Shown: piece after piece, positions 1-64,000 of the stretch
How the letters are laid out: every line of letters starts with the position of its first letter
How positions within the stretch are numbered: position 1 is the stretch's first letter
NCBI GenBank assembly: GCA_945900965.1
Contig: CAMDKM010000012.1
Coordinates: 1-64,000, forward strand
Reading direction: 5' to 3'
Length of the DNA: 64,000 nt
Origin: Bordetella parapertussis
Lineage (GTDB): Bacteria > Pseudomonadota > Gammaproteobacteria > Burkholderiales > JACQAP01
The notes under the pieces: generated by a model
Database searches by the model: none
What the model saw: only the letters and a program-made list of their open reading frames with translations
What the model was told of the DNA's origin: nothing
Made by a program: the position numbers and the translations under genes

Positions 1-2
1 TG

Positions 3-614
3 CTCAAGCCGATCGCCGATGAAATTGCGCTAAAGGCCGACGTGATGCTGATCGGTTATGCCGGTGGCGGCGTGCGCAACGTGTTCGCCAACAAGCCGTT
101 GCGCAGTCTGGCTGAGATGAAAGGGGTGAAACTGCGCGTCATGGGGGCACCGGTCTGGAGCCGTGCCTTTGCCGCGGTGGGGATGTCGCCCTCCGTTATT
201 GCCTATAATGAGGTGTACAACGCCATTCAGAACGGCGTGATTGCCGCGGGCGACAACGAGGCGGCCGGCATCGAACAGATGAAGTTCTACGAAGTCGCCT
301 CCCATGTCTCGATGACGCAACACTCTTTCACTATCCGCCCAGTGTGCTTCTCGGGTAAGACTTTCAAGCAACTGCCCGCCGACTTGCAGGCAGCGATCTT
401 GAAAGCCGGCAAAGAGGCTGCCGCCTACGGACGAGACATCGAAAGCCGGGAGGACATGGCCAAACTGGAAGCCATGGAGAAGGCCGGCAAGCTCAAACGC
501 ATCCCTTTTCCTGACCGTGCGCAGATGCAAAAATTGGTAGAGCCGGTGCTCGATGCCTATGCCCGCGATATCGGCGCGGACAAGATTCTTGCCCAGATCA
601 ACGCGCTCAGGTGA
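3..614 (+). CDS. dctP: TRAP transporter substrate-binding protein DctP family, 3' part
   Basis: This is the C-terminal part (about 203 residues) of a periplasmic solute-binding protein of a TRAP transporter; the start lies left of the window. The frame is open from base 3. Family features visible are GVKLRVMGAPVW followed by an aromatic-rich ligand-binding half, and IAYNEVYNAIQNGVIAAGDNE, which resembles the E(V/L)Y-x-A(L)Q-x-G-x-(I/V)-D-G-x-E stretch of DctP proteins. The stop TGA overlaps the GTG start of the small permease gene, so it belongs to a dctPQM operon. The substrate, usually an organic acid, cannot be read from the sequence. Confidence 0.9.
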   Translation, partial: LKPIADEIALKADVMLIGYAGGGVRNVFANKPLRSLAEMKGVKLRVMGAPVWSRAFAAVGMSPSVIAYNEVYNAIQNGVIAAGDNEAAGIEQMKFYEVASHVSMTQHSFTIRPVCFSGKTFKQLPADLQAAILKAGKEAAAYGRDIESREDMAKLEAMEKAGKLKRIPFPDRAQMQKLVEPVLDAYARDIGADKILAQINALR

Positions 615-1093
615 CAAAACTCCTCGGGTTTTATCATCGCCTGCTGACCTGGCTCATGGCGGGCGCGGTGGCGATCCTGATCGTGCCGGTGTCGCTGCAG
701 ATTATTGCGCGCTTCACCGACTGGATTCCCTCCTATATCTGGACCGAGGAACTGGCGCGTTTCCTGTTCATCTGGATGGTCATGATTGGCGCCATGATCG
801 GCATTCGCGAAGGCACTCATTTCGAGGTGGATGTCTGGCCGCAACTGGGCGCAAGAGCCAATGCCCTGCTGCGCTTGACTTCGCTGGTTTTCGTTCTGCT
901 TTTCGCTCTGGTGTTTGTCTGGTGGGGCATTGCCTTCACGCGCTTCGGCTGGGACCAATTGTCCGAAATCGCCGAATTACCGATGTGGATGATCTTCATC
1001 GCCTGGCCGGTGGCCGGATTTACCTGGCTGGTCTTCGCCGGTGAGGCCTTCGTCGCCTGTGTTCGCCGATTGCACGACGGAGAGGCGGCATGA
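611..1093 (+). CDS. dctQ: TRAP transporter small permease DctQ family
   Basis: 160 residues, the usual length for the small integral-membrane subunit that bridges the binding protein and the large permease. Four hydrophobic segments are visible at about residues 12-34, 45-65, 85-107 and 125-150, with the family-typical WTEELARFLFIWMVMIGA around the second helix. It starts with GTG inside the preceding stop (GTGA overlap) and ends in an ATGA overlap with dctM, so the three subunits are translationally coupled. The assignment is firm; the substrate is unknown. Confidence 0.93.
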   Translation: MTKLLGFYHRLLTWLMAGAVAILIVPVSLQIIARFTDWIPSYIWTEELARFLFIWMVMIGAMIGIREGTHFEVDVWPQLGARANALLRLTSLVFVLLFALVFVWWGIAFTRFGWDQLSEIAELPMWMIFIAWPVAGFTWLVFAGEAFVACVRRLHDGEAA

Positions 1094-2409
1094 GCGGTGT
1101 TGCCCTCTCGGCGGGGGCTGCCGCCGCTATCCTTTTCGGCGGATTTTTCCTGATGCTGATTCTGCGCGTGCCGGTGGCCTTCGCTCTGGGGCTGTCCTGC
1201 CTGCCGATCCTCGTGATCGAACCGCGCCTGTCGCCGATGACGCTGTTCAACGAAACCTTCAAGGCCTACAACTCGTTCATCCTGCTGGCCGTGCCATTTT
1301 TTCTGCTTACGGCAAATCTGATGAACATCGGCGGCATCACCGATCGGCTGGTCAGGTTGTCGCGGTCCATCGTCGGCCACTTTCCGGGGTCCCTGGCGCA
1401 GATTAATGTCGTGTTGTCGGTGTTCTTCGCGGGTATTTCCGGTTCGTCCACGGCGGACGCGGCCAGCCAGAGCAAGATCTTCATCGAGGCCCAGACCCGT
1501 GAAGGTTACGGACTGTCCTTCTCGGTGGCGATCACCGCGGTATCCGCGGTGCTGGCAGTCATTATTCCGCCCTCGATCCTGATGGTAGTGTGGGGCGGTG
1601 TGATCTCGACTTCCATCGGTGCGATGTATCTCGCGGGCATTGTGCCCGGCCTGCTCATCGCCGGTGCCCAGATGGCGACCGTGCACGTGTATGCCAAGCG
1701 CTACAACTACCCCGTGTACCCGCGCGCTACATTGAAGGAGTTCCTGAACGCTGCGGGCCAATCCATCCCGGCACTTCTCACCCCCGTCATCATCGTCGGC
1801 GGGATTCTGCTCGGCTGGTTCACTGCCACGGAGTCGGCCGCCATCGCGGTGGTTTACGCCGTGCTCCTGACTGTCTTTGTTTATCGGGAGATGGATCGCA
1901 AAAAACTCTACGAGGTACTTTCGGAAACCGGGCGGCTCTCGGCGATCGCCCTGTTCTGCGTCGGCACGGCGTCGGTGTTCGGCTGGTTGCTGGCCTATTA
2001 CCAGATTCCGAAAATGTTGCTGGAGAACGTGACTTCGATGGGACTGGGGATTATCGGAGTGGGAATATTGATTGCGTTTGTGTTCCTGGTCGTCGGCTGT
2101 TTCCTGGATGCCATTCCCGCCATCATTATCGTCGGCACAACCCTGCAGCCATTGGCGATGTCGGTGGACATGCACCCTGTGCATTTCGCCATGATCGGCA
2201 TCATTTCCCTGGCTTTCGGACTGGTCACGCCACCTTACGGTCTGTGCCTGCTGATTTCCTGTTCGGTGGCCAAAGTTCCGCTGAAATTCGCACTCAAAGA
2301 TACGGTGATCATGCTGGTGCCGATGCTCCTGGTACTGATCGCCGTAATCATCTGGCCGCAGATACCACTGTTCCTGCCGGGATTGATTTCGCCGGATTTC
2401 CTGAAGTGA
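1090..2409 (+). CDS. dctM: TRAP transporter large permease DctM family
   Basis: 439 residues with about 12 hydrophobic segments, the full length of DctM subunits. Visible family motifs include the early AGISGSSTADAASQSKIFI block and the late region LAFGLVTPPYGLCLL, which match the conserved pore regions of the TRAP large subunit. It catalyses Na+-coupled import of the ligand delivered by DctP. The start ATG overlaps the dctQ stop by 4 bases, and its TGA overlaps the GTG of the following GNAT gene, so a fourth gene rides in the operon. Confidence 0.95.
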   Translation: MSGVALSAGAAAAILFGGFFLMLILRVPVAFALGLSCLPILVIEPRLSPMTLFNETFKAYNSFILLAVPFFLLTANLMNIGGITDRLVRLSRSIVGHFPGSLAQINVVLSVFFAGISGSSTADAASQSKIFIEAQTREGYGLSFSVAITAVSAVLAVIIPPSILMVVWGGVISTSIGAMYLAGIVPGLLIAGAQMATVHVYAKRYNYPVYPRATLKEFLNAAGQSIPALLTPVIIVGGILLGWFTATESAAIAVVYAVLLTVFVYREMDRKKLYEVLSETGRLSAIALFCVGTASVFGWLLAYYQIPKMLLENVTSMGLGIIGVGILIAFVFLVVGCFLDAIPAIIIVGTTLQPLAMSVDMHPVHFAMIGIISLAFGLVTPPYGLCLLISCSVAKVPLKFALKDTVIMLVPMLLVLIAVIIWPQIPLFLPGLISPDFLK

Positions 2410-2801
2410 TCGAGTATCGCCAAAATTTCCCGCTGGATCCTGCCGACGTCATTCGCGTCTTCGATTCGTCCGGTATCAAACGTCCAACCGCGGACCCCGC
2501 TCGAATTTCCCGCATGTTTGCCAATTCGAATCTGGTTCTTTCTGCGTGGTCGGATGGGAAGCTGGTTGGCGTTTGCAGGGCGTTGACCGACTTCAGCTAC
2601 TGCTGTTACCTGTCCGATCTGGCGGTGGATCGGGACTTTCAGAAGCAGGGCATCGGCATCGAGCTTCTTCGGCGTGTCCAGGCGGAAATCGGGGAAGAAG
2701 TGACGCTCATTCTGCTTTCCGCTCCTGGCGCCATGACTTACTACCCGAAACTGGCATTCTCCAAGATTGAAAACGGATTCATCGTCAATCGTGTTCGCTG
2801 A
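2406..2801 (+). CDS. GNAT family N-acetyltransferase
   Basis: 131 residues. The start is chosen as GTG at 2406 because it sits in a GTGA overlap with the dctM stop, repeating the coupling seen upstream; longer readings of the same frame only run antiparallel through dctM sense and are not coding. The acetyl-CoA loop region is LAVDRDFQKQGIGIELLRRV (GNAT motif A, Q/R-x-x-G-x-G/A form), followed by LILLSAPGAMTYYPKLAF, the usual beta6-alpha4 YxKLGF-like element. The substrate is unknown; co-transcription with a TRAP system may suggest an amine ligand, which is only inference. Confidence 0.82.
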   Translation: MIEYRQNFPLDPADVIRVFDSSGIKRPTADPARISRMFANSNLVLSAWSDGKLVGVCRALTDFSYCCYLSDLAVDRDFQKQGIGIELLRRVQAEIGEEVTLILLSAPGAMTYYPKLAFSKIENGFIVNRVR

Positions 2802-2836
2802 TTGTGAGGGGCGAGGGACTTCTTGTACTTGGTGCC

Positions 2837-2903
2837 GCCCCCTCTCGCCAACCCCTCTGCTGCGCTTCAAGTGTGCCCTTGTCCCGCAGGGGGCGAGGGG
2901 CTT
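2837..2903. terminator. inverted repeat between convergent genes, possible bidirectional terminator
   Basis: The arms CCCCTCTCGCC (near 2839-2849) and GGGCGAGGGGC (near 2891-2901) can pair across about 40 bases between the convergent GNAT and serine hydrolase genes, and the right arm is followed by TTTT on the plus strand. The sequence resembles the GC-rich CCCTCTC repeats scattered in proteobacterial intergenic regions, so it may be a repeat as much as a terminator. Confidence 0.4.
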
Positions 2904-2904
2904 T

Positions 2905-3963
2905 TCAGTGCTTATTGTTGATCGCTTCCAACACCTTCCCGAAGAATGGGTCGGCAGATTCGGGGGCGATCCAACGCACGACCAGCACCATGCGACTTTG
3001 GGGTTCGATCCACACGTAGTTGCCGCCGGCGCCGATGGCGAACCAGCTGGACTCCGGAACAGAAGGGAAGATTCGCCGCTGGTGATTGAGCCAGACCAGG
3101 TAGCCGTAACACGGTGCGATAGCGCAGGGCTTTCGCATGCGCCGTATCCACTCGGCGGAAAGGATCTGCCGGCCATTTGCCTTGCCCTCATCCAGCATCA
3201 TCTGTCCTATGCGCGCCTGGTCGTGAGCGCTGATCGACACGCCGCCGCCCCAGTGTGTGCCGCCGGGCACGGATTGAACTTTGCGGCCCTTGAGTTCGAT
3301 CCACGCGTTGTCGTAGCCCACCCAGCGCCAGTTGTCACTTGCCCCAAGGGGTTGTGTGATGGTTTCGCCCAACACTTCGGGCAAAGGACGGCCAAACAAG
3401 TGCAGTAGCGCAAGCGAGAGCTGGTTGATCCGCACATCGTTATATTCCCAGTACGTTCCCGGCGTCTGTAACGGGCGCGCACCGCCCCTCTTGCCTGTCA
3501 CCGCGTTTTGATGGAAGGCCAAGGTGCGATAGCGGTCCACCTGATCGGGAACTCCGAATACCGTTCCTTCCCATTCGCTGGTCTGCGTCAGCAGGTGAGC
3601 CCAAGTGATTTGCGCGTTTTGTCCTTGCTCGAAACCGATGCCGGGGACGCGTTTGTGCACCAGTTCATCGACGTCGGGCAACAGCTTGTGGTCATGGGCG
3701 ATGCCGGCGAGCAAGGCGAGATAGGTCTTGGCGATGCTGAAGGTCAGGTCGGCCCTGTGCGGTTCGCCCCAGGACGCCACGGGCTTGCCGTTCAATAGAA
3801 TCGTCCCGGACACCGGGCCGCGTGCATGTACCGGCCCCAGGAGTCTGTTCCAGGGCGGCGGGTCTTCATGATGGATGCCCCACTTGTCGGTAATCTCGCG
3901 CGACCAGGGAATTTCGTGGTCAACCGAAAACTGAACGGCGGCCGCGAGCCTTCTGCTGTCCAT
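2905..3963 (-). CDS. beta-lactamase-fold serine hydrolase (class C / esterase type)
   Basis: 352 residues of the beta-lactamase-related serine hydrolase family. The SxxK nucleophile motif is FSIAKTYLA (about residues 95-103), a YxN-like element occurs in YWEYNDVRIN, and the C-terminal GAGGNYVWIEPQSRMVLVV resembles the end of EstB-type esterases. A THWGGG stretch stands where HTG/KTG normally is. No signal peptide is visible, unlike true class C beta-lactamases, so a cytoplasmic esterase or amidase is more likely than antibiotic resistance. It is transcribed convergently with the TRAP operon. Confidence 0.82.
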   Translation of the reverse strand: MDSRRLAAAVQFSVDHEIPWSREITDKWGIHHEDPPPWNRLLGPVHARGPVSGTILLNGKPVASWGEPHRADLTFSIAKTYLALLAGIAHDHKLLPDVDELVHKRVPGIGFEQGQNAQITWAHLLTQTSEWEGTVFGVPDQVDRYRTLAFHQNAVTGKRGGARPLQTPGTYWEYNDVRINQLSLALLHLFGRPLPEVLGETITQPLGASDNWRWVGYDNAWIELKGRKVQSVPGGTHWGGGVSISAHDQARIGQMMLDEGKANGRQILSAEWIRRMRKPCAIAPCYGYLVWLNHQRRIFPSVPESSWFAIGAGGNYVWIEPQSRMVLVVRWIAPESADPFFGKVLEAINNKH

Positions 3964-4081
3964 GAGGTATGCTTTTCATCCTGATCGATAACAATCTGAG
4001 CAGCAATGTAGCATTCCTCTGGATTAGTGTCTGCGAGACTCGGATAATCGCGATTGCGCGGCGGAAAGGTGTTCCAGATAT

Positions 4082-4180
4082 TAAGTGTCTTCCACGCGAA
4101 TGCGGGGAATCAGCTTCACTTGAAAACCCTGGATTCCCGTCTCCACGGGAATGACATTGGGGGACTTATCCAGTGTTTCC
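4082..4180. repeat. copy of dispersed intergenic repeat (relative of the 41.3 kb MITE-like element)
   Basis: Contains TAAGTGTCTTCC at the left, the core CTGGATTCCCGT..CACGGGAATGACATT and the right end GGACTTATCCAGTGTTTCC. The same blocks in the same order occur at 41305-41450, with a longer interior there. The left terminal inverted repeat is degraded in this copy. A short core also occurs at 17831-17853. No transposase is nearby. Confidence 0.75.
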
Positions 4181-4229
4181 TTGACTGGATACCGACCATT
4201 GAATCCGCTACGAAATTTTCCGAGGGCAC

Positions 4230-4427
4230 ATGAATAGTCTGTTTATCGGAGTGGTTACCGGGGCATTTGGCATGGCCTATTTTGTCTATGGGAAACGCCA
4301 GACGCTTTTTGTGCCGATGTTTTCGGGCATCCTGCTTTGTATCTATCCCTACTTCATCGAAAACATGTTTTGGCTCTGCTTCGTTGGCATTGCCCTGATT
4401 GCCGCGCCGTTTGTGCTCAGATATTGA
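4230..4427 (+). CDS. small two/three-helix membrane protein
   Basis: 65 residues that are almost wholly hydrophobic, with segments at about 2-19, 26-42 and 46-62 separated by a GKRQ turn. A GAGGG ribosome site lies about 6 bases upstream of the ATG. I recognise the type: a short conserved bacterial membrane protein of unknown role, sometimes labelled as amino acid transport protein without strong evidence. It stands alone between the repeat at 4.1 kb and the TauE gene. Confidence 0.7.
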   Translation: MNSLFIGVVTGAFGMAYFVYGKRQTLFVPMFSGILLCIYPYFIENMFWLCFVGIALIAAPFVLRY

Positions 4428-4550
4428 GACAGCGCCGCCAGATTCAACTGCGTTGGCACTGGATTTTGCCGACGATATCCTTTTCCTGTAATTTGAAAGT
4501 CAGAAATTCAAATTGCAGAAATTTGCGGGCAAGCGTAAGAAAGTGATCGC

Positions 4551-5276
4551 ATGGAATATGTTGTGATTCTCGCCGTTGGCCTTGTTGCCGGGACACTCGG
4601 CGGCATCGTTGGATTCGGCTCCTCGATCATGTTGATGCCAGTGCTGGTCATTTCATTCGGGCCGCGCCAGGCGGTGCCGATCATGGCGATAGCTGCAGTG
4701 ATGGCCAATTTCGCCCGCATTCTGGTTTGGTGGCGGGAAGTGGACTGGCGGGCGGTCGCCGCTTATTCCGTGACAGGGGTCCCCGCCGCGGCCCTGGGTG
4801 CGCGAACCCTGGTGGCGCTGCCCCCGCGGCTGGTGGAAAGTGCGTTGGGCTTGTTCTTCATCGCGATGATTCCGCTTCGGCGCTGGATGGCGACGCACAA
4901 CCTGCGGCTCAACGCCTGGCATCTTGCGGCGATAGGTCTGCCCATCGGGTTTGTCACTGGCATCGTGGTGTCCACCGGGCCGATCACGGCGCCAATCTTC
5001 CTGGCCTATGGGATGGTGAAGGGCGCCTTTGTCGGCAGCGAAGCTGCGGCGTCGCTGGCGGTGTACCTGAGCAAGTCGATTACCTTCCGCAGTCTTGGGG
5101 TATTGCCTTGGGACATTGCGGTGAAAGGGCTCACTACCGGATCATCGTTGATGGCAGGCGCGTTTGTCGCCAAACGTTTCGTGCTGAAACTGGAGCCCGA
5201 ACATTTCCGCCTGCTGATGGAAGGGCTGATGCTGCTGTCGGGGGCCGTCTTGCTGTGGGCCGCGGTGTTTCCGTAG
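4551..5276 (+). CDS. sulfite exporter TauE/SafE family permease
   Basis: 241 residues with about 7-8 hydrophobic segments. The N-terminal GTLGGIVGFGSSIMLMPVLV is the TauE/SafE (DUF81) signature G-x-(I/V)-G-x-G-(G/S)-x-x-x-x-P, and it is partly repeated in the second half (IGLPIGFVTGIVVSTGPITA). Members export sulfite, sulfoacetate or other anions. The gene is convergent with the following SDR operon. The substrate is not predictable from context. Confidence 0.88.
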   Translation: MEYVVILAVGLVAGTLGGIVGFGSSIMLMPVLVISFGPRQAVPIMAIAAVMANFARILVWWREVDWRAVAAYSVTGVPAAALGARTLVALPPRLVESALGLFFIAMIPLRRWMATHNLRLNAWHLAAIGLPIGFVTGIVVSTGPITAPIFLAYGMVKGAFVGSEAAASLAVYLSKSITFRSLGVLPWDIAVKGLTTGSSLMAGAFVAKRFVLKLEPEHFRLLMEGLMLLSGAVLLWAAVFP

Positions 5277-5289
5277 TGAATCGTTAATT

Positions 5290-6072
5290 TCAGCGATCGA
5301 GTCCGTCGGACGCCAGATACCCGCCATCCACCGGGATGCAAATCCCGCTGACGTGATCCGACGCCGATGAGGCAAGGTAAAGGCAGGTTCCAACCAGTTC
5401 CGAGGTTTCTCCCAGGCGGCCCGATGGGGTCCGGCGCTTGATCGACTGCTCCAGCGACGTGCCGCGTAATTCGCCGGTCATTTCGGTGAAAAAATATCCC
5501 GGCGCGATGGCGTTGACCTGTATGCCCAATGGCATCAACTCCACCGCATTGACCTTCGTTAATCCGATGACTCCGTGTTTGGAGGCTGTGTAGGCGACCT
5601 GCAAGCCCTTGCTGGGTGCGGTCAGGCCATAGACCGAGGAGATATTGATGATCTTGCCGCTGCCCTGGGCCTTCATGCAGCGGGCGGCGTGTTTGGTGCA
5701 AAGGAACGGACCCGTCAGATTGATGGCCATCACCCGGTCCCAATCCGCTCGATCGAGTTCCATGACCGACTTGCGGTTCACATCGCCGGCGTTGTTGACG
5801 AGGATGTCGAGTCGGCCGAAACGTTTGATCACGCCCTCGATCGCGCGCTCGACCGCTGTCTCGTCGCAAACATCGAACTCAAAGGCCGCTGCGTGAGGGC
5901 CATCGCCACCCAGTTCCTTGAGTGCTTCGGCATTGCGCGCGGCGCGGCGGCCCCCGATCGCCACTTTGGCGCCGGCATCTCGCATGGCCTTGGCCAGCGT
6001 TCGTCCAATGCCGCTATTTCCGCCAGTTACCAGTGCAACGCGCCCTTCCAGGGAGAACAGATTGGTTCCCAT
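5290..6072 (-). CDS. SDR family NAD(P)-dependent oxidoreductase
   Basis: 260 residues, classical short-chain dehydrogenase/reductase. The cofactor motif TGGNSGIG is near residue 16, NNAG near 95, catalytic Ser in INISSVYG and the YTASK active site follow, and the C-terminal PVDGG is typical. The start ATG at 6072 is chosen because it overlaps the TGA of the upstream CmcJ-like gene (TGATG); the frame is open further upstream but that reads through the neighbour. It is the third gene of a GST / CmcJ-like / SDR operon and probably oxidises or reduces the same small molecule. Confidence 0.92.
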   Translation of the reverse strand: MGTNLFSLEGRVALVTGGNSGIGRTLAKAMRDAGAKVAIGGRRAARNAEALKELGGDGPHAAAFEFDVCDETAVERAIEGVIKRFGRLDILVNNAGDVNRKSVMELDRADWDRVMAINLTGPFLCTKHAARCMKAQGSGKIINISSVYGLTAPSKGLQVAYTASKHGVIGLTKVNAVELMPLGIQVNAIAPGYFFTEMTGELRGTSLEQSIKRRTPSGRLGETSELVGTCLYLASSASDHVSGICIPVDGGYLASDGLDR

Positions 6073-6917
6073 CAGAAAAACGCCATGGTGCGGATTTCGA
6101 TGCTCTCGCGCGCCGGCGCATCGGGCGCCGTGTTCGGGTCTTCGAAGGCGCTGTGGCCGAGAAAGCGGGCGCGTCCGTCGGTTTCCGATTCGTAAGTCTT
6201 GAGGAGCAGAACGTTCTCCGGTGTCATCTTCGGAAAATACCACCACTTATGGGCGCTCGAATGACGCATCACAAAAATCTCCCCGGTGCGTTCCCGGTAA
6301 CGCAGTTTCATCTTCAGCATGTCGTCGGGCGAGGCCGAAGTGACGTCGCACATCGCCAGAGGCTTTTCATCTACTCGCCGCTTCAATGGTTTCCAGAAGT
6401 TGTAAAACGCCACGCGCCGCCCAAGCAGGGTGTCGGCCTCTGCCGGCAGCAACTGCCGCACCCGCAAGGGACCGGACAGCGGCGTGTAATCGCAGTGCAC
6501 CAGCATGACCGGCGCACGCTGGGTCGTCGTGTGCTCGGCGGTCTGCTGCTGCTCATTGAGCTTCGAGCGGATCGTGTGATCGAAAATCACCACCCTGCGC
6601 GCGCCCACCGATTGGCGCACAAACTCCGCAACCAGCGGGTAGAACTGATCGCGCACCGCGTTATCGTCGTCGAAGCGGTCGAACGCCTGGCGAAATTCCC
6701 CAAACGCAAACCCTTCGCGATCCAGAGAAAAAGATTGGGCGCGCGACCAGCCGTCGTCAATCTGCATGGCATGCGGATCGTTGCCGGGCGCACTGACGAC
6801 GGTACCTGCCGGCGGTTCGTAGAAATAGACCTCCGGAACCTTGCCGTCGTCGCGCGTGTAATTGAAGGTCGAACGTACCGACGATCCGACCTGTCTGCTG
6901 GCGCCCATATTTCCCAT
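6072..6917 (-). CDS. CmcJ/NvfI-like oxygenase family protein
   Basis: 281 residues. It resembles the CmcJ/GA4-desaturase-like group, best known from cephamycin C 7-alpha-methoxylation and fungal oxygenases: an N-terminal FNYTRDDGKVPEVYFYEPP region, then VVIFDHTIR, PVMLVHCDYTPLSGPLRVR, AFYNFWKPLKRRVDEKPLAMCD, and HKWWYFPKMTPENVLLLKTY with the FxNFWKPL and WxYFPxMxxDEVLLFK-like blocks. His and Asp residues in the HCDYT block may bind iron. The start at 6917 lies 2 bases after the GST stop; a second ATG at 6908 is possible. The substrate is unknown. Confidence 0.78.
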   Translation of the reverse strand: MGNMGASRQVGSSVRSTFNYTRDDGKVPEVYFYEPPAGTVVSAPGNDPHAMQIDDGWSRAQSFSLDREGFAFGEFRQAFDRFDDDNAVRDQFYPLVAEFVRQSVGARRVVIFDHTIRSKLNEQQQTAEHTTTQRAPVMLVHCDYTPLSGPLRVRQLLPAEADTLLGRRVAFYNFWKPLKRRVDEKPLAMCDVTSASPDDMLKMKLRYRERTGEIFVMRHSSAHKWWYFPKMTPENVLLLKTYESETDGRARFLGHSAFEDPNTAPDAPARESIEIRTMAFF

Positions 6918-6919
6918 CG

Positions 6920-7561
6920 TCAGGCCGCTTTGAGCCCCAACAACGGCGCTGCGTCGGTCGCCTTCCAGCAAGGTAGTTGCTCGACATCCTGGGTCATCCA
7001 ACGGCGCAGATTCGGATGCGCATCGAGCGGCAGCTTCTGGTAGGAATGTAGATGCATCGGAGCAGCCACGGAAATGTCCGCTATCGTCACCTTGTCTCCG
7101 CACAGCCAGCGCTGCTTGCTCAAGCGCTCATCGAGAATGGCGGCGAGCTTGTGAAAATTGGGCGCTTCCTTGTCGGTGATCGATTTGTCGGGCTCGGCTT
7201 TCAGCAGGGGCTTCACCACGTTTTCGACGAGATATACATAACAACTCGGGAACCAGTGGGCCGCTTCCCACAATTGCCAGCGATGAATATCTGCACGCAC
7301 TTTGAAATCCTTCGGGTAAAAAGCGTTGGCGCCGTTTTTGTCCGCCACATATTGCAGAATGGCATTGGATTCCCAAAGTTTCAGATCGCCATCGACCAGA
7401 GTCGGAAGCGATGCATTGGGATTGAGTTTCATGTATTCGGGCGATTTCTGGCCGCCGGTGAAATAATCGACATGCGATTTCTCGAAACTGGCCCCAATCA
7501 GGTTGAACCCGGCGATGACCTTGCGGCAATTGACGGTGATCGGATCGTAATAAAGTTTCAT
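6920..7561 (-). CDS. glutathione S-transferase family protein
   Basis: 213 residues. The N-terminal thioredoxin-like domain shows MKLYYDPITVNCRKV and the cis-Pro turn NASLPTLVDGDLKLWESNAI with the ES glutathione-binding pair (about residues 64-65); an all-helical C-terminal domain follows. The start ATG at 7561 is preceded by GGGGGAG at good spacing; the longer open frame to 7630 lacks this. It is the first gene of an operon with the CmcJ-like and SDR genes, which suggests a glutathione-dependent catabolic or detoxifying step. Confidence 0.92.
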   Translation of the reverse strand: MKLYYDPITVNCRKVIAGFNLIGASFEKSHVDYFTGGQKSPEYMKLNPNASLPTLVDGDLKLWESNAILQYVADKNGANAFYPKDFKVRADIHRWQLWEAAHWFPSCYVYLVENVVKPLLKAEPDKSITDKEAPNFHKLAAILDERLSKQRWLCGDKVTIADISVAAPMHLHSYQKLPLDAHPNLRRWMTQDVEQLPCWKATDAAPLLGLKAA

Positions 7562-7660
7562 TTCTGGCTCCCCCGTGTGATTATGTTTTTGGTGCTGCGT
7601 GTGGGAAGATATCACAAAGTGCCCCGTCATCGAGGGCGTGCGGCAGACTGCCTAACTGCC

Positions 7661-8449
7661 TCAATTCTTAAGTCGATAACCGGTCCTGAATATCCACGCC
7701 ACGCCGGCCAGACAGGCGGAGAAAAACATCAAGGTCATCGTCAGACTCAGCACGACCCCGACATCCGCGGTTCCGTAGAAGCTCCAGCGGAAGCCGTTGA
7801 TCAGGTAAACGATAGGGTTAAACAGGCTCACGATACGCCAGAACGCCGGCAGCATGTCGATCGAGTAGAAGGCGCCGCCGAGAAACGTCAGCGGAGTGAT
7901 GACAAGCATTGGGACGAACTGCAATTGCTCGAAGCTCTTCGCCCAGATGCCTAGAATGAAGCCCAGCAGGCAAAAGGTCGTCGCCGTCAGCAGCAGAAAT
8001 GCCATCATCCAGACTGGGTGGTCGATACGGATTGGCACAAAAAACGTCGAAGTTGCCAAAATCATCAGCCCCAGAATCACCGACTTGGTGGCCGCCGCGC
8101 CGACATAGCCCAGCACGATTTCGAGCGCCGATACGGGGGCGGAAAGAATTTCGTAGATGGTGCCGGTAAAGCGGGGGATGTAAATGCCGAACGAGGAATT
8201 ATTGAGGCTTTCGGTAAACAACGAAAGCATGATCAGCCCCGGCACAATGAATGCTCCATAAGTCACGCCACCGATCTCGCTCATGCGCGCGCCGATGGCG
8301 GCACCGAATACGATGAAGTAGAGCGAGGTTGTAATGACCGGGGTCACCAGGCTGGACCACAGCGTGCGGCGAAAACGCGCCAGCTCGAAGCGGAACACGG
8401 CCAGCACGCCGTGATGATTGAATGCGGGCACTCTCGCCGTTGTGTTCAT
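7661..8449 (-). CDS. ABC-2 type transporter permease
   Basis: 262 residues with six hydrophobic segments and the ABC-2 permease pattern: an amphipathic N-terminus ([20 protein letters not shown]), then [34 protein letters not shown]-like coupling region and [12 protein letters not shown] in the fifth helix loop, which matches the YadH/NodJ group. It starts in an ATGA overlap with the ATPase gene, so the two form one exporter. The exported substrate is unknown. Confidence 0.92.
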
Positions 8450-9408
8450 GATTGCCGAATACTTGATGAGGCGATTCGATCCGTCGAGTCGCGTCCGACC
8501 AGGCTGACGAAAATATCCTCCAGCGAACTCTGCTGAGTCTGCAAATCGGTGTAACCGACCCCCAGATCGTTCAAGGCGCGCAACAGCGAAGGAATGCGCG
8601 TGCCTTCTTCCGCGGCGTCGAAATTGCACTCGAGCTCGGTGCCATTCGACTTGAGCGTAAGACGCCATGCGGCCAATTGCGTGGGTATGGCTGTCATGGC
8701 TTGCTGCAAATGCAGCGTCAAGCGCTTCTTGCCGAGTTTTTTCATCAGAGCGAATTTCTCTTCCACCAGGATCAACTCGCCTTTGTTGATCACGCCGACG
8801 CGGTCCGCCATTTCTTCGGCTTCGTCGATGTAATGCGTCGTGAGGATGATGGTTACCCCACTGTCCCTGAGCTGGCGCACCAGCCGCCACATGTCGCGAC
8901 GCAGTTCGACATCAACCCCGGCGGTGGGTTCGTCGAGAAACAGGATTGCCGGTTCGTGGGCCAGGGCCTTGGCAATCAGCACCCGGCGCTTCATGCCGCC
9001 CGAGAGCGTCATGATCTTGTCGTTGCGCCGCTCCCACAACGATAGATCGCGCAACACTTTTTCCAGATGTCCGGCGTCCGGTGCACGGCCGAACAATCCC
9101 CGGCTGAAACGTATCGTGTTCCAGGTTGTTTCGAAGGTGTCCGTGTGCAACTCCTGGGGTACCAGGCCGATCTTGAAGCGGGTGATACGGTAGTCGCGCG
9201 TGATGTCGTAGCCGTCTACAGCCACGGTGCCCGAGGTAGGCGTGACGATGCCGCAGATGATGTTGATGAGCGTGGTCTTGCCGGCGCCATTGGGACCCAG
9301 CAGCGCAAATATCTCGCCTTGGGCGATGTCGAGGCTCACGTCTTCGAGCGCGTGTTGGCCCGACGCGTAGGTCTTGGTGAGTCGGGAAATCGATATGACG
9401 GGGGGCAT
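8446..9408 (-). CDS. ABC transporter ATP-binding protein
   Basis: 320 residues. Walker [10 protein letters not shown] (about residue 38), Q-loop LVPQELH, signature LSGGMKRRV, Walker [13 protein letters not shown] and switch His in [12 protein letters not shown] are all present. The C-terminal 90 residues form the extension typical of YadG/CcmA/DrrA-type ATPases of ABC-2 exporters. The permease gene overlaps its stop by 4 bases. Confidence 0.95.
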
Positions 9409-9459
9409 AGGCGCGAGTCTAACGGCTTACGGCCCTGCAAGTTAGGCACCGTGAAAGAG

Positions 9460-10251
9460 TTACTTTGCCCGCCATCCCCCATCCACCACCATGGTATGCC
9501 CATTCACATAGCTGGCTTCGTCGGACGCCAGATAACACACAGCGGACGCGATGTCCTCGACAGTGCCGCGTACACCGGCCGGGACCAAGGCACGGACCTG
9601 ATCGTCATTGACCGCGACACCTCGTCCGCTCATGTCCGGCACGCCCGGTCCCAGCAAGGCCTGGGAATGAGGCCGCAGCCCGGTCGGAATTGCGCCGGGG
9701 CAGATCGCGTTGACCGTGATCCCGCGCGCGCCATAGGCAACCGCCATCTGCCGCGTGATGCCCACCACGCCATGTTTGGCGGCCACATATGCGGCACCGC
9801 CGCCGGTGCCATTAAGGCCGGCCACCGATGCCATATTGATGATGCGCCCCCGGCCACGCGGCAGCATTTCCTTCAGTGCCCGCTTGGCGCCGAGAAATAC
9901 ACTGACCAGATCGATATCGATGACCCTTCGAAACACCGCCTCGTCCATTTCATCGGCATTGAAGTAGCCGTCGAGAATGCCGGCGTTGTTGACCAGGATA
10001 TCGAGAGGGCCGAGTTCCTTGACCGCCGCGGTGATCGCCGCATCGATGTCGACGGACTTGCTGACGTCAGTGCGATAGCTTCGCGCGCGTCCGCCGGCCT
10101 TGACAATGATCTGGGCAGTTTCCCTGGCGGTGGCCTCGTCGATGTCGATCACCCCCACCCCCGCGCCGCGCGCACCGAGCATGATTGCGATAGCGCGCCC
10201 AATGCCCGAACCGGCTCCGGTAACCACGGCCATTTTCTTGTCAAAGCTCAT
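9460..10251 (-). CDS. SDR family NAD(P)-dependent oxidoreductase
   Basis: 263 residues. TGAGSGIGRA cofactor motif near residue 12, NNAG near 92, catalytic Ser in INMASVAG and YVAAK active site, ending VVDGGW. Two adjacent ATGs are available; the second (10251) is chosen because GAGGAG lies 6 bases before it but only 3 before the first. The acidic VIDIDE after the second strand suggests NAD+ preference. It stands alone downstream of a repeat; the substrate is unknown. Confidence 0.92.
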   Translation of the reverse strand: MSFDKKMAVVTGAGSGIGRAIAIMLGARGAGVGVIDIDEATARETAQIIVKAGGRARSYRTDVSKSVDIDAAITAAVKELGPLDILVNNAGILDGYFNADEMDEAVFRRVIDIDLVSVFLGAKRALKEMLPRGRGRIINMASVAGLNGTGGGAAYVAAKHGVVGITRQMAVAYGARGITVNAICPGAIPTGLRPHSQALLGPGVPDMSGRGVAVNDDQVRALVPAGVRGTVEDIASAVCYLASDEASYVNGHTMVVDGGWRAK

Positions 10252-10323
10252 CATTTGCTCCTCTACTTGTTCGGCATGTGCCTGAATCGCAAATATTTGG
10301 CGCTCGGGACGTCGAAGACGACT

Positions 10324-10346
10324 CCCTCTCCCTTGACGGGAGAGGG
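10324..10346. repeat. hairpin of the CCCTCTCCC dispersed repeat type
   Basis: CCCTCTCCC (10324-10332) and GGGAGAGGG (10338-10346) pair perfectly around TTGAC. Similar CCCTCTCC tracts follow to 10395, and then GGGGTCAGGCCTATACTTTATAGG, a piece that looks like a decayed mobile repeat. This fills the gap between the SDR start and the glutaredoxin-like gene. Confidence 0.6.
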
Positions 10347-10434
10347 CAGGGGAGAGGGTGAAAAACCCGGCGCGCTCGCCTCCCTCTCCGGAAATATGGG
10401 GTCAGGCCTATACTTTATAGGTCATTCTGGCACC

Positions 10435-10806
10435 TTACATCTTTAGCGCCGCCAGGAATTCGTCCGAATCGAAACCGTTCTTCATCTGGTAGCCGCGCAC
10501 CAGCAAAAAAGGCGTGCCGTCCGCGCCATAATTTCTGAATTCCTGAATGCAGCGCTCATCCACGCTCATATTGCATTCGGTAAACGCAAAACCATTCTGG
10601 TTAAGCCAACCCTTGGCCTGGGTGCAATATCCACAATCGGTGGTCGAGTACATCACCACATCGCCGGCCTTGACGGTTGCGGCCAAAGCGCTAATTTGTG
10701 TCGAGGTCATTTTGCCCGTTGAAGAAGGGGAAGCACCTGTTCCAAAGTGTTTCCAAGCGAGGTGCAGGCAGCCTACAGCCAGCAATAGAATGAACAGTCG
10801 GCCCAT
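10435..10806 (-). CDS. exported glutaredoxin/thioredoxin-fold protein
   Basis: 123 residues. An N-terminal hydrophobic stretch (residues 4-19) is a signal peptide or membrane anchor, followed by a glutaredoxin-like domain with the redox motif DCGYC (about residue 58) and the cis-Pro element GTPFLLVRG. A third and fourth cysteine (NMSVDERC) lie after the second strand. Members act in periplasmic thiol-disulfide exchange or are of unknown role. No strong ribosome site is visible before the ATG. Confidence 0.8.
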   Translation of the reverse strand: MGRLFILLLAVGCLHLAWKHFGTGASPSSTGKMTSTQISALAATVKAGDVVMYSTTDCGYCTQAKGWLNQNGFAFTECNMSVDERCIQEFRNYGADGTPFLLVRGYQMKNGFDSDEFLAALKM

Positions 10807-10870
10807 GGGCGCTACAATTCGAATTCGATTTGTCTCAGATTATAGCCGCCAGATTTCTTTATTCCGCCGA

Positions 10871-11575
10871 TCACATCCGCCCGGCGATCGGAATTAATGC
10901 GCCCGTGATGGCCCGTGCCCGGTCGGAAAGCAGGAACACAATCAGATCGGCAATCTGGTCTGGACTTACCCAGCGCGAAAAATCGGCATCCGGCATGTCG
11001 GCGCGATTGGCAGAAGTGTCGATGATCGAAGGCAGGACGGCATTTACGGTCACCGCCCGGTCTTTCAATTCCTCGGCCATAGCCTCGGTAAGCTTGGCCA
11101 CGCCAGCCTTCGACGCGGCATAAGCGCCCATGCCAGTGCCGGCCTTGGCCGCCGCTAGGGCGCCCACATTCACGATGCGCCCGTTGGCGGAAGCGAGCAG
11201 ATGCGGCAGTGCCGCCTGCGAGGCATTGACCGCGGTGCGTACATTCATCTGGTAGAGATGGTCCCAGGTGTCGATGCTGCCGCTGACTATCTTTTCCCAA
11301 CGAAATCCACCGGCGACATTGACCAGCGCATCCAGACGCCCAAAGCGCGCGATGATTTGCGCAATTGCCTGGCGCGCGCTGCCCGCTGATCCTAGATCAA
11401 CGCCACCCAGGGCAAGTGCCTCCGGCATGTCCGGCGGTGCTTTCGAGTTCTCCGCCCGGTCGATCAGAGCGACCTTCGCCCCGGCTGTTACGGTGGTCCT
11501 CGCCACGGCCGCGCCCAAGCTGCCAAAGCCCCCGGTTACCGCAACAACCTTCCCATTCAGGTCCAGCGAAATCAT
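10871..11575 (-). CDS. SDR family protein with Ala at the catalytic Ser position
   Basis: 234 residues of SDR fold: TGGFGSLGAAVA cofactor loop, NVAGG instead of NNAG, and the YAASK pair. At the site of the catalytic serine, 13 residues before the Tyr, the sequence is IVNVGALAA, so an alanine replaces serine. The C-terminus LIPIAGRM lacks the usual DGG. I recall a group of SDRs with this NVGA form, so this may be a family property and not decay. GGGAGC precedes the ATG. The reaction is unknown. Confidence 0.88.
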   Translation of the reverse strand: MISLDLNGKVVAVTGGFGSLGAAVARTTVTAGAKVALIDRAENSKAPPDMPEALALGGVDLGSAGSARQAIAQIIARFGRLDALVNVAGGFRWEKIVSGSIDTWDHLYQMNVRTAVNASQAALPHLLASANGRIVNVGALAAAKAGTGMGAYAASKAGVAKLTEAMAEELKDRAVTVNAVLPSIIDTSANRADMPDADFSRWVSPDQIADLIVFLLSDRARAITGALIPIAGRM

Positions 11576-11650
11576 GAATTGCTCCCGTATTCCGGTGTAC
11601 GCCGCCTGTCAATGGCCCTGTGCTTCCCGCGAGATGGATTACTCTGTGCA

Positions 11651-11947
11651 CTATTCTCCACCGTACCCCGCTTCCCGCTGGTGCTTTATTGAAAGAACCA
11701 GACGGTCGTCAAACTCTTCGTGCCACCGGTAGAGCGCGACATAGCCGTATTGCCCTCTGGAAATTACGAGTTCACGATAGCCGCTCTCCACCTTTCGCCC
11801 AATCAATGGATGACCTTTGAGAATTTCCACGGCTTCGCGAATACGCCCAACAGTGGAGATGGCACCTTGCGGATCGGACTGTGCAATGAATTCAAAAATC
11901 CCCTCCAGATCCTTAAGGCATAGCGGACTTAAACTGACGGTGGCCAC
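11651..11947 (-). CDS. parE: ParE/RelE-type toxin
   Basis: 98 residues of the RelE/ParE superfamily: LSPLCLKDLEGIFEFIAQ at the first helix, GHPLIGRKVES, REL-VISRGQYGYVALYRWHEEFDDRLVLSIKHQRE with the YRxxxxxxxVLxIxHxRE pattern of ParE. It starts with GTG inside the end of the antitoxin gene (19-base overlap), the normal antitoxin-first order. Likely target is DNA gyrase, known for ParE; not proven here. Confidence 0.88.
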   Translation of the reverse strand: MATVSLSPLCLKDLEGIFEFIAQSDPQGAISTVGRIREAVEILKGHPLIGRKVESGYRELVISRGQYGYVALYRWHEEFDDRLVLSIKHQREAGYGGE

Positions 11948-12219
11948 TTCTTCGCCCGCGGTTTGGTTGCCTTCTTGCCTCGGGCTCTGGCTTCCAGATA
12001 AGCGAGGGCTTCGGACGCCTCGTACGCTTTTCCGCCCCGAAGCACTTCGGCATGTGCGACCTGCGCCTCTTCCATGAACTGCCGGCGCTGTTCGGCGCGT
12101 TCGGTTTCGCGCCGGATGGCTTCCACCATGAAAGCATGCGCAGTCTGTTCGCGTTGTGCTACGACCGCGTCAACGCGCTTCTTTAGTTCATCGGGTAACT
12201 TCAAACTCGTGGCCGCCAT
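11929..12219 (-). CDS. ribbon-helix-helix antitoxin
   Basis: 96 residues. The N-terminal SLKLPDELKKRVDAVVAQREQTAHAFMVEAI is a ribbon-helix-helix DNA-binding and dimer module (CopG/ParD-like); a charged helix and a Lys/Arg-rich tail follow, the part that probably wraps the toxin. AGGAG precedes the ATG. It is first in a two-gene operon with the ParE-type toxin and should repress its own promoter, as is known for such pairs. Confidence 0.87.
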   Translation of the reverse strand: MAATSLKLPDELKKRVDAVVAQREQTAHAFMVEAIRRETERAEQRRQFMEEAQVAHAEVLRGGKAYEASEALAYLEARARGKKATKPRAKKWPPSV

Positions 12220-12311
12220 GATTGGTCTCCTGACCTTACGGTAGCAACAAAGTACTACTCACGCGACGTGTCTGTCAAGAATGCGCTGGGGTTCATCCCG
12301 AAGGTAATCTC

Positions 12312-14030
12312 TTACGACGCCAGCTTGCCCTTCAACACTTGGCCGGCATAATTGCCGGTCGGCTCGCCGTTCTCCAGGGTCACGACTCCGTTGACGATGG
12401 CGGCGCGAATCCCCTCGGCTTTTTGCACCAGCCGTCGTGCACCGCCGGGCAAGTCGCTTTCGACCGTCGGCAGAAGCGGGCGCACGCGGTCTTCCTCGAA
12501 CAGCAGCACGTCGGCCTTGTAGCCTTCCTTGATGAGGCCGCGGTCTCTCAACTCGAAGGCTTGCGCGTTGTCGTGAGACAACTTTTTTATTGCTTGCTCC
12601 AAGGTAAAGGCGCCGCGCTTGTTCACCCAGTAGTGCAGCAGATGAGTTTGCAGAGAAGAACCCATCTCCTGCGCGACATGCGCGCCCGAGTCGGAGAAAG
12701 TCGCCAGCGTAAAGACCTGGCTGAGCATGCCCAGAATGTCCTCGCGGCTTTCATTCACGATCGGCTGCACGTAGATCTGGTTCTCGTTGTCGAGCGATAG
12801 GTCGATCATGACTTCCACGGGATGTTTGCCGCGCGCCCGGGCGAGTTCATCGACGGTCGGGTCATCCCAATCAACTCCCTTGAGCGCGTAGAGATTGCCG
12901 TAGTCCGGCTTGCGGGGGTCCGTCGTGGCAGCGCCGCCGCCTTGCATCGTGTTGTCCCGGGGTTTCATCGTCTGCTCGGCCGCGATCAGCTCGTGGCGCC
13001 GCGCCGGGTCGCGCAATTGTTGTTTCTGCTCCTCCAGCGGCAAAGACCGAATGGCCTTCCAGGCAGGCAGCACATCGAACGGCAGATAGGACTTCAGCGA
13101 GAAGATCGCATTGATCGAACGCGTCGTGCCCTGAGCGAACATGCGCCCGCCGGCTTCGTTCACCTCTCGGATCGCTTTCGCCTGGGTCTGCCACTTCACA
13201 GGCTCTTCGCCCTGGCGCGTGTTGAAGATACCGAACATGATGGGGCGTTTATGCGTGAGTGCCAGATGACGCATCCGTTTCAGGAATGCGACGCTTACGG
13301 TTTGCGAAGCGATCTCGGGCCCGGTCTGAAAAATCCCCGCACCAAGTTCCGCCATCGCCGCGACGATGCGTTCGATTTCGTCCCATCCCGCGACTCGACT
13401 GGCGACCGGTGTGCCGTCGGGCGTCAGGTGAGTATGCGTGCGCGAGGTGGAAAACCCCACCGCCCCCGCCTTGAGTGCCTCCTGGACCAGACGCGCCATG
13501 CGGCAGATTTCTTCGTCGGAGGCCTTGTCCGTCACCGCGCGCCGGCCCATGACGTACATTCGCACCGCCGAGTGCCCGATATACATCGCGTAGTTCAGCG
13601 CCTTGGGCCGGCGCTCGACTGCGGCCATGTATTCGGGGAAGGTTTCCCAGGTCCAGTCAATACCGGCCGCCATGGCATCGGTCGAGATGTCCTCGACGTA
13701 GGACAGGCTGTTCGCATACCACTCGCGATCCGCCGGCTTGCACGGGGCCAACGTGAAGCCACAGTTGCTCATCACCACCGAGGTCACGCCGTGGAAGCAC
13801 GAACAACTGCCCAGCGGGTCCCACATCACCTGCGCATCCATGTGGGTGTGGCCGTCAATGAAGCCGGGCGAGACAATCAACCCGTCGGCGTCGATGGTGC
13901 GCCGGGCCGCATCGCCGATGCGCCCGACCTTGGCAATGCGGCCGTTCGAGATGCCGACATCCGCGACAAAGCGCTTGCCGCCCGAGCCATCGACTACGGT
14001 GCCGCCGCGTATCAGTAGATCCAGTGTCAT
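12312..14030 (-). CDS. D-aminoacylase/N-acyl-D-amino-acid deacylase family amidohydrolase
   Basis: 572 residues. LLIRGGTVVDGSGG at the start, the metal HxH in FIDGHTHMD (about residue 62), the metal-bridging cysteine in MSNCGFTLAP, GIFNTRQGE mid-protein and the late SDSGAHV Asp place it in the D-aminoacylase branch of the amidohydrolase superfamily. Members hydrolyse N-acyl-D-amino acids or related amides. GGAGAAAT precedes the ATG. It ends about 90 bases from the toxin-antitoxin pair and is probably monocistronic. Confidence 0.92.
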   Translation of the reverse strand: MTLDLLIRGGTVVDGSGGKRFVADVGISNGRIAKVGRIGDAARRTIDADGLIVSPGFIDGHTHMDAQVMWDPLGSCSCFHGVTSVVMSNCGFTLAPCKPADREWYANSLSYVEDISTDAMAAGIDWTWETFPEYMAAVERRPKALNYAMYIGHSAVRMYVMGRRAVTDKASDEEICRMARLVQEALKAGAVGFSTSRTHTHLTPDGTPVASRVAGWDEIERIVAAMAELGAGIFQTGPEIASQTVSVAFLKRMRHLALTHKRPIMFGIFNTRQGEEPVKWQTQAKAIREVNEAGGRMFAQGTTRSINAIFSLKSYLPFDVLPAWKAIRSLPLEEQKQQLRDPARRHELIAAEQTMKPRDNTMQGGGAATTDPRKPDYGNLYALKGVDWDDPTVDELARARGKHPVEVMIDLSLDNENQIYVQPIVNESREDILGMLSQVFTLATFSDSGAHVAQEMGSSLQTHLLHYWVNKRGAFTLEQAIKKLSHDNAQAFELRDRGLIKEGYKADVLLFEEDRVRPLLPTVESDLPGGARRLVQKAEGIRAAIVNGVVTLENGEPTGNYAGQVLKGKLAS

Positions 14031-14393
14031 GGATTTCTCCTATCGCCGGTCAGGTGTTTTATACGGCCGAAAGGCAGTCATTCAGGCAAGCCTCTCGCGC
14101 CTCGGCCCGTCTTTCGGACCTGGAGTCTGAATTCTCTCACGATGTCGAGCAGATCTTCCCCTGGAGTTGTTGCTGGAACGACTGCGCCCAGGCCACCAGG
14201 ATTTGCATGGAGTATCAAGCTTTGCGGGATTTATTAAGACAATCGCCAAGAGAACAGAAGGTAAGCCATGAAGGGACAAAGGGGAATCTCACCAAGAAAA
14301 TATTCCTGAACGAGTAGAGAAAGCATTACTAGGACAATCCTGGGAATTTTGTTTTTGGTCTGCGCTCATCTTCGACGCCGTGACGGGAACCTC
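14031..14393. other. intergenic region, nothing recognised
   Basis: 363 bases between two minus-strand genes. Short open frames exist on both strands but have no ribosome site, no family resemblance and odd composition. No hairpin, repeat or promoter stands out. It probably carries the promoter of the D-aminoacylase gene. Confidence 0.5.
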
Positions 14394-15140
14394 CTAAGCC
14401 GCCATGTAACCCCCGTCCACCGGCAACGCTATGCCGGTGACGAAAGCCGCTTCATCGCTCGCCAGGTACAAAATCGCAGCTGCAATTTCCTCAGGGAATC
14501 CGAAACGGCCGAGGGGATAGCGCTTCAATACTCGTTCCGTCCAGGCCGGGTCCTGGCGCAGGCCGACGGTCATCGGGGTTTCGATTACACCTGGGCAGAC
14601 GCAATTAACGCGAACGGCGGGCGCCAGTTCCAGCGCCATCTGGCGGGTAAAATTGACGATGGCGCCTTTTGACGCGGCGTAGGCCGAGCCGGTCGAGCCG
14701 CCCACCAGACCAAATATGGACGCGAGATGGGTGATGGAACCCGCGCCGCTGGCCGTGAGTGCCGGTGTGGCCGCGCGCGAAGCGAGGAAGGTTCCGGTGA
14801 GGTTGATGTCGATTACGCGATTCCAATCTTCAAGCGTCGGCGTAACGTTGGGTCGCGCAGGCCGCACGCCTGCCGAGTTGACCAGCGTGGTAAGTCGGCC
14901 AAATCGAGTTAGCGTGTCCGCCACCATGCGTTCGCAGGCTGACTCGTCCGTCACGTCCACCACGAGCGCCATGGCCTCACCGCCCGCCGCAGTGATCGCC
15001 TGGGCAGTCTGCGCGGCAGCTTCGGCCGAAGTATCAGCGCACACCACCTGCGCTCCTTCCGCACCCAGGCGCATTGCCGTGGCGCGGCCAAGTCCTGAAG
15101 CCGCGCCGGTGACCAGCGCCACTTTGTTTTTCATTCGCAT
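14394..15140 (-). CDS. SDR family NAD(P)-dependent oxidoreductase
   Basis: 248 residues: TGAASGLG cofactor motif near residue 13, NSAG, catalytic Ser in THLASIFG, YAASK, and PVDGGY at the end. The start ATG at 15140 is preceded by GAGAGGA 6 bases upstream; the longer frame to 15176 lacks one. It is the third stand-alone classical SDR of the region. DTSAEA after the second strand suggests NAD+ preference. The substrate is unknown. Confidence 0.92.
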   Translation of the reverse strand: MRMKNKVALVTGAASGLGRATAMRLGAEGAQVVCADTSAEAAAQTAQAITAAGGEAMALVVDVTDESACERMVADTLTRFGRLTTLVNSAGVRPARPNVTPTLEDWNRVIDINLTGTFLASRAATPALTASGAGSITHLASIFGLVGGSTGSAYAASKGAIVNFTRQMALELAPAVRVNCVCPGVIETPMTVGLRQDPAWTERVLKRYPLGRFGFPEEIAAAILYLASDEAAFVTGIALPVDGGYMAA

Positions 15141-15328
15141 ATTGTTTCCTCTCCGCACTTCACCGATCCACAACAATCGGGTTAGCCAAAATTCCGCCTC
15201 GTCTCCGCGCCGTCTCGACCGTTCCGACCAAATAGACGAGTATCAATAGGATACGCCAGTGCTTGGCCTGCTTCACCGGGCTCGGGATCGTGTATTCTTC
15301 GATGAAGTTTCCATTCGTCGAAGCTTTT

Positions 15329-16414
15329 ATGTCACGCAAATCCATTCTCATTGCCGGCGCCTCAGGTCTTGTGGGCTATGCCGCCATGAAGCACTTTGCG
15401 TCCGAGCCGGACTGCGACGTTATCGCTGTTTCCCGGCGCAAGCCCGACGAGACGTTTGGCGCGCGTTTCATGCCCGCGGACCTTACGGATGCCAAACAGT
15501 GCGCCGAATTGTTTGGCGCAATGACGGGTGTTACGCATGTTGTCTATGCCGCGCTCCATGAGCGCCCCGGCCTGATCGCAGGCTGGCAGGAAGCGGAACA
15601 GATCAGAATTAATGATCTGATGCTGAGAAACCTGCTCGATCCATTGGGGAAATCGGCCAGGAGCTTGCGGCATGTTTGCCTTTTGCAGGGGACGAAAGCC
15701 TATGGTGTGCATGTGCGGCCGATGAAAGTACCGGCGCGCGAGGGTATCTCCGAGGCACGCGACATCCCCAATTTCTATTGGGCCCAGGAAGACTATCTGC
15801 GTGGTTTGCAGCGCGACAAGTCCTGGGGCTTCACGATATTGCGCCCGGTGCTGATCGTCGGCTACTCCTGGGGCAGCGCCATGAATGTCATACCCGCGCT
15901 GGGCGTCTACGCTGCGTTTATGCGGGAGAGGGGGCTGCCGCTGCACTATCCGGGCGGTCCGGCGCGGGTGGGGCAGGTCGTCGATGCCGGATTGCTTGCC
16001 CGCTGCATTGCCTGGTCGGGCGAGGCTAAAAGTGCTTTCAACGGGACATTCAACGTCGCCAACGGCGATGTCTACACCTGGCCGAACGTGTGGCCTGCCA
16101 TTGCCCAAGCCTGCAGCATGTCCCCGGGTGAGCCGGTGCCGATGAGCCTGGAAAAGGAACTCCTGCCTTGCGAGGAAGAGTGGGCCAAGATTCGCGCCAA
16201 GCATGGCCTGGTCTCGCCTGATCTGAAAGCGTTCATAGGGCAATCCTTCGAATACGCCGACTACCAGATGGGCTACGGGCGAACTCAACCGGCGCCGCCG
16301 TCGTTCTCGTCCACTAACAAACTGCACGAGGCGGGATTTCACGAAGTTATGGACTCGGAGGAAATGTTTACGAAGTGGTTTGAAGAGTTCGCTCGCAGAC
16401 GATTGTTGCCGTAA
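15329..16414 (+). CDS. PRISE-type SDR (progesterone 5-beta-reductase/iridoid synthase-like)
   Basis: 361 residues, an extended SDR with ILIAGASGLVG at the N-terminus. The core shows LQGTKAYG, IPNFYWAQEDYL, FTILRPVLIVGYSWGSAMN and YAAFMRERGLPLHYPG, which line up with the plant progesterone 5-beta-reductase/iridoid synthase (PRISE) motifs LQTGTKHY, NFYYTQED and RPxxIxGFSxxSMMN; the conserved Lys and Tyr are therefore present. PRISE enzymes reduce activated C=C bonds in enones or dialdehydes using NADPH. Starts at 15302 or 15263 are also possible; none has a good ribosome site. It is divergent from the SDR at 14.4 kb. Confidence 0.82.
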   Translation: MSRKSILIAGASGLVGYAAMKHFASEPDCDVIAVSRRKPDETFGARFMPADLTDAKQCAELFGAMTGVTHVVYAALHERPGLIAGWQEAEQIRINDLMLRNLLDPLGKSARSLRHVCLLQGTKAYGVHVRPMKVPAREGISEARDIPNFYWAQEDYLRGLQRDKSWGFTILRPVLIVGYSWGSAMNVIPALGVYAAFMRERGLPLHYPGGPARVGQVVDAGLLARCIAWSGEAKSAFNGTFNVANGDVYTWPNVWPAIAQACSMSPGEPVPMSLEKELLPCEEEWAKIRAKHGLVSPDLKAFIGQSFEYADYQMGYGRTQPAPPSFSSTNKLHEAGFHEVMDSEEMFTKWFEEFARRRLLP

Positions 16415-16448
16415 CGCCCGTATACCAGTTCTCCGAAAACGTTATTCC

Positions 16449-16862
16449 CTAAATCGCCGCAATCGGTTGAACCTCGACAAGGAATGACTCACCCACGAGG
16501 CGATCGACCATCAGCAGTGTGTTGGGCGGGTACTTGCCATCCGGGAACATCTTCGGGAATTCGCGCTTCCGGTACGCCATGAATTTCGGAATGTCCTGGG
16601 AGTGAACCAGGTAAGTAGTGAATTGCACGATGTTGCCCCAGCCAGCGCCGGCGGATTTCAATGCTGCTTCGATGTTCTTGAAAACCTGCTGGCACTGGGC
16701 GTCGAAATTGTCCGCACCGACGATGTTTCCCGCGACATCGGTGGAAAGCTGCCCGGCGATGAACAACCATTCGGAAGCGTTTTTTACGCGTGCGATCTGG
16801 GAGTACTGCCCCAATGGTTTGCCGAGCCCTTCGGGGTTGGTGATAGTGATTTGCGCAGACAT
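16449..16862 (-). CDS. RidA family protein (Rid/YjgF/UK114)
   Basis: 137 residues of the RidA family: an N-terminal YSQIARVKNASEWLFIAGQLS block, NIEAALKSAGAGWGNIVQFTTYL and the terminal TLLMVDRLVGESFLVEVQPIAA. Members deaminate enamine/imine intermediates or act on related substrates. The usual C-terminal Arg of canonical RidA (R105, IRxxVEV) is replaced by VDRLVGESFLVEV, with Arg shifted, so imine deaminase activity is not certain. GAGAGG precedes the ATG. Confidence 0.9.
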   Translation of the reverse strand: MSAQITITNPEGLGKPLGQYSQIARVKNASEWLFIAGQLSTDVAGNIVGADNFDAQCQQVFKNIEAALKSAGAGWGNIVQFTTYLVHSQDIPKFMAYRKREFPKMFPDGKYPPNTLLMVDRLVGESFLVEVQPIAAI

Positions 16863-16928
16863 TGAGTTCCTCTCTTGTTTGTGAATCGGCGGGGTTTATC
16901 GTTGCTTCAGGTCAGGCAGCGCACACTG

Positions 16929-17660
16929 CTAATACCGCTGATAGATTTCCAGCGCCTTGAGCATCGATTTCTCGCGCTCGATTATTGGGATCATCTTGGA
17001 TTCCTTGTCGTCGTACTGCTTGAGTGCGGCAATGACTCGTTCCGCGGCTTCCACTGGCACTACGACCACACCATCGGCATCGCCGACGATGTAGTCTCCA
17101 GGCCGGACCAAGACGCCGCCGCAATACACGGGAATCTGCTTGTCCACGGCTATCATGCGGCCGACGGAGGTTGCGGGGCTGACCCGCCTTGACCAAACCG
17201 GGAATTGCAACCGCCGAAGTTCAGCAATATCTCGCACTGCCCCGTCGATGACGGCACCCGCCAAGCCACGTACCTTGGCGGTGGTGCCCATGAGGTTGCC
17301 CATGGCTGCGATATCCAGGCCATCTTGCATCACGTAGACCAAAATACTCCCCGGCTCGGCCTGGTCGAGGATTTCCAGGTGGTGAGGGGAATATTTCTTC
17401 GGATCGCCGCGCAGTACCGGCCGCATCAGCGCGGTGGCGGCCCGGCCGACCATGCGCGTGTCGAAAATTGGTTTCATGTCCGGCGACATCCAGCCACGTG
17501 CGCCAGTAACTTCCTCGACTGCATCGGCGATATTGCCCGTGCTGTTTTGCGGACGTTCCAGTGCCGCGATAATCTCCTGTGGCGTGAGTGCGGCCGCATG
17601 GGGCATCAATATCGTTGCCCAAAAGACCATCGCGATGCATTGACTCAATCGGTAAAACAT
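16929..17660 (-). CDS. exported RraA/HMG-aldolase family protein
   Basis: 243 residues. The body matches the RraA / 4-hydroxy-4-methyl-2-oxoglutarate aldolase fold: GSILVYVMQDGLDIAAMGNLMG (GxxGxxG-like substrate loop), GAVIDGAVRDIAEL with the conserved RD, FPVWSRRVSP and PGDYIVGDADGVVVVP with the metal-binding Asp pair. What is unusual is a clear signal peptide at residues 1-25 (MFYRLSQCIAMVFWATILMPH then AAA). The start at 17660 has AAGGAG at 5-6 bases; a longer reading to 17792 has none. Known RraA proteins are cytoplasmic. Confidence 0.85.
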   Translation of the reverse strand: MFYRLSQCIAMVFWATILMPHAAALTPQEIIAALERPQNSTGNIADAVEEVTGARGWMSPDMKPIFDTRMVGRAATALMRPVLRGDPKKYSPHHLEILDQAEPGSILVYVMQDGLDIAAMGNLMGTTAKVRGLAGAVIDGAVRDIAELRRLQFPVWSRRVSPATSVGRMIAVDKQIPVYCGGVLVRPGDYIVGDADGVVVVPVEAAERVIAALKQYDDKESKMIPIIEREKSMLKALEIYQRY

Positions 17661-17830
17661 CCTGCTCCTTCCAAAAAATCGGTTTGTTTGAGGAAATGGT
17701 ACACCTATGCCGTCAATGGAAATTGAGGTCCCAGGAATAACCGTATCCGTACGACACCCAAGGCAGGAGATGAGTCTGCCGTGATGACGCAAATGAAGTG
17801 GTGGAGAACGGGGAATTTCCTCTCAAAAAA

Positions 17831-17853
17831 CTGGATTCCCGTCCTCACGGGAA
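17831..17853. repeat. core fragment of the CTGGATTCCCG..CGGGAA repeat
   Basis: The imperfect palindrome CTGGATTCCCGTCCTCACGG followed by GAA matches the core of the elements at 4082-4180 and 41305-41450. Only the core is present, so this is a fragment or a minimal REP-like unit, in the gap between the MoaD-like and RraA-like genes. Confidence 0.6.
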
Positions 17854-17871
17854 CACAGAAAGTCTATCGAT

Positions 17872-18129
17872 TCAGCCCCCGCTCAGTGCCTGAACGATGA
17901 TCACCTCGTCAGCTTCGCTCAGGGATTGCGACAAGTCGTGAATCTGGTCGCCGTTGACGAAGATGCGGATATGGCGGCGTATCCGGTCTTGCTCGTCGAT
18001 CATGCGGAAGCGGATTCCCGGATATTGTCGGTCCAGGTCGGCAAGGACGGCGCCGAGCGTTGTGCCACTTGCCTCGGCGTCAGCTTTCTCCGTGTAAGAG
18101 CGCAGTGCGCTGGGAATGTGGACCTTCAT
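17872..18129 (-). CDS. MoaD/ThiS-like ubiquitin-fold protein
   Basis: 85 residues of the beta-grasp MoaD/ThiS family, with the fold-typical VFVNG-like strand (IRIFVNGDQIHDL), DEVIIVQALSGG and a C-terminal Gly-Gly that can be adenylated and thiocarboxylated in known members. It lies 14 bases after the beta-propeller gene, so the two are co-transcribed. No MoaE, MoeB/ThiF or ThiG gene is in the window. The role may be sulfur transfer to an unknown acceptor; molybdopterin synthesis is not supported by context. Confidence 0.85.
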   Translation of the reverse strand: MKVHIPSALRSYTEKADAEASGTTLGAVLADLDRQYPGIRFRMIDEQDRIRRHIRIFVNGDQIHDLSQSLSEADEVIIVQALSGG

Positions 18130-18143
18130 CGAGGCGAGCGAAC

Positions 18144-19310
18144 TTACGCGAGCTCGCCAGTCTCCACGGCATAAATCTCCGGCAGGTGCCGCGCGATACA
18201 GGCCCAGCGCCGACCCTCATCGCGGCCCATCCATAATTCCCCGCTCGTGGTGCCAAAGTAGAGTCCCAGCGGATCGCAGGCGTCCGCAGTCATTGCCTGG
18301 CGCTTTACGGTCCACCACGCCTGGTCCCCGGGAAGGCCTTCGTCGCGGCGCTGCCAAGCCTTGCCGGCGTTGCGCGTGGCATACACGGCGGGCTTGCCTT
18401 GCGGACTGGTGCGCGGCCAGACATCGTTGCCATCCATCGGGAACACCCACGCGGTGTCTGCATCGCGCGGATTCACCACCATTGGGAAGCCGACATCTCC
18501 GACGCGCTTGGGCATGTTTCTGCCGATGCGCACCCATTCATCGGATGGCCGGTCGAGGCGATAGATGCCACAATGATTCTGCTGGTAGAGCCGATCCGGA
18601 TCGCTCGGACACATGCGGATGCAATGCGGGTCGTGGACGGTGGGGTCGGCTCTATCGAAGCCCGTGACGACATCGAGTCCCTTCAGAAGCGTACGCCAGG
18701 TGCCGCCGCCATCCGTCGATTCGTGTACCCCTCCGCCCGACATCCCGAAGTACAAACGTTTTGGATCGCGTGGATCGACGATGATCGAGTGCAGTTTTGG
18801 CCCGTCCGGCGTGCCGTCCTGCACCGTGCCCATCCATTTGCGGAATCGCGGATCCTCGTTGATGTAGGAGAACGGCTCCCAGGTCACGCCTCCGTCTTCG
18901 GATCGAAATAAGCCCTGCGGCGAAGTTCCGGCATACCAGACGTCAGGCTCGGACGCATGTGCCGGGGTGAGCCAGAAGGTGTGATCCACTGCGCGGCCTT
19001 TTTCGCCGCCGGCCGATTTGGCGAACGCAGGAGGTTTCGCGGCTTCTTTCCAGGTGCGGCCCAGATCCGTGGAGCGAAAAACCGTTGGCCCGAGATGCCC
19101 TGTCTTGGCCGCCGCAAGGAGCGTGCGCCCATCGCGCGGATCGAGCACCAGATGATTGATGACATGCCCGAGAAAATGCGGGCCGTCGATTCGCCACGTC
19201 TTGCGTGCCGCATCGCTTTGATACAACCAAGCGCCTTTGCGCGTCGCGACGAGCGCTACGGTGTGCGTGCGAGAACGCACGCTTCGGGAGAATGCTTTCC
19301 TGGCAACCAT
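18144..19310 (-). CDS. BNR/VPS10-like beta-propeller (sialidase-type repeat) protein
   Basis: 388 residues built from repeated Asp-box type units such as FRSTDLGRTWKEA, FRSEDGGVTWEP, HESTDGGGTWRTL and YATRNAGKAWQRR (S/T-x-D-x-G-x-T-W pattern), with DPRDPKRLYFG-like linkers. It has no signal peptide. Proteins of this type are often labelled glycosyl hydrolase or exo-alpha-sialidase, but the catalytic residues of sialidases are not visible, and the fold alone does not show a reaction. A MoaD-like gene follows in the same operon. Confidence 0.85.
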   Translation of the reverse strand: MVARKAFSRSVRSRTHTVALVATRKGAWLYQSDAARKTWRIDGPHFLGHVINHLVLDPRDGRTLLAAAKTGHLGPTVFRSTDLGRTWKEAAKPPAFAKSAGGEKGRAVDHTFWLTPAHASEPDVWYAGTSPQGLFRSEDGGVTWEPFSYINEDPRFRKWMGTVQDGTPDGPKLHSIIVDPRDPKRLYFGMSGGGVHESTDGGGTWRTLLKGLDVVTGFDRADPTVHDPHCIRMCPSDPDRLYQQNHCGIYRLDRPSDEWVRIGRNMPKRVGDVGFPMVVNPRDADTAWVFPMDGNDVWPRTSPQGKPAVYATRNAGKAWQRRDEGLPGDQAWWTVKRQAMTADACDPLGLYFGTTSGELWMGRDEGRRWACIARHLPEIYAVETGELA

Positions 19311-19400
19311 CGCTCGCCCCCCTGCTGAAATCTCCGTAGATATTCGACTTGTGCGATTGTTTCCCGAGCGGATGGGAGTGGACGTGCCTTCGACTCAGCT

Positions 19401-19940
19401 TTACTTCGGTGCCGCTGCTTCGGTTAACGCCTTCAAGTTCACCAACCCTTGCTCAAAATCACCGCCGATCATTTTGTCCATGTTCATGAAAAGCCCGACG
19501 GCCTTGGCCATGAAATTGTTGGTGCCGCTCATGCTCCAGCTAACCCTGGTCTGCGCGCCTTCGGCTTTAAACTCGAATTCGGCCACATTGGTGACGGTGA
19601 AGGGTTCCAGGAAATCCAGCTTGATCCGGATCGACTCGTCAGCCCGGCTTTCGGTAATAGTCATTCGGCCCTTCCCCACCTCACTATTGCCTGACCAGGC
19701 CGAGACTGCGCCAACTCCGGTTGGGGCGCCCTCGTAGGTTTGCTTCATCTGCGGGTCGCGTTTGGCCCAGGGGGACCAGGATTCCCATTTGTGAAAATCA
19801 TTCACTTGCGAAAACACCGCCGACGCCGGAGCAACGATGGTTGCGCTGCGGGTGATGCGAAACTCGCTTGGCTGCATCGCGACGACACCTAAAAACCCCG
19901 CGATGCCAAGGATGAGAATAATCACGATGGCTTTGAGCAT
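19401..19940 (-). CDS. membrane-anchored SRPBCC (START-like) domain protein
   Basis: 179 residues. One N-terminal transmembrane helix (residues 4-21), then a polyketide cyclase/START-like domain: ITRSATIVAPASAVFSQVNDFHKWESWSPWAKRDP is the usual opening and WSMSGTNNFMAKAVGLFMNMDKMIGGDFEQGL the closing helix. Members bind hydrophobic ligands; no reaction can be named. Start at 19940, preceded by GGGAGGCG; a longer frame to 20006 is less likely because it lacks this and would bury the anchor. Confidence 0.88.
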   Translation of the reverse strand: MLKAIVIILILGIAGFLGVVAMQPSEFRITRSATIVAPASAVFSQVNDFHKWESWSPWAKRDPQMKQTYEGAPTGVGAVSAWSGNSEVGKGRMTITESRADESIRIKLDFLEPFTVTNVAEFEFKAEGAQTRVSWSMSGTNNFMAKAVGLFMNMDKMIGGDFEQGLVNLKALTEAAAPK

Positions 19941-20165
19941 GGCAAACCGCCTCCCGTCAGAAGTACCGATCGCCATCAGTATCTGACTATGTTCGGGATT
20001 TTTCAAGACGGGAGCAGACCGGTAGGAATGAATCCCAAGCTAACGGCAGAAGGGAAACCCGTTCACGATGGGGTTCCAGCAGACGTTCTGACCAATTTCT
20101 ACCTGGGGTAGGGCTTCGTACTTGCCGGCCCAAAAAATGGCGCGGCGTTGCACGCTACCGCGCCA

Positions 20166-21356
20166 TCATGATTCCGACTTGAACGCAAATTTGAATTTTC
20201 GGAATTCCTGCTGGAATACATCGGAATCCCCCGGCACCGGCAAGGGACTCGCCGCGAGAATCGCCCGTTCGACCGCAAGATCGTACGCAACCACCCCGCT
20301 TGAGCGAACGAGACGGGTTTCAAGCACATCTCCGCCCGGCAGCATCGTCACCTCGAACATGCCTACGGAATTTCCCTTGATTTCATCGGATACCCGGATT
20401 CGCGGCAAAATCTTGGCGCGAATTCTGTCCGCATAGGTCTCGACCATTCTGTTATTACCGGCGCGTTGTCGCGCTTCTTTGTCCACCCCCTGATTGCGCG
20501 TCACTTCATGACGCGACCATTGCGGCTCCATAATTCCTGCGCGTTCCTTGCGTTCCTGCGCGCGTTTAAGTCCGTCCGCACGCCTTTGTTCTTCCTGCCG
20601 CTTCTGTTCGGCCTGCCTTAGAAGCGCGGCCGCCGCGCTCTTGCGCTCCTGCTGAAGCTGTCTCAGTTCCGCATCCGCCCGTCTCCACGCATCCTCTTCA
20701 TCGCGCCTTTCTTCCTCTCGGCGACTTTTTTCTGCCAGTTCATGACGAGCAGCGAGATTGGATATCCAGTCTGCGGGCACGGCGAAATTCAGGTTCTGGC
20801 CACCCACGACAAAAGTTGTGATGCCGATCAGGCGCCCGTTTTTGTCGAACAGTCCACCTCCGCTTGAGCCAGGCGAGACCGGAGCGGTCGTTTGTATGTA
20901 GTGGAAGTCCTCTTCGCCGCGTAACTGGGACACTAGGCCCTCGCCGAAACTTAATGCCAATCCCTTGGGTGCCCCCAGTGTATAGACGCGCGCCCCAACT
21001 TTAAGATTGTGAAACGGCTCTATGGCGGTAATCGCACGGCCAAAGGCTTTTTCCATGGTCAACTGGCACAGATCCCTGGCCGCGTCTCTAAATCGTAAAT
21101 GCGCCTTGCTCGTACGTTTCGTCTGTTCGATAACTATGGTATGGGCTTGTTTGATGACATGGCAATTGGTAACGACCTCGCCGGTCGAAATGACAATACC
21201 GCTGCCTTGAGCGGTTTTTTCGCCTTTCGAATCCAGAGCCCATACGACGACAATACCCGGTGAGACTTTCGCAAACAGGGCGTCGGGTTCAAGAGCCAAG
21301 CCTGCGGTGGAGGCGGTGACTGCGACAACCATGAATATGCTTCGGACTGCCGTCAT
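20166..21356 (-). CDS. trypsin-like serine protease with coiled coil and TolA/TonB-like C-terminus
   Basis: 396 residues. Signal peptide 1-22, then a trypsin-like domain with catalytic His66 (VVTNCHVI), Asp95 (DAARDLCQL) and Ser165 (PGSSGGGLF), as in HtrA-type proteases but without a PDZ domain. A charged coiled coil rich in Glu, Arg, Lys and Gln spans about residues 190-260, and the last 100 residues (YADRIRAKILPRI, EVTMLPGGDVLETRLVRSSG, DLAVERAILAASPLPVP) match the TolA/TonB C-terminal fold. GGAGG precedes the ATG at 21356. The layout suggests a periplasmic protease that spans to an outer-membrane partner. Confidence 0.85.
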   Translation of the reverse strand: MTAVRSIFMVVAVTASTAGLALEPDALFAKVSPGIVVVWALDSKGEKTAQGSGIVISTGEVVTNCHVIKQAHTIVIEQTKRTSKAHLRFRDAARDLCQLTMEKAFGRAITAIEPFHNLKVGARVYTLGAPKGLALSFGEGLVSQLRGEEDFHYIQTTAPVSPGSSGGGLFDKNGRLIGITTFVVGGQNLNFAVPADWISNLAARHELAEKSRREEERRDEEDAWRRADAELRQLQQERKSAAAALLRQAEQKRQEEQRRADGLKRAQERKERAGIMEPQWSRHEVTRNQGVDKEARQRAGNNRMVETYADRIRAKILPRIRVSDEIKGNSVGMFEVTMLPGGDVLETRLVRSSGVVAYDLAVERAILAASPLPVPGDSDVFQQEFRKFKFAFKSES

Positions 21357-21639
21357 GGATAACGCCCTCCGGTTGGAGATTCTTGAATTAAGGTACGGCT
21401 CGCATGAAAACAGTCCGGCCAGATGGTTCCGGCTTAGCAAGCCACGTGTGCATGGACGGTAGTTTCCGGACGTGGTGCGAGTGTGTACATTAACTTCAAT
21501 CTCGCCTGGAAACTGTCGGCAAACCCGCAATCCTTTGTAGGGGGATCGCACCCTTACAGGTAGGGTTCGCCGATTCCGGGACCATTATTTGACGTCTGGA
21601 AGCGGGAGCTGAAGCAGGAGTGCTACCCACCGGATTACG

Positions 21640-22320
21640 ATGACCTCAAAATATCCCGAGATGAATATTCCGAAGAATGATCGCAAAGTACCGAGTCTGC
21701 CACGTCGAACGCAGTGCAGCCTTGGCCGCGCTGAATTCAACCAGCCCACACTTGAGGTCGCAAGAAGCCTGCTGGGGAAATTTATTGTGCGGCGTATCGG
21801 GAACCGAACCTTGTTGGCGATGCTTACCGAAGTGGAGGCCTACAAGGGGCCGCGGGATCGGGCGGCGCATTCCTTCGGCGGACGGCGCACAACGCGGGTC
21901 GAAGCCCTCTACGGAGACGGCGGTACGGTATACGTGTATCTGATATACGGCATCCACTGGATGCTCAATTTCAGCACGGGTGGCAGGGAAAATCCGGAAG
22001 GCGTTCTGATTCGCGGAATATTGACTGATCCTACTGGGACTCCAAAATATCTTGCCGGACCGGGCCGGGTGACGAAACATCTTGAAATCGACAAGAAACT
22101 CGACCGCGCGGACGCTACGGTGTCCAGGCAAATCTGGATTGAGCATCGAGGGATTCGGATTCCGGCGAGAGCCATCCGGCGCGGGCCTCGTATCGGCATC
22201 GACTATGCCGGAGCTTATTGGGCCGCCCGGCCATGGCGATTCTGGATTGAAAAGGAGGTGGCGTTAAACGTGTTGGAAGCCCTTAGCGATAGGCATCAGA
22301 CGATCATGGAACTACCTTAA
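21640..22320 (+). CDS. DNA-3-methyladenine glycosylase (MPG/AAG family)
   Basis: 226 residues of the mammalian-type alkyladenine glycosylase family found in many bacteria. Visible blocks are LLGKFIVRRI, TEVEAYKGPRDRAAHSFGG with the catalytic Glu, YVYLIYGIHWMLNF, GVLIRGI and LAGPGRVTKHLEID. It removes alkylated or deaminated purines from DNA. A start at 21661 (MNIPKND) is also possible. No neighbour is functionally linked. Confidence 0.95.
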   Translation: MTSKYPEMNIPKNDRKVPSLPRRTQCSLGRAEFNQPTLEVARSLLGKFIVRRIGNRTLLAMLTEVEAYKGPRDRAAHSFGGRRTTRVEALYGDGGTVYVYLIYGIHWMLNFSTGGRENPEGVLIRGILTDPTGTPKYLAGPGRVTKHLEIDKKLDRADATVSRQIWIEHRGIRIPARAIRRGPRIGIDYAGAYWAARPWRFWIEKEVALNVLEALSDRHQTIMELP

Positions 22321-22369
22321 GCGCCTTTGTCCGAGAATAGGAGGCTTGCGACAAAAAAGGGCGCAGTTC

Positions 22370-22456
22370 GTAGCCCGTATGCAGCGCAGCGGAATACGGG
22401 GAAAATGCACGGTTACGGCACCATACCCGGATTGCGCTGCGCTCCATCCGGGCTAC
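22370..22456. repeat. imperfect inverted repeat, GTAGCCCG..CGGGCTAC type
   Basis: The 31-base arms at 22370-22400 and 22426-22456 pair with about four mismatches (GTAGCCCGTATGCAGCGCAG against GTAGCCCGGATGGAGCGCAG). The motif is of the kind scattered widely in proteobacterial genomes as an intergenic palindrome. It accounts for most of the 290-base gap between the glycosylase and chrA genes. Confidence 0.75.
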
Positions 22457-22610
22457 ATACCCCAGTTGTCCCGGCATCCGGCCCTAAGGCATTGCCATGA
22501 ATTACTGGCGCCTATTTAATTCTCCAATTATCTGCCTGTCTCAATGATCTTTCAAAGAGATGCGTTTTCCGTTTCTTGATGCCGCACGATACCGTCAGAC
22601 GCATCGACGT

Positions 22611-23966
22611 TCATGCGAGTAGCGGCCGAATAAACATTCCGTAAACCAGTCCCGCGGCACCGCTGGCGGCAATGACTGGAATCACGCCAGAGCGGAAGCG
22701 GAATAGCGCGATGCCGGCGCTTAACCCGATGAGGAGGGCCGGCCATTCGAATCCACTGTGCAGCCCCTCGGGCCACAAAACATGATAGGCGAAAAATACG
22801 GCGAGATTCACGATGACGCCGACCACGGCAGCACTGATAGCGGACAACGGTGCGATTACGCGCGGTTGGCGATGCGTGGTCTCGATAATGGGCCCGCCGA
22901 TCAAGATGAAAAGAAATGAGGGCAGAAAAGTAAAGTAGGTGACCACCGTCGCAGCCACTGTCCCCGCCAGAAACTGCTGGTCGGACCCAAATAATTCCGC
23001 GCCCCATCCGCCCACGAAGCCAACAAAAGCGACCACCATGATCAAGGGGCCGGGCGTGGTTTCGCCCAGCGCCAGTCCGTCGATCATCTGCGCGGCGGTG
23101 AGCCAGCCATGGTGTTCCACCGCGCCCTGGAAAACGTAAGGCAGCACCGCATAGGCGCCGCCGAAGGTGAGCAGCGCCGCCTTGGTGAAAAACCATCCCA
23201 TCTGAGTCAATGTTCCCTGCCAGCCTACCTGTGAAATGAGTGCGCCCATCACCACTGCCCACATTACAAAGCCAATGGCCGTTACCCAGGCCAGACGTGG
23301 CCAATTCAGGCGGGCATGCGCCGGGGTGGGCGTGTCATCGTCGATCAGCGCGGGACCGAAACCCTGATGGGTGTTGCCATGCCCACCACCAGTCGAAAAA
23401 ATATTGGGCGAAAATTGTCCTCCCACCCATCCGACCAGCGCCGCGATCAGCACAATCAGCGGGAAGGGAAGATGCAGCGCAAATATGGCGACAAAAGCGG
23501 CGCCGGCAATTCCCCACATCACGGCATTCCTGAGCGTGCGCGACCCGATTCGCCATGCGGCGAACATCACGATGGCGGTGACCGCGGGCTTGACGCCGTA
23601 AAGAACTCCCGCGACCTGTGGCAGGTTGCCGAAGGCGACGTAGATCCACGATAGCGCGATAAGAATGAATAGCGAGGGCAATACGAACAGCCCGCCGGCC
23701 ACGATGCCTCCCCAGGTTCGATGCATGAGCCAGCCGATGTAGGTGGCCAGTTGTTGCGCTTCGGGGCCGGGCAGCGTCATGCAGTAATTCAGCGCATGGA
23801 GAAATCGACGCTCGGAGATCCAGCGCCGTTTTTCCACCAGTTCCTGATGCATGATGGCAATCTGCCCGGCGGGGCCGCCGAAGCTGATGAAGCCGAGCTT
23901 CAGCCAGAAGCGGAACGCCTCCGCAAACGAAACGAGGGAGGGTGGCGCGGAGTGGGTGGTAGTCAT
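22611..23966 (-). CDS. chrA: chromate transporter ChrA (two-domain)
   Basis: 451 residues, the long form in which two homologous halves are fused. Each half has the CHR signature: LGFISFGGPAGQIAIMHQELVEKRRWIS with LPGPEAQQLATYIGW in the first, and KAALLTFGGAYAVLPYV with GLALGETTPGPLIMVVAFVGF in the second. About ten hydrophobic segments are visible. Members export chromate, sometimes sulfate. No chrB regulator is next to it, so resistance is inferred from family only. Confidence 0.94.
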   Translation of the reverse strand: MTTTHSAPPSLVSFAEAFRFWLKLGFISFGGPAGQIAIMHQELVEKRRWISERRFLHALNYCMTLPGPEAQQLATYIGWLMHRTWGGIVAGGLFVLPSLFILIALSWIYVAFGNLPQVAGVLYGVKPAVTAIVMFAAWRIGSRTLRNAVMWGIAGAAFVAIFALHLPFPLIVLIAALVGWVGGQFSPNIFSTGGGHGNTHQGFGPALIDDDTPTPAHARLNWPRLAWVTAIGFVMWAVVMGALISQVGWQGTLTQMGWFFTKAALLTFGGAYAVLPYVFQGAVEHHGWLTAAQMIDGLALGETTPGPLIMVVAFVGFVGGWGAELFGSDQQFLAGTVAATVVTYFTFLPSFLFILIGGPIIETTHRQPRVIAPLSAISAAVVGVIVNLAVFFAYHVLWPEGLHSGFEWPALLIGLSAGIALFRFRSGVIPVIAASGAAGLVYGMFIRPLLA

Positions 23967-24005
23967 CGCGAATCGGCTGGCCGCATCAACCTAAAAGAGC
24001 TTTTT

Positions 24006-24121
24006 GCCACAGAGGACACCGAGCTCACAGAGGAAAGTCAAGAATGTAACTTGTTTTTCATCCACACCCATTTGGTGATTGGGGCGTGCTCATCAAATTC
24101 CTTGATACTCTCTGTGTTCTT
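24006..24121. repeat. inverted short-tandem-repeat element A (unit close to AGAGGACAC)
   Basis: Left array CACAGAGGACACCGAGCTCACAGAGG at 24008-24033 and right CTCTCTGTGTTCTTA near 24108-24122 are degenerate repeats of a 9-base unit in opposite orientation around about 75 bases. It has the same plan as the elements at 25.5, 29.3, 36.7 and 53.2 kb but is the most decayed. Confidence 0.55.
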
Positions 24122-24196
24122 AAGGTGCAGCACTTACGGCCGAAGCTGCAGTGATCTTTGTGGCCGAATTGGGGTTTTTTGAGATCAACTTGCTCT

Positions 24197-25405
24197 TCAC
24201 TCCTTGCGCCGGTAGTTCAACAATCCTTGCGCGCCTTTCGGCGGATGAGCGCGGATCGCAGCTTCGTTTGGCACGATGCCCCAACCCGGACGGTTCGGCA
24301 TGATCAGGTGCCCATCGACGAACTCGGGAACATGGTCGAAGAGTTCATGATCCCAGGCGATGCGGTCGATGTCGGTTTCCATGATGCGAAGGTTGGGTAC
24401 CGCGGCCGAGAAGTGTGCGCTCATCATCGTGCACAGATGACCGTAGAAATTATGGGGCGCGACGTTGACTTCATGGGCCTCGGCGGCGGCGGCGATTTTC
24501 ATGGACTGCCAGATGCCGTTCCAGGGTACATCCACGATGGCAACGTCCATCGCCTGCTCGCGGAAATAGGGCATGAACTCGCGCAGGCCAAGCAGTGTTT
24601 CGCAGGAGCTCACCGGGTGCGGGCTTTGCCGGCGGATGTAGCCCAGTGCCTCGGGCACGAAGCTGTCGATCTCCACCCAGAAAATATCCAGGTCGGCGAT
24701 GGCACGCAGAATCTTGAGGTAACCCTCGGTCTTGGCATTGAAGTTGAGGTCGAGCAGGATGTCTACGTCCGGGCCGGCGCCTTCGCGCAAGGCTTCCAGA
24801 TGCATCACCAGATTGCGCAAAACACTGCGTTCGATATTGAGCCCCGGTTCGAAAGGTACTCCGAATCCGGGACGCCAGCCCTGCGCGTTTTGCCCGTTCT
24901 TGTCGTAAGTAAAGATGTTGGTCTTGAGCGCGGTGAAACCTTTCTCGCGCACTTCGCGCCCGATCGCTTTTACCCCTTCAAGATCGGTGATGGTCGGCGG
25001 GTAGTGGATGGGATGATTGATGCGCCAGGTGGCGCAGTGTGACCAGTAGACGCGGATACGGTCGCGGATTTTGCCGCCGAGCAATTCATAGACCGGCACG
25101 CCCAATCCTTTGGCCTTTGCATCAAGCAAGGCATTTTCGATCGCGGCCATGGCGAGTGCGACGATGCCGCCGGCGGCCGGACGGGTGGCGCAGTAGATCT
25201 CGGCATAGATACGTTCATGCGCGCCGACTTCCTGGCCGATCACCCGAGCCGCCATGCGCTCGATGACCGTGCCCACGCCCGGCGCCCCGAATCCTTCGTC
25301 GTATTCGCTCCAGCCGACCACGCCGGTATCGGTGGTGAGTTTCACGAAATGGTAGTTGCGCCAGCCTGCGTCGCAGGACAGGGTTTCGATGGTTTTGACT
25401 TTCAC
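24197..25405 (-). CDS. enolase superfamily (mandelate racemase/muconate lactonizing) protein
   Basis: 402 residues. It has the capping domain and the barrel with metal ligands in LLDLNFN (Asp), FWVEIDSF (Glu) and SCETLLG (Glu), a Lys at the end of the second barrel strand (LKTNI, about residue 161), an Asp in VDVPWNG and a His in VAPHNFYG near the C-terminus. This gives a Lys/His pair as in sugar acid dehydratases of the mandelate racemase subgroup. It starts with GTG at 25405 behind GGGAGA. The substrate is probably an aldonic or related hydroxy acid (inference). Confidence 0.88.
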   Translation of the reverse strand: MKVKTIETLSCDAGWRNYHFVKLTTDTGVVGWSEYDEGFGAPGVGTVIERMAARVIGQEVGAHERIYAEIYCATRPAAGGIVALAMAAIENALLDAKAKGLGVPVYELLGGKIRDRIRVYWSHCATWRINHPIHYPPTITDLEGVKAIGREVREKGFTALKTNIFTYDKNGQNAQGWRPGFGVPFEPGLNIERSVLRNLVMHLEALREGAGPDVDILLDLNFNAKTEGYLKILRAIADLDIFWVEIDSFVPEALGYIRRQSPHPVSSCETLLGLREFMPYFREQAMDVAIVDVPWNGIWQSMKIAAAAEAHEVNVAPHNFYGHLCTMMSAHFSAAVPNLRIMETDIDRIAWDHELFDHVPEFVDGHLIMPNRPGWGIVPNEAAIRAHPPKGAQGLLNYRRKE

Positions 25406-25454
25406 AAGGGTCTCCCAATATTTGTAATTGGACTAGTATCTAAACATAGCGCTC

Positions 25455-25602
25455 ACCGCAGAGGACGCGGAGGACGCGGAGGAAAGCATAAGCAGTCATG
25501 AACACCGTCAATTTTCAAGGTCGTCGGAGCCGAATTCTAAGAATTGCCGTCGTATTTTCATTCAAAATGATTTTCCTCCGCGTCCTCCGCGTCCTCTGCG
25601 GT
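25455..25602. repeat. inverted short-tandem-repeat element B with perfect 31-base arms
   Basis: The arms 25455-25485 and 25572-25602 are exact reverse complements. Each contains a 9-base unit (GAGGACGCG) repeated about three times, and the spacer is 86 bases. It lies between the starts/ends of two minus-strand genes. No coding frame or flanking transposase is associated. Confidence 0.85.
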
Positions 25603-25618
25603 AAGAGCGAATGCAGGC

Positions 25619-27076
25619 TCAATTGGTTTTGGGGTTGAAAGAGGAACCAGCAATTGGTGGCATGCGGCCAATCCAAGGGCGCGCGGATTCGAGCTGGCTG
25701 CCCAGCCGGAACAGCGTTGCTTCATCACCGTAGGGCGCGACCAGTTGTACCGCCAGGGGCAAGCCGCCTGCGCTTTGGCCAAGCGGTAGCATCATGGCCG
25801 GTTGTCCGGTGAGGTTGAACCAGACGGTGAAGGGCGAGAAGTCGAATACGCGCCGCCAGTATTCGTCGAAGTCATCCATCATCATGTTCAAGTAGCCAAG
25901 CTTTACCGCTGGGGATGCCAGGCCGGGCGTGAGCAGCACGTCCCAGTTCTTGTGGAAGGCCGCCATCTGGCGGCCGAGGCGGTGGGCGATCTGCGTGGCT
26001 CGCACATAGTCCGACGCGGAAATCTCATCGCCGCGCCGCGCGGTCAGCCAGGTGATGCGCTCGACTTCCGATTCGTGCGCCGGACGATCCACTGTCGGAT
26101 GTGAAGCCAGGTTTACGGCGGTATTGGCACAGGCGAAGGTGAGGAATGTCGGAACAATGGCAAGGCTGTTAATGTCGGGATTCGCCTCTTCGACTTGGTG
26201 GCCGAGGTCGATACACAGTTGTACCGTCTCGGCGAGCAGTTTCAGGCACTCCGGATCAATCTTCGCGCCGTTGGGTGCCCCCGAAGTCCAGGCAATTTTT
26301 AAACGCCCGGGGTGGGCGCCGACTTCCTTCGAATACGCCGCCGTAGGCTGTGTTGCGGAATAAGGGTCGCCCGAACCCGAGCCGCGCGTGGCATCGAGCA
26401 GGGCTGCGGAATCGCGTACCGAGAGGCTGACTGCGTGCTCGGTCGAGGCCCCGCCCAGCCCTTCGCCTGCGAAGGGCGCGAAGGTATTGCGGCCGCGAGT
26501 GGGCTTGAGGCCGACCAGGCCGCAACACGCGGCCGGCACCCGAATCGATCCGAAACCGTCCGAGGCATGGGCAAGCGGCAGCATGCGGGCGGCCACGGCG
26601 GCGGCCGAACCACCGCTGGAGCCGCCGGAGATGTGCGCCGGATTCCAGGGATTTCGCGTCGGGCCGTGGAGCTGTGGTTCGCAAGTGAGCGAGAGGCCGA
26701 GTTCGCAGGTGTTGGTGCGACCAAAAATCACCAGCCCGGTGCGCTTGAGGCGCGCGACATGTTCGCTGTCGGTAGGTGAGGGTGGTGTGTCCGCAAAAAA
26801 TTTTGAACCGCGCGTCATCGCCACGCCCGCGATCGGCGAAGTGAGGTCCTTCATCAGGAAAGGTACGCCACGGAAAGGCCCGTCGGGCAGGCCGGAAGCG
26901 ATGGCTTGGCGGCCGTGTTCATAGAGCTTCATGGTGACGGCATTCACCGCCGGATTGCGGGCTTCGATGCGTTCGATGGCGGCATCAAGCAGTTCTTGCG
27001 GCGATACTTCCTTGCGGCGTACCAGATCGGCTAACCCGAGCGCGTCGTATTGTTCGTATTCGGCGAAACTGCTCAT
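25619..27076 (-). CDS. amidase (amidase signature family)
   Basis: 485 residues. The amidase signature GGSSGGSAAAVAARMLPLA with the nucleophile region DGFGSIRVPAACCGLVGLKPT, and the catalytic Lys in FLMKDLTSPIAG give the Ser-cisSer-Lys triad. It hydrolyses an amide or, in related enzymes, acts on aryl amides. The start at 27076 has GGGGAG at 6 bases; a longer reading overlaps the divergent monooxygenase gene. Divergent from nitronate monooxygenase with about 80 bases between starts. Confidence 0.93.
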   Translation of the reverse strand: MSSFAEYEQYDALGLADLVRRKEVSPQELLDAAIERIEARNPAVNAVTMKLYEHGRQAIASGLPDGPFRGVPFLMKDLTSPIAGVAMTRGSKFFADTPPSPTDSEHVARLKRTGLVIFGRTNTCELGLSLTCEPQLHGPTRNPWNPAHISGGSSGGSAAAVAARMLPLAHASDGFGSIRVPAACCGLVGLKPTRGRNTFAPFAGEGLGGASTEHAVSLSVRDSAALLDATRGSGSGDPYSATQPTAAYSKEVGAHPGRLKIAWTSGAPNGAKIDPECLKLLAETVQLCIDLGHQVEEANPDINSLAIVPTFLTFACANTAVNLASHPTVDRPAHESEVERITWLTARRGDEISASDYVRATQIAHRLGRQMAAFHKNWDVLLTPGLASPAVKLGYLNMMMDDFDEYWRRVFDFSPFTVWFNLTGQPAMMLPLGQSAGGLPLAVQLVAPYGDEATLFRLGSQLESARPWIGRMPPIAGSSFNPKTN

Positions 27077-27158
27077 TGTTTTTCTCCCCCAGTGCGATTG
27101 TGCCACCGAGCGTCCAACCCGGGATGACGCGGGTAAGGAAATCTGTGACCATTGCGCC

Positions 27159-28196
27159 ATGGACCTTATGCAGACGCTAGGCATCGAACTGCCCATCATC
27201 CAGGCCCCCATGGCGGGCGCGCAAGCCGGCGCCATGGCGGTTGCGGTCTCCAATGCGGGTGGCCTGGGATCGCTGCCCTGTGCCATGCTGAATGCCGAGG
27301 ATATGAGCAAGGAACTCGATTTCATCAAGGAGCAGACAAACAAACCTTTCAATGTAAATTTTTTCTGCCATTTGCCGCCGGTGCAGGATGCCGCGCGGGA
27401 AGCGGCCTGGCGTGCGGCGTTGGCGCCTTATTACAAGGAATTTGGGATCGATCCGGCAGGGATACCCGCCGGGCCGGGGCGAGCGCCTTTCAGTGCCGAG
27501 TTCGCGGACGTGCTGGAAGCGTATCGACCGTCGGTGGTGAGTTTTCATTTCGGCTTGCCGCCCGCCGATCTGCTGGCGCGGGTGAAAAAATGGGGCTCGA
27601 AAATATTCTCTTCCGCTACCACGGTCGCGGAAGCGCTTTGGCTGGAGGCGCACGGCGTCGATGCGGTCATCGCGCAGGGGCTGGAGGCCGGAGGGCATCG
27701 CGGAATATTCCTGTCCGAGGATCTGAGCACCCAGGTCGGCACCTTTGCCCTGCTGCCGCAAATTGTGCGGGCCGTGAAGTGTCCCGTGATTGCTGCAGGC
27801 GGGATTGCGGATGCCAGAGGCGTGGCGGCGGCGCTGGCTCTCGGCGCATCCGCAGTGCAGGCGGGAACCACCTATTTGTTGTGCCCCGAGGCGACCATCA
27901 GTGCCGTGCATCGTGCCGCGCTGCAAAGCGAAGCCGCGCGCCACACCGCGCTCACCAATCTGTTCACCGGCCGCCCGGCGCGCGGCATCATGAATCGCAT
28001 CATGCGGGAGCTTGGACCGATCGGCCCCACTCCGCCGGCGTTTCCCCTGGCCACCTCAGCGATTGCACCCCTGCGCGCCAAGGCGGAAAGCCAAGGCTCC
28101 GGGGAATTTTCTCCGCTGTGGTCAGGTCAGAATGCCAGTGGCTGCAAGTCCGTACCGGCCGGGCAATTGACGCGGGAGTTGGGCGCCGGCAGGTAG
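27159..28196 (+). CDS. nitronate monooxygenase family protein
   Basis: 345 residues with the FMN-binding TIM barrel of the 2-nitropropane dioxygenase family: PIIQAPMAGAQAGAMAVAVSNAGGLG at the start, NVNFFCH, SFHFGLP with the catalytic His, DAVIAQGLEAGGHRG and PVIAAGGIADARGVAAALALGASAVQAGTT at the phosphate-binding end. It oxidises alkyl nitronates or propionate-3-nitronate. ATG at 27159 chosen by fold completeness; the ribosome site (AAGGAA) is somewhat far upstream. Confidence 0.93.
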   Translation: MDLMQTLGIELPIIQAPMAGAQAGAMAVAVSNAGGLGSLPCAMLNAEDMSKELDFIKEQTNKPFNVNFFCHLPPVQDAAREAAWRAALAPYYKEFGIDPAGIPAGPGRAPFSAEFADVLEAYRPSVVSFHFGLPPADLLARVKKWGSKIFSSATTVAEALWLEAHGVDAVIAQGLEAGGHRGIFLSEDLSTQVGTFALLPQIVRAVKCPVIAAGGIADARGVAAALALGASAVQAGTTYLLCPEATISAVHRAALQSEAARHTALTNLFTGRPARGIMNRIMRELGPIGPTPPAFPLATSAIAPLRAKAESQGSGEFSPLWSGQNASGCKSVPAGQLTRELGAGR

Positions 28197-28332
28197 AATT
28201 TCCTGCCAGCACGAAAAGTGACCGCGCAGGCAAAAAAATATTCCCGCTGGACGAGGGGTGGAGCTTGCATAATTGCATCATGGTCCCCATGTTCGGGCCA
28301 TTCCGATCACAATAACCAAGGTTAAGTTTCTA

Positions 28333-29253
28333 ATGAAAAATACCCTCATCGCACGAATGACAGTTGCCCTCGCGGCAGTGTTCCTTACCGTGGCACTTTT
28401 GCCCAACGACGCCGAAGCCCGGCGTCTTGGCGGCGCGCGCTCCTTCGGGAAACAGTCCACCAACGTCAACCGACAGCAAGTCGCACCCCCGTCGAAGCCC
28501 GCTGATGCGAGTGGGCAGCAGGCGGCCAATTCAGCGCAAGCGCCTGGCGCTCCCCGCAATCGGTGGATGGGTCCGCTCGCCGGCTTGGCGGCCGGGCTGG
28601 GAATCGCCGCGTTGTTGTCGCACCTTGGTCTCGGTGGCGCGTTCGCCGAGGCGCTGGGCAGCATGCTGCTGATTGGCTTGCTTCTGATGGCAGGATTGTT
28701 CGTCTGGCGAATGCTTCGTCGCAGCCCCACATCGACGGCGACGTCGCGTCCCATGGAGCCTTTGTATGCAACTGCCGCGCCGCAGCCAGCGAGTTCCAGT
28801 GGTCGAAACGTCAGTGTGCTCGGTACACCGCTGCCCGATCTGGGTTCTGCTTCCCAGCCAGTGGCCGAGTCATGGAGCGTGCCGGCGGATTTCGATAGCG
28901 CGGGTTTTCTGCGTGTTGCCAAGGTGCAGTTCATTCGCATGCAGGCCGCGGCTGACGAAAAGAATCTGGCCGATATCCGCGAATTCACCACCCCGGAAGC
29001 CTTTGCCGAACTCAAGCTGCAACTCGACGAAGATACGGGCACCGAACACAAGACCGATGTGGTCAATCTCGATGCAGCCCTGCTCGGTATTGAAACCGGA
29101 GCGACAGAGTATCTGGCCAGCGTGCGTTTCTCCGGTTTGATGCGGGAAGACAATCAGGCCGACGCCACGCCTTTCGAGGAAGTCTGGAACCTCAGCAAGC
29201 CGGTCAACGGCAAGAGCGGCTGGTTGCTTGCCGGTATTCAGCAACTGCAATAA
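28333..29253 (+). CDS. Tim44-like domain membrane protein
   Basis: 306 residues. An N-terminal signal-type helix ends at DAEARRLGGARSFGKQS, the usual opening of bacterial Tim44-like proteins, followed by a low-complexity linker, a Gly/Ala-rich membrane segment pair (about residues 80-130) and a C-terminal Tim44-like domain (FLRVAKVQFIRMQAAADEKNLADIREFTTPEAFAEL). Members are of unknown role, possibly linked to membrane transport. ATG at 28333 fits the signal peptide. Confidence 0.88.
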   Translation: MKNTLIARMTVALAAVFLTVALLPNDAEARRLGGARSFGKQSTNVNRQQVAPPSKPADASGQQAANSAQAPGAPRNRWMGPLAGLAAGLGIAALLSHLGLGGAFAEALGSMLLIGLLLMAGLFVWRMLRRSPTSTATSRPMEPLYATAAPQPASSSGRNVSVLGTPLPDLGSASQPVAESWSVPADFDSAGFLRVAKVQFIRMQAAADEKNLADIREFTTPEAFAELKLQLDEDTGTEHKTDVVNLDAALLGIETGATEYLASVRFSGLMREDNQADATPFEEVWNLSKPVNGKSGWLLAGIQQLQ

Positions 29254-29266
29254 GCCTTTAATAACA

Positions 29267-29405
29267 TTTGAATTACGGAGAGCACGGAGAGCACGGAGAA
29301 GAACACCAGATTTTTTTCCTCGCTTATTGACCGTCCGGCTGAGAGCTGAGAGCAAGATAAATTTCCGGCTTCGCCCCGTGTACTCCGTGTTCTCCGTGAT
29401 TCAAA
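29267..29405. repeat. inverted short-tandem-repeat element C (unit CACGGAGAG)
   Basis: The left array TTTGAATTACGGAGAGCACG and onward to 29302, and the right array ending TCTCCGTGATTCAAA at 29405, are near reverse complements built from a 9-base unit. The spacer is about 70 bases. It fills the gap between the Tim44-like and GNAT genes. Confidence 0.8.
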
Positions 29406-29445
29406 CGCCGTTTCAAGGATAAGGCTGCAGGCCGGTTTTTTGTAC

Positions 29446-29940
29446 ATGCATCCTGCGGACAAAGAACAGCCAACCGATTTTCAGATCTTAGTCGCGACGA
29501 GCGACGGCGATTTTGCCGTCGCGCGCGAATTGTTCGAAGAATATGCGCGCGATCTGTGTGTCGATCTGTGTTTCCAGAATTTTGCTTCGGAACTTGACCA
29601 ACTTGGTGTGATGTATGCGGCGCCCGAGGGCCGATTGTTGCTCGCCAAGGGAAAGGGACCAGTTGGCGGTTGTGTCGGTGTCCGGCGCTTTTCCGAACAG
29701 GCCTGCGAGATGAAGCGGCTCTACGTTCGGCCTGCCGCGCGGGGCTCGGGGCTTGGCCGCCGCATTGCGCTGGCTGCCATCGAGGCCGGCCGGGTTCTGG
29801 GATACGAGGCCATGCTACTGGACACCCTCGAATCCATGGACGCGGCACTGAGTCTCTATCGCTCGCTCGGATTCCGGGAGACCGCGCCGTATTATCCGAA
29901 TCCGCTGCCGCGAGTGATTTACATGAGTCTCGAATTGTGA
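29446..29940 (+). CDS. GNAT family N-acetyltransferase
   Basis: 164 residues. The acetyl-CoA motif is [25 protein letters not shown] (R-x-x-G-x-G), followed by [22 protein letters not shown] and [16 protein letters not shown], typical of a common proteobacterial GNAT group. The ATG at 29446 is preferred over a TTG six bases upstream; neither has a strong ribosome site. The acceptor is unknown. Confidence 0.88.
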
Positions 29941-30104
29941 GTGTCTTTTATGGTTCCGATCAGGCGAATCATCGGAACAGGAATTGACAGCGACGACGGG
30001 ATTTTCCCTATTGTCGGACCTGCCTAGCCAGGGGCTGGGCCGTGCAATAAGGGCAGTGATGTCATGAGTTGCGAGAGATGCCGGGTCCGGAGTAATCTTG
30101 TCAA

Positions 30105-30317
30105 ATGAAAACCTCAGTCATTTCCTGCGGACCTGACGTTATGGGCGGTACAGCGGTGTTCGCTGGTACCAGGGTGCCGGTTCAGACGCTGCTCGATTAC
30201 CTCGAGGCGGGGGATTCGATCGACGACTTCCTGGCCGGATTTCCTTCCGTCAGTCGAAATCAGGCGATTGAGTTTCTCGAACAGGCGAAGGACCGGCTGA
30301 TCGCCACATCCCCTTGA
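30105..30317 (+). CDS. DUF433 domain antitoxin
   Basis: 70 residues of the DUF433 family: PDVMGGTAVFAGTRVPVQTLLDYLEAGDSIDDFLAGFPSVSRNQ is the whole winged-helix-like domain, with the G-T-R-V-P hallmark. Such proteins sit directly before a DUF5615 PIN-like gene and act as the likely antitoxin and DNA-binding part. Its TGA overlaps the TTG start of the next gene by 4 bases. Confidence 0.88.
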   Translation: MKTSVISCGPDVMGGTAVFAGTRVPVQTLLDYLEAGDSIDDFLAGFPSVSRNQAIEFLEQAKDRLIATSP

Positions 30318-30649
30318 AAGTCTTTGTCGACGAATGCGTTGATTGGAGATTTTCCCGAGAGATCCTCGGTCATGAAGTGAAGACGGCCCGGCAAACGGGG
30401 TGGTCAACGCTAAAAAATGGCGAGCTACTTTCGCTTGCAGCGAGGGAATTCGATGTTTTCGTCACAGATGTTTTCGTCACAGTTGACAGAAATCTTTCCT
30501 TTCAACAGAATCTTCCTGCTTTCGAAATTGCTGTTGTTGTTCTTCGCGCGCCGTCCAACCGGCTTGTCGATATCAGACCGCTGTTACCGGACCTGATTTC
30601 CTTGATTCCGGTTGCCAAGCGAGGAGAGGTGACGTACGTGGGGGTCTGA
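30314..30649 (+). CDS. DUF5615 PIN-like toxin with internal 5-residue duplication
   Basis: 111 residues, starting with TTG in a TTGA overlap with the antitoxin. MKVFVDECVDWRFSREI carries the first acidic residues, and VDRNLSFQQNL the second acidic motif of the PIN-like DUF5615 fold. Before it the sequence reads FDVFVTDVFVTVDRN, where the family normally has a single FDVxxTxDRN. The extra DVFVT comes from an exact 15-base tandem duplication. It keeps the frame but lengthens the strand just before the active-site Asp, so activity may be changed or lost. Confidence 0.85.
   Translation: MKVFVDECVDWRFSREILGHEVKTARQTGWSTLKNGELLSLAAREFDVFVTDVFVTVDRNLSFQQNLPAFEIAVVVLRAPSNRLVDIRPLLPDLISLIPVAKRGEVTYVGV
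30452..30481 (+). repeat. exact 15-base tandem duplication inside the DUF5615 gene
   Basis: GATGTTTTCGTCACA occurs twice head to tail at 30452-30466 and 30467-30481. The identity of the two copies points to a recent slippage or duplication event. Confidence 0.97.
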
Positions 30650-30658
30650 CCGGCGTGG

Positions 30659-31816
30659 TTACCTTCGTTGCCAATTCAAAAACTCCACCAGCAACTCACT
30701 GACCTCCTCCGGCTTTTCCTGCTGCACCCAGTGCCCGGCGCCATCGAGGAGATGCAGCCCCCATATACGGGTGAGCAGATGATCGCGCATGTTTTCCAAT
30801 TGGCCGGGTTTCTGATAGATACCCCAGTCGCTTTTCCCCGAGATGAAACAGGACGGCACGTCGATGGTTCGGCTGGAATAGAGCATCAGCTCGGCTTCGT
30901 TCGTGCCACCGGTGCCATTTCGATACCATTGCAATCCACCCTGGAAACCAATTCTTGAATATTCGCCGGCATACACGGCCAGCTCTTCGTCGGGCAGCCA
31001 CTGACAAGCCGCGATCTCGGCCGCGGCGGGCATTTCCGGCGCGACGGTCTGTGCCATGTTCTCATCGCGATCCATGATGTAGTAAGTGGGCATCTTCTCC
31101 AACTCGGTCGCGGTCCATGACTTGAGAGGGAAAGGTTTGTTTTGTTTCCAGTCGGCACTCTTGTGATGGTAGTAAGCACGTAGAAAATCGTGCACCCCCT
31201 GCGGACATTTCCACATGTCGTTGTTGGCGGGGCGGGTTGAGTAGTACCACTGATAGTGTTTGCGCGGCCTCGGCAATTTTGCGAGAGCCTCGTGGACATC
31301 GGGGCCGATCGGTTTTTTCGGCGCGCCAGCGGCGGTATCGAAAGGCAATTTTGGCGGGCCGGGAAACGGCGCGCTCATCATCGCGGCGGAACGGAACACA
31401 TCGGGGCGAATGAGCGCGGACCACCCTGCGATGTAGGAGCCCGCGTCGTGCCCGAACACACCGGCAACCTCGCGGTACCCCAGCGCCGACACCAGGCTCA
31501 GGGCATCACGTACCAGATTCATGACGCGAAACGAGCGGAAATCGCCGTCGTAGTTGCCGTCCCACCCAGTGGTTCGACCGTAGCCGCGCTGGTCGGGCGC
31601 CACCACATGGTATCCGGCCGCCGCCAGAGCAGGCATCACCTTTCGCCAGCTATAGGCCATTTCCGGGAAGCCGTGCAGCAGTAACACCAGCGGCCGCCCA
31701 CGCGTTTCGAAACCGGCCTCGATCACATGCATGGTCAAACCATTAACGCCGCTGATCAAGCGCGAGCGGATAGTCTCTGGCAGGGTTGTTGCGCCATATT
31801 CGACTTGCTTATTCAT
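30659..31816 (-). CDS. alpha/beta hydrolase, epoxide hydrolase type
   Basis: 385 residues of the epoxide hydrolase-like alpha/beta hydrolases: the oxyanion motif LLHGFPE (about residue 49), GYGRTTG, nucleophile Asp in GVFGHDAGSYIAGW, and the late GAGHWVQQEKPEEV with the catalytic His. The cap domain is long (DMWKCPQGVHDFLRAYYHHKSADW), as in soluble epoxide hydrolases. The two cap tyrosines that activate the epoxide cannot be fixed by eye. GGGAAGAG precedes the ATG. Confidence 0.9.
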   Translation of the reverse strand: MNKQVEYGATTLPETIRSRLISGVNGLTMHVIEAGFETRGRPLVLLLHGFPEMAYSWRKVMPALAAAGYHVVAPDQRGYGRTTGWDGNYDGDFRSFRVMNLVRDALSLVSALGYREVAGVFGHDAGSYIAGWSALIRPDVFRSAAMMSAPFPGPPKLPFDTAAGAPKKPIGPDVHEALAKLPRPRKHYQWYYSTRPANNDMWKCPQGVHDFLRAYYHHKSADWKQNKPFPLKSWTATELEKMPTYYIMDRDENMAQTVAPEMPAAAEIAACQWLPDEELAVYAGEYSRIGFQGGLQWYRNGTGGTNEAELMLYSSRTIDVPSCFISGKSDWGIYQKPGQLENMRDHLLTRIWGLHLLDGAGHWVQQEKPEEVSELLVEFLNWQRR

Positions 31817-32052
31817 TTTCTCTTCCCGACGTTTAAGAATTCAGCGGCGATGGCGGATAGCGCGGCCTGCCACAAAGGAAACATTATCAAAGACCCGGCC
31901 GGGCAGGTAGCCTTTTCCGGACAACGCTCAAACGCCGCGGCATAAATTTGCCGATTGACGATTCGGCGGGCACGCGCTACTTTGAACCGAAATTAAATCC
32001 GTGTACCGGTCACAGGGTGGCTGGCAGGCACAAGACGAAGGGGAGAAACGCA

Positions 32053-33441
32053 ATGCGGGGATGGATTTTTGCAGTATTGGGGATCGCCGGTATGGCTGTG
32101 GCGCATGCGGCTGGTTTCGACTCCGACGCAGCATTTGTCGTTTCGAGGGCCGACCAGGAAGCCTACATTCATCCGGCCAAGGTGTTGACCTACCGGGAGA
32201 ATGAGGTATTCCTTCAAGGGAAAAGCCATTTCAAACGCCGTTGGATCGCCCCGATCACCTTCAACGGCGAATGGGGGCTGGGGCCGACATTCATACAAAC
32301 CCGGTGCATTGAGTGTCACGTAAACAATGGCCGCGGTGGCCCGCCCCAGGCCGCAAACGAACAACTCTCCACCATGCTGGTGCGCTTAAGTCTGCCGGGG
32401 ACGGACGAACACGGTGGTCCCAAGCCGGACCCGAACTACGGCGACCAGTTCCAGAATAATGCCCTGCAAGCCCAGGAAGTCGATTTGCGTTATTCCAAGG
32501 AAATGGTGCCCGCCGAAGCACAACTGTTTCTGGACTGGTCCGAGAAGGTCGTGAAGTTGGCGGATGGCGAGGCGGTGTCATTGCGCAAGCCCGTGCTAAG
32601 GATCGAAAAACTCGCCTTTGGTCCGCTGGGTGAAGGTGTAATGCTGTCGCTGCGCAATACACCGCCAGTGTTCGGACTGGGATTGCTCGAAGCGGTTCCC
32701 GAGGAAGCGGTGCTTCGTATTGCCGCAGAACAAAAGAAAAGCGGACTCAACGGCCGACCAAATTATGTGTGGGATGCAGTGCACAATCGCCAGGCACTAG
32801 GCCGATTCGGCTGGAAGGCCAATACACCCAATTTGATGCAGCAGGTGGCGGGTGCCTTTCTAGGCGACATTGGCGTGACATCGAAGATATTCCGCAAACA
32901 GAACTGCCCGCCCGTTCAGCATGCCTGCCAGATCCAGGACCCAGCCAACGATCCCGAAGTGATCGATGCCGACATGGACGACTTCGAACTATGGCTGCGG
33001 GCACTGGCAGTCCCCGTATCGCGCAATGTGGACGACCGCGGCGTGCGCCGGGGCGCGGAACTTTTCCAGCAGGTGGCCTGTGCGGGTTGCCATATTCCCG
33101 AACTCAAGACGGCATCCTCGTATCCGGAGTTTCCGCATCTGGCGAATCGGGCATTCCGCGCCTATACCGACTTGCTGGTGCACGACATGGGCGACGAACT
33201 CAGCGACTATCGGCCAGACTATCAAGCAGGAGGCAACGACTGGCGCACTGCTCCGCTATGGGGGCTGGGACTTTCAGGCATCGTGAACGGACAAACCGCG
33301 CTGCTGCACGACGGCCGCGCGCGCAACGTGCTGGAAGCCATTCTCTGGCACGGTGGCGAAGCGGTGGCTTCGCGCGATGCGTTCAGCAAATTGCCTAAGG
33401 CAGACCGTGAGGCATTGATCCGGTTTGTCGAATCTATTTGA
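32053..33441 (+). CDS. di-heme oxidoreductase (DUF1111, putative peroxidase) family
   Basis: 462 residues. A signal peptide (residues 1-20) is followed by a first heme motif C85-IEC-H89 and a second CAGCH near residue 349, giving two covalent c-type hemes. Family features include FNGEWGLGPTFIQTRCIECH, RKPVLRIEKLAFGPLGEGVMLSLRNTPPVFGLGLLEAVPE and LWGLGLSGIVNGQTALLHDGRARNVLEAILWHGGEA. It resembles MauG/cytochrome c peroxidase relatives of unknown substrate. ATG at 32053 has GGGGAG upstream. Periplasmic. Confidence 0.93.
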   Translation: MRGWIFAVLGIAGMAVAHAAGFDSDAAFVVSRADQEAYIHPAKVLTYRENEVFLQGKSHFKRRWIAPITFNGEWGLGPTFIQTRCIECHVNNGRGGPPQAANEQLSTMLVRLSLPGTDEHGGPKPDPNYGDQFQNNALQAQEVDLRYSKEMVPAEAQLFLDWSEKVVKLADGEAVSLRKPVLRIEKLAFGPLGEGVMLSLRNTPPVFGLGLLEAVPEEAVLRIAAEQKKSGLNGRPNYVWDAVHNRQALGRFGWKANTPNLMQQVAGAFLGDIGVTSKIFRKQNCPPVQHACQIQDPANDPEVIDADMDDFELWLRALAVPVSRNVDDRGVRRGAELFQQVACAGCHIPELKTASSYPEFPHLANRAFRAYTDLLVHDMGDELSDYRPDYQAGGNDWRTAPLWGLGLSGIVNGQTALLHDGRARNVLEAILWHGGEAVASRDAFSKLPKADREALIRFVESI

Positions 33442-33543
33442 CGTCTATAAAGCAAACCCCACGACGCTTTCATCGCAGTGGACGTGGCACTTACGGCCGA
33501 CGCTTGCCCATTTATTGCCTCTGTGGAAAAAGGTTTCTCTCAA

Positions 33544-34548
33544 TTATTCAGCCGTGATACCCGATTCCTTGACTACGCGCGTCCAGCGCTTGAGTTCCGA
33601 GCGCAGGAATGATGCATAACGCTCGGTAGTGCCGCCCAGGGGCTCCGAACCAGTTTCCGCGAGGCGCTTGCGCAACCACGGATCCTGAAGACTTTTATTG
33701 ATGGCGAGGTTCAAGCGGGCAACCATCGTCGGCGGCGTGCCGGCCGGTACGACAATTCCCTGCCAGGCCATGATCTCAAAATCGGTTAAGCCGAGCGCCT
33801 CGGCCAGCGTGGGAACGTCCGGCAGCGCGGCATGGCGCCTGGCTCCCGCAAAAGCGAAGGCGCGCAAACGCTTCGATTGCAGAAACGGCAGCAGGGTATT
33901 GAGAGTCTCGATCGCCATATGGATTTCGCCGCTTGTCAGCGCCGCCAAGGCGGGCGCGCTGCCCTTGTAGGGGACATGTTGTGCCTTGATCCCGGTCTGC
34001 AAGACAAACAGGGCGGGCGCCAGATGGGTGATGGTGCCGGTACCGGCGGAACTGTAATTCAACTCTCCGGGATGGGCCTTCGCATAGTCGATCAATTGCC
34101 CCACATTCGTTGCGGGCAGCGACGGACTGGTCACCAGGACCAACGGCACCCCGGCGGTCAGCGCCACTGGCAAAAATACCTGTTCTGCATCCAACGTGAC
34201 ATCCGCCTGCAAGGCCTGCGACGTCACCAGTGCCGAGGTGCTGTAAAAAATCGTGTGGCCGTCCGGCTCGGCCGCGGCGGCGGCACGGGCGCCGATGGTT
34301 CCGCCCGCGCCGGGACGATTCAGCACGACTACCGGCTTACCCAAGTCGTCCGACAGCGATTTGGCGAATAGACGCGCGTTGAGATCGGTGGGTCCGCCAG
34401 GAGGAAAAGCGACGATCATAGTGAGCGGCTTTGAGGGATATGCCTGGGCGCTCGCGATTGGAGATACCGCCAGCATGAGGATAATGAAGAAAACGCTATG
34501 CAAACCAGCCTCTCCTCGAAGTGAGGCGCATCTTGCTAACCTGTCCAC
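33544..34548 (-). CDS. Bug family tripartite tricarboxylate transporter receptor
   Basis: 334 residues including a signal peptide ending near SAQA. YPSKPLTMIVAFPPGGPTDLNARLFA, GKPVVVLNRPGAGGTIGARAAAAAEPDGHTIFYSTSA and QLIDYAKAHPGELNYSSAGTGTITHLA are classic Bug receptor blocks. It binds a carboxylate ligand in the periplasm, but no tctBA-like permease genes are next to it, as is common for orphan Bug proteins in Burkholderiales. The GTG at 34548 gives a long N-region; TTG at 34503 behind AGGAGAGG is an alternative. Confidence 0.92.
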   Translation of the reverse strand: MDRLARCASLRGEAGLHSVFFIILMLAVSPIASAQAYPSKPLTMIVAFPPGGPTDLNARLFAKSLSDDLGKPVVVLNRPGAGGTIGARAAAAAEPDGHTIFYSTSALVTSQALQADVTLDAEQVFLPVALTAGVPLVLVTSPSLPATNVGQLIDYAKAHPGELNYSSAGTGTITHLAPALFVLQTGIKAQHVPYKGSAPALAALTSGEIHMAIETLNTLLPFLQSKRLRAFAFAGARRHAALPDVPTLAEALGLTDFEIMAWQGIVVPAGTPPTMVARLNLAINKSLQDPWLRKRLAETGSEPLGGTTERYASFLRSELKRWTRVVKESGITAE

Positions 34549-34617
34549 GTTTCATATTCCCGGAATGTTACTATTGGCAAGCCAAGCGCATCGAAACAAG
34601 TTACCCAGGAGCGCGCC

Positions 34618-34908
34618 CTGAACCGTGACGAAATAATTTCAGCCATGCGTGCAAGCGAATTGACCCTGCGGTCATTCGGTGTGAAGTCGCTTGCGCTGTT
34701 TGGATCCATTGCCAGGGGAGATGCCGGACCTCAAAGCGACGTCGATATGCTTGTCGAATTTGACGGTCCCGGAACATTTGATGGGTACATGAACGTCAAG
34801 CTGTATCTCGAGGATTTGATCGGCAAGCCGATTGATCTGGTCACCCGTGCCGCGTTGCATCCAAGGCTTCGACCGACAGTTGAACGGGAGGCGGTACGTG
34901 TCGCGTGA
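34618..34908 (+). CDS. mntA: MntA-type minimal nucleotidyltransferase antitoxin
   Basis: 96 residues with a probable CTG start at 34618, six bases after AGGAG; the reading LNRDEIISAMRASEL matches the usual MNRDEI opening of the family. An ATG at 34645 would cut the first helix. The nucleotidyltransferase motif is LALFGSIARGDAGPQSDVDMLVEF (GS-x10-DxD, Gly29, Ser30, Asp41, Asp43). MntA adds AMP units to a Tyr of the HEPN toxin HepT and so neutralises it. The hepT start overlaps its end, but hepT is broken here. Confidence 0.87.
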   Translation: MNRDEIISAMRASELTLRSFGVKSLALFGSIARGDAGPQSDVDMLVEFDGPGTFDGYMNVKLYLEDLIGKPIDLVTRAALHPRLRPTVEREAVRVA

Positions 34909-35236
34909 CTGGCGACTGTACGTTGACGACATACGAACCAGTTGCAAGAAAATTCTTCGTTATGTCGATGGCGTCAATTTTGCCGAATTCAAAGCGGACG
35001 AGAAAACTTACGATGCCGTCTTGCGGAACCTCGAAATCATCGGGGAAGCGGCGAAACATATTCCAGGCGAGGGTAGAGCACTTTCCCCGGATATAGCTTG
35101 GAGAAAGATCGCGGGATTCCGTGATGTCGTGGCGCACGCCTAAATTGGAATCGACGATGAAATAGTCTGGGACGTTGTGACGCGAAAGGTTCCAGACTTG
35201 CTTGTGGCATTGGACGTATTCGGCTCTAGCGACTGA
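34898..35236 (+). pseudogene. hepT: hepT HEPN toxin with nonsense codon at the modified Tyr
   Basis: The frame opens at GTG 34898 behind GGGAGG and reads a HEPN toxin: VDDIRTSCKKILRYVDGV, then FRDVVAHA, where Arg75 and His80 belong to the R-x4-H-x-Y motif. The next codon is TAA (35141-35143), exactly where the Tyr should be. After it the same frame continues with IGIDDEIVWDVVTRKVPDL to a normal stop at 35236, which is the usual HepT C-terminus. Product if translated is 81 residues without the RNase Tyr and the last helix, so it is probably inactive. Confidence 0.88.
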
Positions 35237-35285
35237 CGCGACCGTCTGTGGCGCGTGTACCAGTATGGCCACGACGAGATCAACC

Positions 35286-35639
35286 TCATTTGTGCTTATC
35301 GAACATCGCCGTGTAGCGCGTGGGATCGAATCCGACCAGCAGACCTTTCCCGGTGTCGAGTACCGGGCGCTTGATCAGGCTCGGATTTTCGATCATCAGC
35401 CTGATGGCCTTGGCCTCGTCGAGATTCTCTTGCTGGGCAGGAGATAGTTTTCGCCAAGTTGTGCCGCGGGTATTGAGCAATACTTCCCATCCCACCTGTT
35501 TCGACCACGCCTTCAAATGAGTCGCGTCAATTCCCGCGGTCTTGTAATCGTGAAAGGCATAGCGAATGCCATGAGTGTCCAGCCAGGCGAAGGCTTTTTT
35601 CATGGTGTCGCAGTTTTTGATGCCGTAGATTGTGGTCAT
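35286..35639 (-). CDS. ArsC/Spx family protein (YffB-like)
   Basis: 117 residues with a thioredoxin-like fold: IYGIKNCDTMKKAFAWL holds Cys10, followed by YAFHDYKTAGIDATHL and the late NPSLIKRPVL with the conserved Arg. The single N-terminal Cys and the missing second active-site cysteines fit the YffB/Spx branch and not classical arsenate reductase. AGGTAAC precedes the ATG. Function is unproven. Confidence 0.9.
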   Translation of the reverse strand: MTTIYGIKNCDTMKKAFAWLDTHGIRYAFHDYKTAGIDATHLKAWSKQVGWEVLLNTRGTTWRKLSPAQQENLDEAKAIRLMIENPSLIKRPVLDTGKGLLVGFDPTRYTAMFDKHK

Positions 35640-35949
35640 GTTACCTATAGGGTTCGCAATTCAAATGCGCAGGGCATAACATTACTGGCCGGAGGCGTAC
35701 CGGGAAAGCGCGGGTTTCGCGTGAGATTCTCTTGTAAGTTGGCACGCCACCGGATTAACGCAATCTCATCGCGGATTGGGTATGCGTCCACGGCCTATTT
35801 ACCTTCGCACAATCCATAATACGCCATACTAATAGACCGCCGGACCTGATGTACGACACCGAAGCACAGCGACTTTTTGACGTTTGGGGGGTGGCTCCAA
35901 ATTGCCGATCAGGTGTCGCAACCGGGGGATTTTGTACTATGCTCTACTC
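35640..35949. other. intergenic region, no gene recognised
   Basis: 310 bases between divergent genes. TACTAT near 35935 could be a -10 box for the nucleotidyltransferase gene, but no -35 fits well. No hairpin or repeat stands out and short frames look random. Confidence 0.45.
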
Positions 35950-36453
35950 GTGAAGAGTATCCCTGACATTTTGCGTGCATTGACCGATGCCGAGGTCCAA
36001 TTTGTCTTGGTAGGCGGGTTTGCCGTGCAACTGCACGGTTTTGTGCGGACCACCGTTGATCTGGATTTGGTTCTGGCGATGGATGATGACAATCTATCGA
36101 GATTTATCGAGGTTGCCAAACAGTTCAGCCTTGCGCCGATCATTCCTGTGAGTATCGAGTCGCTCAAGAGCGCGTCGCAAATTGATCGTTGGCATCGTGA
36201 AAAGGGAATGTTGGCTTTTGCCCTACGTGAGCCGCAAGCGGCAGGTAGCGTGTTGGATATACTGGTGCGACCTGAGGTATCATTTCAGGCGCTCCAGCGT
36301 GATGCGGTGACGGTGAAATTGTTTGAGCGCGACGTTAAGATCGCTTCGATCGAACACTTGCTGGTGATGAAACGCATTGCCGGCAGACCTAAGGATCGCA
36401 TTGACATCGAGGCATTGGAAAAAATTCAACGAGGGGAAGATCCTTATGTCTGA
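35950..36453 (+). CDS. nucleotidyltransferase-fold protein (AbiEii/MNT-like)
   Basis: 167 residues from GTG 35950. FVLVGGFAVQLHGFVRTTVDLDLVLAMD has the GG motif and the DxD pair (Asp37, Asp39) of the nucleotidyltransferase superfamily, and EHLLVMKRIAGRPKDRIDIEALEKI is the closing region seen in such antitoxin/toxin-type proteins. The next gene starts 8 bases before its end. It resembles predicted nucleotidyltransferases of toxin-antitoxin loci; whether it is toxin or antitoxin is unknown. The start codon is uncertain because no good ribosome site is visible. Confidence 0.82.
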   Translation: MKSIPDILRALTDAEVQFVLVGGFAVQLHGFVRTTVDLDLVLAMDDDNLSRFIEVAKQFSLAPIIPVSIESLKSASQIDRWHREKGMLAFALREPQAAGSVLDILVRPEVSFQALQRDAVTVKLFERDVKIASIEHLLVMKRIAGRPKDRIDIEALEKIQRGEDPYV

Positions 36454-36652
36454 CGCACCGATTTCCACTGCAAGAACAATCAGCGCCGAGGATGCGGCCA
36501 AACGTTGGGAGCAAAGCCTGTCTTTGGTCACGACATTTACTCAAATTTGGATATCCAATCCTTTACTGGCCAAACAGGCAGGGCGTAAAGTCGAGGAGTT
36601 TGTCATGCCACTCGTTGAAGTGCAAAAGCGCCATGCGAATGACTTGCTTTGA
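36446..36652 (+). CDS. small helical partner of the nucleotidyltransferase, unknown
   Basis: 68 residues starting at ATG 36446 with GAGGGGAAG upstream, overlapping the preceding gene by 8 bases. It appears fully helical (AEDAAKRWEQSLSLVTTFTQIWISNPLLAKQAGRKVEEF) and I do not recognise the family. Translational coupling to a nucleotidyltransferase suggests a two-gene module. Its small size and helical form would fit a target or partner subunit, but this is inference. Confidence 0.65.
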   Translation: MSDAPISTARTISAEDAAKRWEQSLSLVTTFTQIWISNPLLAKQAGRKVEEFVMPLVEVQKRHANDLL

Positions 36653-36654
36653 GC

Positions 36655-36820
36655 CAGTGAACGGTTAACGGTGAACAGCGAACGGTGAACGGTAATAAGC
36701 GATAATCAGTGAACGGTGAACAGTGATCGGTTAACGGCAATAAACCGTTAGTCGAAAGGTTCATGCGTCGGATTTACCGTTCGCCGTTCACTGTTCACCG
36801 ATCACTGTTCACCGATAACC
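36655..36820. repeat. inverted short-tandem-repeat element E (7-base units GTGAACG/GTGAACA)
   Basis: Left array at 36655-36739 (many copies of AGTGAAC, GGTGAAC, GGTTAAC) and right array at 36776-36820 (GTTCACC, GTTCACT) are in opposite orientation around about 36 bases. It forms the whole gap before the carbonic anhydrase gene and ends within 10 bases of its ATG, so it may affect its expression. Confidence 0.85.
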
Positions 36821-36830
36821 TTTCATCATA

Positions 36831-37499
36831 ATGAATGACCTGAATCATCTTCTCGAAAAAAACCGCGCCTGGGCCGCAGAGGTGCGTCGGCGCGAGCCGG
36901 ATTTCTTCGACAAGCTTTCGAATCTGCAAACGCCGGAATATCTTTGGATAGGCTGTTCGGACAGTCGCGTGCCGGCCAATCAGATTACCGGCCTGGTGCC
37001 CGGGGAGGTATTTGTCCACCGCAATGTTGCCAACGTCGTGGTACATGCCGACCTAAACTGCCTGTCGGTCATTCAGTACGCCGTGGACGTGCTGAAAATC
37101 AAGCACATCATCGTCTGCGGCCATTACGGATGCGGCGGTGTGATCGCGGCACACGACCATCTCAGGGTGGGGCTGGTGGACAACTGGCTTCGTCATGTGC
37201 AAGACGTCGCCCAGAAGCATCAAGACTTGTTGGGCAAACAGGAAGTGCGGGCACAACGTATTGCGCGTCTGTGCGAGTTAAACGTGATCGAACAGGTGGT
37301 AAACGTCGCCCAAACGACGGTTGTCCAGGACGCCTGGACCCGTGGCCAAATCCTTACAGTACATGGCTGGGTCTATGGCCTCCGGGACGGTTTGATTCGT
37401 GATCTCGGGATGAGCCTGTCCCGGGCGGAGGACTTGCAGGCACGTTATGCCTCCGCGGTAGAGGTGGCCGCGCGCCCGGCGACAGTTCGCACGCCTTAA
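36831..37499 (+). CDS. can: beta-carbonic anhydrase
   Basis: 222 residues. The zinc ligands and catalytic pair are Cys42-Ser-Asp44-Ser-Arg (IGCSDSRVPAN), His98 and Cys101 (VCGHYGCGGV), the full set of the beta class. It interconverts CO2 and bicarbonate in the cytoplasm. Length and sequence match E. coli Can. The ATG follows a repeat array with no clear ribosome site, which is odd for a housekeeping gene. Confidence 0.96.
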   Translation: MNDLNHLLEKNRAWAAEVRRREPDFFDKLSNLQTPEYLWIGCSDSRVPANQITGLVPGEVFVHRNVANVVVHADLNCLSVIQYAVDVLKIKHIIVCGHYGCGGVIAAHDHLRVGLVDNWLRHVQDVAQKHQDLLGKQEVRAQRIARLCELNVIEQVVNVAQTTVVQDAWTRGQILTVHGWVYGLRDGLIRDLGMSLSRAEDLQARYASAVEVAARPATVRTP

Positions 37500-37539
37500 A
37501 ACTGTGCCGAGTGATTCACGGCACAGCGCTGCACAAGGC

Positions 37540-38925
37540 TTAAAGCGTAAAAATCTTCCCCGGGTTCATGATGTTCAGGGGATCGAGCGCCTTCTTGATC
37601 TGCCGCATGACGCTGACCGCCTCGCCGTGTTCGGCGGTGAGGAATTTCATTTTGCCGAGGCCGATGCCGTGTTCTCCAGTACAAGTGCCGTCCATTGCCA
37701 AGGCACGGTGAACCAGGCGCTCGTTAAGTCGCTCGGCTTCTGCGAGTTCCTTCGGGTCGTCGCGATCGATAAGAAACCCGAGATGAAAATTCCCGTCGCC
37801 GACATGGCCGACCAGTGGGGCGATCAGAAAACTGCTTTTGAGGTCTTTCTTGGTTTCCAGAATGCATTCGGCCAGACGGGAAATCGGTACGCAGACATCG
37901 GTGGCCCAGATTTCGCAGCCGGGACGCAGCGCCTTGTTGGCGTAGGTGACGTCATGGCGCGCGGTCCATAGGTGGGTGCGCTCCTCTGGCTTGGTAGCCC
38001 ATTTGAATTCTCCCCCGCCGTGTTCCGCGGCAATCGATTGCACCAGTTCCGCCTGTTCCTTGACGCCAGCCTCGGTGCCATGAAATTCGACGAACAAGGT
38101 GTCCTTGACCGGATAGTTGAGTTTCGAAAATCTGTTCACCGAATCCATCTGTACGTCATCCAGCAGTTCGATGCGCGCTACCGGAATACCCAGTTGGATG
38201 GTCTGGATGACTGTTTGGACCGCGCCTTCGATAGAATCGAAGGAACACACCGCGGCCGCCATGGCTTCGGGAATACCGTAAAGGCGCAGTGTGACTTCGG
38301 TGATGATGCCCAGCGTGCCCTCGGAGCCGACAAAAAGCCGCGTGAGGTCATAACCGGCGGCGGACTTTCGGGAGCGTCGCGAGGTCTTGATGATCCGGCC
38401 GTCCGCCAATACCACGGTCAGCGCCAGTACATTTTCGCGCATGGTCCCGTAGCGCACGGCGTTGGTTCCGGAGGCGCGGGTGGCGGCCATGCCGCCGAGC
38501 GAGGCATCGGCGCCCGGATCGATCGGGAAAAACAGCCCCTGGTCGCGGATAAATTCGTTCAACTGCTTGCGGGTGACCCGTGCCTGAACTGTTACATCCA
38601 GATCCTCGGCGCTGACTCGCAAGACCTGATTCATATTAATCAAGTCAACGACCACACCGCCCAGGTGCGGAATCACGTTGCCCTCGAGGGAGGTTCCGGT
38701 GCCGTAGGCAATGACAGGTGTGCCGTACCTGGCACAAATGCGCACAATCTCAGCTACTTCCTCGGTACTGTTGGGAAAAACTACTGCGTCCGGTCGATGT
38801 GGGTGATGCCAGGATTCGTCCTTGCCATGGTGATCCCGAACCCCGTTGCTGGTGGAAAGACGGTCGCCGAAGCGTATTTTCAGTTCGTCGATCGCGGTGT
38901 TGTGTTGGGCTACGGCCAGGGTCAT
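37540..38925 (-). CDS. FAD-binding oxidase, D-lactate dehydrogenase/GlcD family
   Basis: 461 residues. The PCMH-type FAD domain is visible in PVIAYGTGTSLEGNVIPHLGGVVVDL and DPGADASLGGMAATRASGTNAVRYG, and the C-terminal metal/substrate region in GHVGDGNFHLGFLID and GTCTGEHGIGLGKMKFL (HGIG motif). Members oxidise D-lactate, glycolate or D-2-hydroxy acids and pass electrons to cytochrome c or quinone. GAGGAAAT precedes the ATG. No glcE/glcF genes are beside it, so a one-subunit D-lactate dehydrogenase (cytochrome) type is favoured. Confidence 0.92.
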   Translation of the reverse strand: MTLAVAQHNTAIDELKIRFGDRLSTSNGVRDHHGKDESWHHPHRPDAVVFPNSTEEVAEIVRICARYGTPVIAYGTGTSLEGNVIPHLGGVVVDLINMNQVLRVSAEDLDVTVQARVTRKQLNEFIRDQGLFFPIDPGADASLGGMAATRASGTNAVRYGTMRENVLALTVVLADGRIIKTSRRSRKSAAGYDLTRLFVGSEGTLGIITEVTLRLYGIPEAMAAAVCSFDSIEGAVQTVIQTIQLGIPVARIELLDDVQMDSVNRFSKLNYPVKDTLFVEFHGTEAGVKEQAELVQSIAAEHGGGEFKWATKPEERTHLWTARHDVTYANKALRPGCEIWATDVCVPISRLAECILETKKDLKSSFLIAPLVGHVGDGNFHLGFLIDRDDPKELAEAERLNERLVHRALAMDGTCTGEHGIGLGKMKFLTAEHGEAVSVMRQIKKALDPLNIMNPGKIFTL

Positions 38926-39184
38926 TGTAATTTCCTCGGATATTGGCGCTTTGCTCGGGCAGGTGCAGGTTGGGAAGGTATTTTACGCCACGCACGCTCC
39001 CCTTTCCCCTGCTCATCGCTTTTCCCAAGAAAGGCCTTTGTAATCGGGAAACGGCCTTGTTTGTCTGCTGCCAGCAAGCTCGACATGCGTGGCATGTTTT
39101 CTGCTCGGTTTCCGCCCAGGATGCTGTCTTGCTGAAGCTTGTGGGGACCTACCGCCATATCACCAGCGCAAGGGAGAACGGAAA

Positions 39185-41293
39185 ATGAAGGCCATTCGCA
39201 TGATCTCGTCGAATTACCTGGAAATGGTTGGTCGATTTTCGATCCAAAGGGGCTTTTCGGTCCTGTTGTTCGGCTTCGTGGCGCTGCTCGCATCAACCGG
39301 TGCCGCGCAGGGTGCGGAACTGCGCCCGGGTGTCATGTCCATGCTGCGCAAGGCCACTTTTGAAGTGGTGATGGCAAAACCCGAAGGCGACTCTTTAACC
39401 TATGAAAAGCCCCTGCCTTTTGACCTGATTCCGTATCAACAACGCATGGACAAGTACCTATCCATCGGCACTGCATTCGCGATGGAAGGCGGCGTATTGG
39501 TCTCGGCGGCACATGTATTCGAGCTGGGCTCGGCCGCCGTGCGTGACCGGATTTTTCTGCGCGATGAAAATGGCAAAATCATCGCGCTCGATCAGGTGCT
39601 GAAATATTCCTTGCAGCGCGACTTCATCGTTTTCAGCGTCAAAGGGCTCACGCCCGAAACCATGCTCTCGATCAGCAAGACGTCGGCAAAAAACCAGCAG
39701 GTCTTTGCAGTAGGCAATGCGTTGGGCGAAGGAGTAATCGCCCGCGACGGTTTGTACACATCGGACACGCCGGAGGCGGAAGAAGGCCGCTGGCAATGGA
39801 TACGTTTCTCCGCGGCGGCGTCGCCCGGCAATAGTGGCGGACCATTGGTGGACAAGGATGGCCGTCTGATTGGCGTGGTCATTGGCAAGTCCGAAAACGA
39901 GAACCTGAATTTTGCATTACCGATCACCGAAGTAAACGCCGCGTCGAAAACTGCCGCAGAAGTGCGCCAGAAGGCAATGTTCCGTCTGGATGTCACCGAC
40001 GACACCTTGATGAAGACTCTGGACGAAAGTATTGCCCTTCCCGCACCTTACCTGGAGTTCGGGCGTGCTCTGCAGGCCGCGCTCGAAAATTTTAACGAGA
40101 TCCTGTCGAACGAATTTCTCGCCAAGTATCGGGACAACATGTTCCCAAATGCACCCGGTGCACAGACTTTGCTCTATGAGAGTCAACGCGCCAATTTCCC
40201 GCGGATAATCGGGAAGCAGAAGGACGGTACATGGACGACCTTCGAGCCTACCGAGAAGAGCAACTCCGACCTGGGCAATAATGGCTATGTCTCGTTTGGG
40301 AGTATGGGCAATTTCCTCTATTTGCGCTTGCAGGCTCCCGACACGGTTGGCGTCGCGGAGCTACATACCGATTCCAAGCTGTTCATGGACTTGATACTCA
40401 AGGGCCTTGGGTACACCCGCCAGATTGGTGCCGAGCAAATCCGGATTAATTCCCTGGGGCCGGCCAGGAGCGAAGAAGTGTTCGTCGATGCCTATGAGCG
40501 CAAGTGGCAGGTACGGCGCTGGCTGGTGGAATTCAGCGAGCAGCAGATCGTGTCCTACTCGTTGCCCGTGCCCGGCGGTTATGCCGTGATGCTCAATTCC
40601 GCATCGCCCTCCGTCAGCCCGATGTTCGAGCGCGATATGAAGACCATGACCGGTTTTTCCTACGTGAGTTACTACGGTACCTTGCGCCAATGGAAGGATT
40701 TTCTTGCCGCCAAGAATCTGTTACCGGCGGTATTCAACAATATCCGCATCAATATGTCGTACGGCAAAGAACTGCGTTACGCCTCCCAACGGGTGGCTTT
40801 TTCCTACCCGAACAGGCTGATGAAGGTCAGCGAGGACAGCGATCTGGAGCTCCAGTTCTCCTACTTCAAGGAGGGGGAGCGTGTTGTGTGGGACGTTACC
40901 CGGGTCGTGGCCGGCGAGAATAAATCCACCGAGGTGTCCGTGTCGGTGACCCGGCATGCGCGGCCGCCACAGACTTTCAGCGATGCCAACCGGCGCGATT
41001 GGGAGACCCTGGTCAACGGCCGCGTGCCGTATTCCGGCGAAGCGGTGTTCGATAAATCGAAAACGGTGATCGGTACTCCCCATCGCCTGGCCGCCAAATC
41101 ATGGGCGATGAGCGACCAGCCCGTGGTATATAGCGCGGTTTATGTGGCCGAAGGCAGCCGGCAGGGAAAATTCATGCAGAAGAAATTGTCCGAGTTCCGG
41201 TCGAGGCTGGAAGTCGGCGAATATGCGAAGAATGCCAAAACGGCCAGCCAAAAAACCGCGGACCTGAATGCGCCAGTCAAGTTCGTGCGTTAA
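39185..41293 (+). CDS. large exported trypsin-like serine protease with unknown C-terminal region
   Basis: 702 residues from ATG 39185 (GGGAGAACGG upstream). A signal peptide spans roughly residues 22-44, and the trypsin-like domain shows His110 (SAAHVFE), Asp146 (LQRDFIVF) and Ser217 (SPGNSGGPL). From about residue 250 to 702 there is a long soluble region with no domain I can name, rich in beta-strand patterns. It is periplasmic or outer-surface. It is monocistronic, ending before a MITE-like repeat and a strong terminator. It is distinct from the 20.2 kb protease. Confidence 0.85.
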   Translation: MKAIRMISSNYLEMVGRFSIQRGFSVLLFGFVALLASTGAAQGAELRPGVMSMLRKATFEVVMAKPEGDSLTYEKPLPFDLIPYQQRMDKYLSIGTAFAMEGGVLVSAAHVFELGSAAVRDRIFLRDENGKIIALDQVLKYSLQRDFIVFSVKGLTPETMLSISKTSAKNQQVFAVGNALGEGVIARDGLYTSDTPEAEEGRWQWIRFSAAASPGNSGGPLVDKDGRLIGVVIGKSENENLNFALPITEVNAASKTAAEVRQKAMFRLDVTDDTLMKTLDESIALPAPYLEFGRALQAALENFNEILSNEFLAKYRDNMFPNAPGAQTLLYESQRANFPRIIGKQKDGTWTTFEPTEKSNSDLGNNGYVSFGSMGNFLYLRLQAPDTVGVAELHTDSKLFMDLILKGLGYTRQIGAEQIRINSLGPARSEEVFVDAYERKWQVRRWLVEFSEQQIVSYSLPVPGGYAVMLNSASPSVSPMFERDMKTMTGFSYVSYYGTLRQWKDFLAAKNLLPAVFNNIRINMSYGKELRYASQRVAFSYPNRLMKVSEDSDLELQFSYFKEGERVVWDVTRVVAGENKSTEVSVSVTRHARPPQTFSDANRRDWETLVNGRVPYSGEAVFDKSKTVIGTPHRLAAKSWAMSDQPVVYSAVYVAEGSRQGKFMQKKLSEFRSRLEVGEYAKNAKTASQKTADLNAPVKFVR

Positions 41294-41304
41294 GTGCAAC
41301 AGAA

Positions 41305-41450
41305 CCAGGGAGACACTGAATAAGTGTCTTCCCCGCCCCCGACTAAAGCATTCGAGGGCAAGCTCCAGCGGGGAACCAGTTGCCATCGAGAAACCTGGAT
41401 TCCCGTTTTCACGGTAATGACATTCGGGGACTTATTCAGTGTTTCCCTGG
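41305..41450. mobile_element. MITE-like element with 21-base terminal inverted repeats
   Basis: The left end CCAGGGAGACACTGAATAAG followed by T and the reverse complement of the right end CCAGGGAAACACTGAATAAG followed by T match at 20 of 21 positions. Between them lie about 100 bases with the CTGGATTCCCG core and no open frame. Related copies are at 4082-4180 and, core only, 17831-17853. A target-site duplication is not clear. No transposase is in the window. Confidence 0.75.
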
Positions 41451-41475
41451 AGACGACAGGCGCGTAAGGGGCGCG

Positions 41476-41510
41476 AAAAGGCCAGCATACTCTGCTGGCC
41501 TTTTTGTTTT
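41476..41510 (+). terminator. intrinsic terminator
   Basis: AAAAGGCCAGCA (41476-41487) pairs perfectly with TGCTGGCCTTTT (41493-41504), with a five-base loop and T-rich sequence after it. It would end transcripts of the large protease gene. Confidence 0.9.
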
Positions 41511-41657
41511 ATTTGTTCCTCGATATCATGCGCACCTCTTGGGTGGGCATCGATTAGTGCGAAGTAGCTCAAGCGGGGAGGGTTGATTTAGGTCAATTTT
41601 CCGCAGTCCGTGGAGCGTTAGGCTCGATTTGGTGAAGTTACTGAAAAATGAGGGATC

Positions 41658-42557
41658 ATGAAAGTCGCAAAAGATAAAATTGTCCGCAGATCGGTGGTTG
41701 TTCCTGCCATGGTGGTGTTTTGTTCATTTGGCGGTAGTGCATACGCCGCCGATCCCGCGCCCGGGAACACCTTTCGCGATTGCCCGACCTGCCCCGAAAT
41801 GATGGTGGTGCCGGCTGGTGAATATGTGATGGGTTCGCCTTTGTCCGAGAGCGGACATACCGATGAAAAGCCGCAGCACAAGGTGGTATTTGCGAAGGAC
41901 TTTGCGGTGGGAAAGTATGAGCTGGCGTTCGAGCAATGGGATGCATGTACGGCCGCGGGACGCTGCCCAGCCACGAAAGACGATGGCTACGGGCGCGGGA
42001 ATTATCCCGTCATCAATATCTCCTGGGCAGAGGCCGGGGCGTACGCCGAATGGCTGAGTCAGACCACCGGTCGGGCTTGCAGGTTGTTGAGCGAAGCGGA
42101 ATTCGAATATTCGGCACGGGCCGGTACCACCACACCCTGGTACTGGGGCGAGGCTCCCGACAGCTGGGGGTCGAGAAGAGCCTGCGAATTTGCCAATACC
42201 CATGACGAGGCCGGCAAGGAGGCGCACATGATGTACGTCTGGTCGAACCACCAATGCAATGACGGCTATGGCGAAAACGCGCCGACCGGCAAGTACAAAC
42301 CCAATGCCTTCGGCCTGCACGACATGCTGGGAAATTTGCGCGAATGGGTGGCCGATTGCCATCAACCGGGTTACGAAGGTGCACCCAGCGATGGATCGGT
42401 TCGGCCCCACCACGGCGCGTGCGAAAAGCGCGTGGTGCGCGGCGGTGCCTGGGTGGATGGTCCCTCCACATCGCGCTCTGCCTATCGATACTCCGAGGTC
42501 GAGGAGTTTCGCAACTATCAGGTGGGTTTCCGCGTAGCCTGCGCCGTAAAACGCTAG
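41658..42557 (+). CDS. exported formylglycine-generating-enzyme-like (SUMF1/EgtB/PvdO) protein
   Basis: 299 residues with a signal peptide (residues 1-30, ending AYA-AD). The FGE-sulfatase fold is shown by MMVVPAGEYVMGSPLSESGHTDEKPQHKVV, GRACRLLSEAEFEYSARAGTTTPWYWG, NAFGLHDMLGNLREWVADC and the closing RVVRGGAWVDGPSTSRSAYR and VGFRVAC. The active-site Cys pair of true FGE is not evident, so an activating or structural role is possible. GAGGG precedes the ATG. Periplasmic. Confidence 0.9.
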   Translation: MKVAKDKIVRRSVVVPAMVVFCSFGGSAYAADPAPGNTFRDCPTCPEMMVVPAGEYVMGSPLSESGHTDEKPQHKVVFAKDFAVGKYELAFEQWDACTAAGRCPATKDDGYGRGNYPVINISWAEAGAYAEWLSQTTGRACRLLSEAEFEYSARAGTTTPWYWGEAPDSWGSRRACEFANTHDEAGKEAHMMYVWSNHQCNDGYGENAPTGKYKPNAFGLHDMLGNLREWVADCHQPGYEGAPSDGSVRPHHGACEKRVVRGGAWVDGPSTSRSAYRYSEVEEFRNYQVGFRVACAVKR

Positions 42558-42645
42558 TCTTTTGAATTCGCACCAGTCCGCTTTGATCCGCAGTCGCCCG
42601 GACGGCTCCTCCGGGCGCGCGACAATATGGGCAATATTGCGCGTC

Positions 42646-43446
42646 TCAGGGAACCCGGTGTTGCACGCCGTATTTGGCGTATATGGCGGTAAGGATTCCG
42701 CTGGCAATCAACGAGTCAAGAATGGGGTTGACCGCATCCACCAGCGCCTGATCGGATTTGCGCAAGCCTACCGATACTTCCCATGTGAGTTGCGGTTCGC
42801 TGTCGAAGGCATTTGACAGCTTCAGTCCGGAATCCGGATGCTGGAGAATGTAATAACTCATGCTCGCACCGGAGACGGCCGCGCCATATATCGCGCCCTT
42901 CGCCAAGTCTTCCAGCATGTCGGTCTGGAACGCATAGGGCGATGTGGTCTTGCCTGCCTTGATCAGCACCATGTTGGCAACCGAGCTGACCATGGCGCCA
43001 ATCTTTTGGTCTTTCCTGAGATCCTTAAAGTCGCGGACCGGTTCGGCGTCGCGGGCCAAGCCTAATGCCAGCCCTGATTTCTGGTAGGGCCGCGACAGCA
43101 GCATACGGCCTTCGTTGACCGCCGGGTCATTAATACTGTCCATCAGCATGTCGCAGTTGACGACGTTGGCGCGTCGACGCGGCAAAATCCACTCGATGTT
43201 CAGAGACACACCCAGGCCTGCTGCGATAGCGCGAGCGATTTCGATCTGGAAACCCGGTGAATCGGGCTTGTTGCTGGCGTAAGGCAACGCATCGCCGTTG
43301 GCGCACACGGAAATGGCGCCCAGCGATTTGACTTCGGCCAGCGTGCGGGCGCCCACGTTTTCGACTGCCAGCAAACCTAGCAGGGTACCAAGGCAGGCTA
43401 GCGTGGTGGCGGCGCGCGTCAAATGTGTGTTTTTCAAGGATTTCAT
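42646..43446 (-). CDS. XoxJ/MxaJ-like periplasmic substrate-binding protein
   Basis: 266 residues with a signal peptide ending near VGA-RT. It is a type 2 periplasmic binding fold: ISVCANGDALPYASNKPDSPGFQIEIARAIAAGLGV, KSGLALGLARD and DAVNPILDSLIASGILTAIYAKYGV. The ISVCAN-x-LPYxN opening is the form of the quinoprotein-dehydrogenase-associated proteins XoxJ and MxaJ, thought to help mature the dehydrogenase. Its ATG overlaps the cytochrome stop by 4 bases, so the two are coupled. Confidence 0.88.
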   Translation of the reverse strand: MKSLKNTHLTRAATTLACLGTLLGLLAVENVGARTLAEVKSLGAISVCANGDALPYASNKPDSPGFQIEIARAIAAGLGVSLNIEWILPRRRANVVNCDMLMDSINDPAVNEGRMLLSRPYQKSGLALGLARDAEPVRDFKDLRKDQKIGAMVSSVANMVLIKAGKTTSPYAFQTDMLEDLAKGAIYGAAVSGASMSYYILQHPDSGLKLSNAFDSEPQLTWEVSVGLRKSDQALVDAVNPILDSLIASGILTAIYAKYGVQHRVP

Positions 43447-43799
43447 GGGTTCTGCGGCTCTTCTCCGGGTTTGAGGCTCCGAATGAACTTGACGATCTTG
43501 CGGGTATCGTCATCGCTGTAGATGCTGCCGAACGCTGCCATGCGTCCCGGTAAACCATTCTTGATCCGGTTGAACAGAAACTCGTCCGAACGCTCGGAAT
43601 TCATCAATTGGGGGCCCTTGCTCGCGTGCCGACCGTAATTGGAGTGGCAGAAGCCGCATACATTGCGGAACGTCGATTTCACATCAATTTCCTTCTTCCG
43701 GGCCTCATCGGCGGTCGCGGGTGCAATGGTGGTGCAGGCTACGAATAGCCCTGCCAGCATGGCCCTAAACATCGCACGCGGGTTGATCATTTTGTTCAA
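43443..43799 (-). CDS. c-type cytochrome, XoxG-like
   Basis: 118 residues: signal peptide to about PATA-DEA, one heme motif CGFCH (near residue 49), and a Met ligand candidate in GLPGRMAAFG. It is the likely electron acceptor of the adjacent PQQ dehydrogenase. The start is either TTG at 43799, which has GAGGGG about 10 bases upstream, or ATG at 43790; the former is chosen. It is coupled to the XoxJ-like gene downstream. Confidence 0.87.
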   Translation of the reverse strand: MNKMINPRAMFRAMLAGLFVACTTIAPATADEARKKEIDVKSTFRNVCGFCHSNYGRHASKGPQLMNSERSDEFLFNRIKNGLPGRMAAFGSIYSDDDTRKIVKFIRSLKPGEEPQNP

Positions 43800-43899
43800 T
43801 TACATATTTCCCCTCGCTTGGTTCAATTCATTCGCGTTCGGACTACGGTCCGAAAACGTAATTTACCGCTAACGCACCCGGCGGCAGTCAGGCATACAA

Positions 43900-43930
43900 G
43901 AAAAAAGGGCGGGGACGAATCCCCGCCCTT
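43900..43930 (-). terminator. intrinsic terminator after PQQ dehydrogenase 1
   Basis: AAGGGCGGGG (43905-43914) and CCCCGCCCTT (43921-43930) form a 10-base perfect stem with a 6-base loop, and on the minus strand the stem is followed by TTTTTT. It separates the dehydrogenase from the cytochrome/XoxJ pair, so readthrough or a second promoter must serve these. Confidence 0.92.
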
Positions 43931-43974
43931 CCACTTCACGCAAGCTCAATAAACTTGGCAGGTTCAAGCCAAGA

Positions 43975-45723
43975 TCATGGAAGCGCATACACCTTGAGCA
44001 CGCCCGAGTCCTTCGGCATGCTCTTCCACGGTTCTCCAAACCACTCGCCGTAACCATCGCCGACCAAGCTGCCCCAGCCGGTCATCACGGCCACATACTG
44101 CTTGCCCTTGGCCAAATAGGTAATAGTGCCGCCGTTGCTGCCCTGACCCAGATTGTGGCCCCAGAGCTTCTTGCCGTTGGCGGCGTCATAGGCTACCAGC
44201 GTGCCATCGGCCTCCGGCACGAACAACACATTGCCTGCGGTCGTCAGCAGGCCACCGTGCGGCGTGGCGCCGTTATACTTGATTTCAAACTTGACCTTGC
44301 CGGTGATGGGATCGCGGGCGCGGATATGGCCCGCCATGGGTCCTTTGCCCGGGCCGTGCATCGTGAAGTCCGCACCGATATTGAGCTGAACCACAGGCTC
44401 AGTGATGGGCTCGGTCCTCTTGATTTCCAAGTCCATGCACCACTCGAAGCCGACCTTGTACAGCAAGTTCGTCTTCGGGCTGTAGCTGCCGGCGTTCCAA
44501 CTGTAGCCACCGGCGATGGCCGGGCACAGATTCTCGTGTTTGCCTTCTGGCGGATCCCAGCGGCCCACCAGTTCGCCGTTGTCCTTGATGTCCTTGACGA
44601 AGTTGATGGCATCCACGCCCTTGTAGACCTTCACCGGCTTGCCGCTCTTGCGATCGAACACGAATACGAAGCCCGACTTGCTCGGATGCACAACGTATTT
44701 CTTGCCGTCGCGATCGATCATCATCAGTTCGCCCTGCGCCGGGTCGAAGTCCCAAGCATCATGCGGAAGTACTTGATGGTAGCTCTTCAGTTCACCGGTG
44801 TCGGGGTTTAACTGGATAACCGAGGAGGTGTACAGGTTGGTACCCGGACGCGGACCTTCGGTCATCCACTTGTCGCCTGCCCAGTCATATAGCGGGGCCG
44901 GGTTGGCCGTTCCCCACCAGACCGTGTCGTTTTCCGGATCGTAGCTGCCGGCCATCCAGCCGCCACCGCCGCCCGTTTTGTAGGAATCGCCACCCCAGGT
45001 ATTGCGGGCGTCGGACGGAGTGTCCTCGTTGCCGCCGGAGGTGAAGAAACGCCAGACCTGCTCGCCGGTCTTGGCATTGACGCCAAAAATCGGGCCGCGA
45101 TCCGGCCATTCGCCGCCTTGAGCGCCGATAATTACCTTGTCTTTCACCACCAACGGCGCACCGGTGAAGCCGACCGTGAGTTTCTCGGAATCGACCAGCT
45201 TGGTTTCCCAGTTGAGCTTGCCGGTCTTCATGTCGATGGCGGCGAGCTTGCCATCCAGGGTACCCATGTACAGATTGCCATAGGCTGCAGCCAGTCCGCG
45301 GTTGTAGGGCGAGTGGGTTTGCCGGGCAACCAGATCTTCGTTGAGTTTATGCTTGTAGGTCCAGATCATCTTGCCGCTCGCCCCGTCCAGAGCATAAACC
45401 TGGTTGTACGGGCTGCTGTAGTACAACACACCGTCAATGGCCAGCGGGATCCCTTGCAGGCCGCGATTGGCACGGGAGGCAACATGCGACCAGGCTTCCG
45501 TGAGTTTGCTTACGTTGCCGGTGTTGATCTGATCGAGGGCACTGTAATGCCAGGATTTGTACGAGCCGTGGTAGCTCATCCAGTTGCCCGGCTCCTTGTC
45601 TGCATTGAGTAGGCGCTTGCTGTCCACGTCCGCGCCCAGCGCACCGCCTGAAGCCAGCAGGGTCGTCGACAGTGCGAGCGCCGACCAGACTCCCGCAAAT
45701 TGCATTTGTTTTCTTCGTTGCAT
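43975..45723 (-). CDS. PQQ-dependent alcohol dehydrogenase (XoxF-like, no vicinal Cys)
   Basis: 582 residues. Signal peptide 1-31, then the eight-bladed quinoprotein propeller with tryptophan-docking repeats such as DGASGKMIWTY, DMKTGKLNWET and NAKTGEQVWRF. Metal/catalytic candidates are Glu205, Asn274 (GTANPAP), Asp325 and Asp327 (HDAWDFDPAQ); the second Asp is the mark of lanthanide-dependent enzymes. The adjacent Cys-Cys pair that stacks on PQQ in MxaF, XoxF and ExaA is replaced by THSPYNRGLA. GGAGG precedes the ATG at 45723. Substrate unknown, most likely an alcohol. Confidence 0.9.
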   Translation of the reverse strand: MQRRKQMQFAGVWSALALSTTLLASGGALGADVDSKRLLNADKEPGNWMSYHGSYKSWHYSALDQINTGNVSKLTEAWSHVASRANRGLQGIPLAIDGVLYYSSPYNQVYALDGASGKMIWTYKHKLNEDLVARQTHSPYNRGLAAAYGNLYMGTLDGKLAAIDMKTGKLNWETKLVDSEKLTVGFTGAPLVVKDKVIIGAQGGEWPDRGPIFGVNAKTGEQVWRFFTSGGNEDTPSDARNTWGGDSYKTGGGGGWMAGSYDPENDTVWWGTANPAPLYDWAGDKWMTEGPRPGTNLYTSSVIQLNPDTGELKSYHQVLPHDAWDFDPAQGELMMIDRDGKKYVVHPSKSGFVFVFDRKSGKPVKVYKGVDAINFVKDIKDNGELVGRWDPPEGKHENLCPAIAGGYSWNAGSYSPKTNLLYKVGFEWCMDLEIKRTEPITEPVVQLNIGADFTMHGPGKGPMAGHIRARDPITGKVKFEIKYNGATPHGGLLTTAGNVLFVPEADGTLVAYDAANGKKLWGHNLGQGSNGGTITYLAKGKQYVAVMTGWGSLVGDGYGEWFGEPWKSMPKDSGVLKVYALP

Positions 45724-46095
45724 GAATTCCTCCGTAATTAAGGTAGGGGCAGATTTCGAATGAGACGTTCCGGGTGGTCGCCCGCCAGTCATGGTCATGA
45801 CCGGTAACTTGGCATCCGAAAACGGGCGAGACTGTACACCTCTTTGATGAACTTCAACAGATTGTCCCGCTACTTTGCTGATCCGGGTCAAATAAGTCCA
45901 ACAAATCGGTGGACAGATGACTCGGGGAAAAGTTCTGTTCGGGAACCGCGCAGGCCGCGGGTAGTGGGCGGACAGTTGCCGCATATCGGACTGGATGCCG
46001 GCCGAGCGACGACTTCCGTTTGTTTGGGCACGGACATGACCGAGCCGGCGATGCCGGCCCTGCATCGAGGCTCGACTGGACCCCGAAACTCTCGC
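45724..46095. other. intergenic region upstream of PQQ dehydrogenase 1
   Basis: 372 bases. It holds the perfect 10-base palindrome GGTCATGACC at 45793-45802, about 70 bases before the dehydrogenase start, a possible operator. Short open frames on both strands look random. The region probably contains the promoter, but no convincing -35/-10 pair was found by eye. Confidence 0.4.
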
Positions 46096-46596
46096 TCAGT
46101 CGTTGTCTTTTTTCTGCGTCGTGGGGGCAATGCCGGTTTCGGCTTGTTCCTGAATCATCATGGCTTTGCCCACAAACTCAATAAGGCAGTAGCTGGTCGC
46201 TTCGCAGGCGAGCATGATGTAGGACTGCTCCCCATCCCAGAAATATTGCGGAATTCGTTTTCTGGGTCGAACGGGATCTCCGTGCATATCCTTCAGTGTT
46301 TCCATGATGGCTTTTTGGTTGGAGCCGCCATAAGTCTGGATCACACCGGTGCTGAATCGCCCCTTGTAAAAACGATAGGCAACCTTGATGGCATCGACAC
46401 GGCCGAGTTTGAGATCATCGCCGGTCCGCCGGTAATAGACAACGTCGCCCTCCTCACGCAGGACAGACATTTGTTCGCGGTATTGCTCGAATTCCGCACC
46501 CCAGGGAACGCCGCGAAAATCGGCGAGTTCTTTTTCCATGGCGTGTAAAGATTGCGTAATAACCAACGTCAGGACAGCAGCGACGAGTGCGCGCAT
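46096..46596 (-). CDS. exported hypothetical protein
   Basis: 166 residues with a signal peptide (residues 1-19, ending LHA). The mature start MEKELADFRGVPWGAEFEQYREQM is a pattern (D-F-R-G-x-x-W-G) I have seen in short exported proteins of unknown role. Two cysteines occur close together near residue 130 (LACEATSYC). It lies 38 bases after the cytochrome gene and probably belongs to its transcript. CGGAGATA precedes the ATG. Confidence 0.72.
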   Translation of the reverse strand: MRALVAAVLTLVITQSLHAMEKELADFRGVPWGAEFEQYREQMSVLREEGDVVYYRRTGDDLKLGRVDAIKVAYRFYKGRFSTGVIQTYGGSNQKAIMETLKDMHGDPVRPRKRIPQYFWDGEQSYIMLACEATSYCLIEFVGKAMMIQEQAETGIAPTTQKKDND

Positions 46597-46634
46597 GAAT
46601 ATCTCCGGATAATTACAGTGAATCGGAAACTCGA

Positions 46635-47036
46635 TTATTTGTTGACAATGCCTTCCTTCCAGTTGGCGCCTTCGATGGCCAGTGTCTCCAGGTACGCGCC
46701 AATTTCGAAGATGGTCTTGTCATCCAGAAAAGAGAAGGACGGCATGAACTGCGCCCGGCCTTGAACCTTGCGGCCGTTTTTCACCGTTTCGTGAAAGCGT
46801 TTGAAGCCAATCTTGAGTTTGCGTAAATCCGCGCCGGTGCCCATGTCGCCCATGCCGTCGGCTCGCCCGCCATGACAAGGGGTGCAGGTATTGCGAAACC
46901 AGCCTTTGCCGGATTTGATCGCTTTGGCATCACCGGAAAGCGGATTGGCGTCGGGTATGCCTTCCTGGGCCTGTAGTGATCCTGCGCTGATAAAGGCGAA
47001 CACCGTCGCCGCTAAACAAAACTTCAAGCAATTCAT
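46635..47036 (-). CDS. c-type cytochrome
   Basis: 133 residues from ATG 47036 (GAGGAAA 6 bases upstream). Signal peptide to about LQA-QE, heme motif CTPCHGG (near residue 53) and Met ligand in QFMPSFSF. The spacing is that of short class I cytochromes linked to alcohol oxidation (cytochrome c-L / c550 type). It follows PQQ dehydrogenase 2 but is separated by a terminator hairpin. Likely role is carrying electrons from a quinoprotein to an oxidase. Confidence 0.9.
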   Translation of the reverse strand: MNCLKFCLAATVFAFISAGSLQAQEGIPDANPLSGDAKAIKSGKGWFRNTCTPCHGGRADGMGDMGTGADLRKLKIGFKRFHETVKNGRKVQGRAQFMPSFSFLDDKTIFEIGAYLETLAIEGANWKEGIVNK

Positions 47037-47061
47037 TCTGTTTCCTCGTACATCGATAAAC

Positions 47062-47094
47062 AAAAAATGGAGGCGCGATCCCTTGCGCCTCCAT
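47062..47094 (-). terminator. intrinsic terminator after PQQ dehydrogenase 2
   Basis: ATGGAGGCGC (47067-47076) and GCGCCTCCAT (47085-47094) form a perfect 10-base stem with an 8-base loop, followed by a T run on the minus strand. Confidence 0.9.
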
Positions 47095-47130
47095 CTAACG
47101 CCTTTCAATCAAGTATCGATGACTTGATTC

Positions 47131-48825
47131 TTATTCCAGCGAGAAGCCCACCACCATGCTGCCGAATTCGGCCTTCCAGGGTTCATCACGTCCGAACCCG
47201 GGAGTGCCGCCCAGAGCCTGCACGATGTACTGCTTGCCGCCGGCGGTGTAGGTTGCCGGGCCGGCTTTGGCAGCCACGCCGAGATTCACGGAATAGAGCA
47301 CCTTGCCGGTGTTCGCATCTGCGACAGTAAAGCCGCCGCCTTGGGTGGTGTAGATCGTGATGTTGCCAGCGGTTGTCAACATACCCCCCGCGTAGCCGGG
47401 CTTGCCCTCCAACTCGTTGCGCCAGACTTCCTTGCCGCTCTTGACGTTGACGGCTTTGTCCGTTTCGTTGCCGAAATGGAACTCCTGATAGGCGCCGAAG
47501 TGACGGACATTGCTGATCACCTTGATTTCCTCGAAGCCATATTTCATGCTCGATTCGGTCGCGGCGAGGTACACATGGCCGGTTTTCGGGTTGTAGGCGC
47601 TCGGATACATATTCACGCCACCCAGAAGTGCCGGAGCGATTTCCACCGGATCACCACCTTCGGCGGGCAATGCCACCTGGCCAAACGGACGGCCATCCTT
47701 GCCGTAACCCTTGATCCAGTTGATCTTGTCGACGAATCTGTCGGCCTTGATGTATTTGCCGCTCATAGCATCCAGGTGATGGATGTAACCGGTCTTGTTG
47801 GGCTGGACAATGGTCTTCTTGCCGTCGATGTTGATCACCATCGGGGTTTGCGGAATGTCGTAATCCCAGGGGTCGCCCGGAACGCCGACCCAGCGCCATG
47901 CCACCTTGCCGGAATCGGTGTTAACCGCAACGATGCTGGCTGCGCCGAGGTTATCCATCAAGCCGCCACCGCGGTTTTTCGGATTCCATTCGTAGGCATT
48001 GGCCGTGCCGGTGTAATACATCTTGGTGCCGGCATCCCAGGAGCCGACGATCCACGGTCCCGCGCCGCCGAACTCATGGCTGCCCGGAGGCCAAGTGTCG
48101 TGACCCGGTTCGCCTGCCGCGGGGATCATCGGGGCGCGCCATTTTTCTTCGCCCGTGGCGGCACTGACACCCATCACGTAGCCTTGCAGACCGCCCGTGT
48201 CCGTGGCATTCATCGGGACGATAATTTGTCCGCCGGGAATGGCCATCGGGCCCACCGTGGCGATAAAGCCGTTGGCGTCGTTGGATTTGGCAAAATCCTT
48301 CGGGTAGGGGAAGCCATCATAGGATTTCACCCAATTGGCTTTGCCGGTTTTCATGTCGATCGAGTGCAGTTTTGCATCGTTCGACAGGAAGAACACGTCG
48401 CCGCCGGAAATTGCGACACCGCGGTGTTTGCCGGTGAAGAACGGCACGTTGTAACCGCCAAAATCATCCGGCAGCTTGTGCTCGTATTTCCAGACGACAT
48501 TGCCGTTGGCCCCGTCGATGGCAAACACCTTGTTGTCCTGCGGGAAATAAATCACGCCTTCATGGACGCTCGGAGTTGCTTGCGCATCCGTCTTACCGCC
48601 CGGGGACATGATCCAGGCCAATTTCAGCCTCTTTGCGTTGGTGGCGTTGATCTGGCTGAGCGTGCTGTAGCGGTGCGCGGCGAGGTTGCCGTTGCTATGC
48701 AGCCAGGAATTTCCGGCCTCGGCCGAGAGCATGCCGTCGGAAACATCCGCCGCCTGCACGCTACCGGCCAGCCCTGCCATGGCCATGGCAAGGACGATGC
48801 TTTTCACTTTTAATTTGTTATTCAA
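47131..48825 (-). CDS. PQQ-dependent dehydrogenase, divergent second copy
   Basis: 564 residues from a TTG at 48825, chosen because AAGGAGGAG lies 6 bases before it and it gives a clean signal peptide (MNNKLKVKSIVLAMAMAGLA, cut near VQA-AD); an ATG at 48849 lacks a ribosome site. The propeller repeats include DGANGNVVWKY and DMKTGKANWVK. Asp321-Tyr-Asp323 (GDPWDYD) gives the lanthanide-type DxD, and Asn276 lies in TGTANAYEWNP. There is no Cys-Cys pair, and the usual metal Glu (GAE) is not evident. Substrate unknown; clearly a different subgroup from the copy at 44 kb. Confidence 0.88.
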   Translation of the reverse strand: MNNKLKVKSIVLAMAMAGLAGSVQAADVSDGMLSAEAGNSWLHSNGNLAAHRYSTLSQINATNAKRLKLAWIMSPGGKTDAQATPSVHEGVIYFPQDNKVFAIDGANGNVVWKYEHKLPDDFGGYNVPFFTGKHRGVAISGGDVFFLSNDAKLHSIDMKTGKANWVKSYDGFPYPKDFAKSNDANGFIATVGPMAIPGGQIIVPMNATDTGGLQGYVMGVSAATGEEKWRAPMIPAAGEPGHDTWPPGSHEFGGAGPWIVGSWDAGTKMYYTGTANAYEWNPKNRGGGLMDNLGAASIVAVNTDSGKVAWRWVGVPGDPWDYDIPQTPMVINIDGKKTIVQPNKTGYIHHLDAMSGKYIKADRFVDKINWIKGYGKDGRPFGQVALPAEGGDPVEIAPALLGGVNMYPSAYNPKTGHVYLAATESSMKYGFEEIKVISNVRHFGAYQEFHFGNETDKAVNVKSGKEVWRNELEGKPGYAGGMLTTAGNITIYTTQGGGFTVADANTGKVLYSVNLGVAAKAGPATYTAGGKQYIVQALGGTPGFGRDEPWKAEFGSMVVGFSLE

Positions 48826-49083
48826 TTGCGTCTCCTCCTTAAGGTTCATCAAACAGCGCTGTATACAACTACCCCGGTGATGGGATATCCACACCAGAGT
48901 TTTTCAAACCAGCACTGCCTTCGGCGTCGATGAAATGCGGCGGGAACGGACTTCGCCCGCATTGCCGAATACTTCCGGCCTCGTCGAACTGCCCGGCACG
49001 AAAACACCACCGGTCTGATGTGTTGGGCTGTCAGTTCATGGATGAATTGCTCAGCCCGAATTTTTTAATCTTCACTCTTCTGC

Positions 49084-49374
49084 TCACTCGTCCACGGCGC
49101 GGCCAGGGCCGCGCGTGTAAAATTTTTTCAGTACCGCCGCCGGGCCCATCAGGCATTTGTTGCCATAGTCTTGTGAGTTGGCCGGGCATTTTTCCACACA
49201 TTCTTCGCCATCGCCCTCGTAACCGGACTTGCAACGCGGATAACAGAGCACGCCGTCGCGCTCTTCGTCATGCTTGCAGGGCTCAATAACCTTTGCTCTC
49301 TCGGCGGCTTCTCCGCTCAATGAGAGGCAGGCGCTGAACAAGATCGCAAGCCATAGGGTGAGTGTGCGTTTCAT
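49084..49374 (-). CDS. small secreted cysteine-rich (EGF-like) protein
   Basis: 96 residues: signal peptide to about GEA-AE, then eight cysteines of which seven fall in 45 residues, with CYPRCKSGYEGDGEECVEKC closely resembling EGF-type disulfide modules. It lies between the amidohydrolase and PQQ dehydrogenase 2, same strand. It could be a disulfide-rich partner or scaffold of the periplasmic enzymes; that is inference. No strong ribosome site is visible. Confidence 0.75.
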   Translation of the reverse strand: MKRTLTLWLAILFSACLSLSGEAAERAKVIEPCKHDEERDGVLCYPRCKSGYEGDGEECVEKCPANSQDYGNKCLMGPAAVLKKFYTRGPGRAVDE

Positions 49375-49440
49375 TGTTAGACGATTACATCAGGTAAAAT
49401 ACGTTGACCATCAAGTCAGCGCGATAAAAACTCTCCGGGG

Positions 49441-49467
49441 AAAAAAACCGGGGTCCTGAGACCCCGG
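49441..49467 (-). terminator. intrinsic terminator after the amidohydrolase
   Basis: CCGGGGTC (49448-49455) and GACCCCGG (49460-49467) pair perfectly around a 4-base loop and are followed by seven T on the minus strand. Confidence 0.93.
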
Positions 49468-49495
49468 CAATCCCAATCCACGCTTCTTGGTTTTA

Positions 49496-51028
49496 TTACG
49501 CCACGTGGGATTTCTTGTCGACGTAACCGTAGTACGTATTGCTGCGCTCGCCGCCCATGGCCAGATAATCCGCCTTGATCTGCGAAATCTGGTCCTGTCT
49601 GAATGGCTTGCCTTCGCCGAGGCGCATGTCCAACTGGTACATACGCGCGGAGTTCAGGCCGAAGATGTTCTGCTTGACTTCGCTGTTCGGTCCGCCGAGT
49701 TTGGTCTTGAATTTGAACTTCTTCATGATGTCGTCCGGGATCTCCAGGCGACGCATGGCTTCGATCTGCCATTGCGGGCTGCCATACCACACCGAGTCGG
49801 TTCCCCAGACCACGCGCTCCGCCCCCATCAAATTCACGAGCTGACCGATGAAGGCCGCGCAGAACCGGGGGTTGGTGACGGCTGTGCTTGCAAATGTGCT
49901 GCCGATTTCCCCGTACACGTTGTTCACGCCGTACTTCTCCGGGATGCGGGCCAGGTCTGTTGCCCACTCGACGTAACCCGTGTCGAGGAACTTCTGCAGG
50001 TCGGCGTCCGGCTGATCCGCGAGCCACGGGCGCAGGGCCGAGTGGTAGATGACGAAGTTCATGCCGGGCCAATCCTTGGCGGCCTTGCCGATGTCGCGTG
50101 CCGTGGCATGTTCCCAAGTGCCGGCGAATGCCTTTTCGTAATCGCGGGGCATCAGGCCCTTATGAATACAAATGGTGTTGATGCCGGACTTGATGGCCTT
50201 CTCGTAGAACGGATACATCAGTTTCTCGTCGTCGAGCTTCCATGCGTACTTGGACGGGCCGAACGGATCGCCGATGGTGTAGGACTTCCAGGACACGGGC
50301 TTCAGAACCTCGATGCCGCGGTCCACTTCGTCCATCCAGTTCGGATACTTCGGGGTGATGACCGTGTGGCCCAGCATGCGGGTCTGGCCGGCCATCTTGT
50401 TGACCGCGCGGCAGGCGTTCTGGATCGCATCGTTGGACAGCAGCCACCAGGACGGATCGTCAAACGGCGCGCCCGACAGCAGCGACATTTTGGTGTCGGA
50501 GTCGAGGAAGATTTCCTTCAGGTAGTTGTCCATCTTGTAACGCGACAGGGTCATCGGCGCGTCATTGATGTTCGGATTGACCTTGGCGCCCACCGCCCAC
50601 TTGGTCAGGCCGAGCAGGCCTTCCTGTTTGAAATCATCGCGGATGAAGTGGGTCTGGTCGTCGAAAATGAACTGGCCGGAAAGCTGCTTGGCGCGGTAGT
50701 CGGACATTTCCATGTCGCCAGCCGCTTCCGCGTCGGAGACATCCCAGACCGGGCCAAACACCTTGTTCATTGCGGCAAACGCCAAGGCCATGCCTGCACT
50801 GGTGGCCAGGAACTGGCGGCGGTCCATGTTGTGACGCTTGGCCTGAACATCGGCCATTTCCTTGATCAGCCCCTCGACCTGGCGCTGCTTTTCGGTCTGC
50901 GGAAGCGGATTGTATTCACCGTTGGATACAACCTGGGTTGGGACGGGCGAGCGAAATGCCACTTCGTCCGCCGGCGCGACGAGTTTCATTTCCTCGTCGC
51001 TCATGTGTACACCTATATGTCTTTGCAT
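49496..51028 (-). CDS. Tat-exported amidohydrolase family protein
   Basis: 510 residues. After about 65 residues a twin-arginine-like signal MDRRQFLATSAGMALAFAAM appears, so export in folded form is likely even though the N-terminus is long. The barrel is of the ACMSD/gamma-resorcylate decarboxylase type: FDDQTHFIRDD, ICIHKGL, VIYHSALRPW and VWGTDSVWYGSP give metal-site His and Asp residues, but the first His of the HxH pair is Gln. AGGGGGAG precedes the ATG. In a PQQ oxidation locus it may hydrolyse or decarboxylate the oxidation product. Confidence 0.85.
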   Translation of the reverse strand: MQRHIGVHMSDEEMKLVAPADEVAFRSPVPTQVVSNGEYNPLPQTEKQRQVEGLIKEMADVQAKRHNMDRRQFLATSAGMALAFAAMNKVFGPVWDVSDAEAAGDMEMSDYRAKQLSGQFIFDDQTHFIRDDFKQEGLLGLTKWAVGAKVNPNINDAPMTLSRYKMDNYLKEIFLDSDTKMSLLSGAPFDDPSWWLLSNDAIQNACRAVNKMAGQTRMLGHTVITPKYPNWMDEVDRGIEVLKPVSWKSYTIGDPFGPSKYAWKLDDEKLMYPFYEKAIKSGINTICIHKGLMPRDYEKAFAGTWEHATARDIGKAAKDWPGMNFVIYHSALRPWLADQPDADLQKFLDTGYVEWATDLARIPEKYGVNNVYGEIGSTFASTAVTNPRFCAAFIGQLVNLMGAERVVWGTDSVWYGSPQWQIEAMRRLEIPDDIMKKFKFKTKLGGPNSEVKQNIFGLNSARMYQLDMRLGEGKPFRQDQISQIKADYLAMGGERSNTYYGYVDKKSHVA

Positions 51029-51104
51029 AGCTATTGACTCCCCCTCTTGTGGTTCGGGTTGAAAAACATTCTGAGACTGCCTGACTGCCTTGCGTTTCGT
51101 GCCT

Positions 51105-51124
51105 CCCGACCCTTGCGGGTCGGG
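51105..51124 (-). terminator. GC-rich hairpin, possible terminator
   Basis: CCCGACCC (51105-51112) and GGGTCGGG (51117-51124) pair perfectly around TTGC just after the small Cys protein gene. There is no T run, so it may be a processing or stability hairpin between this gene and the amidohydrolase. Confidence 0.45.
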
Positions 51125-51132
51125 GATTCCTG

Positions 51133-51417
51133 CTACTTCTTGCGATCGTCGAACTTGTACTCCGGGTCCGGCGCGTCAACGCCTTCGCAAGCCGCCTTCA
51201 CGTTGTTCTTGGCGTTGTTGCAGGCCGTTCCGAGGGCGACCATGGAATCGCTCGCGGCGTTCTTCTCGTCGCAAAAATACTCCATTTGCGACCTGGCGTC
51301 CTTGCAGTTGCCGGCGCGCTCCAGGCGGGATTGCTGATCGTCGGCTGCGCGCAGCGGGCCAACGGATGCTGCCGTCAGTCCGGCCAGCGCGGCCAACACG
51401 GCGAATTTCAATTTCAT
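51133..51417 (-). CDS. small secreted four-cysteine protein
   Basis: 94 residues from ATG 51417, with GAGGAG 7 bases upstream. Signal peptide to about LRA-AD; the mature 70 residues are helical and charged with four cysteines (GNCKDARS, YFCDEKN, TACNNAK, AACEGVD), probably two disulfides. I do not recognise the family. It is the first gene of the minus-strand PQQ locus and lies about 100 bases before the amidohydrolase start. Confidence 0.72.
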   Translation of the reverse strand: MKLKFAVLAALAGLTAASVGPLRAADDQQSRLERAGNCKDARSQMEYFCDEKNAASDSMVALGTACNNAKNNVKAACEGVDAPDPEYKFDDRKK

Positions 51418-51423
51418 TCTCAA

Positions 51424-52056
51424 TCTCCTCTTGATGGTGAGTTATTTAAGCGGTGTGAAGAATCCGGGCTTTGGTCACTCGGAGATCAGTTTTTTTCACG
51501 GGACCTTCCGGATAGATGCAGCGAGCGCGGAAGAGCGGCGGAGCGCCTGCGCCATTTGAGCGGGAGGGCTGAGCCTTCGCCATTCTCGTGGCAGGGCGTT
51601 CGAGAGATTCGAGTGACGGCAGAACAACGGGCGGGATTGCCGACGAATATGTCCTCGGCCGCGGGCGCACGTCTGACCCTGGGCATAGGACATGCCCAAG
51701 CGGACAAGCGTTGAATATGTACAACGCGGTTTCGTTGCATCGTCTCCCCCTAGTTGGCGTAGTACGCCATTCCCCCAGGGGCTCGGTCAGGCGCCAAATC
51801 CGCAGCGCAAGACGGGTAGTTGTTATTGCCCCAAGCAGCCCACAGTGTAAGAGAAATTTAGCAGTATGCAAGGGGTGAAGCCGATTCTCGCCTTGTCGCT
51901 TAAATCGTTCTGTGCTGCAACATCAAAACTCACATCTGCGGTGGGCTTGGCGTCGGCGCTTTATTTCAGAGGCTGATGGCCAAACTTCGACTCCGCGGCA
52001 AGGAATTCAGCGGCGCCCATCCAAGTAATTGTGTCGCGCCGCAATATTCGGGAATA
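51424..52056. other. 633-base leader/intergenic region of the PQQ locus
   Basis: No convincing gene: the open frames on both strands lack ribosome sites and family features. A perfect inverted repeat TGGCGTA-G-TACGCCA lies at 51755-51769, flanked by CCCCCTA on one side and TTCCCCC on the other. It is listed separately. Most of the region is probably the regulatory leader of the locus and the 3' side of the mandelate racemase homologue. Confidence 0.5.
51755..51769. promoter_or_regulatory. inverted repeat, candidate operator upstream of the PQQ locus
   Basis: TGGCGTA and TACGCCA are perfect 7-base arms around one base. Symmetric C/G runs (CCCCCTAGT before, TTCCCCCAGGGG after) extend the dyad. 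It lies about 340 bases before the first gene of the minus-strand locus. Regulators of quinoprotein genes are often LuxR-type response regulators, but assigning one here is inference. Confidence 0.45.
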
Positions 52057-53145
52057 TCACAATACGAGATAACGCTGGACGGCTTTTTCGTCCCATTCGA
52101 TGCCAGCGCCTAGCCGCTCGGGAATAAGGACTTGACCCTCTTTGATCACGAAAGGCTCCCGCAGGATCGAGTTGCCCCAATCCATGTATTCCAGCCAATG
52201 GCAGGTGGGCGTCACGGCAAGTAAGTGCGCACTGAACTCGGGGAACAGATGGCTGGACATGTCTAGCCCGTTGGCGTGGGCCAATGCCGCAGCTCGCATC
52301 CAGCCGGTAACGCCGCCGATACGCTGCACATCGGGCATGTAATACTCCGCCGCCCCGGCCTCGATGGCCTTCTGCATTTCGAAGGTATTGAGGAAATTTT
52401 CCCCGATCTGGACCGGAGTTTTCACTTCCGCGGCAATTTTCGCGCAGCCACTGTAGTTGTCGTGCCGAATCGGCTCCTCGATCCAGTACAACCCTTCTTC
52501 GTCCAGCGCCCGGCCCCGCATCAACGCTTCGCTCACACTTAAGGATTGATTGAAGTCCGTCATGAGGCAGGCGTCGTTGCCGATGCGCTTCTTGACGTTG
52601 CGCACCGCTGCGAGGTCCTGCTTGAAATCGGGCCGGCCGATGCGCAGCTTCACCGCGTTGAACCCGCCTTCCTGCATCAACTGAGCCGCTTCGTCGGCGA
52701 CCCTGGCGGGATCCTGAATCCACAGGCCACAACTGTTATAAGCCCGGATTGGCTTGACCGCGCCGCCCAGTGCGCAGGCTAGAGGCACTCCCAGCGCTTT
52801 GGCGTAGACATCCCAGACCGCCATGTCGATGCCGGCGATAGCCTGGCCGATGATGCCGTGACTGTCGAGCAGCGTGAGACTCCTGCGCATCCTGGCTTCG
52901 ATCTCATAGGGCGCGAGGGCATCGCCCTGGATGATTTCCGCCATGGCCTCGACGCCGGCAACGGTCGCCTTGAGCATGCGTTGCTGGAAGGCAAAGATGT
53001 AACTGCTGCCGGTAATGCCGCCCGAGGTCTCGATATCGATCAGCACCAGGGCGGCGGCGGGAATGGCGCCCGAGGCGGATACCGGCGGGCGCTTAATCGG
53101 CGCCATCACCGCGCGGGCGCGGATGTTCTTGATTGTGAGTTTCAT
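52057..53145 (-). CDS. mandelate racemase-like enolase superfamily enzyme, Lys-to-Arg at one catalytic position
   Basis: 362 residues, colinear with Pseudomonas mandelate racemase with an offset of +2. Metal ligands Asp197, Glu223 and Glu249, the His-Asp pair Asp272 (PDVQRIGGVTGW) and His299 (MSSHLF), and Glu319 are kept. Of the KxK pair, Lys166 stays, but the second, the S-specific base (Lys166 of the racemase), is Arg168 in AVKLRIG. The enzyme may therefore be a racemase with changed activity or act on another 2-hydroxy acid. GAGGT precedes the ATG. Confidence 0.88.
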   Translation of the reverse strand: MKLTIKNIRARAVMAPIKRPPVSASGAIPAAALVLIDIETSGGITGSSYIFAFQQRMLKATVAGVEAMAEIIQGDALAPYEIEARMRRSLTLLDSHGIIGQAIAGIDMAVWDVYAKALGVPLACALGGAVKPIRAYNSCGLWIQDPARVADEAAQLMQEGGFNAVKLRIGRPDFKQDLAAVRNVKKRIGNDACLMTDFNQSLSVSEALMRGRALDEEGLYWIEEPIRHDNYSGCAKIAAEVKTPVQIGENFLNTFEMQKAIEAGAAEYYMPDVQRIGGVTGWMRAAALAHANGLDMSSHLFPEFSAHLLAVTPTCHWLEYMDWGNSILREPFVIKEGQVLIPERLGAGIEWDEKAVQRYLVL

Positions 53146-53169
53146 TTTTTACCTCAAAAGTAAAAATCT

Positions 53170-53344
53170 CGACGCAAAGACGCAAAGACCGCAAAGTTCG
53201 CAAAGAATATCCAATGCGTTGGCAAATATCTTGAACCCGCCGGACGAGTAGCCATTTTTTACTTTGCTACGCATACCACTTTCTGGCGAGAACTTTATTT
53301 TTCGCATTCCTTTGCGTTCTTTGCGCCCTTTGCGTCTTTGCGTC
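53170..53344. repeat. inverted short-tandem-repeat element D (unit CGCAAAGAC)
   Basis: The arms at about 53170-53207 and 53305-53344 are near reverse complements, each holding four copies of a 9-base CGCAAAG-type unit. The spacer is about 97 bases. It fills the gap between two minus-strand genes. Confidence 0.85.
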
Positions 53345-53354
53345 GGGTGTTTCT

Positions 53355-54290
53355 TTAGATTTGAGCCTCTGCGGGACGCCCATTGGCGTACAGCTTGAGT
53401 GCTGCGTAAACAAACTGGTTGGCAGGGGTGGGGATGCCGAGTTCGCGCCCGAATTTGCCCACCATGCCTGACAGCCATGGCACCTCCAGCCGGTTGCCGC
53501 GGCGCAGGTCGCCGCACATTGAGGCCACCATGGCAGGCGGATAAGCATCGATGACTTTTAACTGGTCGCTCACTATATCCGGGGCGAACTGGATGCTTTT
53601 GGCGCGACCGATGGCAATGACTTCTTCCATGACAGCCTGCAACAGCGCACGGGTATCGGGATCGGAGCGGATGGGCCCTACCGGCATCCGCATCAGTGAC
53701 GTCATGGCGGACAGCGTGACCAGGCGCACGTATTTTTCCCATATCGCTTTCTGGATATCGCCCACCAATTCCGCCTTGAACTTGGCGCGCAGGCAGGCCT
53801 CATGGAATGCCGTCGAGCGCGCCGATGGCTTGCCATCGAGTTCGCCGAAAAACAGCGTCGCCATATTGCCGTTGTGGCGAATGACGCCGGGGGATTCGAT
53901 CAACGCCGCGATATTCGCGACCCCGCCCATGACGTGTTCGCGCCCAAGCGCCTGCAATAGCGTATCCACCGCCGCCACGCCGTTCTGGAAGGACACCACA
54001 ACTGTGTTGGGCCCAATCAGCGCTTTTGCGGCATGCGCGGCATCTTCGGTGGACCAGAGTTTGACGGCAATCATGACCACGTCCGCAGGCCCGACGGATC
54101 GGGTATCGGTAGCCGTCTTGACCTTGGGCAGGTGCAATTCGCCTAGCGCACTCAGAATTTTGAGGCCATTATTGTTCAGTGCGTCGAGGTGGGCTCCACG
54201 TGCGACGAATGTGACGTCCTCGCCGCTGGCCGCCAGCCGTCCACCGAAATACCCCCCTACACCGCCACTGCCGATCACCACGATTTTCAT
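53355..54290 (-). CDS. ketopantoate reductase (PanE/ApbA) family protein
   Basis: 311 residues. MKIVVIGSGGVGGYFGGRLA is the Rossmann start, VVVSFQNGVAAVDTL and WEKYVRLVTLSAMTSLMRMPVGP (with the catalytic Lys) are family blocks, and PAMVASMCGDLRRGNRLEVPWLSG is the closing substrate region. It reduces 2-dehydropantoate or a related 2-oxo acid with NADPH. Many organisms have several paralogues, and the position near a hydroxy-acid enzyme suggests a catabolic paralogue and not pantothenate synthesis. A start at 54326 is possible. Confidence 0.92.
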   Translation of the reverse strand: MKIVVIGSGGVGGYFGGRLAASGEDVTFVARGAHLDALNNNGLKILSALGELHLPKVKTATDTRSVGPADVVMIAVKLWSTEDAAHAAKALIGPNTVVVSFQNGVAAVDTLLQALGREHVMGGVANIAALIESPGVIRHNGNMATLFFGELDGKPSARSTAFHEACLRAKFKAELVGDIQKAIWEKYVRLVTLSAMTSLMRMPVGPIRSDPDTRALLQAVMEEVIAIGRAKSIQFAPDIVSDQLKVIDAYPPAMVASMCGDLRRGNRLEVPWLSGMVGKFGRELGIPTPANQFVYAALKLYANGRPAEAQI

Positions 54291-54441
54291 TGCCGGGATC
54301 CCACCTCTGAAGGAAAGACCCGCCATGGTAGCCGCTTGTGTCGAATATTCAAACGGGGCGCATTGCGAGCCGCAGGTGTCCGGACTAATATGCCTTCAGC
54401 CCTGACGGCAAATCTCTTTTGCCCGGCGCCCCGGAATCTCC

Positions 54442-55629
54442 ATGAACCGACCCGAAAAAATTCCCCATTCCCGCATCGCCTCCCGCATGGAGGGCATCGA
54501 GCCGTTTCACGTCATGGCCTTGATCGCGCGCTCGCGCGAAATCGAGGCCCAGGGCCGCCGCGTCGCCAACATGGTAGTGGGCGAGCCGGATTTTCCGACG
54601 CCGCCGCGAATTTCGGAAGCCGGCATACGCGCCATCCAATCGGGTCGTGTGGGTTATACGCAGTCGCTTGGCATCCCTGAGTTGCGAGAGAGCATTGCCG
54701 ACTGGTATCAGACACGGTACGGCGTGAAGGTGCCCGCCTCGCGAATTGTGGTGAGCACCGGCTCATCGGGGGCGCTGCTGATGGCTATGGGGGCTGTGCT
54801 GTCGCCAGGCGATGAAGTGCTGATGACCGATCCCGGGTACCCCTGCAATCGTCATTTCGTTCGTACCATGGAAGGACGTGCGATCGGTGTTCCTGTCGGG
54901 GCTTCGACGGCTTATCAGTTGACCGATGCACTCGTGCGCCAGCGCTGGAGTGCGAACACCGCGGCGGTATTGATTGCTTCGCCTTCGAACCCGACCGGCA
55001 CACTGATCGATCAAGGGGAACTTCGGCGCATTCATGCGACTGTGCGGGAACGCGGTGGCGTCTTGCTGGTGGACGAGATCTACCATGGGCTGACCTATGG
55101 ACAGAAGGATCGTACGGCCCTCGATATCTCCGATGAAATTTTTGTCATCAACAGCTTCTCGAAATATTTCGGCATGACCGGCTGGCGCCTGGGCTGGATG
55201 GTGGTGCCGGAGCGGTATTTCGATGCCGTGGACAGGCTCGCGCAGAACCTGTTCATCTCGTCATCCGAGGTTGCGCAAAAGGCCGCTCTTGCCGCGTTTC
55301 ATCCCGACACCGTAGCCCTTCTCGAACAGCGCCGGGACGCGTATCGCGCCCAACGCGATTTCCTGCTGCCAGCGCTTCGCCAGTTGGGTTTCGAAATTCC
55401 GGTCACGCCGGAAGGCGCTTTCTATATCTACGCGAACTGCAAGCGGTTGACAGATGACAGCTACCGTTTTTGCTGGGATCTGCTCGAAAAGGCGGGCGTG
55501 GCGGTCACGCCGGGCATCGATTTCGGCGAGCACCGCGCGAAGCAGAATGTGCGATTTTCCTATCCGAAGTCGATTGATGTGCTGCAAATGGGAGTCGAGC
55601 GGATTGCCGGATTTCTTCGAAAGACCTGA
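54442..55629 (+). CDS. pyridoxal-phosphate aminotransferase, class I/II
   Basis: 395 residues of fold type I. The PLP Lys is Lys241 in NSFSKYFGMTGWRLGW, the cofactor-ring Asp and Tyr are in DEIYHGLTY (from 211), and SPSNPTGT (181-188) and the terminal FSYPKS Arg region complete the site. It resembles aspartate/alanine-type aminotransferases of subgroup I gamma. It is divergent from the PanE-like gene. The amino donor cannot be named. Confidence 0.94.
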   Translation: MNRPEKIPHSRIASRMEGIEPFHVMALIARSREIEAQGRRVANMVVGEPDFPTPPRISEAGIRAIQSGRVGYTQSLGIPELRESIADWYQTRYGVKVPASRIVVSTGSSGALLMAMGAVLSPGDEVLMTDPGYPCNRHFVRTMEGRAIGVPVGASTAYQLTDALVRQRWSANTAAVLIASPSNPTGTLIDQGELRRIHATVRERGGVLLVDEIYHGLTYGQKDRTALDISDEIFVINSFSKYFGMTGWRLGWMVVPERYFDAVDRLAQNLFISSSEVAQKAALAAFHPDTVALLEQRRDAYRAQRDFLLPALRQLGFEIPVTPEGAFYIYANCKRLTDDSYRFCWDLLEKAGVAVTPGIDFGEHRAKQNVRFSYPKSIDVLQMGVERIAGFLRKT

Positions 55630-55707
55630 AGAGGCGAGGACGACTGGCACGGAGGCATTAAAGCATTTACCCTTTGCGTATTCCTCCTTCCCGACTTCAA
55701 CAACATC

Positions 55708-56571
55708 ATGACTTTCATGCACGGATTGAAACAGCAGACCCTCCGAGCCAACGGCGTGCGGATCAATGTGTGGGCGGGAGGCCGCGGTGAACCGGTGTTG
55801 CTGCTGCACGGCTATCCGCAGACTGCGCAGATGTGGCGCAAAGTGGTTCCCGGCCTGCTGAACGATTTTTCCGTCGTGTGTCCGGATTTGCGCGGCTATG
55901 GCGATTCGGACAAGCCGCGCGACGGCTACGACAAGAAGTCCATGGCCAGGGACATGCATGAAGTCATGCTGGCACTGGGCTTTCCTCGTTACGCGCTGGC
56001 TGGCCATGATCGCGGAGCGCGGGTGTCGCACCGGCTGGCCATGGATTACCCCGAAGCGGTGAAAAACCTCACTGTGCTCGATATTGTTCCGACGCATACG
56101 GTGTTTCGCGACACCGGGCGGGAACTGGCGGCAGCCTACTGGCACTGGTTCTTTTTTCAGGCGCCCGACCTGCCGGAAATCATGCTTGCCAACAGTGCCG
56201 AACCGTTTCTGCGACAAATGTTTCGCTCACTGAGTTTTCGTCAGGACGCGATCGAACCCGCGATGTTTGCCGAATATCTGCGCGCCTTCACGCTGCCGGG
56301 CACAATCCGGGCCGGCCTGGAGGACTACCGTGCGGCCGCAACGGTGGATTTTTCCGACGATGAGCGCGATCTGGGCAGAAACATTCAGTGCCCGACGCTG
56401 GCGATCTGGGGCGAGTTTGGCAAGATGCACACGTTGTTCGACGTGCTTGGAAGCTGGCGGCAGAAGGCCGCGGATGTTCGCGGCCGGCCGCTGCCCTGCG
56501 GGCACTTCATCCCCGAGGAGGCGCCGGAAGAATTGCTGGCCGAATTGCGGCCGTTTCTGAAAACGGGTTGA
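55708..56571 (+). CDS. alpha/beta hydrolase, fluoroacetate dehalogenase-like
   Basis: 287 residues. Nucleophile Asp101 and the carboxylate-binding Arg102 and Arg105 (AGHDRGARVSHRLAMDYP), the halide-pocket His146-Trp147 (YWHWFFFQAPDLPE), a Tyr in FAEYLRAF and the catalytic His in CGHFIPEEAPEE match the fluoroacetate dehalogenase pattern. Such enzymes split C-F or C-Cl bonds of haloacetates or hydrolyse related esters or epoxides. It lies 78 bases after the aminotransferase, possibly in one transcript. Confidence 0.88.
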   Translation: MTFMHGLKQQTLRANGVRINVWAGGRGEPVLLLHGYPQTAQMWRKVVPGLLNDFSVVCPDLRGYGDSDKPRDGYDKKSMARDMHEVMLALGFPRYALAGHDRGARVSHRLAMDYPEAVKNLTVLDIVPTHTVFRDTGRELAAAYWHWFFFQAPDLPEIMLANSAEPFLRQMFRSLSFRQDAIEPAMFAEYLRAFTLPGTIRAGLEDYRAAATVDFSDDERDLGRNIQCPTLAIWGEFGKMHTLFDVLGSWRQKAADVRGRPLPCGHFIPEEAPEELLAELRPFLKTG

Positions 56572-56638
56572 ACCAGTGCGTTGGAGCGCTGTCAATCGGA
56601 CCGGACTCAGAATCGAAGTGCCTTGACCGGAGCTTGCC

Positions 56639-57505
56639 GTGAAGAAAATAACCCGAATCCTGATTGTCTTGCTGGTATGCGCCACCTCCGCATGGGCTGT
56701 TGAACAGGAGGAAACTTACACCGATCTGGTGCCCGGGCAGGGCATGCTCGATCCCGCGGGCCTGGCGCGGCTTATCCAGAACAACGACGTGCGCGCCATG
56801 AACAATGTGGCTCTGCTGTGGGCCAAGGGGTACGACGGCAAGCAAAGTTATACAGAGGCGATGCTGTGGTGGAAGGAGGCGGCTCGCCGCGGCTACACCG
56901 TAGCCATGAACAACATCGGCCTGCTGTATGCCAACGGACATGGCGTGGCGCAGGACTTCAAACAGGCGCTCGAGTGGTGGCATCAGTCGGCATTTCTGGG
57001 CAATGCCTGGGCCATGAACAATGTCGGCGACCTTTACGAAAACGGTCTCGGCGTCGAACAAAGCCTCTCCATGGCCATGACTTGGTACAAGAGTGCGGCC
57101 GAACAGGGCGAGCCCTTGGGCATGTACAACGTCGGGTTGCTTTACGAAGCCGGCAAAGGGGTGGCGCGGGACGACGCCGAGGCGCTTTCCTGGTTCCGCA
57201 AGTCCGCCGATAAAGCTTATGCCTCGGCCATGCATCGCATCGGCGCAATGTATCGGGATGGTCGCGCGGTGAGCGCCGATCCGGTTGAGGCCCTTGCGTG
57301 GTTCCGGGTGGCCGATGGACGTTTTTCACCCCAGGATGCCGACGAAGCCGCGCAGAATCACATACAAATCGAAAAACTTTCCCGACAGATGGGAGCCGCG
57401 GAACTTGAACGCGCCCTCGAACGGGCCAAGACGATCGATGCCATGACGCGACCTGCGCTATCGCCGGCCCCAAAAACCACAGGGTCCGACGGAAAGGCCA
57501 CTTGA
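56639..57505 (+). CDS. secreted Sel1-repeat protein, copy 1
   Basis: 288 residues starting with GTG behind CGGAG. Signal peptide to about WAV-EQ, then about six Sel1/TPR-like repeats of 36 residues: AMLWWKEAARRGYTVAMNNIGLLYANGHGV, ALEWWHQSAFLGNAWAMNNVGDLYENG, AMTWYKSAAEQGEP and so on. Sel1 proteins act as periplasmic scaffolds. A close paralogue follows at 57729, so the pair arose by duplication. Confidence 0.9.
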   Translation: MKKITRILIVLLVCATSAWAVEQEETYTDLVPGQGMLDPAGLARLIQNNDVRAMNNVALLWAKGYDGKQSYTEAMLWWKEAARRGYTVAMNNIGLLYANGHGVAQDFKQALEWWHQSAFLGNAWAMNNVGDLYENGLGVEQSLSMAMTWYKSAAEQGEPLGMYNVGLLYEAGKGVARDDAEALSWFRKSADKAYASAMHRIGAMYRDGRAVSADPVEALAWFRVADGRFSPQDADEAAQNHIQIEKLSRQMGAAELERALERAKTIDAMTRPALSPAPKTTGSDGKAT

Positions 57506-57609
57506 CCGCCTTTCGTCGCAGCAAAGCGCGAACCCGGAAAACAGCTCGCCTGCCGGCGTATCGATAAACTCATGATGATTAGAGTGTTTGCCCAAATGTC
57601 TGACGTGGA

Positions 57610-57648
57610 GGGTAAAACCCCTACGAAGGAATAGGTTTTATCCCTAGG
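57610..57648. promoter_or_regulatory. dyad between the two Sel1 genes, candidate operator
   Basis: GGGTAAAACCCCTA (57610-57623) and TAGGTTTTATCCC (57632-57644) are inverted repeats with one-base slips, centred about 100 bases before the second Sel1 gene. The arms themselves hold GGG..CCC symmetry. The CCCCTA element also appears beside the dyad at 51755. A response regulator site is possible but unproven. Confidence 0.45.
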
Positions 57649-57728
57649 AGATCATCGGGTTAAGCTGCTAGCGAAATAATCGCGCAAACGTCAGTCTTCA
57701 TCCATCTCACTCGATGGGGGCTGCCGCG

Positions 57729-58613
57729 ATGAAGAAGCACTTAACGCAGGGTTTCTTGGTGGCGATCATGTCCCTTGCGCCAATTACCTGGGCGCTCGAT
57801 TCGCAGCCGGCCGGCGTTGATGCGGTGCCAACCGAGGGCATGGTCGATTTCGCAAAGCTGGCCGGGCTGATCGGGCAGGACGATGGGCACGCCCTGAATG
57901 TCGATGCGGTAAACGACATCGGGCTGCGGTGGGCAATGGGCCACGAGGGCAGACAAAGTTTCGCGCAAGCCATGTTGTGGTGGAAGGAGGCCGCAAGGCG
58001 TGGCCATACGGTGGCCATGAACAACATCGGGCTGTTGTATGCCCAAGGCCATGGCGTGCAAAAAGACCTCACGCAGGCAGTGGACTGGTGGCATCAGTCG
58101 GCGTTTCTGGGTAATGCCTGGGCGATGAACTATGTCGGCGAATTCTACGAAAACGGGCTCGGTGTCGAACAAAACCTCCTCATGGCCATGGTGTGGTACA
58201 AAAGTGCCGCGGAACGGGGCGAACCCATGAGCATGTTCAACATCGGTTTTCTCTATGAAATTGGCAAGGGTGTGGAGCCGGACGATGCCGAGGCATTCTC
58301 CTGGTACCGCAAGTCCGCCGAAAAAGGCTACGCCTCGGCGATGCATACCCTGGGAACGATGTACCGGGATGGCCGGGCGGTTGCCGCCGATCCGATCGAA
58401 GCGCTTGCGTGGTTCAGTGTTGCCAACGGGCGTTACCCGCCTCAGTACTCGGACGAGGCGCGGGAAAACCTGGAAGTGATGAAAAACCTTTTGAGCAATT
58501 TGAGCGAAGCGCAGCGCACACGCGCACTTGAACGCGCGACGATCATCGAGACCATGACCAAGCCGCCGAAGACTGCGGAGCCCGTCGCGCTGCCCGGGAA
58601 GAATTCGACCTGA
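57729..58613 (+). CDS. secreted Sel1-repeat protein, copy 2
   Basis: 294 residues from ATG 57729 (GGGGG upstream). Signal peptide to about TWA-LD, then the same repeat order as copy 1, with near-identical blocks AMLWWKEAARRG, WWHQSAFLGNAWAMN and SAMHxxGxMYRDGRAVxADPxEALAWF. It differs mostly at the N-terminus and the tail. It has its own leader of 223 bases with a dyad, so it is probably expressed apart from copy 1. Confidence 0.9.
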   Translation: MKKHLTQGFLVAIMSLAPITWALDSQPAGVDAVPTEGMVDFAKLAGLIGQDDGHALNVDAVNDIGLRWAMGHEGRQSFAQAMLWWKEAARRGHTVAMNNIGLLYAQGHGVQKDLTQAVDWWHQSAFLGNAWAMNYVGEFYENGLGVEQNLLMAMVWYKSAAERGEPMSMFNIGFLYEIGKGVEPDDAEAFSWYRKSAEKGYASAMHTLGTMYRDGRAVAADPIEALAWFSVANGRYPPQYSDEARENLEVMKNLLSNLSEAQRTRALERATIIETMTKPPKTAEPVALPGKNST

Positions 58614-58693
58614 CAGTCGGTTTACAATAGAAACGACGGCCAAACTACAATAGCTTGGTCGGCGGAGGACTTGAACATTCGGCAGGAGCTTGC

Positions 58694-59335
58694 ATGAGGT
58701 GTAAGGCGCTTCGACTGACGGGCCAGAGTGTGGCTCTGGTCTTCGTCATGTGCTTGTTTTCCATTGAGGGTACTTGCGCCGCGGAGAAAAAACGCCCTGG
58801 GCGTCCCGCAGGCACGGAGTCGGCGGGCATGTATTCGAATTACATTGATGAAGGGCTTGTCCGTTACGACAAGTATCTTGGCGATACCCATTCCCTGACG
58901 GAAAAAGACCTGGTCCCCGCCTTGTTGTCCGCCGTCGATCAACTCTCGAAATACCCCAAACCTTCCCAGCTTCCGGAAATCTACCGGGTCGCGCATCGGC
59001 GACTGGAGGAAATGGTTTGCCCCACTGGATGCCCGGTGCTGGCGACCTATCGTCCTGGGGAGGGAATTTTTCTGGACGAGACCCTCACCCCGGAAACGGA
59101 TCTGTTTCATCGCTCGGTGTTGCTGCACGAGTTGGTGCATTACGTGCAGGATCTTAACAACGAACTTTCCACCATGCGCGATTGCGAGCGCTGGTACCAC
59201 CGCGAGCAAGAGGCCTACGCCATTCAAAAAACGTTTCTCACGATTGTCGGCAGCCAGGTACGCGTTGGCTACTCGGCCAAACAATCGACTTGCGACGACA
59301 CCGCCCAAGCCACAAAGAACCTGCCGCCGCACTAG
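58694..59335 (+). CDS. secreted HExxH protein (DUF6647-like), putative metallopeptidase
   Basis: 213 residues from ATG 58694 with AGGAG 5-6 bases upstream. Signal peptide to about TCA-AE. The zinc motif is His145-Glu146-x-x-His149 in LLHELVHYVQDL, with Glu173 in HREQEAYAIQ as a possible third ligand. Two cysteines flank a VCPTGC stretch. I recall such short proteins as a domain of unknown function; peptidase activity is inferred from the motif only. It follows the Sel1 pair on the same strand. Confidence 0.78.
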   Translation: MRCKALRLTGQSVALVFVMCLFSIEGTCAAEKKRPGRPAGTESAGMYSNYIDEGLVRYDKYLGDTHSLTEKDLVPALLSAVDQLSKYPKPSQLPEIYRVAHRRLEEMVCPTGCPVLATYRPGEGIFLDETLTPETDLFHRSVLLHELVHYVQDLNNELSTMRDCERWYHREQEAYAIQKTFLTIVGSQVRVGYSAKQSTCDDTAQATKNLPPH

Positions 59336-59459
59336 GCTTTCAGTTTCTCCGCAAAGATTCATATATAGCGGACGAAACCATAACAGCCGCGCCGAATATA
59401 ATTCCGCCTGAACCAAGTGCCGCAATAATTTTCTGCGGCCCAATCACTATCCGGGAGAC

Positions 59460-60611
59460 ATGGTGAACAACATATCCACTCCGTTTTCGCTTCGCGTCAG
59501 CGAAGACATACTCATCGATCTTAAAGCCAGACTCGCCCGCCTGCGCTGGCCGGACGAAATTCCGGACAACAACTGGCGCTTCGGGACGGATCTGAAGTAC
59601 TTGAAATCGCTGATGGACTACTGGCGCGAGGGTTACGACTGGCGCAAACATGAAGCGCAGATCAACCGCTTCGACCAGTTCAAGGTGAAAGTCGGCGGCA
59701 TCGATCTCCATTACATTCGTGCGGAAGGTAAAGGCCCTTCGCCCACACCGCTGCTGATCTCCCACGGCTGGCCGGGTTCGGTTTACGAATTCCACAAGCT
59801 CATCCCCATGCTCACCGATCCGGCCGCGCATGGCGGCGATGCAAAAGATGCCTTTACCGTGATCGCGCCATCGCTGCCGGGTTATACGTTTTCCTTCACG
59901 CCCGGGCAGAAGCGTTTCAGCGTCGAAGAAATCGCCGACACCTTTCACGAGCTGATGACCAAAGTTCTGGGTTACTCCCGATACTGCGCCCAGGGAGGAG
60001 ACTGGGGCGCGTTTATCACCTCACGTCTGGGCTACGCTTATCCGCAAGCGGTGCGCGGCATTCACATCAATCTGCTGGCGGTGCGGCGCGATCCCAAGCT
60101 GCTGGAAAATCCCACGCCGGAGGAAAAGAAGTTCGTCGAGGAACTTAATACCTTCCTCAAGGAAGAAACCGGTTACCAGTGGATCCAGGGCACCAAACCG
60201 CAGACGCTGGCCTACGGGTTGACCGATTCGCCACTGGGCCTTGCTGCCTGGCTGGTGGAAAAATTCCGCACCTGGACCGATTGCGACGGCAATCCCGAGA
60301 ACGCGCTGACCCGAGATGAAATGCTCACCGACATCATGCTCTACTGGGTGACCGGCGCGATCGGCTCGTCGTTCTGGCCCTACTACGCGCGCATGCACGG
60401 GCCATGGCCGATTCCGGACATCGTAAAAGTGCCGATGGGCTACGTCGAATTCCCGAAGGAAATCCTGCGCCCGCCGCGCTCGGTCGCCGAAAAAATGTAC
60501 GGCAATATTCAGCGCTGGACGAAAGCCACCAAGGGCGGCCACTTCGCGGCGTTGGAGCAACCGGAGTTTCTGGCCAGGGAAATACGCGAGTTCTTCAGGC
60601 CGTTGCGATAG
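59460..60611 (+). CDS. epoxide hydrolase with EHN domain
   Basis: 383 residues. The N-terminal epoxide hydrolase cap (EHN) is clear in LIDLKARLARLRWPDEIPDNNWRFGTDLKYLKSLMDYWREGYDWRKHEAQINRF (about residues 17-70). HGWPGSVYEF, nucleophile Asp in AQGGDWGAFI and His in KGGHFAALEQP complete the alpha/beta hydrolase triad. It opens epoxides to diols. GGGAG lies only 2 bases before this ATG but 5 before the next GTG, so translation may start at 59463. Confidence 0.93.
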   Translation: MVNNISTPFSLRVSEDILIDLKARLARLRWPDEIPDNNWRFGTDLKYLKSLMDYWREGYDWRKHEAQINRFDQFKVKVGGIDLHYIRAEGKGPSPTPLLISHGWPGSVYEFHKLIPMLTDPAAHGGDAKDAFTVIAPSLPGYTFSFTPGQKRFSVEEIADTFHELMTKVLGYSRYCAQGGDWGAFITSRLGYAYPQAVRGIHINLLAVRRDPKLLENPTPEEKKFVEELNTFLKEETGYQWIQGTKPQTLAYGLTDSPLGLAAWLVEKFRTWTDCDGNPENALTRDEMLTDIMLYWVTGAIGSSFWPYYARMHGPWPIPDIVKVPMGYVEFPKEILRPPRSVAEKMYGNIQRWTKATKGGHFAALEQPEFLAREIREFFRPLR

Positions 60612-60837
60612 AACCTAATCCATCGTGAAATCTGAGGGAGGGAAAACCCTTCGCTCTGCGGGAGAAGTCGCACGAGGCCCCGGTTGATCGTCTTGGATCA
60701 CAGATCTGAGACCCTTATCCCGCTCGGTTTCCATCGCAAGCAGCGTGCTCAGCAGGTACCTGCGTTCTACAAGCGTTCCCGGAGGCGTAAAATAAAATTT
60801 GTATGCCGGCACACGACGAGGACTCAGGGCATGAAGT

Positions 60838-61134
60838 ATGGGGCAGATAGACGCTAACGCATTAAAAGCGCTTGCCAGCCGCTACGTCTGGTGGAAGACA
60901 CCTGATGAAGCTGTGGCCACGCCTGCTCGAGTCATCGCCCAGGTGATGAACATCGGCGACTACGCCGACGTTCAGGCACTGGCCCGGCAAGTGGGAGACG
61001 ATGTCTTGCGCGATGTGCTCACCAACGCGCAAGCCGGTCAGTTTAGCGCGCGCTCATGGGCTTACTGGCACTATCGGCTGGGATTGGCCGAGGTCGATGA
61101 AGTACCACCGCTACCTGTGCGAAAAATCGCGTGA
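60838..61134 (+). CDS. putative antitoxin partner of the AbiEii-type protein
   Basis: 98 residues, mostly helical (LASRYVWWKTPDEAVATPARVIAQVMNIGDYADVQALARQVGDDVLRDVLTNAQAGQFSARSWAYWHYRLGL). The pattern W-W-K/R-x-P-x-E-A ... RSWAYWHxRLG is known to me from small genes always placed before nucleotidyltransferase toxins. Its TGA overlaps the GTG start of that gene by 4 bases. Function as antitoxin is inferred from position. Confidence 0.8.
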   Translation: MGQIDANALKALASRYVWWKTPDEAVATPARVIAQVMNIGDYADVQALARQVGDDVLRDVLTNAQAGQFSARSWAYWHYRLGLAEVDEVPPLPVRKIA

Positions 61135-61817
61135 CCGGAGTGATCTCGCCCCGCACGGATATTCTTCCCAGGGCGCAGCAACAACTGTGGCCACAGCTTC
61201 GAGCTGCCGCCGCGATGGGTTTTGTCCTTTATGGCGGCACCGCCGTTGCCTTGCGTCTGGGTCATCGGGTATCGGTTGATTTCGATTTTTTCTCCGACGC
61301 GGCCCTTGATTGCGATGCGATTCGCGTGGCACTTCCATTCACCGCCCAAGCCCTTGTACTTCAGGATGAGCGAAACACATTTACCGTTCAGGTCGCGCCG
61401 GGCGATCAGCCGGGCGCGTACGTAAAGGTTTCGTTCTTCGGCGCCATTGGCTTTGGCCGGGTTGGCGAGCCGGATATCACGCGCGATGGCGTGCTGCAAA
61501 TTGCCTCGCCCGAGGACCTGATGGCGACCAAGCTCAAGGTTCTTTTGCAGCGTGCCGAGGCGAAAGACTATCGCGATATCGCCGCCCTCATTGCCGCAGG
61601 CGTGGGTCTGTCAAACGGGCTGGCCGCTGCCCGCGTGCTATTCGGCACGGCATTTCAGCCCAGCGAATGTCTGAAGGCCCTGGTGTATTTTGAGGACGGC
61701 GATCTAAGTACCCTGACCAAAGCGGAAAAGACCAGCCTCATTGCAGCCGCCAGCGCGGTGCGTGAGCTCCCCGATATTGCGATATTGAATCCCCGTCTGG
61801 CAGTGCCCGCCGCTTGA
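61131..61817 (+). CDS. AbiEii/AbiGii-type nucleotidyltransferase toxin family protein
   Basis: 228 residues from a GTG in a 4-base overlap with the partner gene. GFVLYGGTAVALRLGHRVSVDFDFFSD gives the GG and DxD nucleotidyltransferase motifs, and EDLMATKLKVLLQRAEAKDYRDIAALI is the conserved Lys/Asp block of the AbiEii family, which in studied cases adds nucleotides to tRNA ends. This is the third nucleotidyltransferase locus in the window. Confidence 0.88.
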   Translation: MTGVISPRTDILPRAQQQLWPQLRAAAAMGFVLYGGTAVALRLGHRVSVDFDFFSDAALDCDAIRVALPFTAQALVLQDERNTFTVQVAPGDQPGAYVKVSFFGAIGFGRVGEPDITRDGVLQIASPEDLMATKLKVLLQRAEAKDYRDIAALIAAGVGLSNGLAAARVLFGTAFQPSECLKALVYFEDGDLSTLTKAEKTSLIAAASAVRELPDIAILNPRLAVPAA

Positions 61818-62200
61818 ACGCTGACCAATCCCGTTCCCACTTGACCAATTATCTTCACCCTGCCGGTGGCAGCGAAATCTGAAATTAAGTCAGTCTGCCA
61901 TTTAGGGGCATGCCAGTTTTTCGATACCTCGCAACCTATGAAGTATAAACGCGACCCTTTGCTTTCGCTTGCCAAAGCAATTCCGGAGAAGCGAAGCTGA
62001 TACGTGCCGAGCGTTGGCCTTTTCCGTTTTTCCACGGGCGGGTACAGTCAGTCATCGCCTGTGTCGGGGCCAAAGTTCCTGTGGATGCAAGGTCTTCCTG
62101 GCGAGGCCGGCCGCGATCGGATGGTCCAGTAGGGCCTGTCTCGAATGGAAAGGGAGGTCTATAATTCACCGACTCAAATACGCAAGGCTTAAAAGGCACT
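61818..62200. other. intergenic region with a -10-like box
   Basis: 383 bases without a credible gene. TATAAT at 62160-62165, 36 bases before the GTG of the DUF2281-like gene, is a perfect -10 box, though no good -35 stands 17 bases before it. Two frames on the minus strand over 120 residues long overlap the nucleotidyltransferase tail and have no family features. Confidence 0.45.
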
Positions 62201-62434
62201 GTGAGTTATGCTGATTTGATCGCCAAAGAAATCGAAACTTTATCCCCTGAAAAGCAAGCAAGAGTTCTGAACTTTGTTGCAGTGCTTAAAGGTGAGCAGG
62301 GCGTCGCTGGGTTGCCAAAACTCTCTAAGGAACAAGAGAGCAGGCGCGACGAACTTGTGGCTTTCTTTTCTTCTTACACCGCGGATCTAACGGGATACCG
62401 TTTCGACCGCGAGCATGCGAATGCCCGCCGCTAG
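62201..62434 (+). CDS. DUF2281-like antitoxin
   Basis: 77 residues from GTG 62201 with AAGG 5-6 bases upstream. SYADLIAKEIETLSPEKQARVLNFVAVLKGEQG is the usual beginning of small antitoxins paired with PIN toxins (LxxEIxxLPxxxQxEVLDFVxFL). The C-terminal half is charged. It overlaps the PIN gene by 20 bases. Confidence 0.83.
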   Translation: MSYADLIAKEIETLSPEKQARVLNFVAVLKGEQGVAGLPKLSKEQESRRDELVAFFSSYTADLTGYRFDREHANARR

Positions 62435-62831
62435 GATTTTCCTCGATTCGAATGTGGTCGTTTATTCGCTTGGAAACGATCAGAACAAGAAAGTAGTTGC
62501 CACGACATTGCTCGCTTGTTCTCCGGTTATTTCGACACAAGTGTTGATCGAAACGGCCAATGTCGCACGACGCAAACTGGGGTACTCGATCGCTGAAATC
62601 CGTTCGGTTGTCGGGATGTTGCGTTCCGGGTCGGAAGTTCGTGTAATTGGCGAGGCCACTATCAACCACTCTTTTGACATCGCCGAGCGCTACGGCTTCT
62701 CCATCTATGACAGTTTGACTGTCGCGGGTGCCTTGGATGCGCGCTGCGAAGTTCTGTACAGCGAGGATCTTCAGGCAGGTCAACGCTTCGACGATCAAAT
62801 GACGCTCGTCAATCCTTTTCTCGCCGCCTAG
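62415..62831 (+). CDS. PIN domain toxin (VapC-like)
   Basis: 138 residues. Acidic residues of the PIN site are Asp11 (IFLDSNVVVYSL), Glu (VLIETANVARRKLGY), Asp (YGFSIYDSLTVAGAL) and Asp/Glu (VLYSEDLQAG), the complete quartet. It is a probable ribonuclease neutralised by the upstream antitoxin. Two ATGs six bases apart (62415, 62421) are possible starts. Confidence 0.9.
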   Translation: MRMPAARIFLDSNVVVYSLGNDQNKKVVATTLLACSPVISTQVLIETANVARRKLGYSIAEIRSVVGMLRSGSEVRVIGEATINHSFDIAERYGFSIYDSLTVAGALDARCEVLYSEDLQAGQRFDDQMTLVNPFLAA

Positions 62832-63004
62832 TGGCGTTGTTCTAATACGGCAGCACGTTAATTAGGTAGTAAGTTCAAACCACTCCGCTCCCTCCGTTGC
62901 GCGCTGTTTGCACCGGGGAGGGGATGAAGACTGTCGATATGAGGTATTTGCGTTTGTGGCGCAAAGCGCAACAATGGCACTATTACTCCTTTGGGAGCGA
63001 GTAG

Positions 63005-63154
63005 ATGCCCAAGCGGATCCCACCAATCGCCAAACTCACTCGGCCTCGACTGCATAAAACGGTGACGCGCGGACACGTTAGCGACGAAGTCGCCCGATTG
63101 CGGGGCAGCTGCGACTCGTTTGCGGAACGCCCGTTTGCGGGAGCAACCGCATGA
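63005..63154 (+). pseudogene. truncated copy 1 of the MalT/LuxR-type regulator N-terminus
   Basis: A 49-residue frame reading MPKRIPPIAKLTRPRLHKTV, which matches the start of the regulator at 63398 (SQLAKLTRPRLHKAVARE), then diverges with VSDEVARLRG and ends at TGA. It lacks the ATPase. DNA identity continues with the second copy up to TTGCGGGG. Confidence 0.75.
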
Positions 63155-63263
63155 GGCTCCGGTTCATTGCTGTGGAACGCAGCCTTTTGGTTCTCAACCT
63201 CCGCCAATGCTTGGGTAACCAAGTCCGGGGCCTGGGTCAGGCCGCTGCTCAGAAGCGGTAACC

Positions 63264-63392
63264 ATGGCCACCAGACGACCCCAACTCGCGAAGTTAACAA
63301 GGCCAAGACTGCATAAAGCGGTGGCCCGCGGACTCGTTACTGGCGAAGCCAGCCGTTTGCGGGGAGCGGGCCTGGCCGCCGCCCACCGGTAG
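63264..63392 (+). pseudogene. truncated copy 2 of the MalT/LuxR-type regulator N-terminus
   Basis: A 42-residue frame reading MATRRPQLAKLTRPRLHKAV, nearly the same as the regulator start MATRRSQLAKLTRPRLHKAV, then LVTGEASRLRG and a TAG five bases before the real ATG. It shares its unique second part with copy 1, so copies 1 and 2 derive from each other or from a related gene. Confidence 0.78.
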
Positions 63393-63397
63393 TCAAT

Positions 63398-64000
63398 ATG
63401 GCGACAAGGCGTTCGCAACTTGCCAAACTCACCAGGCCCCGATTGCACAAAGCGGTGGCCCGAGAGCGGCTTTTCGAGTTGCTCGACGAGAAACGCGAGT
63501 ACCCGGTGGTGTGGATTGTCGGCCCTCCCGGAGCGGGCAAGACCACATTGGCCGCGAGCTATCTTGAAGAAGCGGGCACACCGGCGATCTGGTACCAGAT
63601 CGACCCGGGCGACAGTGATCCGGCCACCTTCTTCTTTTACCTGAAGCAGGCCATCGAGGCGGTTGGCAAAAAGAAAGCCAAGCCGCTGCCGCTGCTGACC
63701 CCGGAGTACCTGCCTGACCTGCCCGGATTTGCACGGCGGTTTCTGCGCGACGGTTTCGCCCAACTCCCTGAAGACGTCATCCTGGTCTTCGACAACTACC
63801 ACGACATTGCGCCAGATTCCGCCTTGCATGCTGCGTTCAATGCAGCACTCGCCGAAGTGCCGCCGGGGTCGAACGTTATTGTTCTGAGTCGGACTGATCC
63901 GCCTCCCGCGTTTGCCGAGGCGTTAGTGAATCAGTCCATCGCGACCTTGACCTGGGAAGAACTGCGTCTGACGCAGGAGGAAACGACGGTAATCGCTGCG
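63398..64000 (+). CDS. MalT-like LuxR family ATP-dependent regulator, 5' part
   Basis: The first 201 residues of a large STAND ATPase regulator that runs past the right edge. AKLTRPRLHKAVARERLFELLDE is the family N-terminus; Walker A is GPPGAGKTTLAASY (about residue 48) and Walker B VILVFDNYHDI; LSRTDPPP follows as sensor. A TPR-like array and a LuxR-type helix-turn-helix are expected beyond the window. The ligand is unknown. Two truncated copies of its start lie directly upstream. Confidence 0.92.
   Translation, partial: MATRRSQLAKLTRPRLHKAVARERLFELLDEKREYPVVWIVGPPGAGKTTLAASYLEEAGTPAIWYQIDPGDSDPATFFFYLKQAIEAVGKKKAKPLPLLTPEYLPDLPGFARRFLRDGFAQLPEDVILVFDNYHDIAPDSALHAAFNAALAEVPPGSNVIVLSRTDPPPAFAEALVNQSIATLTWEELRLTQEETTVIAA

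Follow-up and report, generated by a model that had tools for sequence, protein, structure and literature searches.

A conserved branch of RraA-like proteins with predicted Sec signal peptides in three bacterial phyla

Proteins of the RraA/HMG-CHA aldolase family are treated as cytoplasmic, and an active-site motif separates the enzymes of the family from the regulators of RNase E. The window, a 64,000-nucleotide stretch of a contig from Bordetella parapertussis assembly GCA_945900965.1, contains an RraA-like gene that appears to begin with a secretion signal, which raises the questions of where its product acts and what it does there. The open reading frame occupies 16929..17660 on the minus strand, stop codon included, as located by the first-pass annotation; it encodes 243 amino acids with no internal stops and is supported by its relatives. 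A Shine-Dalgarno-like sequence, GGAAGGAG (17665..17672, minus strand), lies 4 bases 5′ of the ATG at 17660, the order on the coding strand being GGAAGGAG-CAGG-ATG, in agreement with the earlier claim that a normal ribosome site selects this ATG. ATG, GTG or TTG triplets before codon 58 are confined to codons 1, 5, 11, 18 and 19, and a good ribosome site was not seen by eye at ATG19/TTG18. The next start triplet after codon 19 is codon 58 itself, which is within the fold, past a conserved STGN.ADA block. As no start is available between codons 19 and 58, and codon 58 is inside the fold, a leaderless product is possible only via ATG19/TTG18.

Residues 1–24 (MFYRLSQCIAMVFWATILMPHAAA; 17589..17660, minus strand) constitute a predicted Sec-type signal peptide, with cleavage proposed after Ala-24, and residues 25–243 (16932..17588, minus strand) are the mature protein. 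The segment has a net charge of +1, a hydrophobic core and A-A-A before Leu-25, the cleavage region reading HAAA before and LTPQE after the proposed cut. The three Sec features, namely a positive n-region, a hydrophobic h-region and small residues at −3/−1, are all present as judged by a crude, home-made test of n-, h- and c-regions, and the protein passes this rule, in line with the first-pass description of a clear signal peptide ending in AAA ahead of the fold. A hydrophobic leader precedes a common conserved mature start in all 28 relatives that were fetched (58–82% identical, from three phyla). The best 9-mer mean Kyte-Doolittle values ranged from 1.79 to 3.76 across these relatives, with 2.21 for the window protein. 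The letters and length of the leader vary freely, and conservation begins at approximately (M/L/I)(T/S)PEQ in an alignment of 25 sequences (alignment A1, comprising 25 of 29 sequences with L011, L015, L027 and L028 left out). The interpretation that the window protein is a lone freak or an artefact of start codon choice was rejected in view of the leader kept in relatives, the ribosome site and the map of start codons. Overall, the predicted export of the window protein to the periplasm via a Sec leader is well supported by sequence conservation.

The search for other signal-bearing members that had been recommended was productive beyond these relatives. The home-made signal-peptide rule was passed by 39 of 45 distinct subfamily members versus none of the 60 Pseudomonadota proteins taken from the rest of the RraA family. 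Among the six that failed, five (L029, L030, L044, L047 and L049) have a leader that is visible by eye; the sixth, L027, has a broken frame with a leader visible by eye in a separate upstream frame. In this Limnohabitans assembly the gene, at about 889–1674, is split by a frame break that reflects either sequence error or decay. Members at intermediate distance passed in 13 of 18 cases. L051–L053, L091 and L092 failed: the hydrophobic stretch is plainly absent from L051–L053, which are from Pseudomonadota, and is visible by eye in L091 and L092. Among 88 distant family members, a sample biased to high-scoring matches and with phylum labels assigned by hand, nine passed (6/12 from Saprospiraceae/Lewinellaceae, 3/16 from Acidobacteria and 0/60 from Pseudomonadota). 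The premise that the family is cytoplasmic as far as known is consistent with the few characterized members encountered, but signal-bearing RraA-like proteins proved to be recurrent. Nothing relevant to an exported RraA was found among the open-access papers listed, which does not show the fact to be unpublished.

Within the RraA/HMG-CHA aldolase family, the window protein falls into a conserved subfamily, predicted to be exported, that extends over three bacterial phyla. The 28 relatives comprise 22 from records titled Burkholderiales/Betaproteobacteria or the like, four from Saprospiraceae/Lewinellaceae and two from Acidobacteria. One record, L022 (CALPPP020000059.1), is titled Rickettsia typhi; its gene is 71% identical to that of the window and its neighbors resemble those of L007/L012, and the record is probably a mislabelled assembly. 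Exported RraA was detected in 16 of 300 genomes of the window's order, representing seven of 134 genera, and an intact copy was absent from the three other genomes of the window's genus that were examined. No further match of subfamily strength emerged from 398 genomes drawn from the phylum of the window; 296 genomes of the Bacteroidota phylum gave a match in the starting genome only, and three of 297 genomes of the Acidobacteria phylum matched, the starting genome counted.

A tree of 82 sequences, obtained by a quick search with long-branch warnings and with L029, L047, L073 and L091 labelled as signal-bearing by eye, united 24 signal-bearing rows and L051–L053 in one well-supported set around the window protein (98, starred); alignment A2 comprised 82 of 118 references. 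The signal-bearing pairs L073/L175 and L150/L180 were placed elsewhere in the tree, and thus RraA-like proteins with leaders are spread over several lines of descent within the family. The distribution of the leader on the tree requires a minimum of four state changes, two of which are forced by starred branches, with gain and loss not distinguished. Distant RraA-like proteins with leaders, several per genome, were also noted in two Saprospiraceae/Lewinellaceae genomes (L073, L175, L179–L182 and L185 in G670 and G671; L073 by eye). An adjoining acidobacterial branch (L078–L092) has the motif GGLM or GNLM and leaders in most members; the leaders of L086 and L088 may be uncleaved anchors.

Residues 41–200 match the Pfam RraA-like family PF03737 with 129.6 bits versus a cut-off of 24.5, and ten NCBIfam models match the protein, none at its cut-off. 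The AlphaFold2 model of the mature protein adopts the RraA fold with a mean pLDDT of 96.3; this model was produced from 82 diverse sequences, and an earlier one from 25 close relatives (pLDDT 55.5) was discarded. In structure comparisons the 12 best entries were RraA, HMG aldolase or uncharacterized relatives with Z scores of 16.9–27.0, the next entry scoring 8.3. Superposition with the HMG/CHA aldolase of Pseudomonas putida (3noj) gave a Z score of 25.1 and an rmsd of 1.9 over 199 residues. The RraA/HMG-CHA aldolase fold named by the first-pass annotation is therefore upheld.

The metal and catalytic motif of HMG/CHA aldolase is D-X20-R-D. In the alignment with 3noj, Arg-123 and Asp-124 correspond to Arg-143 and Asp-144 of the window protein (codons at 17229..17234, minus strand), which are kept, and Asp-102 corresponds to Asn-122 (17295..17297, minus strand), a position occupied by Asn in all 45 distinct subfamily members. 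An alternative motif, G-X20-R-D-X2-E/D, was reportedly described by Mazurkewich and others in 2014 for lyases of the TtRraA/Yer010Cp type. The Glu of its second half is Glu-147 in the window protein (17220..17222, minus strand) and is found in 40 of 45 members, with Ala in the other five; the Gly is replaced by Asn. Thus, the subfamily has a pattern of its own, N-X20-R-D-X2-E, the trailing Glu being present in 40/45, and half of the earlier claim about the RD and Asp metal residues holds: the Arg-143–Asp-144 pair is retained and the first Asp is not. The surroundings of the substrate site also differ from 3noj, with PATSVGR where the aldolase has AQGTVKE, and with short insertions near Asp-86 and Tyr-90. 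All 25 sequences of alignment A1 share Gly-121, Asp-139, Gly-140, Arg-143, Asp-144, PATSVGR and PGDYI..D.DG without change; members outside this alignment include L048 and L059 with Asp at Gly-188 and L049 with Gln at Pro-187. In a study of HMG/CHA aldolase, the R123K mutation cuts kcat 181-fold (PMC5065237). The equivalent residue, Arg-143, is retained in the window protein. Retention of the Arg-Asp pair, together with the many residues invariant across three phyla, argues for a functional active site.

Comparison with named systems places the protein near to, but apart from, each of them. It resembles the HMG/CHA aldolases of the LigK/PcmE/GalC type, exemplified by that of P. putida F1 (3noj), in fold, in the equivalents of Arg-123 and Asp-124 and in length, with 29% identity. 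It differs from them in having Asn-122 and PATSVGR for Asp-102 and AQGTVKE and in adding a signal peptide; the D-X20-R-D motif is N-X20-R-D throughout the subfamily, and scores with the aldolase equivalogs TIGR02798 (106.0 versus 304.5 bits) and NF006731 (114.6 versus 179 bits) fall short of the cut-offs. The RNase E regulator RraA of Escherichia coli (1q5x and 2yjv) shares the core fold with a Z score of about 19, but is a cytoplasmic protein of about 160 amino acids compared to 219 amino acids plus a leader for the window protein, which scored below the RraA cut-offs of NF006875 (54.9 versus 136 bits) and TIGR01935 (47.7 versus 123.8 bits). FlDet of Flavobacterium sp. UMI-01 is an RraA-family dehydratase/decarboxylase of KDGR (2-keto-3-deoxy-glucarate) with 237 residues, and N-terminal sequencing of the native protein gave Met-Thr-Thr-Leu, with a cleaved leader absent (PMC8563752). 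The likeness, which is by description rather than by alignment, lies in the shared family and in the substrate of FlDet, a 2-keto-3-deoxy diacid of sugar-acid catabolism; unlike FlDet, the window protein has a predicted leader.

The genes that surround exported RraA were compared across lineages. Immediately downstream in the window, 66 bases past the RraA-like stop codon and on the same strand, is a gene for a RidA-like protein (PF01042; 16449..16862, minus strand). Further downstream, a row of genes at 9460–15176 (minus strand) comprises three short-chain-dehydrogenase-like genes, of which one was assigned by Pfam and two by inspection, together with genes for a glutaredoxin-like protein and an amidohydrolase (PF07969). 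When 13 window neighbor genes were looked for around the 28 relatives, the RidA, BNR and amidohydrolase proteins gave no match, and the few matches obtained (to a trypsin-like protease, SDRs and an MR/MLE protein) were all distant. Other associations recur elsewhere. The next gene 3′ of RraA, on the same strand, encodes an intradiol dioxygenase of the protocatechuate-3,4 type in eight of eight loci from two families (L095–L102). The interval between the RraA match and the mature dioxygenase match is 129–171 bases, mostly dioxygenase leader. By eye, all eight of these leaders are Tat-like, with R-R followed by a hydrophobic stretch (e.g., RRRLMG and RRNLLIAG). The partner dioxygenase resembles the beta subunit of protocatechuate 3,4-dioxygenase (2pcd), which is matched by profile A3 with an E-value of 3e-34, and YPGRAPHIHF is kept; unlike 2pcd, it has a twin-arginine-like leader, and an adjacent alpha-subunit gene was not noticed. 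The open-access literature gave no paper on an intradiol dioxygenase together with RraA, and none of the papers listed for an exported intradiol dioxygenase contains that term.

A DHDPS-family gene is divergent from RraA in nine of 14 loci of the order, a count from which two of 16 loci (that of the window and G245) were left out. With Pfam assignments made on the representatives L013 and L007, RraA is followed on the same strand in L013, L014 and L019 by genes for a PfkB protein (KDG-kinase-like), KDPG aldolase, TctC, a 157-amino acid protein and TctA, and is adjoined by a branched-chain-type (HAAT) ABC transporter in L007, L012, L017, L023, L024 and L027. The leaderless sisters L052 and L053 adjoin PfkB, and L053 also adjoins KDPG aldolase. 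MR/MLE sugar-acid dehydratases are encoded near L030, L077/L107, L081/L112 and L083, with the window's own 6.5 kb away, and a heparinase/alginate-lyase-like gene is located at L029. With a periplasmic aldolase, decarboxylase or binding protein as the roles put forward earlier, the gene neighbors favor a protein that handles oxo-acids and suggest either ring-cleavage products or sugar acids. As the neighbors differ by lineage, and RraA and the dioxygenase are each found without the other, the partnership with the dioxygenase is not obligate. IlvD-like genes recur in several lineages, but were rejected as partners; they are 80–96% identical and lie beside LysR, gyrase and other probable housekeeping genes. 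Two further observations were made near exported RraA: a gene of the PF04199 'cyclase' family is beside or near it in one lineage (L020, L021, L017, L023 and L024; Pfam on L020), and a Polynucleobacter assembly (L010) encodes a 1018-amino acid protein with an IpgD-like domain (PF05925) at 132–3188 on the minus strand.

The genome that contains the window possesses a homologous dioxygenase on contig C9 that is 64% identical to that of L098. Its leader, MDIQRRKVLGTAMLAAVAGPALA, contains QRRKVLGTAML and is Tat-like. The gene is divergent from a DHDPS-family gene, with IlvD-like and LysR-like genes near (L197, G000:C9:42536-51051, 3935-5756). The dioxygenase and DHDPS-family lyase of this locus are the two genes that flank RraA in other families, and no RraA match was found near the pair. 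In a sister species, G023, a relic of RraA is positioned exactly between the DHDPS and dioxygenase genes (L220, 969–1181): it spans residues 105–175 with 86% identity and one stop codon, and the remainder of the gene was not found. Most simply, the DHDPS, RraA and dioxygenase genes would have been neighbors in the ancestral genome of the genus, with RraA later decaying in one species and coming to lie at another place in the window genome.

Co-occurrence was assessed in the same 300 genomes of the order for both genes, as judged from agreeing genome labels, with a strong dioxygenase match defined as 280 bits or more with profile A3. As the profile derives from RraA-positive genomes, the threshold was set post hoc and the genomes are related, the figures overstate the case: exported RraA was present in 10 of 14 strong-dioxygenase genomes versus 16/300 overall (Fisher p 5e-12), in 10/17 at 240 bits and 12/22 at 200 bits, in 4/6 versus 7/134 when counted by genus (p 4e-5), and in 2/8 versus 4/284 after removal of the eight linked genomes (p 0.009). 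Six of the 16 exported-RraA genomes of the order have no strong dioxygenase match, and four of the 14 strong-dioxygenase genomes have no intact RraA.

The best reading, which is advanced tentatively and at somewhat less than even confidence, is that the protein acts in the periplasm as a metal-dependent lyase or decarboxylase of oxo-acids, working with exported ring cleavage. The Sec leader, conserved as a sequence feature, would carry the RraA-like protein to the periplasm, where Arg-143, Asp-144 and Glu-147 would ring a presumed metal site in which Asn-122 replaces the usual Asp. The step performed there would most likely be a divalent-metal-dependent retro-aldol cleavage, decarboxylation or dehydration/decarboxylation, and the substrate a 2-oxo or hydroxy di- or tricarboxylic acid. 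In the linked lineages this acid would probably be supplied by the exported intradiol dioxygenase, through extracytoplasmic opening of a ring of the catechol or gallate type. To judge from adjoining genes in other lineages, the product would be imported by a HAAT-type ABC or tripartite tricarboxylate transporter, and the pathway would be completed by the cytoplasmic DHDPS-family lyase or by enzymes of the KDG-kinase/KDPG-aldolase type. A more specific proposal, that ring cleavage in the periplasm by a Tat-exported protocatechuate-dioxygenase-like enzyme, breakdown of the oxo-acid there by a Sec-exported RraA-type lyase with the Asn site, import and a cytoplasmic DHDPS-family lyase make up an undescribed extracytoplasmic catabolic module of Burkholderiales-type bacteria, is more doubtful.

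The MR/MLE, KDG-kinase-like and KDPG-aldolase neighbors are as suggestive of sugar acids as of aromatics, which counts against this best reading. The protein might instead be an exported enzyme of sugar-acid (aldonate, uronate or 2-keto-3-deoxy acid) catabolism with chemistry like that of FlDet, a reading that ranks second and is rather unlikely. The PfkB, KDPG aldolase, TctC and TctA genes that follow RraA in three loci, the PfkB and KDPG aldolase genes beside the leaderless sisters, and the dehydratase and heparinase/alginate-lyase-like genes argue for it, and FlDet offers a precedent within the family, but the exported intradiol dioxygenase is the tightest and most repeated neighbor, and FlDet has no cleaved leader (PMC8563752). 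Ranked third, and unlikely, is an exported but non-catalytic binding or partner protein in the periplasm, for example of the dioxygenase, or a transporter-linked binder of oxo-acids. With Asn for the catalytic Asp in every one of the 45 members and Ala for Glu-147 in five, the metal site is unproven and catalysis may be lacking altogether; E. coli RraA exemplifies a protein of this fold that lacks lyase activity. The apparently kept active site, with its Arg-Asp pair and further residues invariant across three phyla, weighs against a purely binding role, as does the occurrence of RraA without the dioxygenase.

It is highly improbable that the hydrophobic segment goes unused, through a downstream start or retention in the cytoplasm, and that the protein is an ordinary RraA-like enzyme. 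The mature start is Met in 17 of 24 aligned relatives (e.g., MTPEQ and MTEEQ), and thus an internal start is conceivable for those relatives, and the window gene has ATG19/TTG18 within its leader. However, Leu, Ile or Val stands first in the mature part of the window protein (Leu) and of L010, L011, L015–L017, L025, L026, L032 and L034, and ATG1 of the window gene has a strong ribosome site. Furthermore, the 28 leaders stay hydrophobic while their letters vary, as is signal-peptide-like, and the partner dioxygenases have leaders as well. The periplasmic lyase or decarboxylase coupled to ring cleavage heads the order of readings.

If exported as predicted, the window protein cannot be a regulator of RNase E. 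A conserved, signal-bearing branch in which all examined members are without the first Asp of the motif runs against two rules of thumb for the family, namely its cytoplasmic location and the motif by which its enzymes are told from the regulators. Moreover, RraA, the exported dioxygenase and the DHDPS-type lyase form a small gene set with which ring cleavage and oxo-acid lysis in the periplasm may be tested.
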